Shown here piece after piece: positions 1 through 46,963 of a DNA stretch of 46,963 nucleotides; the stretch's first letter is position 1, and each line of letters opens with the position of its first letter. The notes beneath the pieces were generated by a model, which was given only the letters and a program-made list of their open reading frames with translations, was not told where the DNA came from and did no database searches. The position numbers and the translations under genes are program-made. Location: positions 47,364 to 94,326 of the forward strand of contig QBMB01000003.1 in the NCBI GenBank assembly GCA_003241965.1, given 5' to 3'. The stretch is from Burkholderiales bacterium (GTDB taxonomy: Bacteria > Pseudomonadota > Gammaproteobacteria > Burkholderiales > Burkholderiaceae_C).

Positions 1-1482
1 CCCCGGCACGTCCCATGAGGCGCCCTGGCCGCTGACCAGGGCCGGCGGCTGGTGATCGCCCACGATGATCGTCACCATGGGCCGGGGCGCCCGGTGCAGC
101 AGGTAGTCCGACAGCCACGCGTGTTGGTAGCGCATGCTTTGCAGGTACCGCGGTACGGTCTGCCCCAACGACGCACTGGCTGCATCTGCCGCCGCCGCGT
201 CGGCCGGCGTGTAGGCGTCGGGGCGTGTCAATGACGGCCAGTCGTTCACGAAGGGTGCGATGGGGTGAAACGGGGCGTGGGTGCTGGTGGTGGGAAACAC
301 CACGAAGCGCGGTGCACGCTCGACCGTTCGGTCGAGTTCCTGGGCTTGCAGCAAGGCCAGAGCGGCCTGGTCGGGGATGCGCCAGTAGCCAAAACCCACC
401 CCCTGGTAGCCGATACCCGCGTCGTCGGCCAGGCGATCGAAGCCGTAGAACGAGCCTTCTGGCCAGGGCCGCTTGATGCCCGGCATCCAGCCCACCGTGC
501 GGTAGCCGTGGCGCGCGAAATGGCCCACCAGCGTGGGCCGCTGGCTGGTCATCAGCAGGTCGTTGGCGGCGGGGTCGGAGGTGTCCACACCGCTGAGCAG
601 CGCAGCGTGCGACAGCCAGGACGAGCCGCCGAACGTGGGCGCCGTCACGCGTGCCGAGACGACAAAGCGGCCACTGCCCCGGATGGCCTGGGCCAGCTCC
701 GCGCGTGGTGCGGCCAGCGCCTGAGCCTGCTGCGCGTTGTCGAAGGTGATGGCGCCGTAGGACTCGGCGAACACCAGCAGCACGTCGGCCGGGCCACGAT
801 CGCTGACGAGGCCGGAGAGGTCCCCATCAAAAGCCGGGCTCGGCCCCAGCGTGGCGCCGGCCTGGCCGGGCAGCCACACACGGGCCAGCAGCTGGCCCTG
901 GTGCACCAACGGCGGGGTGATGGGCAACGAGAAGAACCAGCGCGTGTCGCGATGGTCCGGCACGTAGGCGGCAAAGCTCAAGGTCAGTGCGCACGCAATC
1001 GCCAGCAGCCAAGGCCGGGGCCGCTGCCATGCCAGGCAGCCGGCGAGCACACCCAAGGACCCGCGCACCACCAGCGCCAGCAACAGCAGGCCCACCGCCA
1101 GCGCGAAGATCGCTGCTGCCACTTGCCAGCCCGCCATCGACTGGGCAGCGACCTGGATCAATTCGCCCGCGTGGCGCCCGTCCCAGTACACATTGACCGG
1201 GCGCCCCATCACCGCGGGTGCGGTGACGTTGGCGTACCGCACCATCACCAGGCCGACGAAGGCAGCGGTCCAGACCCAGGCAGCGCGGCTTGAGAGCCCG
1301 CCCCTCCACACCACCCAACCCATCAACGCCACCAGGGCCAGGCACAGCTCGAACGACAGCCGGGGCATGTAAGCCACCCCAAGACCGGGCCAGCGGTTCT
1401 CGAAGGTGAGCAGGGTGTTGAGCAGCCCGAAGGCCAGCGCACCACGCAGCAGCCAGCCCGGCGCTGCCTCGGCCGACCTCAC
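1..1482 (-). CDS. Membrane sulfatase/phosphoethanolamine-transferase-like protein, C-terminus cut by window edge
   Basis: The frame is open from a GTG at 1482 to the window edge, 494 codons, so the C-terminus is missing. The first ~200 residues hold several hydrophobic segments. The rest is an alkaline phosphatase/sulfatase-superfamily domain: metal-ligand Glu240 in FAESYGA, a nucleophile region PTFGGSSWLSHA, and a late GDHQPP metal motif near the edge. The layout resembles LtaS/EptA-type inner-membrane enzymes that move phospho-headgroups on the periplasmic side, but the substrate is unknown. The GTG overlaps the stop of the YceI gene (GTGA), which implies translational coupling. The neighbouring CDP-alcohol phosphatidyltransferase fits headgroup chemistry. 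Family assignment is firm; function is not. Confidence 0.8.
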   Translation of the reverse strand, partial: MRSAEAAPGWLLRGALAFGLLNTLLTFENRWPGLGVAYMPRLSFELCLALVALMGWVVWRGGLSSRAAWVWTAAFVGLVMVRYANVTAPAVMGRPVNVYWDGRHAGELIQVAAQSMAGWQVAAAIFALAVGLLLLALVVRGSLGVLAGCLAWQRPRPWLLAIACALTLSFAAYVPDHRDTRWFFSLPITPPLVHQGQLLARVWLPGQAGATLGPSPAFDGDLSGLVSDRGPADVLLVFAESYGAITFDNAQQAQALAAPRAELAQAIRGSGRFVVSARVTAPTFGGSSWLSHAALLSGVDTSDPAANDLLMTSQRPTLVGHFARHGYRTVGWMPGIKRPWPEGSFYGFDRLADDAGIGYQGVGFGYWRIPDQAALALLQAQELDRTVERAPRFVVFPTTSTHAPFHPIAPFVNDWPSLTRPDAYTPADAAAADAASASLGQTVPRYLQSMRYQHAWLSDYLLHRAPRPMVTIIVGDHQPPALVSGQGASWDVPG

Positions 1483-2096
1483 TTGCGCACGGCCTCGAAT
1501 TCAATGATGAGCGGTATCTCGTCGCCGACCCAGCCGTTGGCCACGGCGTAGGTCATGCCGTGGGCACTGCGCTTGAAGCTGCCGCGTGCGGACACACCCA
1601 TCACATAGGGCTTGCCGAGCGGGCCACCCAGCGGCGACTCGGCGCTCTTGTTCCAGGTGGCCTGCAGCGTGAGCGGCTGCGTCTTGCCCAGCAGTTCGAG
1701 CTGGCCGCTGATGTCAAAGGTCTTGTCGCCGGTGCGCTTGGCGGTGGTTGCGGTGAAGACCATCTTGGGAAACTCGCCGCTGTTGAGGAAGTCCGGGCCC
1801 TTGAGATGGTTGTCGCGCTTGGCCTGGTTGCTGAACACGCTGGCGGTTTCCACCTCGATGCGCAGCTCGGAGAGTGTGGCCGTGGCTTCGTCGAAGCGGT
1901 AACTTCCGCGCGCCGAGCGGAACAAGCCCAGCACCTTCGCGTAGCCGATGTGGTCGACCAGGAAGGCCACCGTGGTGTGCTCGGGGTCGAGCTCGTAGCG
2001 CGCGGCCTGGGCCTGGGCCGGAGCGCTCATGAGCAGCTGGGCGCTGCCGGCCAGGGCCGCCCAGAGGACGGCTGTGGTGAAGGTTCTTGCACGCAT
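1479..2096 (-). CDS. YceI family periplasmic protein
   Basis: This 205-residue protein has a Sec signal peptide: basic MRAR start, hydrophobic stretch, then SAPAQAQA before the mature part. The mature region carries the YceI pattern: YELDPEHTTVAFLVDH near its start, RGSYRFDEATATLSEL, FSNQAKRDNHLKGPDF and a closing PLIIEFEAVRK. YceI proteins are lipocalin-like beta barrels that bind isoprenoid or other amphipathic ligands. The gene lies 3 bp downstream of the CDP-alcohol phosphatidyltransferase and overlaps the sulfatase gene by 4 nt, so the three probably form one operon. Its ligand here is unknown; a role in carrying a lipid product is inference. Confidence 0.85.
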   Translation of the reverse strand: MRARTFTTAVLWAALAGSAQLLMSAPAQAQAARYELDPEHTTVAFLVDHIGYAKVLGLFRSARGSYRFDEATATLSELRIEVETASVFSNQAKRDNHLKGPDFLNSGEFPKMVFTATTAKRTGDKTFDISGQLELLGKTQPLTLQATWNKSAESPLGGPLGKPYVMGVSARGSFKRSAHGMTYAVANGWVGDEIPLIIEFEAVRK

Positions 2097-2099
2097 GGT

Positions 2100-2909
2100 T
2101 CAGTTCTCCGGTGGGGTGGGGCGCTGCTGCGCCAGGGTTCGCACGTCGATGGCGAAAGACAGGGTCAACAAAGCCAGGCTGATCGCGGCCAGCGTGCTGG
2201 CCAGCAGCGGCGCCACGGTGGGGCCCAGGCAGACGATCAAGGTTGTGATCTGGATCACGCACACGGTCTGACGGCGTTTGCTCGGCTGCAGCGGCCCGTT
2301 CAACCAGGGCCAGGCGAAAGCCGCCGCCACAAAGGCATAACGCATGAGTCCGCTGGCCAGAATCCAGACGCCGGCCTGGCCAGCCTGCACCACCAGCGCG
2401 CACAGCACCAAGGTGAAAGCCGCGTCGGTTTCCATGTCGAAGCGCGCACCGAACGCGCTGGCCAGTCCGCTGCGCCGGGCCAGCCAACCATCCACCGCAT
2501 CGAGCAGGGCCGTGAGCGTGGCTGCGATCACCAGCCACCAGGCGGCCGCCGGCATGTCGTCCAGCGGTGCGCGGGGCAGGGCTTCACCGATCAAAGCGGC
2601 CATCAGCGCCACGGCGCCCAGGCGCACCAGCGTCACCCGGTTGGCCGGACCAAAGCGTGCATGCGGATGTGCGCCAAGACCGCGCCACACCATCCAGGCG
2701 CCAGCGGCGTACACCAGCAGGGCCTTGAGGGCGAAGTCCAGACCCAGATCGGCCACCCAGCCCAGCCAGAACCCGAAGAGCAGCACCAGCGCAGCCACCG
2801 CCACCAGATCGCGCGCAGCGTCACGCGCCAGACCACGGCGGTCGGTGATGTCCTGCCGAAGCGGGGGCGTTAAGGGTGAACAGGCTGCGGTCTTCATGGT
2901 CTGCAACAT
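2100..2909 (-). CDS. CDP-alcohol phosphatidyltransferase family membrane protein
   Basis: A 269-residue polytopic membrane protein. It carries the complete CDP-alcohol phosphotransferase signature: Asp137, Asp140, Gly141, Ala144-Arg145, Gly154, Asp158 and Asp162 (DAVDGWLARR then GARFDMETD). Such enzymes displace CMP from a CDP-alcohol with a hydroxyl acceptor at the cytoplasmic membrane face. It has about 50 extra N-terminal residues with one or two added membrane segments. The ATG at 2909 is 79 bp from the divergent dehydrogenase gene, so both operons may share a control region. It is not obviously PgsA or PssA; the acceptor is unknown. Confidence 0.85.
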   Translation of the reverse strand: MLQTMKTAACSPLTPPLRQDITDRRGLARDAARDLVAVAALVLLFGFWLGWVADLGLDFALKALLVYAAGAWMVWRGLGAHPHARFGPANRVTLVRLGAVALMAALIGEALPRAPLDDMPAAAWWLVIAATLTALLDAVDGWLARRSGLASAFGARFDMETDAAFTLVLCALVVQAGQAGVWILASGLMRYAFVAAAFAWPWLNGPLQPSKRRQTVCVIQITTLIVCLGPTVAPLLASTLAAISLALLTLSFAIDVRTLAQQRPTPPEN

Positions 2910-2988
2910 AAGATGGTCATGGAAGGCGGCACTTCGCGGTGATCATGGCACGCACCTTTGCTCCGACCCGTCATATCCCTCTTCGTTC

Positions 2989-3990
2989 ATGACATCCACT
3001 CCAAATTCCACGACCACCGTTGCCCAGGCCTGCTGGACCGTGGCACCCGGCCGGGCCGAGATCCGCGACGAGTTGCTGCCTCCACTGGCGAGCAACGAAG
3101 CGCGGGTGCGGACCCTGCACACCGGCGTGAGCCGGGGCACCGAAGGCCTGGTGTTTCGCGGCGAGGTGCCGGCCAGCGAGGCGCAGCGCATGCGTGCCCC
3201 TTTTCAGGTGGGCGAGTTTCCCGCACCGGTCAAGTACGGCTACGTGAACGTGGGCGTGGTCGAGGCTGGCCCTGCCGATCTGCTCGGCCGCACCGTGTTC
3301 TGCCTGTACCCGCACCAGACCGTGTACCAGGTGCCGGCTCAGGCCGTGATTCCCCTGCCGGACGGCGTGCCGCCCGCGCGCGCGGTGCTGGCCGCCAACC
3401 TGGAAACCGCGATCAACGCGCTGTGGGACGCCGCACCGCGCCTGGGCGACCGCATCGCCGTGGTGGGCGGTGGCACGCTGGGTCTGCTGGTGGCGTGGCT
3501 CGCGGCGCGTCTGCCGGGCTGCGAGGTGCAGGTGATCGACACCGAAGCCAGCCGCGCCGCCATCGCAGGCATGTTGGGCGCCGGGTTTTCCCTGCCCAGG
3601 GATGCACGCGCAGATGCCGACCTGGTGGTGCACACCAGCGGGCAGGGCGCGGGCCTGGCCACCGCGCTGCGGCTGGCGGCGTTTGAGGCCACCGTGCTCG
3701 AACTCAGCTGGTACGGCAACCGAGCGGTGAGCGTGCCGCTGGGCGAAGCCTTTCACTCCCAGCGCCTCACGCTGAAAAGCTCCCAGGTGGGCCAGGTGGC
3801 CACCGGGCAGCGCGGCCGCTGGAGCCACCGCCGCCGGCTCGAACTCGCGCTCTCCCTGCTCACCGACCCGGTGCTGGACCGCCTCATCACGCACAGCGCG
3901 CCTTTTCAAGAATTGCCCCAGGTTCTGAAGCACCTGGCCGGACCTTCCGCGACCGACACGCTGTGCCACCGCATCGACTACCCCGTCTGA
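2989..3990 (+). CDS. MDR (zinc-type) alcohol dehydrogenase-like oxidoreductase without the catalytic zinc cysteine
   Basis: A 333-residue medium-chain dehydrogenase. The N-terminal domain has the TGVSRGTE motif (45-52), the version found in BchC-like dehydrogenases, where the position of the usual catalytic-zinc Cys is not Cys. The Rossmann fold starts at VVGGGTLGLLV with the glycine motif at 160-165, followed by an acidic residue (VIDTE) that favours NAD. I chose the ATG at 2989; the frame stays open far upstream, but that part overlaps the divergent gene. No strong Shine-Dalgarno is visible. It is the first gene of the run dehydrogenase, PTPS-like, glycosyltransferase, methyltransferase, so its substrate is probably an intermediate of that pathway. 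Confidence 0.8.
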   Translation: MTSTPNSTTTVAQACWTVAPGRAEIRDELLPPLASNEARVRTLHTGVSRGTEGLVFRGEVPASEAQRMRAPFQVGEFPAPVKYGYVNVGVVEAGPADLLGRTVFCLYPHQTVYQVPAQAVIPLPDGVPPARAVLAANLETAINALWDAAPRLGDRIAVVGGGTLGLLVAWLAARLPGCEVQVIDTEASRAAIAGMLGAGFSLPRDARADADLVVHTSGQGAGLATALRLAAFEATVLELSWYGNRAVSVPLGEAFHSQRLTLKSSQVGQVATGQRGRWSHRRRLELALSLLTDPVLDRLITHSAPFQELPQVLKHLAGPSATDTLCHRIDYPV

Positions 3991-4008
3991 AGAAAAGAGA
4001 ACTCCACC

Positions 4009-4443
4009 ATGTACGCCGTCAACGTCAGAGACCATTTCATGATCGCCCACAGCTTCCAGGGCGAGGTGTTCGGACCCGCCCAGCGCATGCACGGCGCCAC
4101 CTACGTGGTGGACCTTGAATTGCGCCGCGAGGCGCTGGACGCCGACGGGATCGTGGTCGACATCGGTCTGGCCACCCAGGTGCTGCGCGAGGAGCTGGCC
4201 GCGCTGAACTTTCGCAATCTCGACGACGTGCCCGAGTTCAAGGGCCGCAACACCACCACCGAATTCCTCTCGCGCCTGATCTTCGACCGTGTGGCCGCGC
4301 GCATCGCGGCCGGTGACCTCGGTGCCCACGCCTTGCCGTCAGCGACATCCACCGGTGTCCAGCAAATGCGCGTGACACTCAACGAATCGCACGTGGCCTG
4401 GGCCTCGTACGAAGGCGCTCTGCCCGTGCGCGCTTCCGCGTGA
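4009..4443 (+). CDS. PTPS/QueD-fold protein lacking the known catalytic residues
   Basis: A 144-residue T-fold protein of the 6-pyruvoyl-tetrahydropterin synthase / 6-carboxytetrahydropterin synthase family. Family marks are FMIAHSF (zinc His14), MHGATY (27-32), GIVVDIG (47-53), [12 protein letters not shown] (66-77), NTTTE (81-85) and Glu126 in [11 protein letters not shown], the pterin-anchoring Glu position. Departures are striking. The HGH zinc pair is HGA (His28, Ala30). The catalytic Asp-His of LDHxNL is Asn67-Phe68. The whole protein has no cysteine, so the catalytic Cys is absent. It therefore probably does not do QueD or PTPS chemistry; it may bind a pterin-like compound or catalyse something else. 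Its stop overlaps the next start (GTGA). Confidence 0.85.
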
Positions 4444-5483
4444 GCGCCTGCTGCTTCCTGATTCCGGGCGACTGGAACACCCCCACCGGGGGTTACACCT
4501 TCGACCGGCGAATGGTGCTGGCGCTGCGCGAGGTCGGTTGGGCGGTCGAGGTGTGTCGTCTCGACGGCGCCTGGCCGCAACCCGACGCCGCCGAGCTCGC
4601 TGGTGCAGCGGCCCGGATCGCTGCGCTGGCCGACGGCACGCTGGTGGTGGCCGACGGCCTGGCCTTCGGCACCCTGGCCGAGGTGGTGGCGCCGCACGCT
4701 GCGCGCCTGCGCTGGGTGGCGCTTGTGCACCACCCTCTGCACCTGGAGAGCGGACTGTCGGACGCCGCACGACGGCAACTGCTGGCCAACGAAACACATG
4801 CCCTGCTACATGCGCGCCACCTGGTCGTGCCCAGCCCGGCCACCGCCATCGACGTGGCAGCGATGGGCGTTTCGCCGGCGCACATCACCGTGGTGGAGCC
4901 CGGCACCGACCCGGTGCCGATGGCGGTCAGACCCCCGCGCGAGGGCCCGTTGCGCCTGCTCTGCGTGGCCACGCTCACGCCGCGCAAGGGCCACAGCCTG
5001 TTGCTGCAGGCCCTGGCTGGGCTGATGCATCTGGACTGGGAGCTGCACAACGTGGGCAGCGCCATGCGCGACCCAGCCACCGCCGAACACCTGCGCCTGC
5101 TGGCCGCGCCGCTGGGCGCGCGCGTGTTCTGGCACGGCGAGGTGAACGAGCAGGCGCTGCACGCCCACTACGCAGACGCCGATGTGTTCGTGCTGGCCTC
5201 GCTGCACGAAGGCTTCGGCATGGTGATCACCGAGGCCCTGGCGCACGGACTGCCGGTGGTGGCCAGCGATGCCGGTGCCCTGGCGCAGACACTGCCGGGC
5301 GGCGCCGGCCTGCAAGTGCCCGCAGGCGAGGTCGCGCCTTTGCAGGTGGCTCTGGCGCACATCCTGTCCGACGCCGGGTTGCGCGAGCGCCTGGGCGCAG
5401 GGGCCCGTGCGGCGGCCGAACAGTTGCCGACCTGGCCCCAGCAGGCTTTGCTCCTGGCCCGTGCGCTGGAGCGGGTCGCATGA
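4440..5483 (+). CDS. GT4 family glycosyltransferase
   Basis: A 347-residue GT-B retaining glycosyltransferase. The N-terminal acceptor domain begins with [10 protein letters not shown], the Gly-rich loop of family 4. The C-terminal donor domain has the ATLTPRKGH segment and the E-x7-E motif [10 protein letters not shown] (Glu257 and Glu265) that binds the nucleotide sugar. It starts with GTG at 4440, overlapping the PTPS-like stop by 4 nt, and ends overlapping the methyltransferase ATG by 4 nt. This strict coupling implies one pathway. It is predicted cytoplasmic. The sugar and acceptor cannot be told; a pterin-like or pyrimidine acceptor is inference from context. Confidence 0.88.
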
Positions 5484-6376
5484 GCGCGGCGATCTTCAGC
5501 GCCGACTGGCTGCAGCAGCGCGAGCCGTTCGACGCCGCTGCGCGCGACCATGCGGCCGGTGGCCTGCAGCTGCAGCGCCGGCTCGCCGAGCTGCGACCAC
5601 CCAACGCCAGACCGTGGCGCGTGATCGACCTGGCCTGCGGCACCGGCGCCAACCTGCGCTGGCTCGCGCCCCGGCTGGGTGGTGCACAACAGTGGCTGGT
5701 GGTGGACCACGACGCCGCATTGCTGCGGTGCTGGCCTGAGCGCCTGGCCGATGCAGGCGGTGTGCCAGCCGGCCCCGACACGGCGCTGGACGTGCCCATT
5801 TCCTTCACCGGCACGGGGTTCGAGGCGACCGTCGTGCGCCAGCAACTTGACCTGATGGCGGGGCTGGAAACGCTGCCCTGGCACGCGGCCGACCTCGTCA
5901 CCGCTTCGGCGCTGCTCGACCTGGTGGGCACCGCCTGGCTGCACCGCCTGGTGGCGGCCAGCGCGGCGTCGGGTGTTGCCCTGCTCATGAGCCTCACAGT
6001 CGACGGCCGCCCCATCTGGACGCCCGAAGACCCGATGGACGCTACGGTGGGCGCTCTGTTTGGCGAGCACCAGCGCGGCGACAAGGGACTGGGTCCAGCC
6101 CTCGGCCCGGGTGCTGTGGCGGTATTGCAAAGCGCGCTCGTGGCTGCGGGTTACCGCGTGTTCAGTGCAACCAGCGACTGGTGGCTCGACGGCCGCGAGA
6201 GCCCTCAGGCGAGGGCGCTGCAGTGCTCCCTGATCGACGGCATCGGGGGCGCGGCCGGTGAACAGTCCCGCTCAAACGCGGCCCGGGTGCGGGCGTGGCA
6301 GCAGAGGCGTCTTTCGATGGCGCACGAGACTCAACTGCGGGTGGGCCACCTGGACCTGCTGGCCCTGCCTCCCTAG
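5480..6376 (+). CDS. Class I SAM-dependent methyltransferase
   Basis: A 298-residue protein. Motif I is VIDLACGTGANLRW (48-61), followed by WLVVDHDAALL, whose acidic residue normally binds the SAM ribose. LVTASALLDLVG matches the later strand-helix that follows the SAM pocket. The ATG at 5480 lies inside the ATGA overlap with the glycosyltransferase stop. It is the last plus-strand gene of the operon. Its stop TAG overlaps the stop of the convergent RibD-like gene on the shared palindrome CCTAGG. The substrate is unknown; O- or N-methylation of a pathway intermediate is inferred. Confidence 0.85.
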   Translation: MSAAIFSADWLQQREPFDAAARDHAAGGLQLQRRLAELRPPNARPWRVIDLACGTGANLRWLAPRLGGAQQWLVVDHDAALLRCWPERLADAGGVPAGPDTALDVPISFTGTGFEATVVRQQLDLMAGLETLPWHAADLVTASALLDLVGTAWLHRLVAASAASGVALLMSLTVDGRPIWTPEDPMDATVGALFGEHQRGDKGLGPALGPGAVAVLQSALVAAGYRVFSATSDWWLDGRESPQARALQCSLIDGIGGAAGEQSRSNAARVRAWQQRRLSMAHETQLRVGHLDLLALPP

Positions 6377-7323
6377 GTCTGGGACGGGCGCAGGTCCAGA
6401 TCCCAGAGCATGTCCAGCCCCAGCGCCAGCGTTCGTGCTGTGGGGCGCGGGCAATCGGCCATCACCGCGTGGGCGGGAGCCTGCAAGCCTCGGCGCCCGT
6501 TGCCGATGAGGACGGGCGCGACCACCAGGTGCAGGCGGTCCAGCGCACCGGCGGTGAAAAAGCGCGAGACGGTGATGCCACCGCCCTCGACGAACAGGGG
6601 TTGCAAGCCGCGCCTGGCCAAGGCGGCCACCACCGGCTGCGGGTGGTAGCCCGCGGTGGCGTCCGTGGCCAGCAGATCGTCGACCGCCAGCACCTCGGCG
6701 GGATGTGGCGCACCCACCGTTGCATGGGCCGGCGCCTGATGCAGACGGGCCCGGGCCTGCGCCGCGTGGCGGCCGTCACACACCCACAGTGTGGGCGCCT
6801 GCCCGTCGCGAAATACGCGCGATAGGCCGTCCAGACGCGCGGCCGGGTCGATCACCACACGCACGGGCTGCGGCCCCGGCACACGCCGGGTGGTGAGTTG
6901 CGGGTTGTCGGTGGCCACCGTGCCCGCACCGACCAGCACCGCATCACACAGCGCGCGCAATCGGTGCAAGTGCAGCAGGCAGTGGGCGCCGTTGACGTAG
7001 TAGGAGTCGCCGGTGGCGGTGGCCACAAAACCGTCCAGGCTCTGGCCGAGCTGGGCCACCACCCATGGCTTGTCGCCGCGTGCCCGGCCCTGGCGCGCCC
7101 GCGCATCAAGCAGGGGTTTGTACAGGTCGAACAGGGCCGAGGTTCGTGCGCTGACCGCGCCATCCACGCTCCAGCCGCCGTCTGGCCTGTGGCTCAGTTG
7201 CGGTGTGTAACTGCCGTCACGCGCGCGCAGCATCTGAAGCCAGAACCCTGGCCAGTCGAGCGGGACATCCGAAACAGGGTCGCAGGCCGGGGCAGGAGGG
7301 GTAAGCAACTCGGTCGAGGGCAT
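6373..7323 (-). CDS. RibD C-terminal-type reductase with N-terminal extension
   Basis: A 316-residue protein. From about residue 86 it is a RibD reductase / DHFR-like domain: KPWVVAQLGQSLDGFVA, LVGAGTVATDNPQLTTR (130-146), VRVVIDP, and PLFVEGGG near 250 for NADPH binding. RibD reductases reduce the ribosyl group of a pyrimidine from riboflavin synthesis. The usual N-terminal zinc deaminase domain is absent; instead about 85 residues (for example DWPGFWLQML) match nothing I know. The ATG at 7323 is the first reasonable start. It converges on the methyltransferase with a 4-nt stop overlap. A dedicated reductase for the pathway next door is more likely than a second riboflavin enzyme. Confidence 0.82.
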   Translation of the reverse strand: MPSTELLTPPAPACDPVSDVPLDWPGFWLQMLRARDGSYTPQLSHRPDGGWSVDGAVSARTSALFDLYKPLLDARARQGRARGDKPWVVAQLGQSLDGFVATATGDSYYVNGAHCLLHLHRLRALCDAVLVGAGTVATDNPQLTTRRVPGPQPVRVVIDPAARLDGLSRVFRDGQAPTLWVCDGRHAAQARARLHQAPAHATVGAPHPAEVLAVDDLLATDATAGYHPQPVVAALARRGLQPLFVEGGGITVSRFFTAGALDRLHLVVAPVLIGNGRRGLQAPAHAVMADCPRPTARTLALGLDMLWDLDLRPSQT

Positions 7324-7414
7324 CTGATCATCATCGCATCCGTTGTGCAGTACCGGACCAAAACCCGCAAAGACCCGCAATGGCCCTCGACTTGACGCCC
7401 GCGCAGAACGCCGC

Positions 7415-7981
7415 CTACTTCCACTGCGGCGCGTAGTACGGGTCCTCGCCCACGTTCCCGCCCGAGCCCTCTGTGCCACCCGCTGACAACCCGGCCAGGC
7501 ACAGCGCGAGTCCGATGCCGGTCAGCAGCAAAGGCAACAGCGAGACCGGCGAGACCGCCGCAGCGCGCCAGGCCCACAACACCGCCACACCACAGGCTGT
7601 GGCCAGCATCATGGCCAACTGGGCCAGCAGCAGCGAGCCACCCAGAGCACCCCAGGCGGCCAACCCGAGCGCGAGGAGTGTCAGCACTACAGCAGCGATC
7701 AAGCCGTTGCGCCGCGCCATGGCCCGTGTGCCCGGTGCCTTGAGCGCGATGGCCAGTGCGGCCAGCAGCGTGCTGCACAGGGCCACCCAGGGCAGCACCT
7801 GCGCTCGCGACGCCGCCGGCCAATCGAACCCGGGCCAAACGGCCAGGGCCAGCACCAGCCCGAGCGCCGCCCCCAGCACCGCCCAACGCAGGCCCAACTG
7901 GCGCAACAGCAGGCTGATGGCCATGGCCAGCACAAAAGGCAGCACCAGGCTCTGGAAGGCGGGATGGTGGAGGAATGACAT
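7415..7981 (-). CDS. Hypothetical polytopic membrane protein
   Basis: A 188-residue protein with about six hydrophobic segments (for example VLPFVLAMAISLLL, AVLGAALGLVLALAVW, GLIAAVVLTLLALGLAAW). I do not recognise the family. The ATG at 7981 begins MSFLHHPAFQS; the frame stays open upstream but that part is arginine/serine-rich shadow sequence over the divergent PaiB-like gene. The C-terminus is short and polar (DPYYAPQWK). It lies 91 bp upstream of the RibD-like start on the same strand, so cotranscription is possible, but nothing ties it to that pathway. Confidence 0.6.
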   Translation of the reverse strand: MSFLHHPAFQSLVLPFVLAMAISLLLRQLGLRWAVLGAALGLVLALAVWPGFDWPAASRAQVLPWVALCSTLLAALAIALKAPGTRAMARRNGLIAAVVLTLLALGLAAWGALGGSLLLAQLAMMLATACGVAVLWAWRAAAVSPVSLLPLLLTGIGLALCLAGLSAGGTEGSGGNVGEDPYYAPQWK

Positions 7982-8102
7982 GGCGTGTGACGTGTAGCGT
8001 GTGTTCCCATCATCCCACCGGCACTCGGTTTTGCGGTGCGGGAATACACTGCGGCTCCCGCGCCCGAACCCTTGCCCGAAACCCCGCCCGAAAGAGGCTG
8101 CC

Positions 8103-8729
8103 ATGTACCTGCCGCCGCAGTTTGCCGCCCAAGACCCCGCCATTGCCCGCGAACTCATGCGCGCGCACCCCTTTGCCAGCCTCATTTCCACCGACGACGA
8201 GGGTCTGCCTTTCGTCACGCACCTGCCGTTGCACTTGCTGGAAGAAGAGGCCGGCCTCGTGTTGCTGGGCCATGTGGCGCGGCCCAACCCACATGCCAAA
8301 TTCCTGCGCGAACGCCCGAAGGCCGTGGTCACGTTCATGGGGCCCCACGCCTACATGACGCCGCGTGTTTACCCCGATCTGGCGCGCGTGCCCACCTGGA
8401 ACTACCTCGCCGTGCACTGCACCGTGCAGGCCCGCCCGGTGGACAGCTTTGACGACAAGGACCGCCTGCTCAAGCACCTGATCCACGACCACGACCCGGC
8501 CTATGCCGATCAATGGCGTGGTCTGGGCGAGGACTACCAGCACAAGATGATGCAGGGCATCGTGGCCTTCGAGCTGCAGGTGACCGAGTTGCAGTGCAAG
8601 GTCAAGATCAACCAGCACCGCCCCGAAGCGCACGCGGCCATGCTGAGTGCCTACGCACAGGGCAACGGCGATGAGCAGGCCCTGGCCGGCTGGATGCGCC
8701 GCCTGGGGCTGACAGGACAGGGCGCGTGA
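8103..8729 (+). CDS. FMN-binding PaiB family protein
   Basis: A 208-residue split-barrel flavin-binding protein of the PaiB family, named from the Bacillus protein linked to protease production. Diagnostic stretches are MYLPPQFAAQDP at the start, HPFASLISTDDEGLPFVTHLPL, GHVARPNPH, ARVPTWNYLAVHC and the C-terminal KINQHRPEA. The ATG at 8103 has an upstream AAAGAGG. The stop overlaps the GTG of the SGNH hydrolase gene (GTGA at 8726-8729), suggesting an operon of two. In most proteobacteria these proteins have no proven regulatory role; a flavin-dependent redox function is equally possible. Confidence 0.85.
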   Translation: MYLPPQFAAQDPAIARELMRAHPFASLISTDDEGLPFVTHLPLHLLEEEAGLVLLGHVARPNPHAKFLRERPKAVVTFMGPHAYMTPRVYPDLARVPTWNYLAVHCTVQARPVDSFDDKDRLLKHLIHDHDPAYADQWRGLGEDYQHKMMQGIVAFELQVTELQCKVKINQHRPEAHAAMLSAYAQGNGDEQALAGWMRRLGLTGQGA

Positions 8730-9397
8730 AGCGGCGCGCCTGGCTGCTCGCCGCTGCGGTCTGGCTGTCGGCGCCGGTGCGGGCGCAGACCAGTGCCACG
8801 GCGGAGCAGCGCTGGAAAAAGGAACTCGACGCCTTCACCGCAGCCGACCGCCTGCAGATGCCACCCACCGGCGGCGTGTTGTTTGTGGGCAGCTCGCCGA
8901 TCCGCATGCTGAGCGACCTGGAAACGGCTTCTCCCGACCAGCCGCTGGTGATCCGGCGCGGGTTCGGTGGATCACGAATTTCCGACAGCGCCGACCTGGT
9001 GCAACGCCTGGTGCTGCCGTACCGGCCTCGACTGGTGGTGCTCTATGCGGGTGAAAACGACCTTGCCGAAGGTGCCAATCCGCAGGATGTGCTGGGCCAT
9101 TTCGTGCGTTTCGTGCAGCAGGTGCAGAGCGAGTTGCCTGCCACGCGGGTGGCCTACATGTCGATCAAGCCCAGTCCTTCGCGCCTGGTGAAGATGGCGC
9201 ACATGCGAGAGGCCAACCTGCTGATCCAGACCCACGTGCTGGCCAACGAGAACCTGGATTACATCGACGTGCACACCGCCATGCTGGACAACGACGGCCG
9301 ACCACGACCGGAGTTGTTCGTGCGCGACCAGTTGCACCTGAGCGCCGAGGGCTATGGCCTGTGGCGCCAGATCGTCTCAGCGCATCTGCGGCCCTGA
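8726..9397 (+). CDS. SGNH/GDSL-family hydrolase, predicted periplasmic
   Basis: A 223-residue protein with a signal peptide (KRRAWLLAAAVWLSAPVRAQ, cleavage after the Ala-Gln region). Block I is VGSSPIRML (GDS replaced by GSS, catalytic Ser retained), a Gly-rich RRGFGGSRISD follows, block III is YAGENDL, and block V is DQLHLSAEGY with catalytic Asp and His. These enzymes are serine esterases or acetylhydrolases acting on lipids or carbohydrate esters. The GTG start lies within the PaiB stop. The 3' end overlaps the convergent OpgC-like gene by 21 bp. The substrate is unknown; a cell-envelope acyl ester is plausible. Confidence 0.83.
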   Translation: MKRRAWLLAAAVWLSAPVRAQTSATAEQRWKKELDAFTAADRLQMPPTGGVLFVGSSPIRMLSDLETASPDQPLVIRRGFGGSRISDSADLVQRLVLPYRPRLVVLYAGENDLAEGANPQDVLGHFVRFVQQVQSELPATRVAYMSIKPSPSRLVKMAHMREANLLIQTHVLANENLDYIDVHTAMLDNDGRPRPELFVRDQLHLSAEGYGLWRQIVSAHLRP

Positions 9398-10531
9398 GCG
9401 CCACCACAGGGCAGGGCGCCAGCCGCTGCGCTCGCGCGTTTCCACCACCATGGCCACGGCAAACAGACCGGCCAAGGCGCTGGCCAGCAGCGCCACATCG
9501 GTGCTCCAGGGGCGGATCACTTCCGGTGAGCCGAAGAAGGCGAGGGTGAACAAGGCGATCACGATGTGGGCGCAGAACACCGACAGGGAGTTGCGACCCA
9601 GCAGCTCCAGCGGCAGTGGGCGTGGCAGCGCCCTTTTCAGCCACGGGCCGAACGTCACGAGCAACACGAAGACACTGGCGAAATTGAGTACACGCAAGGG
9701 CCCGAGCGACCATTTGTCCAGCAGCATGCCCACCGCCGGCACACCCGGCATCGGGTCCTGGCCCACCATGTGGCGCCACAACAGCATGCCGGCGGCGTAG
9801 ACCGCGGCGGGCACCAGACACCACACAGGAATGCGAGGCAGCGGTTGCTGGCGCGTACCCAACCACAGGCCCACGACCCACAGCGCCTGCCAGGCAAACC
9901 AGTGAAACGCACCCATGTCTTTGTAGGGAATGGGCACGCCGATCAGGCTTGCGGTCAGCTCGTACAGCGCCAGACCCAGGCCCCACTGCTGGGCCAGCCA
10001 AAGCAGGGCACTCACCGCCAGCACGCCGCCCCATCCTCGTTGCAGGGCGTGGCGCAGCACCCACGGGCTGATCAGCATCAGCACGATGTACAGCGGCAGG
10101 ATGTCCAGCAGGGGCGGGTTGTGCAGCAGCAGCGCGGCGCCCACCACCGCAGCCGTCGGGTCGATGAAAAAGAATTCAAGCAGCCCGGTGGCACCACCTT
10201 GCCGGTTGTGCACGCCCAACCAGGCGATGAGCGTGAAGGCCAGCGACAGCAAACCGAGCTGGCACAGGTAGAGCTTGAGCGCGCGCTCGTGAAAGGCAAC
10301 TTGCATGGCCGCCACACCGTCGCGCCGGGCACGGTGGCCGTAAACGCGGCCAGCCATGAAGGCCGACAGGAACACGAAACCTTCGGCCGCCGAGACGAAG
10401 CCGAACGGCTGACCCGATGGCAACGAGAACATCGTCGGCATGTGGGTCAGCGTCATCAACACGAGCATCAACCCGCGCAGGGCGTCGAGCTCCCAGCGGC
10501 GGTTGGAGGGGTGGATGGGCGTGGGGGACAT
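9377..10531 (-). CDS. OpgC-like membrane acyltransferase
   Basis: A 384-residue multispanning protein with about ten hydrophobic segments. The start RRWELDALRGLMLVLMTLTHMP, then FGFVSAAEGFVFLSAFMAGRVYG, and LGRNSLSVFCAHI near the C-terminus, match the OpgC_C family (acyltransferase-3-like). OpgC proteins put succinyl groups on osmoregulated periplasmic glucans at the inner membrane. The ATG at 10531 faces the divergent tadA fusion gene 83 bp away. The 3' end overlaps the SGNH gene by 21 bp; a transferase next to an esterase hints at opposing acyl chemistry, which is inference. The true acyl group and acceptor are unknown. Confidence 0.8.
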   Translation of the reverse strand: MSPTPIHPSNRRWELDALRGLMLVLMTLTHMPTMFSLPSGQPFGFVSAAEGFVFLSAFMAGRVYGHRARRDGVAAMQVAFHERALKLYLCQLGLLSLAFTLIAWLGVHNRQGGATGLLEFFFIDPTAAVVGAALLLHNPPLLDILPLYIVLMLISPWVLRHALQRGWGGVLAVSALLWLAQQWGLGLALYELTASLIGVPIPYKDMGAFHWFAWQALWVVGLWLGTRQQPLPRIPVWCLVPAAVYAAGMLLWRHMVGQDPMPGVPAVGMLLDKWSLGPLRVLNFASVFVLLVTFGPWLKRALPRPLPLELLGRNSLSVFCAHIVIALFTLAFFGSPEVIRPWSTDVALLASALAGLFAVAMVVETRERSGWRPALWWRSGPQMR

Positions 10532-10614
10532 AGGGAAAACCAGAATGAGCCGCGATCATGCCAGAGGGGTGGCACGCACGGCCCGAGAAGGGGCGCTGTC
10601 CTACACTGGCCGGC

Positions 10615-11991
10615 ATGTCCGCATTCACGCCCTCCGACGAAGACTTCATGCGCCTGGCGCTCTCCCAGGCGCACGCTGCGGCCGCTGACGGCGAGGTGCC
10701 GGTGGGGGCAGTCATTGTGAAAGATGGTCGAGTGATTGCCACCGGGCGCAACGCGCCCATCGAGGGCCACGACCCCACGGCGCACGCCGAGATCGCGGCG
10801 TTGCGCGCCGCCGCGCAGGCCCTGGGCAACTACCGCCTGGAGGGTTGCACCCTTTATGTGACTCTGGAGCCCTGCGCCATGTGCAGCGGCGCCATGCTGC
10901 ACGCGCGCCTGTCGCGGGTGGTGTTCGGTGCGCCCGATCCCAAGACCGGCGCGGCCGGCTCGGTGCTCAACCTGTTTGGCCACGACCAGCTCAACCACCA
11001 GACGGTGGTGCAGGGCGGGGTGCTGGCAGCCGAGACCGCCGCGTTGTTGCGCGGATTTTTCAAGGAGCGACGTGTGAACCTGCATCCCCTGCGCGACGAC
11101 GCCGTGCGCACGCCGGACGACCGTTTTACCGATCTGCCCGGATACCCGTGGCAGCCCAACTACCTCAGCGATCTGCCATCTCTGGACGGGCTGCGCATGC
11201 ACTTTCTGGACGAAGGCCCTCGTCATGCGCCGGTGACCTGGCTGTGCCTGCACGGCAACCCGGCCTGGAGCTACCTGTACCGCAAGATGATCCCGGCGAT
11301 GCTGGCCAGCGGAGGGCGTGTGGTGGCGCCCGATCTGATCGGCTTCGGGCGCAGCGACAAACCCAAGAAGGACAGCGCGCACTCGTTCGGCTGGCACCGC
11401 CAGGTGCTGCTCGAATTCATCGAGCGGTTGGACTTGAAGAACGTGGTGCTGGTGGTGCAGGACTGGGGCGGCTTGCTCGGCCTCACGCTGCCCATGGAAG
11501 CACCGCAGCGTTACCGGGCTTTGCTGGTGATGAACACGACGCTGGCCACTGGAGAGACGCCGCTCTCGCCCGGCTTTGTCGCCTGGCGCACCATGTGTGC
11601 GCAAAACCCGGAATTTGATGTGGCCCGGCTTTTCGCCCGTGGCAACCCGCAGATGACGCCGGAAGAGTGCGCCGCCTACAACGCGCCGTTTCCCGATCGC
11701 GGCCACCGCGCAGCGTTGCGCGCGTTCCCGGCCCTGGTTCCCGAACACATGGACGACGACGGCGCCGCCATCAGCCGCAGCGCACGCAGCTTCTGGTCGA
11801 CGCAATGGCAGGGTCAGAGCCTCATGGCCATCGGTCAGCAGGACCCCGTGCTGGGTGAACCCGTGATGCGCGCGCTGCACGCCTCGATACGTGGCTGTCC
11901 CGAGCCGATGCTGCTTCCCCAGGGGGGCCATTTCGTGCAGGAGCACGGCGAGTTGATTGCGCAGGCCGCCGTGCGCCGGCTCACTGTTTGA
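10615..11991 (+). CDS. tadA: TadA tRNA adenosine deaminase fused in frame to a haloalkane dehalogenase
   Basis: One uninterrupted 458-codon frame encodes two enzymes. Residues 1 to about 152 are tRNA adenosine-34 deaminase: zinc ligand His57 and proton-shuttle Glu59 in HAEIAAL, zinc Cys87 and Cys90 in PCAMC. From about 154 a full haloalkane dehalogenase follows: HGNPAWSYLYRKMIP (oxyanion/halide region, Asn215), nucleophile Asp283 and halide Trp284 in VQDWGG, a possible second halide Trp324 in FVAW, acid Asp410 in QQDPVLG and His439 in GGHF. Asp-His-Asp plus the two Trp resembles DhlA-type subfamily I. An AAGGAG with a 6-nt spacer precedes an in-frame GTG at 11074, so a free dehalogenase may also be made. 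Confidence 0.88.
   Translation: MSAFTPSDEDFMRLALSQAHAAAADGEVPVGAVIVKDGRVIATGRNAPIEGHDPTAHAEIAALRAAAQALGNYRLEGCTLYVTLEPCAMCSGAMLHARLSRVVFGAPDPKTGAAGSVLNLFGHDQLNHQTVVQGGVLAAETAALLRGFFKERRVNLHPLRDDAVRTPDDRFTDLPGYPWQPNYLSDLPSLDGLRMHFLDEGPRHAPVTWLCLHGNPAWSYLYRKMIPAMLASGGRVVAPDLIGFGRSDKPKKDSAHSFGWHRQVLLEFIERLDLKNVVLVVQDWGGLLGLTLPMEAPQRYRALLVMNTTLATGETPLSPGFVAWRTMCAQNPEFDVARLFARGNPQMTPEECAAYNAPFPDRGHRAALRAFPALVPEHMDDDGAAISRSARSFWSTQWQGQSLMAIGQQDPVLGEPVMRALHASIRGCPEPMLLPQGGHFVQEHGELIAQAAVRRLTV
11062..11076 (+). promoter_or_regulatory. Internal Shine-Dalgarno and in-frame GTG in the tadA-dehalogenase fusion
   Basis: AAGGAG at 11062-11067 is followed after 6 nt by GTG at 11074, in frame with the fusion and exactly where the dehalogenase domain begins (VNLHPLRDD). 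The spacing is near ideal. It may be the remnant of the start of a once separate gene, or an active internal start giving a dehalogenase of about 305 residues. Confidence 0.5.
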
Positions 11992-12031
11992 GCAGCTTGA
12001 TAATGAGAGCCCTTTGCAGGTCTCTGAATCC

Positions 12032-12964
12032 ATGAGTCACATCTACATCTATTCCCCCTCCAGCGCCGTGCGCGACAAGGCCGCGTTCCGCCGCGGTGTG
12101 GCTCGGCTCAAGGCCCTGGGGCACGAGGTGGAGCTGGACGCATCGGTGCTGGCCGTGCACATGCGCTTTGCAGGCGACGACGCCGAGCGCCTGGCCGCGA
12201 TCGGTCGGGCAGCGGACAGCGGGGCCGACGTGGCACTGATTTCGCGCGGTGGTTACGGACTCACGCGCATCCTGGGCGAGTTGCCTTTCAAGAAGCTCAC
12301 CAAGGCCATTGAAGGTGGCACCCAGTTCGTGGGCCTGAGCGATTTCACCGCCCTGCAGATGGCCCTGCTGGCCAAGACCGGTGCGCTCACCTGGGGCGGC
12401 CCCGCACTGGGTGAAGACTTCGGCGCCGAGAGCCCGGACGACATCATGGAAGCCTGTTTTGACGACCTGCTGGTCGGGCACGGCGAAGGCGCGGGGTGGC
12501 GTCTTCCTGCGTCGGACCTGCCATTCATGAAACCGGCCAAGGCAGACGACGAACCGGCACTGCGAGTGCGTTCGGCCACCCTGTGGGGCGGCAACCTCAG
12601 CGTCATCTGCGCCCTGGTCGGCACGCCCCATCTGCCTGCGATCTCTGGCGGCATCCTGTTTCTGGAAGACACGAACGAACACCCGTACCGCATCGAGCGG
12701 CAACTGACGCAACTGCTCAATGCCGGCATCCTGGGCCGGCAGAAAGCGGTGCTCATGGGATCGTTCAACCGGTTCAAGCCGGTGCCCGGTTACGACCGTG
12801 GCTTCAAACTGCAGACGGTGATGGACTGGCTGCGCACCAAAATGAAAACGCCCGTGTTCACTGGACTTCCCTTCGGACACGTTCCCACCAAGGTGTTGCT
12901 GCCCGTGGGGCAGAAGGTCGATCTGATGGTGCAGGGGCGCGACGCCCTGATTTACTGGGGGTGA
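12032..12964 (+). CDS. ldcA: LD-carboxypeptidase (S66 family)
   Basis: A 310-residue muropeptide LD-carboxypeptidase, which removes the terminal D-Ala from tetrapeptides during murein recycling in the cytoplasm. The N-terminus IYIYSPSSAVRD and ISRGGYGLTRIL match family S66. The nucleophile is Ser103 in GLSDFTALQ. The catalytic Glu lies in LEDTNEHPYRIER and the His in FGHVPTK. The length matches LdcA. The ATG at 12032 is 40 nt after the dehalogenase stop; the two may be cotranscribed. No signal peptide is seen. Confidence 0.9.
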   Translation: MSHIYIYSPSSAVRDKAAFRRGVARLKALGHEVELDASVLAVHMRFAGDDAERLAAIGRAADSGADVALISRGGYGLTRILGELPFKKLTKAIEGGTQFVGLSDFTALQMALLAKTGALTWGGPALGEDFGAESPDDIMEACFDDLLVGHGEGAGWRLPASDLPFMKPAKADDEPALRVRSATLWGGNLSVICALVGTPHLPAISGGILFLEDTNEHPYRIERQLTQLLNAGILGRQKAVLMGSFNRFKPVPGYDRGFKLQTVMDWLRTKMKTPVFTGLPFGHVPTKVLLPVGQKVDLMVQGRDALIYWG

Positions 12965-12983
12965 AGTCCCCAGGCCTGTGTAC

Positions 12984-13316
12984 TCAGCGGCGGATACGCC
13001 CTGAGTCGATCAGGCTTTTGGGGACCAGGCCCTGGAACACGGGTGAGAGGCTCTGCACGCGGTGCACGGCCAAAGCCTCGCCATGAATCTGGCTCAACAC
13101 CGCCACCATTTCAGCGCGCGCAAACCACAAGGCGTGGGGATCGTGCAGATACTTCAGGCGGCGCGTCAGTTGGGGATTGATCTGGGCACCGTCCTCGCCC
13201 AACACAGCCAGCATCGCTTTTCGCACGGGTTCCAGCGCTTCACCCGGATCCTGGTGAACTTCCGGCCCCAGTAGAGCGGAAATGCTGTTGCGAATACCGG
13301 GTTTGAACCAGCGCAT
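12984..13316 (-). CDS. Conserved-looking hypothetical protein, 110 aa
   Basis: A 110-residue protein I do not recognise. It is mostly helical in character and basic at the C-terminus (DSGRIRR). It contains HDPHALWFARAEMVAVLSQIHGEALA, a segment of regular amphipathic pattern, and ALEPVRKAMLAVLGEDG. There is no signal peptide or membrane span. It converges on ldcA with 19 bp between stops and is followed upstream by a non-coding gap. The start at 13316 (MRWFKPGIRNSI) is the only ATG near the frame start. Coding is supported by composition and by lack of a competing frame; the function is unknown. Confidence 0.6.
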   Translation of the reverse strand: MRWFKPGIRNSISALLGPEVHQDPGEALEPVRKAMLAVLGEDGAQINPQLTRRLKYLHDPHALWFARAEMVAVLSQIHGEALAVHRVQSLSPVFQGLVPKSLIDSGRIRR

Positions 13317-13636
13317 GGTGTGTCCTCAACGACTTTGTATGAATCCCCTGCAAGGATACGTGCTCTTACACGCTTCAAGCAATCCCATACGTCGCGTGAA
13401 CCTAGAAAAACAACATGCAAATCAAAGGTTTAGAGCGATGTTTTTATCTGCCGCTTTAGGTATGTAGTACCTTTTGTCGCAATTTGAGAATATTCGGCTA
13501 CATGGGATTAATACCCGTCAATTGGGCGGGTGTTGGCGATGGCAAGGCCGAGTTGCCCAACTGCCAACAGCGCATTTGTGCAGTACGGCACGCATCAGGA
13601 GGCCTGTGCTTTAATCCGGCGACACTCTCTTCCTCT
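13317..13636. other. Non-coding gap with an AT-rich stretch
   Basis: This 320-bp gap separates the divergent 110-aa gene and the cyclase gene. Bases about 13400-13500 are clearly richer in A/T than the surroundings (for example ttttatctgccg and cctttt), as expected for promoters of one or both genes. An AGGAGG at 13598-13603 lies 33 nt upstream of the cyclase ATG, too far to serve it directly. I see no hairpin, repeat or RNA gene that I can defend. Confidence 0.4.
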
Positions 13637-14581
13637 ATGGCCGAACTGACAATTGCATTCGTGGATTTGACCGGTAGCGTTTCGGTGTTTGAAACACTGG
13701 GTAACGACCGCGCCACGATGGTGATCACCAAACTCACCCAGTGGATCGGCGCCACGGGCCAGGAGCACGGTGGCACGGTGGTGAAAATGCTGGGTGACGG
13801 GGTGCTGCTTTCGTTTTCAAACAACCGCTTGGCGGTGGAAGCGATGGTGCAGATCCAGCAGGAACATGCCAAGCGCGTGGTTCAGTGGCCCAACCGCCTC
13901 AAGCTCATGATGCAGATCGGCGTGGCGCGCGGTCAGGTGGTGGTGGTGGATGGTGACTGCTTCGGCGACGCGGTGAACCTCGCTTCGCGCTTGAGCGATC
14001 TGGCCGGCGGTGAACAGATCCTGGTCACGGACAACGTGGTGCGCGATCTGGGTCAACGCACCCCGGTGCGCAGCCGAAGTCTCGGTCCGATCCGCATCAA
14101 GGGCAGAACCGAACCCTGCGAGGTGTTTCGCATCGAGTGGCAGCAAGAAATGTTGTCCGAATTCCTCACCTTGCCTGCCGATCTGCATTCACTCATGCCG
14201 CCGAAAGATGTGGGCATGGGCACGATCGAACTGGCCTGGCTGGACACCCACAAGAGCTTCAGCGTGACCGAGTTGCCACTGAAGATCGGCCGTGTGCCCG
14301 AAGCCGATTTCGTGGTGAGCGATCCGCGTGTTTCCCGCATGCACACACGAATCGATATCCGCTCCGGCAACTTCGTGCTGGAAGACATCAGCAGCTACGG
14401 CACCTGGGTGCGGTTTACCGGGGGTGAGAACGTCATTGCCTTGCGGCGACAGGATTGCATGTTGCACAGCGACGGCGAGATTGCGCTGGGTGCGCCGTTC
14501 ACCGATTTCAGTGCGCCCACAGTGAGCTTCAAGCTCGTCAATGGCAACATGGTGCTTGGCCGCACGCCGCCCAGAGCCTGA
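13637..14581 (+). CDS. Class III adenylate/guanylate cyclase with C-terminal FHA domain
   Basis: A 314-residue cytoplasmic protein. Residues 1 to about 175 are a class III nucleotidyl cyclase catalytic domain with both metal Asp residues, Asp10 in FVDLTGS and Asp54 in KMLGDGVLLSF, and the FGDAVNLASRL stretch. Residues about 195-300 are an FHA domain: LKIGR, SDPRVSRMHTRI and EDISSYGTW, the core phosphothreonine-binding residues (Arg, Ser, Arg-x-His, Ser-Tyr-Gly-Thr). So cyclic nucleotide output may be tied to a Ser/Thr phosphorylation signal. The ATG at 13637 gives the normal cyclase N-terminus; longer in-frame starts exist. No kinase gene lies nearby. Confidence 0.88.
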   Translation: MAELTIAFVDLTGSVSVFETLGNDRATMVITKLTQWIGATGQEHGGTVVKMLGDGVLLSFSNNRLAVEAMVQIQQEHAKRVVQWPNRLKLMMQIGVARGQVVVVDGDCFGDAVNLASRLSDLAGGEQILVTDNVVRDLGQRTPVRSRSLGPIRIKGRTEPCEVFRIEWQQEMLSEFLTLPADLHSLMPPKDVGMGTIELAWLDTHKSFSVTELPLKIGRVPEADFVVSDPRVSRMHTRIDIRSGNFVLEDISSYGTWVRFTGGENVIALRRQDCMLHSDGEIALGAPFTDFSAPTVSFKLVNGNMVLGRTPPRA

Positions 14582-14668
14582 GCGCTGAAACTGAGCGCCG
14601 GGCGGGCTCGGTGGCTTCGCTCTCACCGCTGGCGGTGAATGGCCTTTTCAAAACACGCAGGAGACACC

Positions 14669-17158
14669 ATGCGCTGGGTCACACGTTTCTTCAAGCTGCT
14701 GGTGGTGTTGCTGGTCGCGGCGGTGGTCGTGGCGGCCATTTACGCGCAGCGCAGCCTGCCCAAAATGAACGGGCAGCTGCAGTTGGTGGGCCTGGGCGGG
14801 CCGGTGAAGGTGCACCGCGACGCCAGCGACGTGACACACATCCTGGCCAGCCGGCCCACAGATGCCTGGAAAGCCATGGGCTATGTGCACGCGCAGGAGC
14901 GCGGCTGGCAGCTCGAATTCAACCGGCGTGTGATGCGCGGAGCCCTTTCTGAAGTGCTCGGCCCCGCCACCCTGGAGACCGACAAGCTCATGCGCACGCT
15001 GGGCATCCGCGAGGCCGCTCAGCGACAGTGGGACAGTCTGCCGCGCGATGCGCGCGAGGCGCTGCAGGCCTACAGCGAAGGCGTCAACGCGTTCTTTGCC
15101 AGCAGCTCCCAGGCGCTGTCGCCCGAGTTCCTGTTGCTGGGGGTGGATCCCGGCCCCGAGGCCCGGGCAGGGCGCTACTGGGATCCGCTGGACAGCGTGG
15201 GCTGGTCGCTCATGATGGCGCTGGACCTGGGTGGCAACTGGGGCAACGAGTTCGCGCGGCTCACCGCCTTGCAAAAGATCGACACGCCGGCGCTGTGGCA
15301 ACTGTTTCCGCCGTACCCGGGTGAGCCACCCGCAGCCACGGCCGATCTGGCCAGTCTGTACCGGGGGTTGGGGCTGTACCGAAGCGCACCGACGACCACC
15401 TCGTTGGCCGCGCCCGAAAGCACCTTGAGCATGGCCGCGCTCATCGGCCGAGACATGCGACGCTGGACCAACGAGTTGGGCAACATTGAAGGCAAGGGCT
15501 CCAACAACTGGGTGGTGTCGGGCGCACGCAGCAAGACCGGCATGCCCTTGCTGGCAAACGACCCGCACCTGGGCTTGAGTGCGCCGGCCATCTGGTATTT
15601 CGCGCGGCTGCAGGCGCCTGACGCAGATGGCATCAAAGGCATGGATGTGATCGGCGCGACCTTGCCTGGCACGCCGTTTGTGGTGCTGGGGCGCACCGAG
15701 CAGGTGGCCTGGGGGTTCACCAACACCGGGCCTGACGTGCAGGACCTCTACATCGAGCAGATCAACCCGGCCAACCCGGCGCAGTACCGGGTACCGGGCA
15801 GCACGCCCGAGCCGGTCTGGGCAGACTTTGCGATGCGCATGGAAACCATCCGCGTGAAGGGTCAGCCGGACGTGAGCCACATGGTGCGCAGCACGCGCCA
15901 CGGCCCGGTGCTCAGCGACGCGCAGGCGCGCCACGGCGAGGTCATCGACACCAGCCGGTTTGTGCTGGCCCTGCGCTGGAGCGCCCTCGATTCGGACAAC
16001 CGCAATGTGGTCGCCTCGCTCGAATCGAACCGCGCGCAGTCGGTGGCCGATCTGACGAAGGCGTTCGCCGAGTTCCATTCACCGATGCAGAACGTGGTGA
16101 TGGCCGACCGCAGCGGTGTCATCGCCTTCAAGGCGGTGGGCAAGGTGCCACTCAGGGCTGCGGACAACGACATCCGCGGCGTGGCGCCGGCACCAGGATG
16201 GGAGGCCCGGTACGACTGGACTGGCTGGTTGCCCTATGCAGACACGCCGCAGGACGCGGGCGAACGCGGCTGGATCGCCACCGCGAACCAGCGCATCCAC
16301 GCCGCCGACTACCCGCACTTCATCACGCAGGACTGGGCGCCGGCGTACCGCCAGGAGCGCATTGAAGCGCTGTTGCAGGCCACACCCCAGCACTCCATCG
16401 AAACGTTTCAGGCCATGCACGGCGACCTGCAGTCGGCCGCCACGGTGCGCCTGCTGCCGTTTCTGCAGAAGACCCCATCGAGTCACCCGCTGGCCGCGGC
16501 CGCGCAGGTGCAGCTCAAGGCGTTCAACGGAGAGATGCGGGGCGATCTGGCCGCGCCCTTGATCTACACGGCCTGGGTCGATGCATTCACACGCCAGGTG
16601 GTGGGCGAGCGCCTGGGGCAGGCGCGCTTTGAGACGCTGTACGGCAAGCGCCTGTTTCGCAACGCGGTTGAGGGCATCCTGGAGCGCAACGACAAAGGCT
16701 GGTGTGGAGCGTCGGGCTGCGAGGCGGCCAGCACGCGGGCGCTGGATCGCGCGCTGGATCAATTGCGCGAGAAGCAGGGCGAGAACGTGGCCGACTGGCG
16801 CTGGGCCGATGTCCACCCGGCCATCTCCATCCACCGTCCGATGAGCAACGTGAAAGCACTGGCACCGTTCTTCGAGGTACGCACGCCCACCGGTGGCGAC
16901 CCGTTCACGATCAATGTGGGCCAGTACCACCTGGACAAGGCGGACGCACCATATGCCAACCGGCACGCGGCCAGCTTGCGTGCCATCTACGACCTGTCCG
17001 ACATGGAAAACTCACGCTTCATCTACCAGACCGGGCAGAGCGGCAACGTGTTTTCGGGCCGCTACCGCGACATGAGCAAGGGCTGGTCGGCGGTGGAGTA
17101 CCGGGCTCTCAAGATGAAGCCTGCCGAGTGGACCTCGAGCCTGGAACTCACGCCCTGA
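14669..17158 (+). CDS. Penicillin acylase family (S45) N-terminal nucleophile hydrolase
   Basis: An 829-residue precursor. An N-terminal hydrophobic segment (FFKLLVVLLVAAVVVAAIYA) acts as signal or anchor. The alpha chain is followed by a spacer and the autoprocessing site before Ser278 in GKGSNNWVVSG, which becomes the beta-chain N-terminal nucleophile. GMPLLANDPHL and GFTNTGPDVQDLY (oxyanion Asn region) follow as in the family. It acts in the periplasm. Members cleave penicillins, acyl-homoserine lactones or other amides; the substrate here cannot be read off. The start ATG at 14669 has AGGAGAC just upstream, preferable to an earlier in-frame ATG at 14639. Confidence 0.88.
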   Translation: MRWVTRFFKLLVVLLVAAVVVAAIYAQRSLPKMNGQLQLVGLGGPVKVHRDASDVTHILASRPTDAWKAMGYVHAQERGWQLEFNRRVMRGALSEVLGPATLETDKLMRTLGIREAAQRQWDSLPRDAREALQAYSEGVNAFFASSSQALSPEFLLLGVDPGPEARAGRYWDPLDSVGWSLMMALDLGGNWGNEFARLTALQKIDTPALWQLFPPYPGEPPAATADLASLYRGLGLYRSAPTTTSLAAPESTLSMAALIGRDMRRWTNELGNIEGKGSNNWVVSGARSKTGMPLLANDPHLGLSAPAIWYFARLQAPDADGIKGMDVIGATLPGTPFVVLGRTEQVAWGFTNTGPDVQDLYIEQINPANPAQYRVPGSTPEPVWADFAMRMETIRVKGQPDVSHMVRSTRHGPVLSDAQARHGEVIDTSRFVLALRWSALDSDNRNVVASLESNRAQSVADLTKAFAEFHSPMQNVVMADRSGVIAFKAVGKVPLRAADNDIRGVAPAPGWEARYDWTGWLPYADTPQDAGERGWIATANQRIHAADYPHFITQDWAPAYRQERIEALLQATPQHSIETFQAMHGDLQSAATVRLLPFLQKTPSSHPLAAAAQVQLKAFNGEMRGDLAAPLIYTAWVDAFTRQVVGERLGQARFETLYGKRLFRNAVEGILERNDKGWCGASGCEAASTRALDRALDQLREKQGENVADWRWADVHPAISIHRPMSNVKALAPFFEVRTPTGGDPFTINVGQYHLDKADAPYANRHAASLRAIYDLSDMENSRFIYQTGQSGNVFSGRYRDMSKGWSAVEYRALKMKPAEWTSSLELTP

Positions 17159-17170
17159 AGACGGGCGGGA

Positions 17171-18001
17171 CTACTTCAAGTTGCCAGAAAGGAATTGGGC
17201 GAGGCGCTCGCTCTTGGGCCGGGCCAGCACCTCGGCCGGAACGCCCTGTTCTTCGATGCAGCCCTTGTGCAGAAAGATCAGGTGCGAAGAAACCTCTCGC
17301 GCAAAACCCATTTCGTGCGTGACCACCACCATGGTGCGGCCCTCTTCGGCCAGCAGCTTCATCACGCGCAGCACCTCGCCCACCAGTTCGGGGTCGAGTG
17401 CGCTGGTGGGTTCGTCGAACAGCATCACGTCAGGCTCCACGGCCAGTGCGCGCGCAATCGCGACGCGCTGTTGCTGGCCGCCACTCATGTGTGACGGAAA
17501 GCGGTCTTCCACGCCCCGCAGTCCCACGCGCTCCAGGTAGCGTCGAGCAGTTTCCACAGCTTTGTCTTTCGGGATACCCAGCACATTCACCGGTGCTTCG
17601 ATGATGTTCTGCAGCACCGTCATGTGCGCCCAGAGGTTGAAATGCTGGAACACCATGGCCAGCTTGGTGCGCAGGCGCTGAAGCTGTGCGGCGTTCACTG
17701 CGCGCAATTCGCCATGTTTGTCTGCCTTGAGCTGCAGCTCTTCGCCGGCCAGGACGATACGCCCGGTGTTGGGATTTTCCAGCAGGTTGATGCACCGCAG
17801 CAGCGTGCTCTTGCCCGAACCCGAACTGCCGATCAGGCTGATCACGTCGCCCGCGCGCGCCTGCAGCGAAACACCTTTGAGCACTTCGTTGGAGCCGAAG
17901 CGTTTGTGGATGTCGTGCACCTCCAGCAAGGGGCGGCCGGGCGTTCGGGTGGCGGTGGATTCAGCAGTCATGTTCGATGCCCGATGGAGATGAAAACTCA
18001 C
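17171..18001 (-). CDS. aotP: Arginine/ornithine-type amino acid ABC transporter ATP-binding protein
   Basis: A 276-residue ATPase of the HisP/GlnQ group. Walker A is GSSGSGKST, the signature is MSGGQQQR, Walker B is [13 protein letters not shown] and the switch His is in [11 protein letters not shown]. The [17 protein letters not shown] insertion is typical of HisP/AotP. It powers uptake through the two permeases upstream. A GTG at 18001 overlaps the aotO stop (GTGA); an ATG at 17971 (MTAESTATR) is an alternative start. Neither has a clear Shine-Dalgarno. It is the last gene of the operon; the gene order is that of Pseudomonas aotJQMOP. Confidence 0.9.
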
Positions 18002-19137
18002 GCGCCCAGCAGATCGCCGGAGCGGAACGGGGTGGCGCCAGCAATCTTGCCAACCTCACCGCCTGAAACGATGTAGCGCTCACGCACGGTGGCATACAGC
18101 ACGCCCGAAACCTCGGCGCGCACTTCGTGCACGTTTGCAATTCCGGCAGCCGTGGGGTCGATCACTTCGGCCACCACGTCGCCCACGTTCAAGACGGCTC
18201 CCGGTTTTGCCAGAAACACCAGCACACCGGGTACTGGTGAGCGCAGCGTCTGCGAACCCGCCAACGGGGTGGGCTGGCAAGCCATGGGGGGCAGTGCGGA
18301 TGGCGCCGTGGCCACCAGAGCGCCTGCGTGCTCCATAAAAGCAAAGATCGCCTGTGCGTCCTGTCGGGCGGTATCGTGCGACACGTCGCACTCGCCTCGC
18401 AGCTCCACGGTGGTGCTGGCACAAGCCTGGGGCAGGGGAGCGTTCACGCCTGCGCCGCGCAGCGCGGCGGCCAATTGCCACCACAGACCGGAGAGGCGTT
18501 CGTCGAACGGTCCACCACCGGACTCCCGCGCCAGCAGCACGGCCTGGCAACCCAGCAGGCGCGCCAGTGGCTCGAACGGTGACCAGCAGGCCTCTTCGCT
18601 GTAGAGGTGCATCACCGCGTCGGTGTCGCAGTGCAGGTCCAGCACCAGGTCGGCGTCGTGCGAGAGCAGCAGCAAGCGCCGGCGCATGCTGTCGAGCTCG
18701 CTGGCGGGCTGCCACTGGGTGAGCCACTGGCCCACCAGTTGGCGTACCGTGGCCACGTTGGCGTTGGCGTCGGGGCCCATGCGGGTGCTGGCCTCGGCCA
18801 GCACGGCAGCGGCCAGGTCCGGGTAGTGCCGGTTGAAGTTCTGCGACGTGTCGAACTCGAACCGGCCCATGGCACGGTGATCCATGCGCTGGCTCAAGCC
18901 GATCGGATTGGCCGCCGGCACCAGGACGACCTCACCACGCAGGCGTCCTGCCTTTTCGGCGGCTTCCAGCCGTGCACGCAGGTGGTGCGCCACCAGCATG
19001 CCAGGCAGCTCTTCAGCGTGCAGGCTGGCTTGTATGTAGACCTTGGGACGGGCGCCGGGCACACCGAACTGAAAACCCACCAGGGTTTTCTGGGTGCCCA
19101 GACTCGGGCTCAACAGGGGGTATTCGGTGCGTTGCAT
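17998..19137 (-). CDS. aotO: AotO-like succinylglutamate desuccinylase/aspartoacylase family protein
   Basis: A 379-residue member of the M14 AstE/AspA group. Zinc ligands appear in SLHAEELPG (His40, Glu43) and DLHCDTDA. The C-terminal ~80 residues form a lipoyl-like beta domain ([27 protein letters not shown]). It sits between permease and ATPase genes exactly where aotO lies in the Pseudomonas aot operon; its function there is not established, deacylation or hydrolysis of an amino acid derivative being likely. The ATG at 19137 is preferred; a GTG at 19169 in the same frame would overlap aotM. The end overlaps the aotP GTG. Confidence 0.82.
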
Positions 19138-19159
19138 GGGTTGACTGAGACCGCGGCCC

Positions 19160-19873
19160 TCAATGTCCACGGGGCGCCAGGTGGGCCAGGAAGCGGCGTT
19201 CTGCCAGCTTGAAGAGACCCACGAGACTGAACGTGATGGTGAGGTAGATCGCGGCCGCAAAAATGTAGGCCTCGAAAGGCAGGTAGAAGTCGGAGTAGAT
19301 ACGGCTTGCTGCGGCGGTCACGTCGAGCATGGCGGGTACGGTACTGGCCAGGCTGGTGGCGTGCAGCATCATCACCACCTCGTTGCTGTAGGCCGGCAGG
19401 GTGCGGCGAATGGCGCTGGGCAGAACGATGCGGCGCATGGCGGTGGCGGGGCTCATGCCCATGGCCTGTGCGGCTTCGATTTCTCCGGCGCCGGTTTCCC
19501 GAATCGCACCAGCCAGCATCTCGGCTGTATAACCCGCGGTGTTCAGGCTGAAGGCCAGCAGCGCGCAGAAGAACGGCTCCTTGAAGTGCGTCCACGGCCA
19601 GACGTCATCCCAACGTGCCTGAATCCATTCGAGTTGTCCCAGGCCGTAATAGATCAGGTAGAGCTGGATCAGCAGCGGTGTGCCGCGGATCACATAGGTG
19701 TAAGCCCCGACGACCCAGCGCAGCGGCGCAATCGAACTCGTCAATGCCAGCGCGAACAGCACCGCGAGCACCGTGCCCACGCCCAGCGACGACAGCAGCA
19801 ACCACAGTGTGGTGATGAGCCCCTCGCCATACATGGCCAGGGTGCTGGGTTGAAAGATGACTTCCCATTTCAT
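19160..19873 (-). CDS. aotM: Amino acid ABC transporter permease (AotM/HisM type)
   Basis: A 237-residue inner-membrane permease with about five spans. YVIRGTPLLIQLYLIYYGLG is the classic polar amino-acid permease stretch, and the EAA loop that contacts the ATPase is EIEAAQAMGMSPATAMRRIVLP. It forms a heterodimer with AotQ. It starts 10 bp after the aotQ stop. Substrate specificity (basic amino acids) is inferred from operon layout, not from the permease itself. Confidence 0.9.
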   Translation of the reverse strand: MKWEVIFQPSTLAMYGEGLITTLWLLLSSLGVGTVLAVLFALALTSSIAPLRWVVGAYTYVIRGTPLLIQLYLIYYGLGQLEWIQARWDDVWPWTHFKEPFFCALLAFSLNTAGYTAEMLAGAIRETGAGEIEAAQAMGMSPATAMRRIVLPSAIRRTLPAYSNEVVMMLHATSLASTVPAMLDVTAAASRIYSDFYLPFEAYIFAAAIYLTITFSLVGLFKLAERRFLAHLAPRGH

Positions 19874-19883
19874 GGGTAGGTGC

Positions 19884-20570
19884 TCAGGTGTTGGCGCGTT
19901 TCACGCCCATGCTGAAACGTCGGTCCAGCCAGCGCAGTGCCCACAGCGACACAGAGGTGTAGATCAGAAACAGCGCAGCGGCAAACAGGAAGAATGTGAA
20001 GGGCTCGCGGGTGGCTGCGCTGGCCTGCTTGGCCAGGTAGGTCATTTCCTGCAGGCCGATGAGGCTGATGAGGGCCGTGGCCTTGATCAACACCAGCCAG
20101 TTGTTGGTGAAGCCGGGCAGGGCGTACCGGACCATTTGGGGGGCGGTGATGCGCATGAATGTGCGCACCGGACCCATGCCGAACGCCCAGGCGGCTTCCA
20201 TTTGTCCTTTTGGAATTGACAGGATGGCGCCTCGGAAGGTTTCCGTCATGTAGGCGCCATAGATGAAGCCGATGGTGAGCATGCCCGCCAGGAACGGATT
20301 GATGTCCACGGAAGATTTGCTGCCCATGGCCGCAATCAGGTGGTTAAGCCCGATGGTGCCGCCATAGAAGATGAGCAACATGAGCACCAGCTCGGGAACA
20401 CCGCGCACCAGCGTGGTGTAAACCGTGGCCAGCCCCACAAGAATGGGGCGGCCCGACAGCTTGGCCACAGCGCCGAGCAAGCCCAGCAGGACGGCCACCA
20501 CCAGGGCGGCCAGTGAAACGCCCACCGTGAGGAGGGCGCCCTGCAGGATTGACGTGAAGTAGCCGGACAA
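19884..20570 (-). CDS. aotQ: Amino acid ABC transporter permease (AotQ/HisQ type)
   Basis: A 228-residue inner-membrane permease with five predicted spans. TLVRGVPELVLMLLIFYGG and the EAA loop QMEAAWAFGMGPVRTFMRITAP are diagnostic for the HisQ/HisM family. It begins 11 bp after the binding-protein gene and pairs with AotM to form the translocation path for basic amino acids, judged from the operon order. Confidence 0.9.
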   Translation of the reverse strand: MSGYFTSILQGALLTVGVSLAALVVAVLLGLLGAVAKLSGRPILVGLATVYTTLVRGVPELVLMLLIFYGGTIGLNHLIAAMGSKSSVDINPFLAGMLTIGFIYGAYMTETFRGAILSIPKGQMEAAWAFGMGPVRTFMRITAPQMVRYALPGFTNNWLVLIKATALISLIGLQEMTYLAKQASAATREPFTFFLFAAALFLIYTSVSLWALRWLDRRFSMGVKRANT

Positions 20571-20581
20571 AACGCTACGGC

Positions 20582-21424
20582 TTAGTTGCCGTACACGTCG
20601 AAGTCGAAGTACTTCTTGCTCACCGTTTCATAGACGCCGTTGGAACGAATCGCCTTGATCGCGGCATTCAGCTCATCCTTGAGTGCTGTCTCGCCCTTGC
20701 GAAGAGCCACCCCGGCGCCCGTACCGAAGTACTTGGCCTCTGCAAGCACGGGACCAACAAAGCCGTAGCCGGCGCCTTCAGGCTTGCTCAGGAAACCACC
20801 AGTGACCTCAACCCGGTCGGCCACGGTGCCGTCCAGACGCCCGGACTTGATGTCCAGATAGACCTGGTCCTGGGCTTCGTAGGGAACCACGCTCACGCCT
20901 GCGGTTTTGAGTTCACCCATGGCGTACTTCTCCTGGGTGCTGCCTTTGAGCACGCCGATTTTCTTGCCCTTGAGCGAGGCGGCGTCAGTGAAAGGCGTGC
21001 CGGTCTTGACGACGATGCGGCTCGGGGTGTTGTAGTACTTGTCCGTGAAATCCACTGCTTGCAGGCGTTCTTCGGTGATCGACATCGAGCTGATGATCAC
21101 GTCGTACTTCTTGGCCTGCAGGCCGGGAATCATGCCGTCCCAAACTTGCTCGACGTACACGCATTTGCGCTTGATTTCGTTGCACAGCGCTTCAGCGATG
21201 TCTACGTCAAAACCGGTGGGTTTGCCGTCGGCGGTCTTGAAGGTGAACGGCTCGTAAGTCGGGTCGATCGCGACTTTCAGTTCAGGCAGCGCTGCCGGGG
21301 CAGGAGCAGCGGCAGGAGCGGCAACTGGTGCTGCAGCAGGCGCCGGGGTTTCAGTTTTACCGCAACCCACCAGGGCGGCAGCGCCAATCAAGCTCAGGGA
21401 CAAAAGAAGGTTTTTCATGGACAT
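20582..21424 (-). CDS. aotJ: Basic amino acid-binding lipoprotein of the ABC transporter
   Basis: A 280-residue substrate-binding protein. The N-terminus has a lipoprotein signal with lipobox LVGC (Cys about residue 21), then a long Ala/Pro linker, then a family 3 solute-binding domain: AIDPTYEPFTFKTADGKPTGFDVDIAEALC, DGMIPGLQAKKYDVIISSMSITEER, DFTDKYYNTPSRIV. These match HisJ/ArgT/AotJ, which bind arginine, ornithine, lysine or histidine. An anchored binding protein is unusual for this group in gammaproteobacteria, where it is usually soluble. The ATG at 21424 is followed by a second at 21418. It is the first gene of the five-gene operon. Confidence 0.9.
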   Translation of the reverse strand: MSMKNLLLSLSLIGAAALVGCGKTETPAPAAAPVAAPAAAPAPAALPELKVAIDPTYEPFTFKTADGKPTGFDVDIAEALCNEIKRKCVYVEQVWDGMIPGLQAKKYDVIISSMSITEERLQAVDFTDKYYNTPSRIVVKTGTPFTDAASLKGKKIGVLKGSTQEKYAMGELKTAGVSVVPYEAQDQVYLDIKSGRLDGTVADRVEVTGGFLSKPEGAGYGFVGPVLAEAKYFGTGAGVALRKGETALKDELNAAIKAIRSNGVYETVSKKYFDFDVYGN

Positions 21425-21650
21425 CTTTCAATGGCGGTTCAGTTGACCGCCAAGTGGGTTGATACAAGCGTTTGAATTGTAGGTTGACGCTTCACGGTGC
21501 ACCGTAAAAGGGCTGCTGGTGTTTCCCCGCATAGTAGGGATGCACGGCCTTGATAAGGGACGTAAATACTAAGCAAGCTTCACGCCGGAATACGAAATCA
21601 ACTCCCAATCTTTAACTATACATAATATACATCGTGGAACATCAAGGACC
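21425..21650 (-). promoter_or_regulatory. Upstream region of aotJ with a 12-bp palindrome
   Basis: About 230 bp precede aotJ with no gene. A perfect 12-bp palindrome, ACGGTGCACCGT, sits at 21494-21505, roughly 70 bp before the start codon. An AT-rich block at about 21608-21632 (tttaactatacataatatac) could hold the minus-strand promoter. It does not match the ARG-box consensus I know. Regulator identity is unknown. Confidence 0.4.
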
Positions 21651-21704
21651 AATGACTGCGATGAATGCGGGCATGTCCAGTCGCCAATCCGGGTGCCTGC
21701 GTTT

Positions 21705-21738
21705 GAAAAAACAAACCCGGCGCAAGGCCGGGTTTGTT
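21705..21738 (-). terminator. Rho-independent terminator of the tctBA operon
   Basis: ACAAACCCGGC (21711-21721) and GCCGGGTTTGT (21727-21737) form a perfect 11-bp stem with a 5-nt loop. On the minus strand the stem is followed by a run of six T (complement of 21705-21710). It lies about 40 bp beyond the tctA stop, in the right direction to end tctBA transcription. Confidence 0.9.
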
Positions 21739-21774
21739 CTGCTCAGGGCTGTTTGCAACAGCGGCACCTTGCGG

Positions 21775-23286
21775 TCATTCTTCGACGAAGGCTTCTTCGC
21801 GTTTCTTCTTGATCGAGGGAAGCAGCACGATGACGAGCAACAGCGTGGCGGCCGCCAACAGCGATGCCGAGATGGGGCGTGTGACGAACACGGACCAGTC
21901 ACCGCGCGAAATCAGCAAGGCCCTGCGCAGGTACTCTTCCATCATTGGGCCCAGGATGAAGCCCAACAGCAGCGGCGCCGGCTCGCAACCCAGCTTGATG
22001 AAGCCGTAGCCGATCGCACCAAACAACGCCACCATCCAAATATCAAAGCTGTTGTTGTTGGTCGAGTACACGCCAATGGCGCAGAACAGCACAATGGCCG
22101 GGAACAGCCAGCGGTAGGGAACGGCCAGCAGCTTGATCCACATGCCGATCAGCGGGAGGTTGAGGATGATCAGCATCGCATTGCCGATCCACATCGACGC
22201 GATCAAGCCCCAGAACAACTCGGGGTTGGAGGTCATCACCTGAGGGCCAGGCTGGATGTTGTGGATGGTCATGGCTCCGACCATCAGCGCCATCACGGCG
22301 TTGGGCGGAATGCCCAGCGTGAGCAGCGGAATGAAGGATGTCTGGGCACCGGCGTTATTGGCCGATTCGGGTGCAGCCACGCCGCGGATGTTGCCTTGAC
22401 CAAAAGGAACTTCGCCGGGGCGCAGCTTGGTCTTCTTTTCAATGGTGTATGCAGCAAACGAGGACAGCAACGCACCACCGCCGGGCAGGATGCCCAGCAC
22501 CGAGCCGAGCGCCGTTCCACGGATCACCGCAGGCAGCATGTTCCGGAAGTCTTCCTTGGTGGGCATGATGCCTTTGACCTTGTCGGTGAAGACTTCGCGT
22601 TTGTCTTCCGAATGCGACAGGTTGCTGATGATCTCGCCGTAGCCAAAAACGCCCATGGCGATCACCACGAAACTGATGCCGTCGGTGAGCTCGGGGATGT
22701 CGAAGCTGAAACGGGCCACACCCGAATTCACGTCGGTTCCAACCAATCCCAGCAAGAGGCCGAGCACGATCATGGCCAGCGCCTTGAGCAGCGACCCGGA
22801 GGCCAGTACCACGGCACCGATCAGGCCCATGATCATGAGCGAGAAGTACTCGGACGGACCAAAGCTCAACGCGACTTCGGTCAACGGCGGCGCGAATGCA
22901 GCCAGCACCAGGGTGCCGACACAGCCCGCGAAAAAGGAGCCCAGGCCAGCGGCAGCCAGTGCAGGGCCTGCCCTGCCCTTGCGTGCCATCTGGTAGCCGT
23001 CGATCACGGTCACCACGGAAGACGACTCCCCAGGCAGGTTCACCAGGATGGCGGTGGTGGAGCCGCCGTACTGCGCGCCGTAGTAGATGCCGGCCAGCAT
23101 GATCAGGGCCGATACAGGCTCAAGACCATAGGTCACGGGCAGCAGCATGGCGATGGTCGCCACTGGGCCGATGCCGGGCAGCACCCCGATCAGCGTGCCC
23201 AGCAGACAGCCGACGAAGGCGTACAAAAGGTTCTGCGCGGTGAATGCCACGCTGAAGCCCAATGAGAGGTGTTCGATGAGTTCCAT
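21775..23286 (-). CDS. tctA: Tripartite tricarboxylate transporter large permease
   Basis: A 503-residue polytopic protein of the TctA family with about 11-12 spans. Family marks are LGTLIGVLPGIGPVATIAMLLP, YYGAQYGGSTTAILVNLPGE, GILPGGGALLSSF, PESANNAGAQTSFIPLLTLGIP and GFILGPMMEEYLRRA. It is the main translocation subunit, driven by an ion gradient, for carboxylates delivered by a periplasmic TctC. It starts 24 bp after tctB and is followed by a strong terminator. No tctC gene is in the operon, so a binding protein must be encoded elsewhere; tctC-type genes are often numerous in these bacteria. Confidence 0.93.
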   Translation of the reverse strand: MELIEHLSLGFSVAFTAQNLLYAFVGCLLGTLIGVLPGIGPVATIAMLLPVTYGLEPVSALIMLAGIYYGAQYGGSTTAILVNLPGESSSVVTVIDGYQMARKGRAGPALAAAGLGSFFAGCVGTLVLAAFAPPLTEVALSFGPSEYFSLMIMGLIGAVVLASGSLLKALAMIVLGLLLGLVGTDVNSGVARFSFDIPELTDGISFVVIAMGVFGYGEIISNLSHSEDKREVFTDKVKGIMPTKEDFRNMLPAVIRGTALGSVLGILPGGGALLSSFAAYTIEKKTKLRPGEVPFGQGNIRGVAAPESANNAGAQTSFIPLLTLGIPPNAVMALMVGAMTIHNIQPGPQVMTSNPELFWGLIASMWIGNAMLIILNLPLIGMWIKLLAVPYRWLFPAIVLFCAIGVYSTNNNSFDIWMVALFGAIGYGFIKLGCEPAPLLLGFILGPMMEEYLRRALLISRGDWSVFVTRPISASLLAAATLLLVIVLLPSIKKKREEAFVEE

Positions 23287-23310
23287 GAGATTGATCTCCG
23301 TATTCTTTTT

Positions 23311-23802
23311 TTAGTGGGTCAGGAACGCCGGCCACACCGGGAACTGGAGCTTGAGTGCCCAAACAAAAGCGAAATAACTGCCGACTGCGAGGATGGTGGC
23401 CAGGATCAGGGATTCCTTGAGACTGGCGTTGGGTTGGGCACGGCCAGAAATGATCACCAATGCGTAGATGCCGACGATCAGGCCCATGGCCGGAAGGCCC
23501 ACCGAGGGCAGCCCCACCAGCAAGGCGCCAAAGGCGAGGTTGGCACCGAGTATGTGAATCAGTGGCCGCCAGGCCGCCGCTCCGATGGGGTCGCCATCGG
23601 GTGGGCCCTTGTTGGCCAGCGACTTGATGGTGATGGCCGTTCCCAGCACCGCCAGGATCACGCCCAGCAGGAGTGGGAAGTAGCCCGGTCCCATGCGGGC
23701 CGCGTTCCCCACGTCAAAGTTGAACGCACCAACGGCGAACGAAACGCCCACGATGGTGAACATCAAACCAGAGAAAAAATCTTTTTGACTTGCCAGCTTC
23801 AC
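23311..23802 (-). CDS. tctB: Tripartite tricarboxylate transporter small permease
   Basis: A 163-residue TctB-family membrane protein with four predicted spans. FSGLMFTIVGVSFAVGAF and ARMGPGYFPLLLGVILAVLG are typical of TctB. It is essential for TctA-dependent transport though not the main channel. The start GTG at 23802 has GAGGAG with a 5-nt spacer, which outweighs longer open starts upstream. It is the first gene of the tctBA operon. The 127 bp upstream, to the ankyrin gene, hold nothing else I can name. Confidence 0.88.
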   Translation of the reverse strand: MKLASQKDFFSGLMFTIVGVSFAVGAFNFDVGNAARMGPGYFPLLLGVILAVLGTAITIKSLANKGPPDGDPIGAAAWRPLIHILGANLAFGALLVGLPSVGLPAMGLIVGIYALVIISGRAQPNASLKESLILATILAVGSYFAFVWALKLQFPVWPAFLTH

Positions 23803-23929
23803 AGGGTCTCCTCGGAATATCGGGTCTGGCGATTCTGATGCGGTCAAGCGAATCCCCCCATGTGGGTTACACCTACATCAGGGGTGCCGCCTGGCCACGT
23901 TGCTGCCTTGCCTGTCTCCGGGTTGACTC

Positions 23930-24610
23930 CTACCAGCGGCCCTTGGGCTGCTTTGCTCGAACGTGCGCCGCGATGATGTTTGCGGCGTCCGCTCGCTGGG
24001 CCCGGTTGGCGAAGTCGATCGCCGTGAGGCCTTGCTGGTTCTTCAGCAGGGGATCCGCGCCCTCCTCCAGCAGCAGTTTCACCACCGAAGGGTGACCGTA
24101 GTGGGCCGCCATCATCAGCGGCGTGGTGCCGTTGGGTGATTCGGCGTCGATGTAGGCGTGGTGCTCCAGCAGGAGTCGCACCATGGGCAGACTCACATCG
24201 TCGGCGTTGGTGGCTGCATAGTGCAACGGGGCCCAACCCGGTTTGTTCACTTCTGCCTGGCGTGCGATCAGGCGCTGCGCAGCCTCCAGCTTGCCCTTGA
24301 GGGCGGCCATCATCAGTGGGCTCTCGTCCTTGGGCGTGCGGATTTCAACCTGCACCTTGGATTGCGCAAGAAGAAAAGCGGACACCGCCGGCGCGTCATC
24401 GCGCAAGGCGAGAAACAGCGCGTGCTCGCCCTCCTCGTTGCGCGTGTTCAGGTCGAACCCGCGTTGGGCCAGCTGGCGCACGGCGCTGACGTCGTCGCGC
24501 TTGACTGCCGAGAAGAAGTCGTTGAAGGAGTCGGCCCACAACGCGGTGGAGAACAAGGCTGCCAGCAGGAACGACCATTTGAAAACATGGGACTTTTCAA
24601 TACTCTTCAT
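23930..24610 (-). CDS. Ankyrin-repeat protein with signal peptide
   Basis: A 226-residue protein. The start MKSIEKSHVFKWSFLLAALFSTALWA is a signal peptide. The rest is four to five ankyrin repeats, seen in GEHALFLALRDDAPAVSAFLL, ESPLMMAALKGKLEAAQRLI, WAPLHYAATNADD and TTPLMMAAHYGHPSVVKLLLEEGADP. It probably acts as a periplasmic protein-binding scaffold. It follows tatD by 13 bp and ends the mltG-tmk-holB-pilZ-tatD run. The partner is unknown. Confidence 0.88.
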   Translation of the reverse strand: MKSIEKSHVFKWSFLLAALFSTALWADSFNDFFSAVKRDDVSAVRQLAQRGFDLNTRNEEGEHALFLALRDDAPAVSAFLLAQSKVQVEIRTPKDESPLMMAALKGKLEAAQRLIARQAEVNKPGWAPLHYAATNADDVSLPMVRLLLEHHAYIDAESPNGTTPLMMAAHYGHPSVVKLLLEEGADPLLKNQQGLTAIDFANRAQRADAANIIAAHVRAKQPKGRW

Positions 24611-24623
24611 GTGATTTCTCAAA

Positions 24624-25445
24624 TCAAGACGCTGCAGTGGGTGACACCACGCGGTCAAACAGGTGTTCAAAATTCTCACTGGTGGCCTTTGCCACGTCGG
24701 CCACGCTCAGGCCCCTGATCTCGGCAATCTGCTCCGCCACCTTCGGTACGAAGGCTGGCGAGTTGGTCTTGCCCCGGTGCGGCACCGGCGCGAGATAGGG
24801 GCTGTCGGTCTCGATCAACATGCGTTCCAGCGGAACAAAGGCGGCCACCTCGCGCAGATCGCTCGCGCTGCGAAAGGTGAGGATGCCGGAGAACGAGATG
24901 TAGAAGCCGAGGTCAAGCGCGGCGCGTGCCACTTCAACCGTCTCGGTGAAACAGTGAAACACGCCGCGGGCGACATCCAGCGAACCGGCCTCCCCCTGAA
25001 AACCGCCCTCCTCGCGCAGGATGGCCAAGGTGTCCTCCGAAGCGCTGCGGGTGTGAATCACCAGCGGGAGGCAGGTTCGTCGGGCGGCGCGGATGTGGGT
25101 GCGGAAACGTTCGCGCTGCCACGCCATGTCGGCGTGGGTGCGGTCACCGAGGCGGTAGTAGTCCAGCCCGGTCTCGCCGATGCCCACCACGCGTGGGCGC
25201 GCGGCGCGCTCCAGCAAGTCATCCAGTGTGGGCTCCTGCACGCCTTCGTTGTCGGGGTGCACACCCACCGTGGACCAGAGGTTGTCGTGTTCGCGCGCCA
25301 GCGTGTGCACATCCTCAAATTCTTCCAGCGTGGTGCAGATGCACAAGGCCCGGTCCACCTGCGCCTGTGCCATGGCGCTCAGGATCTCGGGCAACTGGCT
25401 TTTCAGCTCGGGGAAATTCAGGTGGCAATGGGAGTCGGTGAACAT
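24624..25445 (-). CDS. tatD: TatD family metal-dependent hydrolase
   Basis: A 273-residue TIM-barrel hydrolase. Metal-binding residues are in TDSHCHLNFPE, GIGETGLDYYRL, PLVIHTRSASEDT, GVFHCFTE and LIETDSPYLAPVPHRGKTN, all as in TatD/YcfH. Such proteins are cytoplasmic DNases or hydrolases of uncertain substrate. It lies downstream of pilZ in the conserved tmk-holB-pilZ-tatD order. The short 5' gap of 76 bp to pilZ may still allow cotranscription. Confidence 0.92.
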   Translation of the reverse strand: MFTDSHCHLNFPELKSQLPEILSAMAQAQVDRALCICTTLEEFEDVHTLAREHDNLWSTVGVHPDNEGVQEPTLDDLLERAARPRVVGIGETGLDYYRLGDRTHADMAWQRERFRTHIRAARRTCLPLVIHTRSASEDTLAILREEGGFQGEAGSLDVARGVFHCFTETVEVARAALDLGFYISFSGILTFRSASDLREVAAFVPLERMLIETDSPYLAPVPHRGKTNSPAFVPKVAEQIAEIRGLSVADVAKATSENFEHLFDRVVSPTAAS

Positions 25446-25521
25446 GCGGGCCCTGGGTCTTCGGCAACGGGACGCGGGCCTCGCAAGGCCCGATCAAACA
25501 AACGGCGGGATGAGAGCCGCT

Positions 25522-25893
25522 TCAGAGCGTCTGGGTGGCGCGGTCGGAACCGAGGTTGGCGCCCAGGATTTCCTCGATCTTCAGCTTCAACATGCGCGAC
25601 TTTTCGTCGGACGGGAAGCGGATGCCGACACCTTGCGTGCGACCGCCCGAGGCCTTGGCCGGCGTGACCCACGCGACTTTGCCGGCCACGGGATAACGCT
25701 GGGGATCGTCGGGCAGGCTGAGCAGCACGTACACGTCGTCGCCCAAGCGGTACTCGCGGGAGGACGGGATGAAGATGCCACCGTCTGCGAACAAGGGAAT
25801 GTAGGCCGCATAGAGCGCTGCCTTCTCCTTGATGGAGAGCTGGATCACGCTCGGGCGCGCTGCGGCGGCCGAGGGAGAAGGGTTTGTGCTCAT
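25522..25893 (-). CDS. pilZ: PilZ-domain protein, type IV pilus biogenesis type
   Basis: A 123-residue single-domain PilZ protein. The N-terminus is a low-complexity STNPSPSAAAA tail, then IQLSIKEKAALYAAYIPLFADGGIFIPSSREYRLGDD; VAGKVAWVTP and GVGIRFP follow. The RxxxR c-di-GMP motif is absent, as in the PilZ of Pseudomonas and Xanthomonas that acts in pilus assembly without binding c-di-GMP. It is placed between holB and tatD, the usual position of this orphan pilus gene. Confidence 0.9.
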   Translation of the reverse strand: MSTNPSPSAAAARPSVIQLSIKEKAALYAAYIPLFADGGIFIPSSREYRLGDDVYVLLSLPDDPQRYPVAGKVAWVTPAKASGGRTQGVGIRFPSDEKSRMLKLKIEEILGANLGSDRATQTL

Positions 25894-26002
25894 CGCGCCG
25901 AGTTTAGCGGCAATCCCGCGTCAAATGCGCCCTGTTGCGGCCCTGCCATGCCCTCAAGTGACGGGTATTCCCGACGCAGTTGGCAGCTTGCTCCCCTGGC
26001 AG

Positions 26003-27046
26003 TCATTGACCGCGTGCGGCCAGCACCTGGCGCGTGCGGGCCGCCCAGGCTTCCTGCATGAGACCGGGGTTGTATGGATGCTCCACCGAGCGCGCGGCCT
26101 GCATCAGCTCACGCGACCAGGCTGCCAACGCAGTCCAGCGCGGCGCAGCGGGCAGCTCGGCCATCGGGAAAAAACGGGTCGGCGCGCCGGCGGCCAGCGC
26201 CATGAGGTCGTGGCAGAGCTTCTGCAACACGGAGAGTTGCTGTGCGGCGGGCCAGTCCGACAAGTGCGACCAGTCACCACGCGCCAGCGCCTTGGGCAGG
26301 CCTGCCCAGGCCTGCGCATCCAGCCCGCTCGAAGCCCAGGCAAATGCGTCGTCGGGGCGCCCACCAGCGGCTTGAAGCCACACCGCGGCCTGCGCGCGCG
26401 TGGGCGCGGCTGCCGGGGTCTTGGCGCCCGACTGCGCTGCTGCAACGCGGTCGATCAACCAGCTCAACGCCTCTTCCTGCGCAGGCCACACCATGGCGTG
26501 GGTCTGGCATCGGCTGCGGATGGTGGGCAGCAGCTGGTGGGCCGATTCGGTGGCCAGGATGAAGCGCACCTCGCCCACAGGCTCTTCCAGCGTCTTGAGC
26601 AAGGTGTTGGCGGACTCCATGTTCATGCGCTCGGCCGGGTACACCAGGATCACCTTGGTGTTGCCGCGCGAGCGGGTGGTCTGGGTGAAGGCCACCGCAT
26701 CGCGCGCTGCTTCCACCCGGATCAGTTTGCTCGGTTTGCGCTTCTTGTCGTCGATCTCCTTTTGCGCACTTTCGTCCAGCGGCCAACCCAGCGACAAGCT
26801 GAGTACCTCGGGCATGAGGGCGCACAGGTCGGCGTGGGTGCGAACGTCGATGGCGTGGCAGCTCCCACAATCGCCGCAAGCTCCATGTGGCGTGGGCTTC
26901 TCGCACAACCAGGCGCGCGCCAGCGCCAGCGCCAGTTCGTACTGGCCCAGGCCTGAAGGGCCGGAAAGCAGCAAGGCGTGGCCGCGCTGGGCCAGCAGGC
27001 TGGCCAGTTGGGTTTGCAGCCAGGGGGCCAACGCCACGGTGCTCAC
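26003..27046 (-). CDS. holB: DNA polymerase III subunit delta'
   Basis: A 347-residue clamp-loader subunit. The zinc motif CGDCGSC lies near residue 57 after the P-loop-like GPSGLGQYE, whose Gln in place of Lys matches the non-ATPase nature of delta'. [25 protein letters not shown] and [10 protein letters not shown] are typical. The start GTG at 27046 overlaps the tmk stop (GTGA). C-terminal residues 200-347 form the collar domain. Confidence 0.9.
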
Positions 27047-27702
27047 GCAGGCACCTCGGCGCTCAGCCAGCCGCGCTGCTCGAACGCCTGGCGCACCAGG
27101 CGCCACACCGCCGCCTTGGGCTGGTCGGAGGCAATGCGGGCGAAACGGGCCGGGTCGTGCTGCATGCGGGCACCGTACCCGGCGGCCACACGTTCAAAGA
27201 AGACCAGCGGTTGGGATTCAAACCGGTCGGGCAGGCGCGCACCGGCCAATCGCTCGGCGGCAATCGACGGCGGCAACTCGAACCACACGGTGAGATCGGG
27301 CTGGCGCAAACGGTTGTTTTCCGTGGGGATCGCCTGCACCCATTGTTCAAGCTGACCGAGAACCTGCAGGTCAAAGCCCCGGCCGCCACCTTGGTAGGCA
27401 AAGGTGGCATCGGTGAAGCGGTCGCACAACACCACATTGCCGCTGGCCAGCGCGGGCTCGATCACCTGCTGCAGGTGATCGCGGCGTGCTGCAAACATGA
27501 GCAGCGCCTCGCACAAAGGGTCCATGGCATCGTTCAATACCAGCTCGCGCAGTTTCTCGGCCAGAGGGGTGCCCCCCGGCTCGCGGGTCAGCGTGACAGA
27601 GCGCCCCTGGCTCCGGAACGCATCGGCCAGCGCAGCGATGTGGGTGGACTTGCCCGCGCCGTCGATGCCTTCAAACGAAATGAAAAGTCCGGCGGTCTGC
27701 AT
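27043..27702 (-). CDS. tmk: Thymidylate kinase
   Basis: A 219-residue dTMP kinase making dTDP. P-loop is [29 protein letters not shown] carries the DR/ERE-like substrate-binding residues; [19 protein letters not shown] is the DRY-type motif; LPDRFES lies in the LID region. I chose ATG 27702 (MQTAGLF) over a TTG at 27711. It is 26 bp downstream of mltG and overlaps holB by 4 nt. Confidence 0.93.
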
Positions 27703-27728
27703 GTGGGGCAATGGATATGGGCGGAGTT

Positions 27729-28739
27729 TCAGCGGCCCAGGATGTAGCGCCGCACGGCGGCATTGTGCTCTTCCAGCGTTGCGCTGAACTGGCTCGAACC
27801 ATCACCACGGGCGACAAAGTACACCGAGTTGGTCTCGGCCGGCTGCACCGCAGCGCGCAGAGAGGCCGCGCCCGGGATGGCGATTGGGGTGGGCGGAAGT
27901 CCGGCGCGTGTGTAGGTGTTGTAAGGCGTGTCTTTCTGCAGGTCGTCGCGGCGCAGGTTGCCGTCGAAGCGCTCGCCCAGTCCGTAGATGACGGAGGGGT
28001 CGGTCTGCAGGCGCATGCCGATGCGCAGCCGGTTGGAGAAGACGCCACCGATGCGCCGCCGATCGCTTTCCAGGCCTGTTTCCTTTTCGATGATGCTGGC
28101 CAGGATCAGCGCGTCTTCAGGGGTGCGCAACGGCACGGTGCTGTCGCGTTGTGCCCAGACCTCGGCCACGCGCTTGTCCATGGCCTGGGCGGCCTGGCGC
28201 AACACGCTGGAGGCCTTGGCACGCTTGGCCACCCGGTAGGTGTCGGGGAAGAACCGGCCTTCCGGATGGCGTCCGGCGTAGCCGATGAGCGCCATGATGT
28301 CGGCCGAACTCAGGCCTTCAAGGTCTTGTGTCAGGTCGGGCGATGCGCGCACCAGCTCGAACACCTGGCGGTGGTTCCAGCCCTCCAGCAAAGTGATGCT
28401 GCGAAAGGCCTGCTCACCGCGCACCAGCTTGGAGAGCAGGCTGCGGGGCGTGGTGCCCGGTGCAAACTCGTAACTGCCGGCCTTGATCTCGCGCGACTGC
28501 CCCGACGCCCGGAACCAGCCGTAAAGCAGCACCCAGGGGGTCTGCACGCCCGACGATGAAAGCTTTTCGGCGATGCCGCGCGCCGACTCGCCGGGGGCAA
28601 TCTCCAGGTCCAGCGGTTGTTGCTCGGTCACACCCGACGCAAGCCGCAGCGGTTCATCGACCCACCACACGCCGAAGGCACCTGTGATCAGCAGGGCCAT
28701 CAGAGGCAGCACGAACATGAGTTTGAGTAGGCGTAACAA
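27729..28739 (-). CDS. mltG: Endolytic murein transglycosylase MltG
   Basis: About 336 residues. An N-terminal membrane anchor ([20 protein letters not shown]) is followed by a LysM-like region and the YceG domain: [35 protein letters not shown] (catalytic Glu), [20 protein letters not shown] and [16 protein letters not shown]. It cleaves nascent glycan strands and limits their length. The start is unsure: TTG 28739 keeps basic residues before the span as expected, ATG 28718 would remove them; neither has a clear Shine-Dalgarno. It heads the mltG-tmk-holB-pilZ-tatD-ankyrin run and is divergent from ygfZ. Confidence 0.9.
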
Positions 28740-28894
28740 GGGCGTGGGCTCAGCAAGGTGAAGGCTTGGGGGCGGCCCCCAAAACACGGTACACGATGAT
28801 AATCGGGCACTTGCGCGGCCCAGTGTGCCGCCTGCACCGCCGCCGACGCCTTGCGTCTCCCGCCGCCCGCGACCTGACCACCCACACGATCCCC

Positions 28895-29830
28895 ATGACC
28901 TCCTCCATTTCAGTTGCGGATGCTCCATCCTTCCACGGCGTCGCCCGGTTGAACCACCTGGGCGTGATACAGGTGGACGGAGAAGACGCCGCGAAATTCC
29001 TGCACGGCCAGCTCACCCACGACTTTGCGTTGCTGGGTCTGTCGGAAGCGCGCCTGGCGGCTTTTTGCTCGGCCAAGGGTCGCATGCAGGCCAGCTTCGT
29101 GGGCTTCAAACGCAGCCACGACCAGATCCTGCTGGTATGCAGCCGTGACCTGCTGCCCGCCACGCTCAAGCGGTTGTCGATGTTTGTGATGCGCGCCAAA
29201 GCCAAACTGAGCGACGCCAGCGATGCGTTTGCCATCTGGGGTCTGGCCGGCAGCGCCATGCCTGCTGCCTTGCCGGCCGCGCCGTGGACGCAGTTGCGAG
29301 ATGCCGACGTCAGCGTGGTGCGCCTGTACCCCGCCGATGGAACCGCGCGCGCCCTGGGGGTGGCCCCCGCCACCAACCCGGCGCCCGCTGGCGAAGCCAT
29401 GAGCGAAGACCTCTGGAACTGGCTGGAGGTGAAGAGCGCCGTGGCCACGCTCAGCCAGCCGGTGTTTGAAGCCTTCGTGCCGCAGATGCTGAACTACGAG
29501 TCGGTCGGCGGTGTGAACTTCAAGAAGGGTTGTTATCCCGGCCAGGAGGTGGTGGCTCGCAGCCAGTTCCGCGGCACGCTCAAGCGCCGGGCCTATCTGG
29601 TGCACGGCCCCGAGACCATGACCGCAGGGCAAGAGGTCTTCCACAGCAGCGACTCCGACCAACCCTGCGGCACGGTGGTGCAGTCTGCGCCCCACCCGGC
29701 CGGTGGGTTCGATGCCATCGTTTCCATGCAGACCAGTGCGGCCCTTGATGGCAGCCTGCACGCCGGCAGCGCCAGCGGCGCGGCACTGGCCCTGCTGCCG
29801 CTGCCCTACCCTTTGCTGGACGACATCTGA
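28895..29830 (+). CDS. ygfZ: YgfZ/GcvT-like folate-dependent Fe-S cluster repair protein
   Basis: A 311-residue folate-binding protein. The YgfZ signature is present as KKGCYPGQEVVAR with its conserved Cys. VIQVDGEDAAKFLHGQLTHDF and AAFCSAKGRMQASF match the N-terminal GcvT-like fold. YgfZ supports Fe-S enzymes such as MiaB in the cytoplasm. The 155 bp upstream is shared with the divergent mltG gene, as in many betaproteobacteria. Confidence 0.92.
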   Translation: MTSSISVADAPSFHGVARLNHLGVIQVDGEDAAKFLHGQLTHDFALLGLSEARLAAFCSAKGRMQASFVGFKRSHDQILLVCSRDLLPATLKRLSMFVMRAKAKLSDASDAFAIWGLAGSAMPAALPAAPWTQLRDADVSVVRLYPADGTARALGVAPATNPAPAGEAMSEDLWNWLEVKSAVATLSQPVFEAFVPQMLNYESVGGVNFKKGCYPGQEVVARSQFRGTLKRRAYLVHGPETMTAGQEVFHSSDSDQPCGTVVQSAPHPAGGFDAIVSMQTSAALDGSLHAGSASGAALALLPLPYPLLDDI

Positions 29831-29843
29831 CACGGGCCCTGCC

Positions 29844-30671
29844 ATGTGCCTGATCGCCTTCGCTCTGAACGCCGATCCGGCCTGCCCGCTGCTGATCGCA
29901 GCCAACCGCGACGAATTCCTGGACCGGCCCACCGCGCCGCTGCACCGCTGGCGGCTGGACGACGGCACCGAGGTGGTGGGTGGGCGCGACCTGCGCGACG
30001 GCGGCACCTGGCTGGGCTTGAGCCCGCAGGGGCGGCTGGCCATGCTGACCAATGTGCGCCAGCCGCTTCAGGGACCCGCACGGCGCAGCCGCGGCGAACT
30101 GGTCACGCGCTGGCTGCAAAGCGACGGTGATGCCCAGCGGTTTGCCGCCGGCATCGCACCCGCCGAGTACGGCGCCTTCAATCTGGTGGTGGGCGACTTC
30201 CATGCCCGGGCCTGGCACTGGCTGGGCAACCGCCACCCCGATGCGCCGCACAGCCCGCAGGCCTCCGTGCTGCACCAGCGCACGCTCGGTGCCGGCATCC
30301 ACGGTCTGTCCAACGCGAGCCTGAACACACCGTGGCCCAAGACCCAGCAACTGAAGGCGGCCATTGGTGAATCGCTGAGGAGCGCATCGGACTGGTTGTC
30401 ACCCTTGTCCCGGGCACTCACCCAAGACCAACCGGCGCAAGACCCGGAACTGCCGAAAACCGGCGTGCCCGACGACTGGGAGCGGGCGCTTTCCAGCCCA
30501 TTTGTGCGCATGGCCGATCGGGCCTACGGCACGCGCACCAGCCAGGTGGTCAGCGTGCGGGCGCAGCCGCAGGGTTTTGCCGTGAACGTGCACGAATGGA
30601 CCCACGACCCCGCCCTGCCGGTAGCGCACCTGCGGCCTGAACAATCCCGGCTGGAGTCGCTGGTGTGGTGA
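29844..30671 (+). CDS. NRDE (TANGO2-like) family protein
   Basis: A 275-residue protein. It begins MCLIAFAL with the conserved Cys2 and has AANRDEFLDRP (NRDE motif), VGGRDLRDGGTWLGLS and NVRQP, as in the NRDE/TANGO2 family; eukaryotic TANGO2 has been linked to heme and lipid handling. It is cytoplasmic. It follows ygfZ by 13 bp and is likely cotranscribed. GTRTSQVV near the C-terminus is the usual closing motif. Catalysis is not established for the family. Confidence 0.9.
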   Translation: MCLIAFALNADPACPLLIAANRDEFLDRPTAPLHRWRLDDGTEVVGGRDLRDGGTWLGLSPQGRLAMLTNVRQPLQGPARRSRGELVTRWLQSDGDAQRFAAGIAPAEYGAFNLVVGDFHARAWHWLGNRHPDAPHSPQASVLHQRTLGAGIHGLSNASLNTPWPKTQQLKAAIGESLRSASDWLSPLSRALTQDQPAQDPELPKTGVPDDWERALSSPFVRMADRAYGTRTSQVVSVRAQPQGFAVNVHEWTHDPALPVAHLRPEQSRLESLVW

Positions 30672-30674
30672 GCC

Positions 30675-31538
30675 TCAGAGGCGCTTGAACATGGTCACGT
30701 GCGGGATGCCGGCCTCTTCAAACGGATCACCGAGCACCGTGTAGCCCAGCCTGGCATAAAAGCCCTCGGCGCTGCGCTGCGCGTGCAGCACCACCTCGGC
30801 ATCGCCGCGCTCGCGAGCCGTTTCCGTCAAGGCCTGCAACACGTCCCGCCCCAGGCGTCCACCGCGCAGCGTGCGGTCCACCGCCATGCGCCCGATCTTG
30901 GAGGTGCCCGGCTCATGGGCCAGCAGCCGGCCGGTGGCCAGCGGTCGGCCCAGGCGGTTGTAGGCCACGGCGTGCACGGCGGTGGCATCGGCTGCGTCCC
31001 ACTCCAGCTCTTTGGGAATGCGCTGCTCTTCCACAAACACCGCTGTGCGCAAACGCTGGGCATCGGTGCCCAGGGTGCTCCAGTCGCCCACGCGCACCTC
31101 GGTCACGGCCTCGCCCGCTTCGAATCCACTCAGGATGTCGCGCAGCACCGAAGGCACAGGGCGTGACTTCTGGGTGGCCGGGTCGGCGAACACATAAATG
31201 ATCTCACCCGTGATGAGGTGGTCGTCGCCACGAAAAATGGCGCCCGTGAAGGTGAGCGATGAGTTGCCGATGCGGCTGCACTTCATCGCCACCTCGATCT
31301 GGTCATCCACCCGCGCCGAGGCGTGGAACTCCACCGTGGCTTTCACCACGTACAGATCACCTTCGAGCTGCTCCATGCTTTCCTGGTACGGCAAGCCCAA
31401 CGCACGCCAGTAGTCGGCGATGGCGGTGTCGAAATACATCAGGTAGTGCGCGTTGAAGACGATCTTCTGCATGTCCACCTCGGCCCAGCGCACGCGCAGG
31501 CGGTGAAAGAAGCGGAAGTTGGCGCGTTTCAAGGTCAT
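30675..31538 (-). CDS. YbgC/FadM-type acyl-CoA thioesterase fused to a GNAT acetyltransferase
   Basis: A 287-residue two-domain protein. Residues 1 to about 135 are a hot-dog thioesterase: RVRWAEVDMQKIVFNAHYLMYFD (catalytic Asp and the following His-containing helix), then SLTFTGAIFRGDDHLITGE. Residues about 145-287 are a GNAT domain: VFVEEQRIPKELEWD, GRLLAHEPGTSKIGRMAV, LRGGRLGRDVLQAL (acetyl-CoA loop) and HAQRSAEGFYARLGY, close to ElaA-type enzymes. It starts 1 bp after the stop of the HSL-type hydrolase gene, so the two form an operon. Whether the parts share a substrate is unknown. Confidence 0.87.
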   Translation of the reverse strand: MTLKRANFRFFHRLRVRWAEVDMQKIVFNAHYLMYFDTAIADYWRALGLPYQESMEQLEGDLYVVKATVEFHASARVDDQIEVAMKCSRIGNSSLTFTGAIFRGDDHLITGEIIYVFADPATQKSRPVPSVLRDILSGFEAGEAVTEVRVGDWSTLGTDAQRLRTAVFVEEQRIPKELEWDAADATAVHAVAYNRLGRPLATGRLLAHEPGTSKIGRMAVDRTLRGGRLGRDVLQALTETARERGDAEVVLHAQRSAEGFYARLGYTVLGDPFEEAGIPHVTMFKRL

Positions 31539-31539
31539 G

Positions 31540-32523
31540 TCATTTTTCCTGGAAGGCTTGGCGCAGGGCGCGCGCAGCGTCGTTGTGGGCGGTCAGTGCC
31601 TGGGGAATGGCGCGACCGAAGTTGATGAACCCGTGCACCACGCCGGCATAGATCTCGATGTCCACCGGCACGCCCGCATGGCGCAGCCGGTCGGCGTACA
31701 TCACGCCCTCGTCAACCAGCGGGTCGCACTCGGCCAGGCCGATCCAGGCCGGGGCCACGCCGTCGAGCTCGCGCACATGGCCACTTTCGTCCACGCCATC
31801 GAGTGGCGCGAACCGCCAGTCGTCGCGGTCGGCGGCGCTGCGCAGGTAGTGACCGAAGAAGTAGCTGATGTGCGGCTCCTCCAGCAGGAAGCCTTCGGCA
31901 AAGATCTTGTGCGAGGCGGTGTCCTGGTGGCCCGCGCAGCCTGGGTAGAAGAGCAGCTGCAGCGCCAGCGGCAGGCCGGCGTCGCGCGCCGCGATGGCCG
32001 TCGCAGTGGCCAGCGTGCCGCCGGCGCTGTCGCCACCAATGGCGATGCGACCCGCGTCCAGTCCCAGCTGTGTGCACTGCTCTCGCAAACCCACCAGGCT
32101 GTCCCAGGCGTCGTTGGCCGCGGTGGGGAACTTCCACTCAGGCGCGAGGCGGTAGTCCACCGACACCACGGCGCACTGCGCCAGGTGGGCAAGGTGGCGG
32201 CACAACGCTGCATGCGTCGCCACGCTGCCCACGGTGAAGCCGCCGCCGTGAAAGTACAGCAGCACCGGCAAGGCGACTTCAGCAGCCGGTGCAAACAACT
32301 GTGCGCGCAGCTCGACCCCATCGCGCGCGGTGAAGCTGAGGTCCTGCACCCGGGCCAGTTTCTGTGAAGGAATCTCCAGCACGCCGGCCCCCGCCTCGTA
32401 GGCCAGCTTGGCCTGCGCGGGCGTCAGCGCGTGCAGCGGCACATGCCCGGCACGAGCAATGCGCTCCAGCACATGGCGCATGGCGGGTGTGAGCAGCGAG
32501 CGGGGATCGGGGTGGTGAGACAT
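31540..32523 (-). CDS. Alpha/beta hydrolase of the hormone-sensitive lipase family
   Basis: A 327-residue esterase. The oxyanion motif is YFHGGGFTVGS, the nucleophile motif GGDSAGG, the acid Asp lies in AECDPLVDEG and the His in GVVHGFINF, the class IV (HSL) arrangement. A cap-like first 70 residues precede it. It is cytoplasmic, probably hydrolysing short-chain esters. The ATG at 32523 is preferred over longer open starts. It shares a 142-bp divergent control region with gbd. Confidence 0.88.
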   Translation of the reverse strand: MSHHPDPRSLLTPAMRHVLERIARAGHVPLHALTPAQAKLAYEAGAGVLEIPSQKLARVQDLSFTARDGVELRAQLFAPAAEVALPVLLYFHGGGFTVGSVATHAALCRHLAHLAQCAVVSVDYRLAPEWKFPTAANDAWDSLVGLREQCTQLGLDAGRIAIGGDSAGGTLATATAIAARDAGLPLALQLLFYPGCAGHQDTASHKIFAEGFLLEEPHISYFFGHYLRSAADRDDWRFAPLDGVDESGHVRELDGVAPAWIGLAECDPLVDEGVMYADRLRHAGVPVDIEIYAGVVHGFINFGRAIPQALTAHNDAARALRQAFQEK

Positions 32524-32665
32524 GGGTGACCATTGTCGCGGGCGCGCCAAGGTGTTGTCACAAGCCCTGTCTTTTGGGTGACGGACTGCGGGTTGGCGGC
32601 ATAGGCGGATCGGGGTGCGGGCCCTATAGTTTTTGAATCCACAAAAACCCGCACCGGAGACCCCC

Positions 32666-33802
32666 TTGGCCCAGATCCTCTACATCACCAACATCCTGAT
32701 CGACTTCGGCGTGCTCTCTCAATTGCAGGCCGAATGCGAACGCGCGGGCATTCGCCGCCCGCTCATCGTCACCGACGCCGGCGTGAAAGCCGCCGGCCTG
32801 CTGGACAAGGCCACCGCCGCCCTGCCCGACTTGAGCCCGGCGGTCTTCGACCAGACCCCGTCCAACCCGACCGAAGCCGCTGTGCGCGCTGCGGTGGCGG
32901 TGTACCAGGCGCAGGGCTGCGACGGCCTCATTGCGCTCGGTGGTGGCAGCGCCATCGACTGTGCCAAAGGTGTGGCGATTGCCTGCACGCATGAAGGTCC
33001 GCTCAAGACCTACGCCACCATCGAGGGCGGCTCGCTGAAGATCACCGACCGGGTGCCACCGCTCATTGCCGTGCCCACCACGGCGGGCACCGGCAGCGAA
33101 GTGGCGCGCGGCGCCATCGTGATCGTGGACGACGGCCGAAAGCTCGGCTTCCACAGCTGGCACCTGGTGCCCAAGACCGCCCTGCTCGATCCCGAACTCA
33201 CGCTGGGCCTGCCGCCCATGCTGACGGCGGCCACCGGCATGGACGCCATCGCCCACTGCATGGAAACCTTCATGGCGCCGCCCTTCAACCCACCGGCCGA
33301 CGGCATTGGCCTGGATGGTCTGGCGCGCGGCTGGGCGCACATCGAGCGCGCCACCAAAAACGGGCAGGACCGCGACGCGCGCCTGAACATGATGAGCGCC
33401 AGCATGCAGGGCGCGATGGCCTTCCAGAAAGGGCTGGGCTGCGTGCACTCGCTCAGCCACAGCCTGGGCGGCGTCAATCCGCGCCTGCACCACGGCACGC
33501 TCAACGCCGTGTTCCTGCCGGCCGTGATCCGCTTCAACGCCGAAACCGACTCCATGAAAAAGGAAAACCGCTTGCAGCGCATGGCCCACGCCATGGGGCT
33601 GGCCAGCGGGGGTGATGTGGCCGAGGCCGTGACCGAGATGAACGCACGCCTGGGCCTGCCCACCGGCCTTTCGGCCATGGGTGTCACGCCCGACCTGTTC
33701 GACAAGGTGATCGAAGGCGCCATGGCCGACCACTGCCACAAGACCAACCCGCGCCTGGCCACCGCCGAGGACTACCGCGCGATGCTGCACGCTGCGCTGT
33801 GA
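32666..33802 (+). CDS. gbd: Iron-containing alcohol dehydrogenase, 4-hydroxybutyrate dehydrogenase type
   Basis: A 378-residue group III dehydrogenase. Iron ligands are Asp193 and His197 in GMDAIAHCMETF, then His in VHSLSHSLGG and in RLHHGTLNAV. The NAD site is ALGGGSAIDCAKG, and PTTAGTGSEVARGAIVI follows. The overall sequence resembles the Gbd I know from Cupriavidus necator, which oxidises 4-hydroxybutyrate to succinate semialdehyde. The start is TTG at 32666: GGAG at 32656-32659 with a 6-nt spacer decides it, and no ATG lies near. A 4-hydroxybutyrate role is likely but not certain. Confidence 0.85.
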   Translation: MAQILYITNILIDFGVLSQLQAECERAGIRRPLIVTDAGVKAAGLLDKATAALPDLSPAVFDQTPSNPTEAAVRAAVAVYQAQGCDGLIALGGGSAIDCAKGVAIACTHEGPLKTYATIEGGSLKITDRVPPLIAVPTTAGTGSEVARGAIVIVDDGRKLGFHSWHLVPKTALLDPELTLGLPPMLTAATGMDAIAHCMETFMAPPFNPPADGIGLDGLARGWAHIERATKNGQDRDARLNMMSASMQGAMAFQKGLGCVHSLSHSLGGVNPRLHHGTLNAVFLPAVIRFNAETDSMKKENRLQRMAHAMGLASGGDVAEAVTEMNARLGLPTGLSAMGVTPDLFDKVIEGAMADHCHKTNPRLATAEDYRAMLHAAL

Positions 33803-33829
33803 AGCGCGACGGTTGACCTGCCTGCGAGG

Positions 33830-34558
33830 TCAGTGGCGAGGGCTGCCGGGAGGTGTTCCGACAACGCTGTGCACAGGACTGACCGGGGGCGTTCCCATCA
33901 CGACATCGCACGATTCGTCCCGGCTCATGGGTTCGTCGTTGGACGAATTCTCATGGTCCGAGCTGCGCTCGTCCTGCGCCGTCATGCCGCCGTCCACGCC
34001 CAGTCCGCCATACCCCATGCGGATGCGGTGGTGCGGCCCGAAGTCTTCATCGGAGTCCTTCAGTCGGGCATTGCGTCGCAGGCAATCGTCGGCCGCAGCG
34101 TAGGCAAACGGGACCAACCGGCCCAACAAGGCCGTCACCTCGCCAGGTTGCGTGGCCGTGCTCACGCGCATGTAGGCGCGGTACATCACGATGCCGGGGT
34201 TGCCTTCAGCAGGGAGTGCGACCGAAAAATGTCCCATGCCCACAGCTTCACCCTGCGTTGCCTGGTTGAACCGCAGCATGTTGATCATCAGGCCGATATC
34301 TCCCCTGTACGTGCCGATGGGCACATGGATCATGAGGTGGTCGGGTACCCGCTCGGGGCTGTAGCCCAGGTGCACCTGGAACTGTCCCAGGTGGATCGGG
34401 TTGAGGTTCTTCTCGTCCAGTCTGGCGGCCCAGTCAGGCTCAACGTGCGGCACTCGGGGGCGTGCCACCAGCGGATGGGTGTCCAGTGCGTGGAGGTCAG
34501 GAAAGCCCTGATGGGCATACACAGATGTGATGAGCTTTCGGAAGTCGGCGGCGTTCAT
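33830..34558 (-). CDS. Unknown protein, possible CesT-like secretion chaperone with acidic proline/serine tail
   Basis: About 242 residues from ATG 34558 (a longer TTG start exists at 34591). Residues about 40-190 show alternating strands and helices: FQVHLGYSPERVPDH, IGLMINMLRFNQATQGEAVGMG and LVPFAYAAADDC. That pattern, with a Leu/Asn-rich helix and a closing helix, resembles CesT-type type III chaperones, a tentative call by eye. The last ~45 residues are acidic and Ser-rich (SSDHENSSNDEP) and end in two copies of V-V-x-G-T-P-P-x-S-P. It neighbours a second small protein of similar pattern and is divergent from the 500-aa paralogues. Confidence 0.5.
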   Translation of the reverse strand: MNAADFRKLITSVYAHQGFPDLHALDTHPLVARPRVPHVEPDWAARLDEKNLNPIHLGQFQVHLGYSPERVPDHLMIHVPIGTYRGDIGLMINMLRFNQATQGEAVGMGHFSVALPAEGNPGIVMYRAYMRVSTATQPGEVTALLGRLVPFAYAAADDCLRRNARLKDSDEDFGPHHRIRMGYGGLGVDGGMTAQDERSSDHENSSNDEPMSRDESCDVVMGTPPVSPVHSVVGTPPGSPRH

Positions 34559-34612
34559 GATGTTGGCAATAGATGAGGGGTGGAGAGACAACTTGGGTTC
34601 GCACTGCGCTGC

Positions 34613-35029
34613 TCAGGCCGGCAATGCGGCATGCCAGCGCGCGATCGCATGGGCCCGGCCCTGAGTCACCGCGTGCTGCAGATCGTTCGCCGAAGTGGCC
34701 GGGTTGAACGGCATGCGAACCACCCAGGCAAAACGATCCACGCCTTCTTCGGTGAGGCACGCGAAGTAGCCCAGCCCGTCGGCCTGCGCATCGATCTCGT
34801 CGTTGGCCTCCAGCAGTTCGGCCAGGTCTTCCACGTTGTTTTCATCCAGCACGTCGAAGGTGAACCACAGCTGCAGGTGGTTGGGCGTGTCATCTGAGAA
34901 GCAGCACCTCAGCGACGTGGTCGCGCCCGCTTCTGGAAAGGCATTCACATGGGGTGCTGCAACAAAAGCGGCACCGTGCTGAGCGATAGCCCATTGATTC
35001 ATAAGGTGCATGTAGTCGGCATTGGTCAT
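34613..35029 (-). CDS. Unknown acidic small protein, possible CesT-like chaperone
   Basis: A 138-residue acidic protein. HLQLWFTFDVLDENNVEDLAELLEAND and GLGYFACLTEEG followed by a strand with VVRMPF and a C-terminal helix (AHAIARWHA) give the strand-helix-strand-helix order and small acidic nature of secretion chaperones of the CesT class. The match is by pattern only. It starts 315 bp from the divergent HTH gene and precedes the 242-aa protein on the same strand by 54 bp. If it is a chaperone, the cargo would be one of the large paralogues nearby. Confidence 0.5.
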   Translation of the reverse strand: MTNADYMHLMNQWAIAQHGAAFVAAPHVNAFPEAGATTSLRCCFSDDTPNHLQLWFTFDVLDENNVEDLAELLEANDEIDAQADGLGYFACLTEEGVDRFAWVVRMPFNPATSANDLQHAVTQGRAHAIARWHAALPA

Positions 35030-35191
35030 GGCGTGGTGGTTGGATCGCTGGCAAATTGCAGCCCGGCGATCTTGTGCGTTGATGCGCGTTCACTGAATCG
35101 CCCCGGAACACCACGGCCCTGCAGCCCATGAGCTTGCGTTTGCAGGGACACCGCACGCAGCTCCGCGTCATCCATTCATAAGTGTTTCATG

Positions 35192-35217
35192 ACCTGTTCA
35201 TCAATCCTCGAACAGGT
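35192..35217. promoter_or_regulatory. Inverted repeat, candidate operator
   Basis: ACCTGTTC (35192-35199) and GAACAGGT (35210-35217) form a perfect 8-bp inverted repeat with a 10-bp gap. It lies in the 315-bp region between the divergent 138-aa gene and the LuxR-type gene, a good place for a dimeric regulator to control both. The remainder of the 315 bp shows nothing else I can support. Confidence 0.45.
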
Positions 35218-35344
35218 GATTCCAGGAGACTGGCGCTGGTGAATTCGAGGCATGTTGCCAAGGTTCACGCCCTTCAGCCCAGAGCGGTTCATCAGGCAAC
35301 AGTGCCTGTCCAAGAGCTCGGGCACCTCACAACCTGGACAGACC

Positions 35345-35602
35345 ATGACCTTCGCCACCCTACTGACCCCCGCCGAGACCGCATTGACGGCGCGAGAAGC
35401 CGAGATCCTCGATTTCATTGCGCGTGGATTCACCTCCAAACAGATCGCACGCCAATTGAACATCAGCCCCTACACGGTGAACACGCACCGGGACAACCTG
35501 CGCCGAAAGCTCGGCGCCCACAACGGTGCGCAGCTGGCCTCGTACCGGGCGACGCTGCAGTTCAACCCACCAGGCGCCAGCGCCATGGCCGCAAAGCTCT
35601 GA
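35345..35602 (+). CDS. Small LuxR-type helix-turn-helix protein
   Basis: An 85-residue protein made almost wholly of a GerE/LuxR HTH: LTAREAEILDFIARGFTSKQIARQLNISPYTVNTHRDNLRRKLGAHN, with the recognition helix around TVNTHRDNLRRKLG. There is no sensor or receiver domain. The ATG at 35345 is chosen; a longer open frame reaches 35252 but that part carries no domain. It is 37 bp upstream of the first large paralogue, so it may be the local regulator or the first gene of the operon. Stand-alone HTH regulators of this type respond to little-known signals. Confidence 0.75.
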   Translation: MTFATLLTPAETALTAREAEILDFIARGFTSKQIARQLNISPYTVNTHRDNLRRKLGAHNGAQLASYRATLQFNPPGASAMAAKL

Positions 35603-35639
35603 GCTTTCTCGTCACAAACCTTCAACACCAGGAGCCCCC

Positions 35640-37145
35640 ATGTCGACCACCATTCCCTATTCACCCTCGCTCGTGCTGGGTGGCATCGTTGACCCAGCCG
35701 CCATGGACAACCTGCTGGCGATCTCGGCCATTCAGACCCCGATCGACGCAGCACAGGAAACCCTGAACTCGTTCATCTCCATGAAGCGCAGCCTGGACAT
35801 GACGGTGCAGGAGCTCATCAACATGAGCATTGATCCCAAGGACCTCATCAACAAGATGAAGGAGGTGGATGTCGATGTGGACAAGGCCGCCACCAACTAC
35901 GCCACCACCCGGCTTGAACAGGAGCTCAAGCTGCAGCCGCTGCGCGCCAAGATGCAGATGGTCAACGCCAGCGTGGAGAGTCCGATTGATTACAACCGCA
36001 CGGAGATCAAGTCGATGCCGCTGGCGGCCGACTCGCTCAAGATGGATGCGCAGTTTTTTTCGTTCGACGAGAACGACGAGAACAACTCAAACACGATGTC
36101 CAACATCAAGTCTTACGTGAGTGCCTCCACCTCCATTCTGGGCGGCACCGGTTCGTTCGACATGGCCAGGGCCGCTGTCGGGCAGGTCAGCAAACAACGC
36201 CAGTTGCACAAAATCTCCGGCACCCTGGTGGTGACTGCGTCCTGCACACACAAAGATGCGCAGGTGCTCGCGCCTTTGTATCTGGACGTGGACAAAGCGG
36301 TGCGGGTCTGGAACAGGCTTTTCCCGGCCGCCAAGGACAAGATCCGCATGGACGAGGAGGGGCTCGGCAACATTGAAGAGCAGGAAGGCACCACGGCGGA
36401 GAAGTCCTTCAACATCATCTCCGGCGCCACCTTGGGCTCGAGCTTCGTGGGCATGGTGCACGTGCTGAAAACGGAAGACACCACCAGCAGTCAGGAGGTC
36501 AAAACCGCCGCCAGTGACATCGCGGCCCGTCTCAGCTTGGGCGCCAGCTTCGCCGGTTTCAAAGGTGGCTTTGGTGTCGACAAGAACTTCGGGGAAGACA
36601 TCAAGGCGATGCTGAGTTCGCAGAACATCAATTCGCACGTCACGCTCATCACGGCGGGTTACATCCCGACGCTGAAATCCAAGATGGTGTCCGTGGGCGT
36701 GCAGCAGTTCGCCAACTTCGACCCGAGCGCCATGATGACCGATCTGCTCAGGCTGTCCGACTACACATCGGCCGACCGCAAGTCGGCGCAGCAGGCCGCC
36801 ACCGCGGCCCGCACCAAAGGCGAGTTCGTCCAGCTCAAGACCGCGGCGGCCATCAGCGTCATGCAGGGCCTGAAGGCGCTGGATGACGGCCAGAACAAGA
36901 TGCTGGACGTCGCTTCCATGATGGTGGCGTTCGAGGACTACGTGAAGGCGGCCTCGGGCGCCGACCCGGCCGTGAAGATCGGTGTACCGATCAACTACTA
37001 CACCAAACCCATCACACGCACCCAGCTGGCACAGATGTGGGTGGCCAAGTACTACCCGAACAAGTACCTGGGCGTTTCAGGCGACGACACCGTGAGGGTC
37101 CCACCGCCCAAGCCGGACGCTGCGTCTGGCGACGCAGCGCAATGA
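35640..37145 (+). CDS. Unknown 501-aa protein, paralogue A
   Basis: A 501-residue protein with no signal peptide and no clear membrane span. Residues 5-110 look helical (AQETLNSFISMKRSLDMTV, LEQELKLQPLRAKMQ). The centre has beta-rich stretches GTLVVTASCTHKDAQVLAP and FNIISGATLGSSFVGMVHVL, then a Gly-rich run and SQNINSHVT (327-335). The C-terminus holds GVPINYYTKPITRTQLAQMW. I do not recognise the family. The ATG at 35640 has CAGGAG at a good distance. The next gene encodes a close paralogue, with these blocks at the same places. A secreted effector or pore-former is a guess from shape and context. Confidence 0.65.
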   Translation: MSTTIPYSPSLVLGGIVDPAAMDNLLAISAIQTPIDAAQETLNSFISMKRSLDMTVQELINMSIDPKDLINKMKEVDVDVDKAATNYATTRLEQELKLQPLRAKMQMVNASVESPIDYNRTEIKSMPLAADSLKMDAQFFSFDENDENNSNTMSNIKSYVSASTSILGGTGSFDMARAAVGQVSKQRQLHKISGTLVVTASCTHKDAQVLAPLYLDVDKAVRVWNRLFPAAKDKIRMDEEGLGNIEEQEGTTAEKSFNIISGATLGSSFVGMVHVLKTEDTTSSQEVKTAASDIAARLSLGASFAGFKGGFGVDKNFGEDIKAMLSSQNINSHVTLITAGYIPTLKSKMVSVGVQQFANFDPSAMMTDLLRLSDYTSADRKSAQQAATAARTKGEFVQLKTAAAISVMQGLKALDDGQNKMLDVASMMVAFEDYVKAASGADPAVKIGVPINYYTKPITRTQLAQMWVAKYYPNKYLGVSGDDTVRVPPPKPDAASGDAAQ

Positions 37146-37197
37146 CCGCCGCACCTGACTTCCACTGAACCCCTTTTTGTCTTTTCGGAGCCGTCTC

Positions 37198-38673
37198 ATG
37201 CCCACCTCCATTCCGTATTCGCCGTCCCTCGTGCTCGGCAGCATCGTTCATCCAGCAGCCATCGACACCCTGCTGGCCATGGCCGCCGTACAGACCCCCA
37301 TCGACGCGGCGCAGGAAACCTTGAACTCCTTCATCTCGCTCAAGCACAGCCTGGAGATGACGGTCGATGAGTTGTTGAACATGAACATCAACCCCAAGGA
37401 TCTGATTGCCAAGATCGCCGAAGTCGACACCCAGCTGGACAAGTCGGCCACAGCCTACGCCACCACACGCATCGAGCAGGAGCTCAAAATGCAGCCGCTG
37501 CGTGCCAAGGTGCAACTGGTGAACGCCAGTGTGGAAAGCCCGGTCGACTACAACCGCACAAAGCCCAACCCCATGCCACTGGCGGCCGACACGCTGACGA
37601 TGGACGCGCAGTACTTTTCGTTCGACGAAAACAAGCAGAACGCCGACAACACCGTCGACACCATCCGCAAGTTCATCAGCGCCTCCGGCAGCCTCGGCGG
37701 CAAGAGCGGTGCCCTCGACATCGCCGACTCGGCTGTCAAGCAGATCAACCGCCAGCGCCAGATGCACAAGGTCGCCGGCACGCTGGTGCTCACCGCCAAC
37801 TGCACGCACCGGACGGCTGTTGTGCTCGCTCCGCTGGTGCTCGATGTGGACAAGGCGATCCGGGTCTGGAACCAGCTGTTTCCGCAGGCACAGGACAAGA
37901 TCAAGCCCGACGTGGCCACCATGCAGAAAATCGCCAGTGAAGAAGGCACCACGAGCGAAAAATCGTTCAGCATCATTTCGGGCGCCACCTACGGTTCGAG
38001 TTTCGTGGGCATGGTGCATGTGTTGCGCACCGAGTCCACCGAAACCAGCCAGGACATGGAAGTCGACGAAGAAGTGCTCCAGGCCAAGGTGGAAGAACAG
38101 GGCTTGTTTCTGTCGAAATCCGGCGGGTTGGGCGTGGACGACACAACGGCCTCCGACGTAAAGAACCTGCTGAGCCGCCAGAACATCAGCTCGCACGTTA
38201 CCGTGCTCACCTCGGGTGTGATCCTGGGCATTGAAGGGGTCGACGTTCAGACCGCCGTGCGGGCCTTCGCAGCGCAAGAAGGCGAAGGAGGAGGCACGAT
38301 GGCTGCATTGACTTCACTGGCCAACGCCAACAACGGTCAAACGCAGTCAGCCCAGGCCATGGCAGAGGCTGCGCGCACCGGCAAGGACCTGGTCGACATG
38401 AAGGAAGCGACCGTCACCGCCGTCATCGGCAAGCTGGGGGAGCTCCAGGGCCAGACGGTGCGCATGCTCAACATCGATTCGCTCATGACGGCTTTTGACA
38501 ACTATGTCGACAAGGCGCGCGCAGGCGGAATCGGGGTTCCGATCAACTACTACCTCAAGCCGATCACCCGCTCACAGCTGGCGCAGATGTGGATCGCCAA
38601 GTACTACCCGGACCGGTACCTGGCGATCGACGGTGACGACAGCAAGGCCGAACCCAAGGCCCCTGCGCAGTGA
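37198..38673 (+). CDS. Unknown 491-aa protein, paralogue B
   Basis: A 491-residue protein similar to its neighbour along its whole length. Shared blocks include IPYSPSLVLG at the start, QTPIDAAQETLNSFIS, PLRAK, SVESP-DYNRT, DAQ-FSFDEN, the KSF-IISGAT-GSSFVGMVHVL stretch, QNI-SHVT at identical positions (328-335) and KPITR-QLAQMW-AKYYP near the end. It differs most at residues 290-320 and 350-400. GGAG lies at 37187-37190 before the ATG at 37198, spacing about 7. It is in one operon with the GH19 and membrane genes. Function unknown. Confidence 0.65.
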   Translation: MPTSIPYSPSLVLGSIVHPAAIDTLLAMAAVQTPIDAAQETLNSFISLKHSLEMTVDELLNMNINPKDLIAKIAEVDTQLDKSATAYATTRIEQELKMQPLRAKVQLVNASVESPVDYNRTKPNPMPLAADTLTMDAQYFSFDENKQNADNTVDTIRKFISASGSLGGKSGALDIADSAVKQINRQRQMHKVAGTLVLTANCTHRTAVVLAPLVLDVDKAIRVWNQLFPQAQDKIKPDVATMQKIASEEGTTSEKSFSIISGATYGSSFVGMVHVLRTESTETSQDMEVDEEVLQAKVEEQGLFLSKSGGLGVDDTTASDVKNLLSRQNISSHVTVLTSGVILGIEGVDVQTAVRAFAAQEGEGGGTMAALTSLANANNGQTQSAQAMAEAARTGKDLVDMKEATVTAVIGKLGELQGQTVRMLNIDSLMTAFDNYVDKARAGGIGVPINYYLKPITRSQLAQMWIAKYYPDRYLAIDGDDSKAEPKAPAQ

Positions 38674-38684
38674 TGGAGCACGAG

Positions 38685-39332
38685 ATGAACGACAACGATC
38701 TCGCCCTGCTCACCGCACGGCCTGGCGCCGAGGTGGCCATGTGGGTACAACCCATCGCCGCAGCCATGGCCGAGTTTCACATCGATACGCCGACCCGAAG
38801 GGCCGCTTTTCTGGCACAGGTGCTGCACGAATCGGACGGCTTGCGCCGGCTCGACGAGAACCTCAACTACAGCGCCAAGCGCCTGACGGAGGTGTGGCCG
38901 CGCCACTTCTATCTGCCGCCCGACGATGCCAAGGGACGCAGCGATGCCGGCGCCTACGAGCACCGCCCGGAACCTCTGGCCAACGCCATCTACGCCAACC
39001 GGCTGGGCAATGGGAGCGAGGCCAGCGGCGATGGCTGGCGCTTTCGCGGACGCGGTCTGGTGCAGCTCACCGGGCGGCGCCTGTACACCGACGCCGGGTC
39101 GGCCTTGCAGCTCGACCTGGTCAATCAACCCGACGCCCTGCTGCTGCCCCTTGAGGCTGCCCGGGCCGCTGGTTGGTACTGGCAACACATTGACGGGAAC
39201 ACGCTGGCCGATCCCGCCACAACGCTGGCCTTCGAGCGCCTCACGACCGCCATCAACGGCGAATTGATCGGGTTGGAGCACCGCGAAGCCCTGTGGAAGC
39301 AGGCGCAGTCGCTGCTCGGCGCCGTGGCCTGA
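38685..39332 (+). CDS. GH19-type chitinase/lysozyme-like protein
   Basis: A 215-residue hydrolase of the phage-endolysin-like branch of glycoside hydrolase 19. AAFLAQVLHESDGLRRLDEN contains the catalytic Glu49; NYSAKRLTEVWPRHF, IYANRLGNGSEASGDGW and FRGRGLVQLTGRRLY follow in the usual order. These enzymes cut peptidoglycan or chitin. There is no signal peptide, so export would need a holin or another system. The ATG at 38685 has GGAG with a 6-nt spacer; ATG 38673 and GTG 38670 are possible and would overlap the upstream stop. It is in an operon with the two paralogues. Confidence 0.85.
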   Translation: MNDNDLALLTARPGAEVAMWVQPIAAAMAEFHIDTPTRRAAFLAQVLHESDGLRRLDENLNYSAKRLTEVWPRHFYLPPDDAKGRSDAGAYEHRPEPLANAIYANRLGNGSEASGDGWRFRGRGLVQLTGRRLYTDAGSALQLDLVNQPDALLLPLEAARAAGWYWQHIDGNTLADPATTLAFERLTTAINGELIGLEHREALWKQAQSLLGAVA

Positions 39333-39355
39333 CCTCATGCACTCAAGGCATGCGC

Positions 39356-40525
39356 ATGAACCCCTTCATCGCCACCATGCTCGCGTGCCTGCTCGCCCTG
39401 CTGCCGCTGGAGGGGCGCAGCCAGGTGGAGACACCGGCGCCCTCTGCTTCTCCAGCGCCGCGCGTGATCGAACTCAACGGCGATCTGGAGCTCGACCGCA
39501 TCATCGAGCTGAGGGTGGACCAGCTGCAGGCCTGGAGCGTTCGGGCTGGTGGACCTGCGGACCCTGGCAATACCATAGCCGCGGGGCATCCGGCGTGGGG
39601 ACTGGTGCCCTACATCGACGGCCGCGCGCTCAAGGGTCTGACGCCGCTGGCGGTGGACCTGGGTCAGGGCCTGCTCCAGTTCCATCTGCGCATCACGCCG
39701 GAGAACCAGGACACCTGGACCCACCTGCTGGGCCCGCTCACTTTTCAACGCGCGGTGCGCCTGAGTGTCGGCGTGGTGGAGGTCGATCCGTTCGCCACCG
39801 ACTTCACCCTGGAGAACGAGCGCGCCCTGCTCACGGTGATCAACTGGCGCTGGATGCTCGCCGCCGCACTCGTGGTGCTCGTGTTCGGCGTCGCGTTCTG
39901 CGCCTTGGCCACGCGCACCACCTTGTTGATGGAGCGCACGTCAAGCACGCAAGACCAGCGCGCTCATCGCTTCAGTCTGGCCAAGGTCCAGCTGGCGCTG
40001 TGGTTCTTCGTGGTGTTCAGCGCCTTCCTTGTGATCTGGTTGGCCACAGGCAACTTCGACTCGGTCAATGGCTCCATTCTGTCCACCCTGAGCATCAGCG
40101 CGGGCACAGCCCTGGGCGACACCCTGGTGAAAGCCGCCGGGTCGGGCGTGACGGCCTTGCCCACGCAGGCCGTTCGTAGCGACGAATTCTTCGCACCATC
40201 CTGGACCGCGAAGCGCTTCATGCGCGACCTCGTCTCGGACGACGAAGGGTGTTCCCTCTCGCGGTTCCAGATGCTGGCCTGGACTGTTGCGCTGGTGCTG
40301 GTGTTTCTCGCCGATGTGTATGACGACCTGCAGATGCCGGTCTTTGGACCCGAACTGCTGTACCTGCTGGGTCTGAGCTCCGGCACCTACATGGCGCATC
40401 GCGTGCCCGAGATGCTGCGCGAGCGACAGCGGCCTCTGCCCGTGTCAGCACCCGCCGACAAGGCCGAGACGCCCACGTCCAGCGCGGCGTTGGCGAGCCC
40501 CACGGCCACGGACAAAACATCCTGA
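39356..40525 (+). CDS. Unknown membrane protein of the paralogue operon
   Basis: A 389-residue protein. The N-terminus MNPFIATMLACLLALLPLEGRSQ is a signal peptide. Residues 25-160 are predicted extracytoplasmic, then four spans: WMLAAALVVLVFGVAFCALA (from about 166), LWFFVVFSAFLVIWLAT, MLAWTVALVLVFLADV and LLYLLGLSSGTYMAHR. The C-terminal tail is Ala/Pro/Thr-rich. I do not recognise it. The ATG at 39356 has AAGG at a 7-nt distance. It is 23 bp after the GH19 gene and is last in the operon. It could anchor or help export the paralogues or the lysozyme; that is inference. Confidence 0.65.
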   Translation: MNPFIATMLACLLALLPLEGRSQVETPAPSASPAPRVIELNGDLELDRIIELRVDQLQAWSVRAGGPADPGNTIAAGHPAWGLVPYIDGRALKGLTPLAVDLGQGLLQFHLRITPENQDTWTHLLGPLTFQRAVRLSVGVVEVDPFATDFTLENERALLTVINWRWMLAAALVVLVFGVAFCALATRTTLLMERTSSTQDQRAHRFSLAKVQLALWFFVVFSAFLVIWLATGNFDSVNGSILSTLSISAGTALGDTLVKAAGSGVTALPTQAVRSDEFFAPSWTAKRFMRDLVSDDEGCSLSRFQMLAWTVALVLVFLADVYDDLQMPVFGPELLYLLGLSSGTYMAHRVPEMLRERQRPLPVSAPADKAETPTSSAALASPTATDKTS

Positions 40526-40604
40526 ACCTCGCTGTGTTGCCTCGCCGCTTCAGGTCGGTCCGCTCCACGGACCCCGCGTGCAGATAGGTCGCGCAACCTA
40601 TGGC

Positions 40605-40680
40605 ACGTCGTGCTCTTAGGAACTATAAAGTAATCATTTGTGTAGTTTGTTATTACTTAAATAGTATCCGCAGCACTTCG
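40605..40680 (+). promoter_or_regulatory. AT-rich promoter region with inverted repeat
   Basis: This short block stands out as AT-rich against its GC-rich surroundings. AAGTAAT (40628-40634) and ATTACTT (40652-40658) form a perfect 7-bp inverted repeat with a 17-bp gap. TTGTGT (40638) and TAGTAT (40662) could serve as -35 and -10 with an 18-bp spacer. It lies about 50 bp before the regulator gene start and would suit autoregulation or binding of a nucleoid protein. Confidence 0.45.
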
Positions 40681-40728
40681 GCATGCGGTCCCCCCAAGGC
40701 GTCACGCATCATCCAAAAGGAATCCAAG

Positions 40729-42966
40729 ATGACGGAAAAACACAGGATCTGGCGGGAGGAATACCACTTCGCGAACTGCGTCATCCGCTGCGACACGCGA
40801 GAACTGTTGCGAGACGGCATCGCTCAGAAAATCGAGCGGCGGTCCTTCGATCTGATCCTCTACTTGCTGCAGCTCGAAGGGCGGGTGGCGAGCAAGGACG
40901 AGCTGCTGGAACACGTCTGGGGCAACCACTTCGTGTCCGAATCCGTCATCGCCCAAAGCATCATGAAGGTGCGCAAGGCGCTGGGCATCACCGGCAAGGA
41001 ACCGGGCCCCATCAAGACCGTTCACCGGGTGGGCTACCGCTTCGCCAGCGAAGTGCGAAAGGCCATTCATTCACCTGCATCCAGCTCGGGCTCGCGGCGC
41101 CAACCGGGCCCGCCGCGCATCCTGTGGCTGCCCACAGAGGGCACGCTGGACCGTCCGGACCTGTCCTGGGTTCGTTATGGCTTGATCTCGGTGGCGACCC
41201 ACATACTGCACGGCCACGGCGTGCCCACAGTGCTTGCCAGCGAGGCAATCCGCTGGCACGAATCCTCCGTTGAAGGGCCTGCCGATGGTGCGAGCGCACC
41301 CACATTGGCGGTTCTGGAGGTCGGCATGCCGGTGGTGCACAGCCACCTCACCACCTCCGGCGACCAGTACAGCCTGCAATGGCGCATGCAGCTGGACGGC
41401 GTCGAGCACGGCAACCGGATCGAGGGCGCAGCACCCGCCGACCTCGCCCTGAGGGCAGCCCGCGAAGTTGCACTCGTCGTGCGCCTGCAGGCGGGCCTGC
41501 AACCCACCCATGGGCAGGCGGCTCGTTTTGTGGAGGAAGCCTTGCCGCTGATCGAGCTGGCCCTCACGCTGGATCAGGTCGACAAGGCCTTCCCGCTGCT
41601 GGCGGCCTGCACCGACATGGCGGCGTGCCCTCTGCCGATCTGGGCCGAGTTCGTGCTCTTGCTGGCCCAGCGCGGGGATGACAACACCCTTGCCTGCACC
41701 GAACGTGTCATTGAGCAGGCACGCCTTGCACAAGACTGCGCCCATGAAGGATGGGCCCGTCTGTGCAGTGCGCACCACTTGCTGTACCGGCACCGCTGCG
41801 CCGAGGCGGTTGAACTGGCCATGGCCGGCGTGGCACTGGTGCGCCATGCCGCTCCGCATGCCTTGCATGCCCGCGCGCTGCTGCTGGCCACGCATGTGCT
41901 GGCCACAGCAGGCAAGGTCACCGAGGCAGCCGTGCTGTGGCGCGAGGCCGCCGCCGTGGTCAGTCAACATGCTACGCACGACATGGTGTGTCGCGTGCAT
42001 TTGCTGCGCTGCGAGCTCGATCACATGGAGGCCGGGCTGTCCAGCGCGCACGGGCCCCGCGGGCCGGTGCCGGACGCTTCGCGCTGGCTGGGACTGTCCC
42101 CACTCACGGCGTCCATTCAAGCCATGCACAGCCTCCAATCCTGCGCCCGGGGCGACTTTGAAAGCTGCCGGCGGGAGCTCGACCATGCCCTGCAGGCGGC
42201 CGACAACGGCGGTACCGCCCCCGTACGCCTTTTCGTCCAGCTGCAGCGGGGCAACTTTCTGGCCCGCTGTGGCGACCACGCCGGATTGCAGGAGTGCATC
42301 CGTGCGCTTGAAGAACCCGCGCTGCGCGCAACGCCCTTGGCGCACGCCGTCGCACGCTGGTTGCGCGCACGGCAATACCACCTCGCGGGTGACGCAGCAC
42401 AGGCCTTGACGCTGGCCGAGGCGGCCATGGAAGAACTGGCGGACCTGGGCATCTGGTGTGCCGAGGATCAATGGCTCTACGTGGCCCAGCTGGCCCTGGT
42501 CGCGGGAAACCGCCGCTCAGCGCGCCAGTGGTTGCAGAGGCTTCAGACCCGCCATGAGCACCGCCCTTTGCAGTCGCGGCAAGCCACCGCTCTGGCCGTG
42601 GAGGGCATGATCGAATACGCGGAGGGCAATGCGAGCAAGGCGCTGACGCTGTTTGAACAGGCGTGTCGTCTGGCGCGTGGCACGCTGCTGTGCAACATCC
42701 TCCTGTTCGGCCTCACATGGCTGGCGCTCATCGATGGGCGAAACCCCTCGCCCGCACAACTGCTTCCCGCCGGACAGTGGGTGGAGGGCACTCGCGAAGG
42801 CCGGCACGTGCGCGCCATGCTGCACAACAAGCCTTATTGGGCCATCTCGCGGCGCGAACACCCGGTGTTGCTGGGAACGGCCGCCGAGCTGCTGCCGCAC
42901 CGGGTGGCGGATGTGGGCGGCTCGGGCCCGTCCTGTTACGCCCACCACCTGCCCATGCCCGTGTGA
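40729..42966 (+). CDS. Large regulator: OmpR-type winged helix followed by helical (TPR-like) repeats
   Basis: A 745-residue cytoplasmic protein. Residues about 12-110 are an OmpR/PhoB-type winged helix: RRSFDLILYLLQLEGRVASKDELLEHVWG, SVIAQSIMKVRKALG and TVHRVGYRF. Residues 130-260 are a mixed domain. The remaining ~450 residues are Ala/Leu-rich paired helices of TPR character (for example ALTLAEAAMEELADLG, AVEGMIEYAEGNASKALTLFEQA). No membrane span, so it is not CadC/ToxR-like; the layout recalls HilA-type regulators. AAAGG before ATG 40729 with an 8-nt spacer decides the start. It probably controls the upstream operon; target sites are unknown. Confidence 0.85.
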   Translation: MTEKHRIWREEYHFANCVIRCDTRELLRDGIAQKIERRSFDLILYLLQLEGRVASKDELLEHVWGNHFVSESVIAQSIMKVRKALGITGKEPGPIKTVHRVGYRFASEVRKAIHSPASSSGSRRQPGPPRILWLPTEGTLDRPDLSWVRYGLISVATHILHGHGVPTVLASEAIRWHESSVEGPADGASAPTLAVLEVGMPVVHSHLTTSGDQYSLQWRMQLDGVEHGNRIEGAAPADLALRAAREVALVVRLQAGLQPTHGQAARFVEEALPLIELALTLDQVDKAFPLLAACTDMAACPLPIWAEFVLLLAQRGDDNTLACTERVIEQARLAQDCAHEGWARLCSAHHLLYRHRCAEAVELAMAGVALVRHAAPHALHARALLLATHVLATAGKVTEAAVLWREAAAVVSQHATHDMVCRVHLLRCELDHMEAGLSSAHGPRGPVPDASRWLGLSPLTASIQAMHSLQSCARGDFESCRRELDHALQAADNGGTAPVRLFVQLQRGNFLARCGDHAGLQECIRALEEPALRATPLAHAVARWLRARQYHLAGDAAQALTLAEAAMEELADLGIWCAEDQWLYVAQLALVAGNRRSARQWLQRLQTRHEHRPLQSRQATALAVEGMIEYAEGNASKALTLFEQACRLARGTLLCNILLFGLTWLALIDGRNPSPAQLLPAGQWVEGTREGRHVRAMLHNKPYWAISRREHPVLLGTAAELLPHRVADVGGSGPSCYAHHLPMPV

Positions 42967-42978
42967 TGCCGCCTTGGA

Positions 42979-43935
42979 TCACGCAGGCGGTGGCACCTCA
43001 AGACGGGCACCCACATGCACCAGGCCGCGTGATTCGGCCAGTTCGACCTGGCGCTGCCGCTCCGCCATGTGCGCTTTTTGCTGGGGGCTGCGCTGGTCGT
43101 GGCAATGCGGGCAACTCACGCCCTTCACATAGTGCGGCGATGCTTTCTCCGCGGCGCTCAGCGGCCAGCGGCACGAGCGGCACAGCTCGTGCGAACCGGG
43201 TTGCAAGCCGTGGCCCACGCTCACACGTTCGTCAAACACGAAACACTCACCCTCCCAGGTGCTCTGGGTGGGCGGGATCTCTTCGAGGTATTTGAGGATG
43301 CCGCCCTCAAGGTGGTAGACCTCATCAAAGCCGCGCATCTTCATGAGCGCGGTGGACTTCTCGCAGCGGATGCCCCCGGTGCAGAACATCGCCACCTTGG
43401 GCTTCTTGCCGCCTTGCAAGGCCGGTTGTGCATCGAGCCAGGCGGGCAGTTCGGTGAAGGTCTTGATGTTCGGGTTGACCGCACCCGCGAAGGTGCCAAT
43501 GGCCACTTCGTAGTCGTTGCGGGTGTCGATCACCAGCACGTCCGGGTCGGCCAGCAGGGCGTTCCAGTCCTGCGGTTTCACGTATTGGCCCACCGTCTTG
43601 TTCGGGTCCAGGCCGGGCACGCGCAAGGTCACGATCTCTTTCTTCAAACGCACCTTCATGCGGTTGAAAGGCGGGTGCTCGCTCCACGACTCCTTGTGCG
43701 GCAAACGGGCCAGGCGGGCATCAGCGCGCAGGTGCGCCAACACCGAGTGCACACCCGCCTGCGGCCCGGCGATGGTGCCATTGATGCCTTCGCGGGCGAG
43801 CAGCAAGGTGCCTTTGACGTGGTGGGCCTCGCAGCAGGCCTGCAGCGGATCGCGCATGTCTTCGAAGTCGGGCAAATCGACGAACTGGTACAGCGCGGCG
43901 GTGAGGTAGGGATGGGCGGGGGACGCGTCGGTCAT
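42979..43935 (-). CDS. trhO: tRNA uridine-34 hydroxylase TrhO (rhodanese family)
   Basis: A 318-residue protein of the UPF0176/YceA family, the O2-dependent 5-hydroxyuridine-34 synthase of tRNA. The N-terminal domain has [16 protein letters not shown]. The rhodanese domain (about 125-225) has [19 protein letters not shown] and the active loop [10 protein letters not shown] with Cys185 and Cys191. A C-terminal Cys-rich part ([18 protein letters not shown]) resembles a zinc site. The ATG at 43935 ([10 protein letters not shown]) is chosen; a longer open frame overlaps the patatin gene. Confidence 0.92.
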
Positions 43936-43963
43936 GGCGCAATTATCCCCCTGCCCTGCCCCG

Positions 43964-45037
43964 TCACAGGGGCAACAACCGGGACGGGTCGGGCCGCTGC
44001 AGCCACTGGTCGAACTCCTCGGCCAGCTGCTGGCTGGCTGCAGTGGCGGCATTCCAGGCCTTCATGCGCCCAGCCAGATCAGGCCCGTAGCGGGTGAAAT
44101 CCTGGCGGTCGGGCAGCTTGGCATTGGGCAAGGATTTCACCCAGGCCGGATCGGGCGCGAGCACCAGCATGCTGTCCAGTGCGGGGCTGCTGCGGTGCCG
44201 GCTCTTCCATGCCTTGTCCAGCCAGCCCGGCACGACCGACTGCTGGAAATGGGGATACAGCACGATGGGTGCCGAGGTGGGCGGCTGGTAGCGCAGGTGC
44301 AGGTGGTAGTCGGTGATGCCACCGTCCCAGTAGGTGCCGGGCGGTGCGCCCGCAATGCCGTGCACCGGGCGCAGCACAAAGGGTATGGAGCAACTGGCCT
44401 GCAGCGCATCCATGAAGTTGGCCTCTGCCAGCGGCACCTGCCGGGTGCGCAAGTCCTGGGTCGAAAACGGCAGCCCGGCGCCCGTGGAAAACACCACCCG
44501 CTCCAGCCAGGCGCCCAGTGCCTTGCGGTGCAATGCGTTGGCGGCAAACGCGCCGAGGTAACCCAGCGGTGTGCGGATGCGCCCATCGCGCCCGAGCAGG
44601 TGGCGCCCGCGCGAGGTGACGATATGCAGGTGGTAGCGCGGGTGCAGGAGCACCTCTTGAATGCGTCCGCCATAGAAAAGCTGGAGACTGCCGCCGAACT
44701 GCTCGCTGACCTGGTCGGGTGTGGGGCGCTTCTGCCCCGGGGGCAAGGCGTAGTGCTGGGCGATGTAGTCGCGCTCCAACCGCTCGAAGGCGGCCACCGG
44801 GTCGTTCAGGCAGGCTGTGGCCATGCGCCAGGCGCCGATGGAAGCGCCCACCAGATGAACCGGCTGGGCGCTTTGAGGCAGCCATTGGCCAAACAGGAAA
44901 CGGTCCAGCGGCCCCAGAACCAGCCCCTTGGGACCGCCTGCGGCGCCCGGGATGACACCCACGTCCTGCGCACGCAGACCGTGGTGCTCGATGTGGTGGC
45001 GCGCGAGCGGGCCGGCGTAGAGGCGAAGGGCTTGCAT
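43964..45037 (-). CDS. Patatin-like phospholipase
   Basis: A 357-residue protein. The oxyanion loop is GAAGGPKG, the nucleophile elbow GASIGAW (G-x-S-x-G) and the catalytic Asp sits in [11 protein letters not shown], giving the Ser-Asp dyad of patatins. Members hydrolyse phospholipids or other acyl esters. No signal peptide. It starts with ATG at 45037 and is followed 28 bp later by trhO, maybe in one transcript. The role is unknown; not all patatin-like proteins are toxins. Confidence 0.87.
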
Positions 45038-45076
45038 GGGCTGCGATTGTCACGCAGCGCGCACGCACAAAACGCT

Positions 45077-45916
45077 TCAGTGGCCCGGTGCTTCTTCGGC
45101 CTCGGTGATTTCGGTGTGGCGCGAGATGGATGGAATTTCCTCCGCCACCACAGTGTCGGGATCGATGCCCAGCACCAGGCCGACCGGGTCCGGGTAGGTG
45201 TTGATCAGCAGCTCTGAGCGCATGGACTGCTCTTCAGCCCGGGCGCGCCAGGAGCCGATGTGGATCACGCCGGCAATCGGTTCGTACACCTCGTTCTCGA
45301 ACGGCGCGGTCTGGTGTTCGATGGCGTTGATCATGCGTTTGGGGAAATTCCACTCGCGCGCCAGTGCGGCCCCCACCTCGGCGTAGCTGTAGCCGAACAG
45401 GCCACGCTCTGCCGTGGAGCGTTTGAGGTCGAGCATGGGCACGCTGCGGTCGAGATCGATCATGGCCTCGGGCATGCCCACGTGCATCACGAGCTCGCCG
45501 ATGCCGTGGATCAGGCCGGCGGTGAAGGCGGTGTTTTCGTCGATGCGGATCGGCAGTGCGATGTAGCGCGAGAGGTTGGCGGTGTTGAGGCTGTAGCGCC
45601 AGAACTGGTTGAGGTTGACACCGCCCACGGCGTGAAAGCCTTCGCCCAGCGAAGCGGCAATGACGAGTGCGCGCACCTTGATCAGACCCAGCACCTGGAT
45701 CGCTTCGCGGGCGTTGGACACCGAGCGGTGCAGGCCGAAGAAAGCCGAGTTGGCAGTCTTGAGCAGCTTGGCGGTGAGCACCGGGTCGTCTTCGATGTAC
45801 GAGGCGGCCAGCATCGCGTCGACGTCTTCCTGATCGAAGGTCTCGATCAGCTTGCGAACCACCTTGGGTGCTGAAGGAAGGGCGTCGGGCCGTTTCAGGA
45901 GCTTCTCGAGTTGCAT
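45077..45916 (-). CDS. HDOD-domain signalling protein, copy 2
   Basis: A 279-residue protein almost wholly of the HDOD domain (residues 5-210): LPSAPKVVRKLIETF, IEDDPVLTAKLLKTANSAFFGL, AIQVLGLIKVRALVIAASLG and TAGLIHGIGELVM. HDOD proteins lack HD phosphohydrolase chemistry and act in signalling or motility control. The N-terminus MQLEKLLKRPDALP is nearly the same as that of the next gene upstream. ATG 45916 is preferred; a longer open frame begins at 45988. Confidence 0.9.
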   Translation of the reverse strand: MQLEKLLKRPDALPSAPKVVRKLIETFDQEDVDAMLAASYIEDDPVLTAKLLKTANSAFFGLHRSVSNAREAIQVLGLIKVRALVIAASLGEGFHAVGGVNLNQFWRYSLNTANLSRYIALPIRIDENTAFTAGLIHGIGELVMHVGMPEAMIDLDRSVPMLDLKRSTAERGLFGYSYAEVGAALAREWNFPKRMINAIEHQTAPFENEVYEPIAGVIHIGSWRARAEEQSMRSELLINTYPDPVGLVLGIDPDTVVAEEIPSISRHTEITEAEEAPGH

Positions 45917-46000
45917 GTCTTTTCCCCGCCTTGTGTGCCGACCCGAATGGGGTTTGCTGTATTTTTTATCGCCCGAAAGCTTGCGCACTTGAGGTCTTTC

Positions 46001-46828
46001 TCAGTCAATGAAGGCGCCCAGCGCCTGGCTGAACGACCACTCCGACGGATCCTTGCCCAGCACGCTGTCCAGATCGAGCCCGAGCGAGAGGCCCACCAGA
46101 TCCGGGAAGGTGGCCACCAGTCCGCTTTCGTCGAGCTGGATTTCTTCGGCGCGCGCGCGCCAGGAGGCAATGTGCAGCACGCCACCCAGCGGGTCGTAGG
46201 CCTCACCTTCGAAGGGCGTGATCTGGTTGTTCAGGGCCGAGACGATGTCCTGCGGGAACTGCCACTTCTCGGCCATGCCTGCGCCCACCTGGGCATAGGT
46301 GTAGCCAAACACCGACATCTCGGCCTGGGCGCGGTTGAGGTCCAGCGGTGGCGTGCCCATGTCCAGCGGCGCGATCAGGTCGGGCATGGCGATGTGCATG
46401 ATCAGGTCGCCAATGGAATGGATCAGGCCGGCGGTGAACGCATTGCCTTCGTTCTGGCGCAGCAAACTCGCCAGGGATTTGGAGATATCGGCCACGCGCA
46501 GGCTGTAACGCCAGAACTGCGGCAGGTTGACCCCGGGCACGTTTTTGAAGCTCGATCCCAGCGCCGCGGCCATCACCAGCGAGCGCACATGGGTCATGCC
46601 CAGCATGGCCACGGCTTCTTCGGCGCTGCCGATCTTGCGGCTGACGCGGAAGAATGCCGAATTGGACAGGCGCAGCACGCGCGTGGTGAGCGACGGATCC
46701 TGGGAGATCAGGTCGGACACCCGCTTGGGGCTCGGGTCGTCCTTGTTCATCTCCGCCAGCAGTTCGGAGACAGTGCGCGACATGGCGGGCAGCGCGCGGG
46801 GAAAGTTCAGCAGGGCTTCGAGTTGCAT
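46001..46828 (-). CDS. HDOD-domain signalling protein, copy 1
   Basis: A 275-residue HDOD protein, paralogue of the next gene downstream: MQLEALLNFPRALPAM, ISQDPSLTTRVLRLSNSAFFRV, AVAMLGMTHVRSLVMAAALG, TAGLIHSIGDLIMH and a C-terminal helical part with ASWRARAEE shared by both. The two genes are 84 bp apart in the same direction. ATG 46828 is chosen; a longer open frame (46864) adds a Pro-rich leader. The 135 bp between its start and the window edge show nothing I can name. Confidence 0.9.
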   Translation of the reverse strand: MQLEALLNFPRALPAMSRTVSELLAEMNKDDPSPKRVSDLISQDPSLTTRVLRLSNSAFFRVSRKIGSAEEAVAMLGMTHVRSLVMAAALGSSFKNVPGVNLPQFWRYSLRVADISKSLASLLRQNEGNAFTAGLIHSIGDLIMHIAMPDLIAPLDMGTPPLDLNRAQAEMSVFGYTYAQVGAGMAEKWQFPQDIVSALNNQITPFEGEAYDPLGGVLHIASWRARAEEIQLDESGLVATFPDLVGLSLGLDLDSVLGKDPSEWSFSQALGAFID

Positions 46829-46963
46829 GTGACGCAAGTCCGGTGGAGGCGTTGGGCTTGGCACGCAGTCCAGGCTGGTGGGTGCGTGTTCTCCTCTGTA
46901 TCGGCTTGGTGGCCACCAACTTGAGCCCAGCCCAGCCCCGCCCAGGAGGCCTTTGCCCGGCTC

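Follow-up and report, generated by a model that had tools for sequence, protein, structure and literature searches.

A recurrent gene cluster around an SCO6650-family PTPS-fold protein: a possible route from GTP to a glycosylated lipid

Gene content of the locus

The window, a stretch of 46,963 nucleotides from a Burkholderiales bacterium (GCA_003241965.1, contig QBMB01000003.1, positions 47,364 to 94,326), begins with eight genes, which a preliminary description had put forward as a candidate biosynthetic system. Pfam matches and coordinates confirm all eight where that description placed them (Table 1), and their linkage is not a matter of chance. They are tightly packed, with 4-nt overlaps between the PTPS-like and GT4 genes, the GT4 and methyltransferase genes and the sulfatase-fold and YceI-like genes, and with convergently overlapping stop codons of the methyltransferase and RibD-like genes. 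The Pfam matches of the MDR dehydrogenase, the methyltransferase and the sulfatase-fold protein all lie below the cut-offs. The system extends past these eight genes to an FkbM-domain methyltransferase on the left and an OpgC gene within the window. In L003, the locus that holds the window's cluster, the sulfatase-fold gene ends at a gap of 10 unread bases, and its incompleteness therefore looks like an assembly gap rather than a true truncation.

Table 1. Features of the cluster and its possible extensions (coordinates refer to the window unless stated otherwise)
Feature	Position	Strand	Evidence
Alkaline-phosphatase/sulfatase-superfamily membrane enzyme (sulfatase-fold)	1-1482	-	PF00884 19.8 bits, below cut-off of 25; gene cut by window edge
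YceI-like protein	1479-2096	-	PF04264 127.8 bits, E 5.6e-37
CDP-alcohol phosphatidyltransferase (CDPT), membrane protein	2100-2909	-	PF01066 (CDP-OH_P_transf) 47.9 bits, E 2.5e-12
Divergent intergenic region CDPT/MDR, 79 bp	2910-2988		Gene ends
MDR-family dehydrogenase	2989-3990	+	BchC model 41.7 bits, far under its cut-off
PTPS-fold protein, SCO6650 family	4009-4443	+	PF01242 84.4 bits, E 7.6e-24; PDB 3D7J 212.8 bits
GT4 glycosyltransferase	4440-5483	+	PF00534 (Glycos_transf_1) 97.5 bits, E 8.3e-28
Class I SAM-dependent methyltransferase	5480-6376	+	PF13649 24.7 bits, slightly under cut-off
RibD_C-like reductase-domain protein	6373-7323	-	PF01872 126.7 bits, E 1.3e-36
OpgC, periplasmic-glucan modification; possible partner	9377-10531	-	PF10129 217.8 bits
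FkbM-domain methyltransferase	L003:9369-10124, directly left of window		PF05050 54.9 bits

The preliminary description had noted that the PTPS-like and RibD-like genes might be nothing but the housekeeping copies of QueD and RibD. This is not the case: the genome encodes a separate QueD (73.4 bits with the QueD model, whose cut-off is 89.25) beside QueE, and contig C106 carries a further RibD.

Recurrence across genomes

The following counts refer to 123 loci with flanks of any length, to the 111 with all four core genes (MDR, PTPS-like, GT4 and methyltransferase) or to the 101 flanked by 8 kb or more on each side. The core genes share order and strand in 110 of the 111 loci, in an arrangement that spans Burkholderiales, Streptomyces, Microbacterium and haloarchaea, i.e. 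Pseudomonadota, Actinomycetota and haloarchaea. MDR is present in 98, GT4 in 97, the methyltransferase in 95, the RibD reductase in 87 and CDPT in 61 of the 101 loci, while 14 control regions contained neither RibD reductase nor CDPT. That the families might fail to co-occur in other genomes, the second objection raised beforehand, is contradicted by this wide distribution. Strong PTPS-like matches occur in 22 of 299 sampled Pseudomonadota genomes (about 7%, counting the window's genome), besides which the gene set is found in some streptomycetes and haloarchaea. PTPS proteins of intermediate score (58–74 bits) in other Pseudomonadota were not counted as members, since they retain the catalytic residues and no cluster accompanies them. 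Correlations between the distance matrices of the five core proteins range from r 0.61 to 0.89, to which the shared ancestry of the hosts contributes, and 0 of 500 permutations reach any of the 10 values.

Some loci deviate from this pattern. The PTPS-like gene is solitary on three Streptomyces plasmids, RibD does not adjoin the core in 14 of the 101 loci, including three haloarchaeal ones, and CDPT is found in only one of the three haloarchaeal loci. Recurrent partners are a GTP cyclohydrolase II, a creatininase-family protein, a flippase-like LPG_synthase_TM protein, an FkbM methyltransferase, cytochrome b561 and periplasmic-glucan genes. These partners are newly found here, as are fusions of CDPT to the sulfatase-fold enzyme (two loci, L035 and L064), of CDPT to YceI (one locus, L076) and of GT4 to the methyltransferase (five loci); gene content, order and fusions are read directly from the loci.

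A PTPS fold without PTPS catalytic residues

By sequence, the PTPS-like protein is a member of the SCO6650 family, matching the 3D7J structure over its full length (positions 1-132 of 133), with the next best match at 39.2 bits. While the fold proposed for it stands, a pterin made by PTPS or QueD chemistry is not borne out. H14 and H28 are conserved in all 21 aligned members; the third zinc histidine is lost in 19, the window's protein among them, where HGH reads HGA, and the two haloarchaeal members have HSH and hence all three histidines. The Asp-His pair (LDHR) is intact in none of the 21 (L088 retains the Asp), and the catalytic Cys position is occupied by Ala or Glu throughout. All 14 control proteins, by contrast, have HGH and the DH pair, with the Cys missing in 4. 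The pterin-anchoring Glu near the C-terminus (E126) is invariant in all 21 members.

Among 20 MDR sequences, one of which (L112) has a garbled N-terminus, no Cys is invariant or nearly so, and H109 and H256 are invariant; within 13 proteobacterial sequences, C105 is invariant as well. Judged by the ligand motifs of zinc MDR enzymes, the customary zinc site may be missing. Against the PDB, the GT4 family profile matches Tll1590 best and D-inositol-3-phosphate glycosyltransferase second, with further matches to PimB and PimA, and comparison of the methyltransferase with solved structures gave generic matches only.

Evidence for GTP as a probable starting compound

The RibD-like protein has a RibD_C domain with conserved reductase residues, so that the RibD assignment stands for the reductase; the deaminase domain is not matched. 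The best PDB match of its family profile is 2,5-diamino-6-ribosylamino-pyrimidinone 5'-phosphate reductase (146.8 bits), and we predict that it is a diaminopyrimidine-type reductase. A GTP cyclohydrolase II (RibA) gene is found in 27 of the 101 loci (30 of the 123), its zinc motif C-TGD--G---C-CG being intact in 29 of 30; in the exception, L012, the three Cys are present and one Gly differs. A creatininase-family gene is found in 13 of the 101 loci, and a creatininase-family protein, BrbF, has been assayed as a deformylase of the formyl intermediate (PMC9478397). The switch residue of RibA is Tyr in 28 of 30 sequences and Met in two, both from Streptomyces clusters with a creatininase gene. 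With a Tyr, a deformylase should be superfluous, and the creatininase that is nonetheless present in 11 of the 28 Tyr-type loci therefore counts against the pathway proposed below.

These two partners strengthen the case for a GTP-derived pyrimidine; the product of the cluster is a prediction. GTP as the starting compound is fairly supported, although the window's cluster is among the 74 of 101 loci that lack RibA. The only RibA-type genes in its genome, both called GTP cyclohydrolase II by NCBIfam models, are a RibBA with no zinc cysteines in its cyclohydrolase domain and a paralogue. We set the latter aside as the RibA of the pathway; it adjoins a DUF1688 gene (PF07958, 489 bits), which is the genomic context of URC1, a gene of uracil catabolism, although, given its NCBIfam name, it may still play that role. 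The window's cluster has no creatininase beside it either; one of the cluster type (289 bits) lies on contig C153, overlapping a cyclopropane-synthase-like gene.

RibA, the RibD reductase and the creatininase-family protein represent the early steps of bacterial or archaeal riboflavin synthesis, and separate riboflavin modules have been proposed in Sinorhizobium (PMC9478397). The cluster might accordingly be an alternative riboflavin or flavin branch, for instance one that yields secreted or modified flavins, but the gene tables of 16 plasmid loci list neither a lumazine synthase nor a riboflavin synthase. Moreover, we know of no riboflavin role for the PTPS-like, MDR, GT4 and methyltransferase genes, and consider this reading improbable.

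Evidence for a possible lipid and periplasmic end

The CDPT has six hydrophobic segments and the motif D--DG--AR--------G---D---D, all positions of which (D137, D140, G141, A144, R145, G154, D158 and D162) are invariant in 16 sequences, including those from Streptomyces, Microbacterium and Haloarcula. The YceI-like protein is presumably periplasmic. 'Sulfatase' is a loose name for the third protein, and the claim that it is a true sulfatase was not upheld: its PF00884 match is below the cut-off, and the formylglycine motif C/S-x-P-x-R is missing from it (such a string occurs in 9 of 62 proteins). Of 12 family members, 11 match PF00884 at E<=0.01 and none has an NCBIfam match; E240, T283, H402, D476 and H477 are invariant in all 12, and no solved structure matched at E 0.1. 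An alkaline-phosphatase-fold membrane enzyme that is paired with a phospholipid synthase is reminiscent of the chemistry of OpgB.

The suggested lipid or periplasmic step is strengthened by the CDPT fusions, which tie CDPT, YceI and the sulfatase-fold enzyme together, and by the LPG_synthase_TM gene in 18 of the 101 loci; a lipid end of the pathway would fit both. For a flippase of this type, the window's genome has no more than borderline PF03706 matches (33.5 and 32.6 bits against a cut-off of 33.4). The vicinity of the core lacks CDPT in 40 and the sulfatase-fold gene in 54 of the 101 loci; the lipid module may therefore be optional or encoded elsewhere. Alternatively, the core could yield a soluble pterin- or lumazine-type glycoside, akin to the pterin glycosides of cyanobacteria, next to which the CDPT, YceI and sulfatase-fold genes lie for another reason. 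The loci without CDPT would suit this, as would the retained pterin-binding Glu and a locus of Rhodobacteraceae SC52 with MDR, PTPS, methyltransferase and RibD, near which neither GT4 nor CDPT is annotated. Yet CDPT is found with the core in three phyla, with Streptomyces, Microbacterium and Haloarcula among its hosts, and is fused to two putative lipid-end partners, and some of the GT4 relatives in the PDB use inositol phosphate or phosphatidylinositol as substrates; we regard a soluble product as rather unlikely.

The glucan genes allow another interpretation, in which the PTPS- and RibD-like proteins have taken on unrelated chemistry and the cluster modifies a polyol lipid or periplasmic glucan, no portion of which stems from GTP. 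MdoH-like genes occur in 12, OpgC in 6 and MdoG in 4 of the 101 loci, and in Neorhizobium mdoH lies 2 nt upstream of MDR; the loss of the PTPS catalytic residues, the loci without RibA and the MshA/PimB-like nature of GT4 point the same way. We nevertheless deem this interpretation unlikely, given that GTP cyclohydrolase II with intact motifs recurs as a neighbour of the core, on plasmids too, and that the reductase residues of RibD are conserved. No glucan genes were seen in the Streptomyces, Microbacterium and haloarchaeal loci, and MdoG and MdoH of the window's genome are on contig C134, away from the cluster.

Proposed pathway

We favour, at a probability of roughly 40%, a pathway from GTP to a glycosylated and methylated head group that is joined to a lipid, the head group being best read as a reduced diaminopyrimidine or pterin-like compound; we infer its reactions, substrate order, lipid link and product from the genes. 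GTP cyclohydrolase II would open GTP to 2,5-diamino-6-ribosylamino-pyrimidinone phosphate; the Streptomyces enzyme probably goes no further than the formyl intermediate, and the creatininase-family protein would remove the formyl group. The RibD-type reductase would then reduce the ribosyl chain. The PTPS-fold protein may hold the pyrimidine or pterin-like base via its conserved Glu and catalyse or template a step other than that of PTPS/QueD, with MDR altering the redox state of the side chain. GT4 would add a sugar and the methyltransferase(s) methyl groups, before CDPT links the alcohol to a phospholipid and the LPG_synthase_TM protein flips the product. In the periplasm, YceI and the alkaline-phosphatase-fold enzyme could carry the product or move its head group, perhaps onto periplasmic glucan.

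A more far-reaching version, which we hold to be doubtful, is that a single conserved pathway, common to bacteria and haloarchaea, makes a new class of membrane lipids whose glycosylated head group (diaminopyrimidine, pterin or lumazine-like) originates from GTP; in Gram-negatives, the head group would be exported and, via cytochrome b561, YceI and the alkaline-phosphatase-fold transferase, serve as a membrane-bound redox cofactor or be transferred onto periplasmic glucan.

The literature search found no paper on the cluster or its product, which, as far as we found, appears unassigned; with most subscription journals outside the scope of the search, this is weak evidence of novelty. The database names of the members (6-carboxytetrahydropterin synthase, RibD family, zinc-binding alcohol dehydrogenase, sulfatase) are misleading. 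The pathway, if true, would connect GTP-derived cofactors with lipid and periplasmic chemistry, and it gives 3D7J, a solved structure with no assigned function, a testable context with a predicted starting compound, order of steps and cellular location.

Relation to known systems

The closest relative is SCO6650 of Streptomyces coelicolor (3D7J), which belongs to the same family as the cluster's PTPS-like protein from end to end and is labelled uncharacterized in its deposit. It reportedly lacks PTPS activity, zinc and the catalytic triad, and retains the pterin-binding residues. QueD and 6-pyruvoyl-tetrahydropterin synthase share the fold family (PF01242) and the C-terminal Glu with the cluster protein, which differs from them by the absence of the Asp-His pair and the Cys and, in bacterial members, of the third zinc His.

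SCO6655, a GTP cyclohydrolase II paralogue encoded near SCO6650, reportedly owes its production of the formyl intermediate to a Tyr-to-Met switch. The two Streptomyces clusters share this Met and have a creatininase gene, whereas the proteobacterial RibAs have Tyr. SCO6655 also appears in a published table (PMC2853524). Relative to the SCO6650/SCO6655 system, the proteobacterial clusters add sulfatase-fold, YceI and glucan genes.

Among the periplasmic-glucan (OPG) genes and phosphoglycerol transferases, the OPG genes mdoG, mdoH and opgC are recurrent neighbours of the cluster, the sulfatase-fold protein of which differs in having neither an NCBIfam match nor a solved relative among those searched. 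Finally, the archaeal and fungal riboflavin route, with its ArfB/BrbF deformylase and diaminopyrimidine reductase, has a GTP cyclohydrolase, a creatininase-family protein and a deaminase-free reductase in common with the cluster, which, however, continues with MDR, PTPS-like, GT4, methyltransferase and lipid genes where that route has lumazine and riboflavin synthases.

The cluster and its surroundings

On re-examination, all eight genes of the preliminary description and their coordinates proved correct. In the window, a divergent left operon encodes a CDP-alcohol phosphatidyltransferase (CDPT), YceI and a sulfatase-fold membrane enzyme, and a right operon with two 4-nt overlaps encodes an MDR dehydrogenase, the PTPS-like protein, a GT4 glycosyltransferase and a methyltransferase; the gene for the RibD-like reductase is convergent with that of the methyltransferase. 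The genome is 99.97% complete in 177 contigs, and among the best 80 of 227 relatives by PTPS-like protein, most of the nearest named ones are Hydrogenophaga.

Several further features were noted around these genes and elsewhere in the genome (Table).

Table. Additional features in the window and its genome (L numbers, sampled regions; L003, that of the window's own cluster)
Feature	Coordinates	Observation
FkbM-domain methyltransferase (PF05050)	L003:9369-10124	directly beyond left window edge; partner type recurs in sample
OpgC	window 9377-10531	close to cluster; periplasmic-glucan genes recur at clusters elsewhere
Protein with hydrophobic stretches	window 7415-8338	adjoins RibD; no match in Pfam search; blastp relatives in 18 other loci
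tRNA-SeC (ARAGORN)	window 5460-5550	lies within GT4/methyltransferase coding DNA; unmatched in Rfam and probably spurious
RibBA	L084:844-1974 (contig C106)	cyclohydrolase domain without zinc cysteines
Cluster-type creatininase and cyclopropane-synthase-like gene (PF02353, 325.6 bits)	L149:8150-10428	4-nt overlap of the two genes; away from cluster

Locus sample and controls

A contig scan with the PTPS-like protein yielded 278 pattern stretches and 227 relatives, of which the best 80 were used, and a plasmid scan yielded 23 records, of which 21 were taken (H4 and H14 were omitted, as their organisms were already represented). A profile of 21 PTPS-like proteins, run over 299 Pseudomonadota genomes, gave strong matches (at least 178 bits) in 22, the window's own included, the next score being 74.8 bits; the regions of the other 21 were added, and with L003 the total came to 123 loci. 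Counts refer to the 101 loci flanked by 8 kb or more in both directions (22 others, including L003, were left out). Burkholderiales are over-represented among the 101, and a few strains may have been counted two times; a set thinned to 75% PTPS identity comprised 38 loci. The family profiles were built from loci of the same set, with score thresholds of our own choice.

Two control sets were assembled: seven regions at PTPS proteins of intermediate score from cluster-free genomes (L120-L126, with less than 1 kb on one side in L125), and seven at another PTPS/QueD gene of cluster-bearing genomes (L127, L136-L141). The intermediate proteins (58-74 bits) carry the usual catalytic residues and come from Pseudomonadota, mostly of one family.

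Conservation of the gene set

Table. Loci with each partner of the PTPS-like gene
Family	Loci (of 101)	Thinned (of 38)
MDR	98	38
GT4	97	37
Methyltransferase	95	36
RibD	87	30
CDPT	61	20
Sulfatase-fold	47	14
YceI	37	8
RibA (GTP cyclohydrolase II)	27	11
FkbM	19	6
LPG_synthase_TM	18	10
Creatininase	13	7
Cytochrome b561	13	6
MdoH	12	8
OpgC	6	2
MdoG	4	2

Every cluster family was absent from all 14 control regions. The order MDR, PTPS, GT4, methyltransferase on a single strand holds in 110 of the 111 loci with all four genes, the exception being Palleronia, where the counted GT4 is a separate upstream gene. Of the 100 loci that contain RibD as well as the methyltransferase, 97 have them on opposite strands; the stops of 66 of these pairs range from a 60-nt overlap to a 200-nt separation. 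Fusions join GT4 to the methyltransferase (L102, L103, L107, L108, L109), CDPT to the sulfatase-fold enzyme (L035, L064) and, as one protein with two Pfam domains, CDPT to YceI (L076). CDPT, YceI and the sulfatase-fold enzyme are thus linked to each other by fusion, and CDPT is linked to the core by co-location in three phyla.

The three loci without MDR, masked by thinning, are Streptomyces plasmids with the PTPS-like gene alone (L096, L129, L130), where the protein may serve a different purpose. Their common setting comprises cupin, MBL-fold, sigma-70 and BTAD regulator genes, with a MEKHLA protein in two. Within the window's genus, 7 of 20 genomes, its own included, have a strong PTPS-like match, and the cluster is therefore patchy.

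The PTPS-like protein

The protein is SCO6650-like; in the structure paper, SCO6650 reportedly has neither zinc nor PTPS activity. Compared with the 14 controls, the family keeps the first two zinc histidines and the glutamate, but lacks the second histidine of HGH, the cysteine four residues upstream of the first histidine and the Asp-His pair. The loss of the cysteine alone means little, since it is also missing in 4 of the 14 controls, including the genome's own QueD. The two aligned haloarchaeal members keep three histidines and have lost the Asp-His pair. The genome's QueD (L001, contig C22, beside QueE) has a serine at the usual catalytic cysteine position, in common with three other controls.

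Proposed start of the pathway

RibA genes occur in 30 of the 123 loci, with the zinc motif as written in 29. Their switch residue is Tyr in 28, and Met in both Streptomyces clusters with RibA; that of L128 was read by eye. With Met at this position, the S. coelicolor enzyme is said to stop at the formyl intermediate. The creatininase-family protein BrbF removes the formyl group from this intermediate (PMC9478397). Given Met-type RibA and this deformylation, a route that would lead from GTP through the formyl intermediate and a diaminopyrimidine to a reduced ribityl form appears fitting. Against it, creatininase occurs in 11 of the 28 loci with Tyr-type RibA, and without RibA in L093 and L099.

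The window's genome has only two PF00925 genes: RibBA, which despite its missing zinc cysteines NCBIfam still labels bifunctional (600.5 bits; cut-off 513), and a DUF1688-associated paralogue, named GTP cyclohydrolase II by NCBIfam. PF00925 matches occur in 18 of the 20 genomes examined from the genus: each of the 18 has a RibBA-like one of 134.9-141.5 bits, and two have an additional one of 59 bits; we infer that the other RibBAs likewise lack the zinc cysteines.

Possible lipid and periplasmic end

The CDPT motif is fully kept. The GT4 profile scores highest with Tll1590, followed by D-inositol-3-phosphate glycosyltransferase, and also matches PimB and PimA, enzymes of phosphatidylinositol. 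One record annotates the LPG_synthase_TM partner as 'flippase-like'. The sulfatase-fold enzyme keeps E240, T283, H402, D476 and H477 in 12 members; from these residues, and by analogy with LtaS, OpgB and EptA, we read it as a predicted active metal-dependent transferase or phosphatase. The frequency of MdoH is far above the approximately 0.4 loci expected by our estimate (one gene per 4-5 Mb, 20 kb), although several of the loci share ancestry. The Neorhizobium mdoH gene lies upstream of the MDR gene, with 2 nt between them.

Comparison with known systems

The cluster is a real, conserved biosynthetic system, whose reactions, substrates and product are all predicted. The earlier suspicion of a new biosynthetic system was right in kind, but drew its extent too narrowly. 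Beyond its first steps, the cluster matches no pathway known to us; the first steps themselves resemble known riboflavin-type chemistry.
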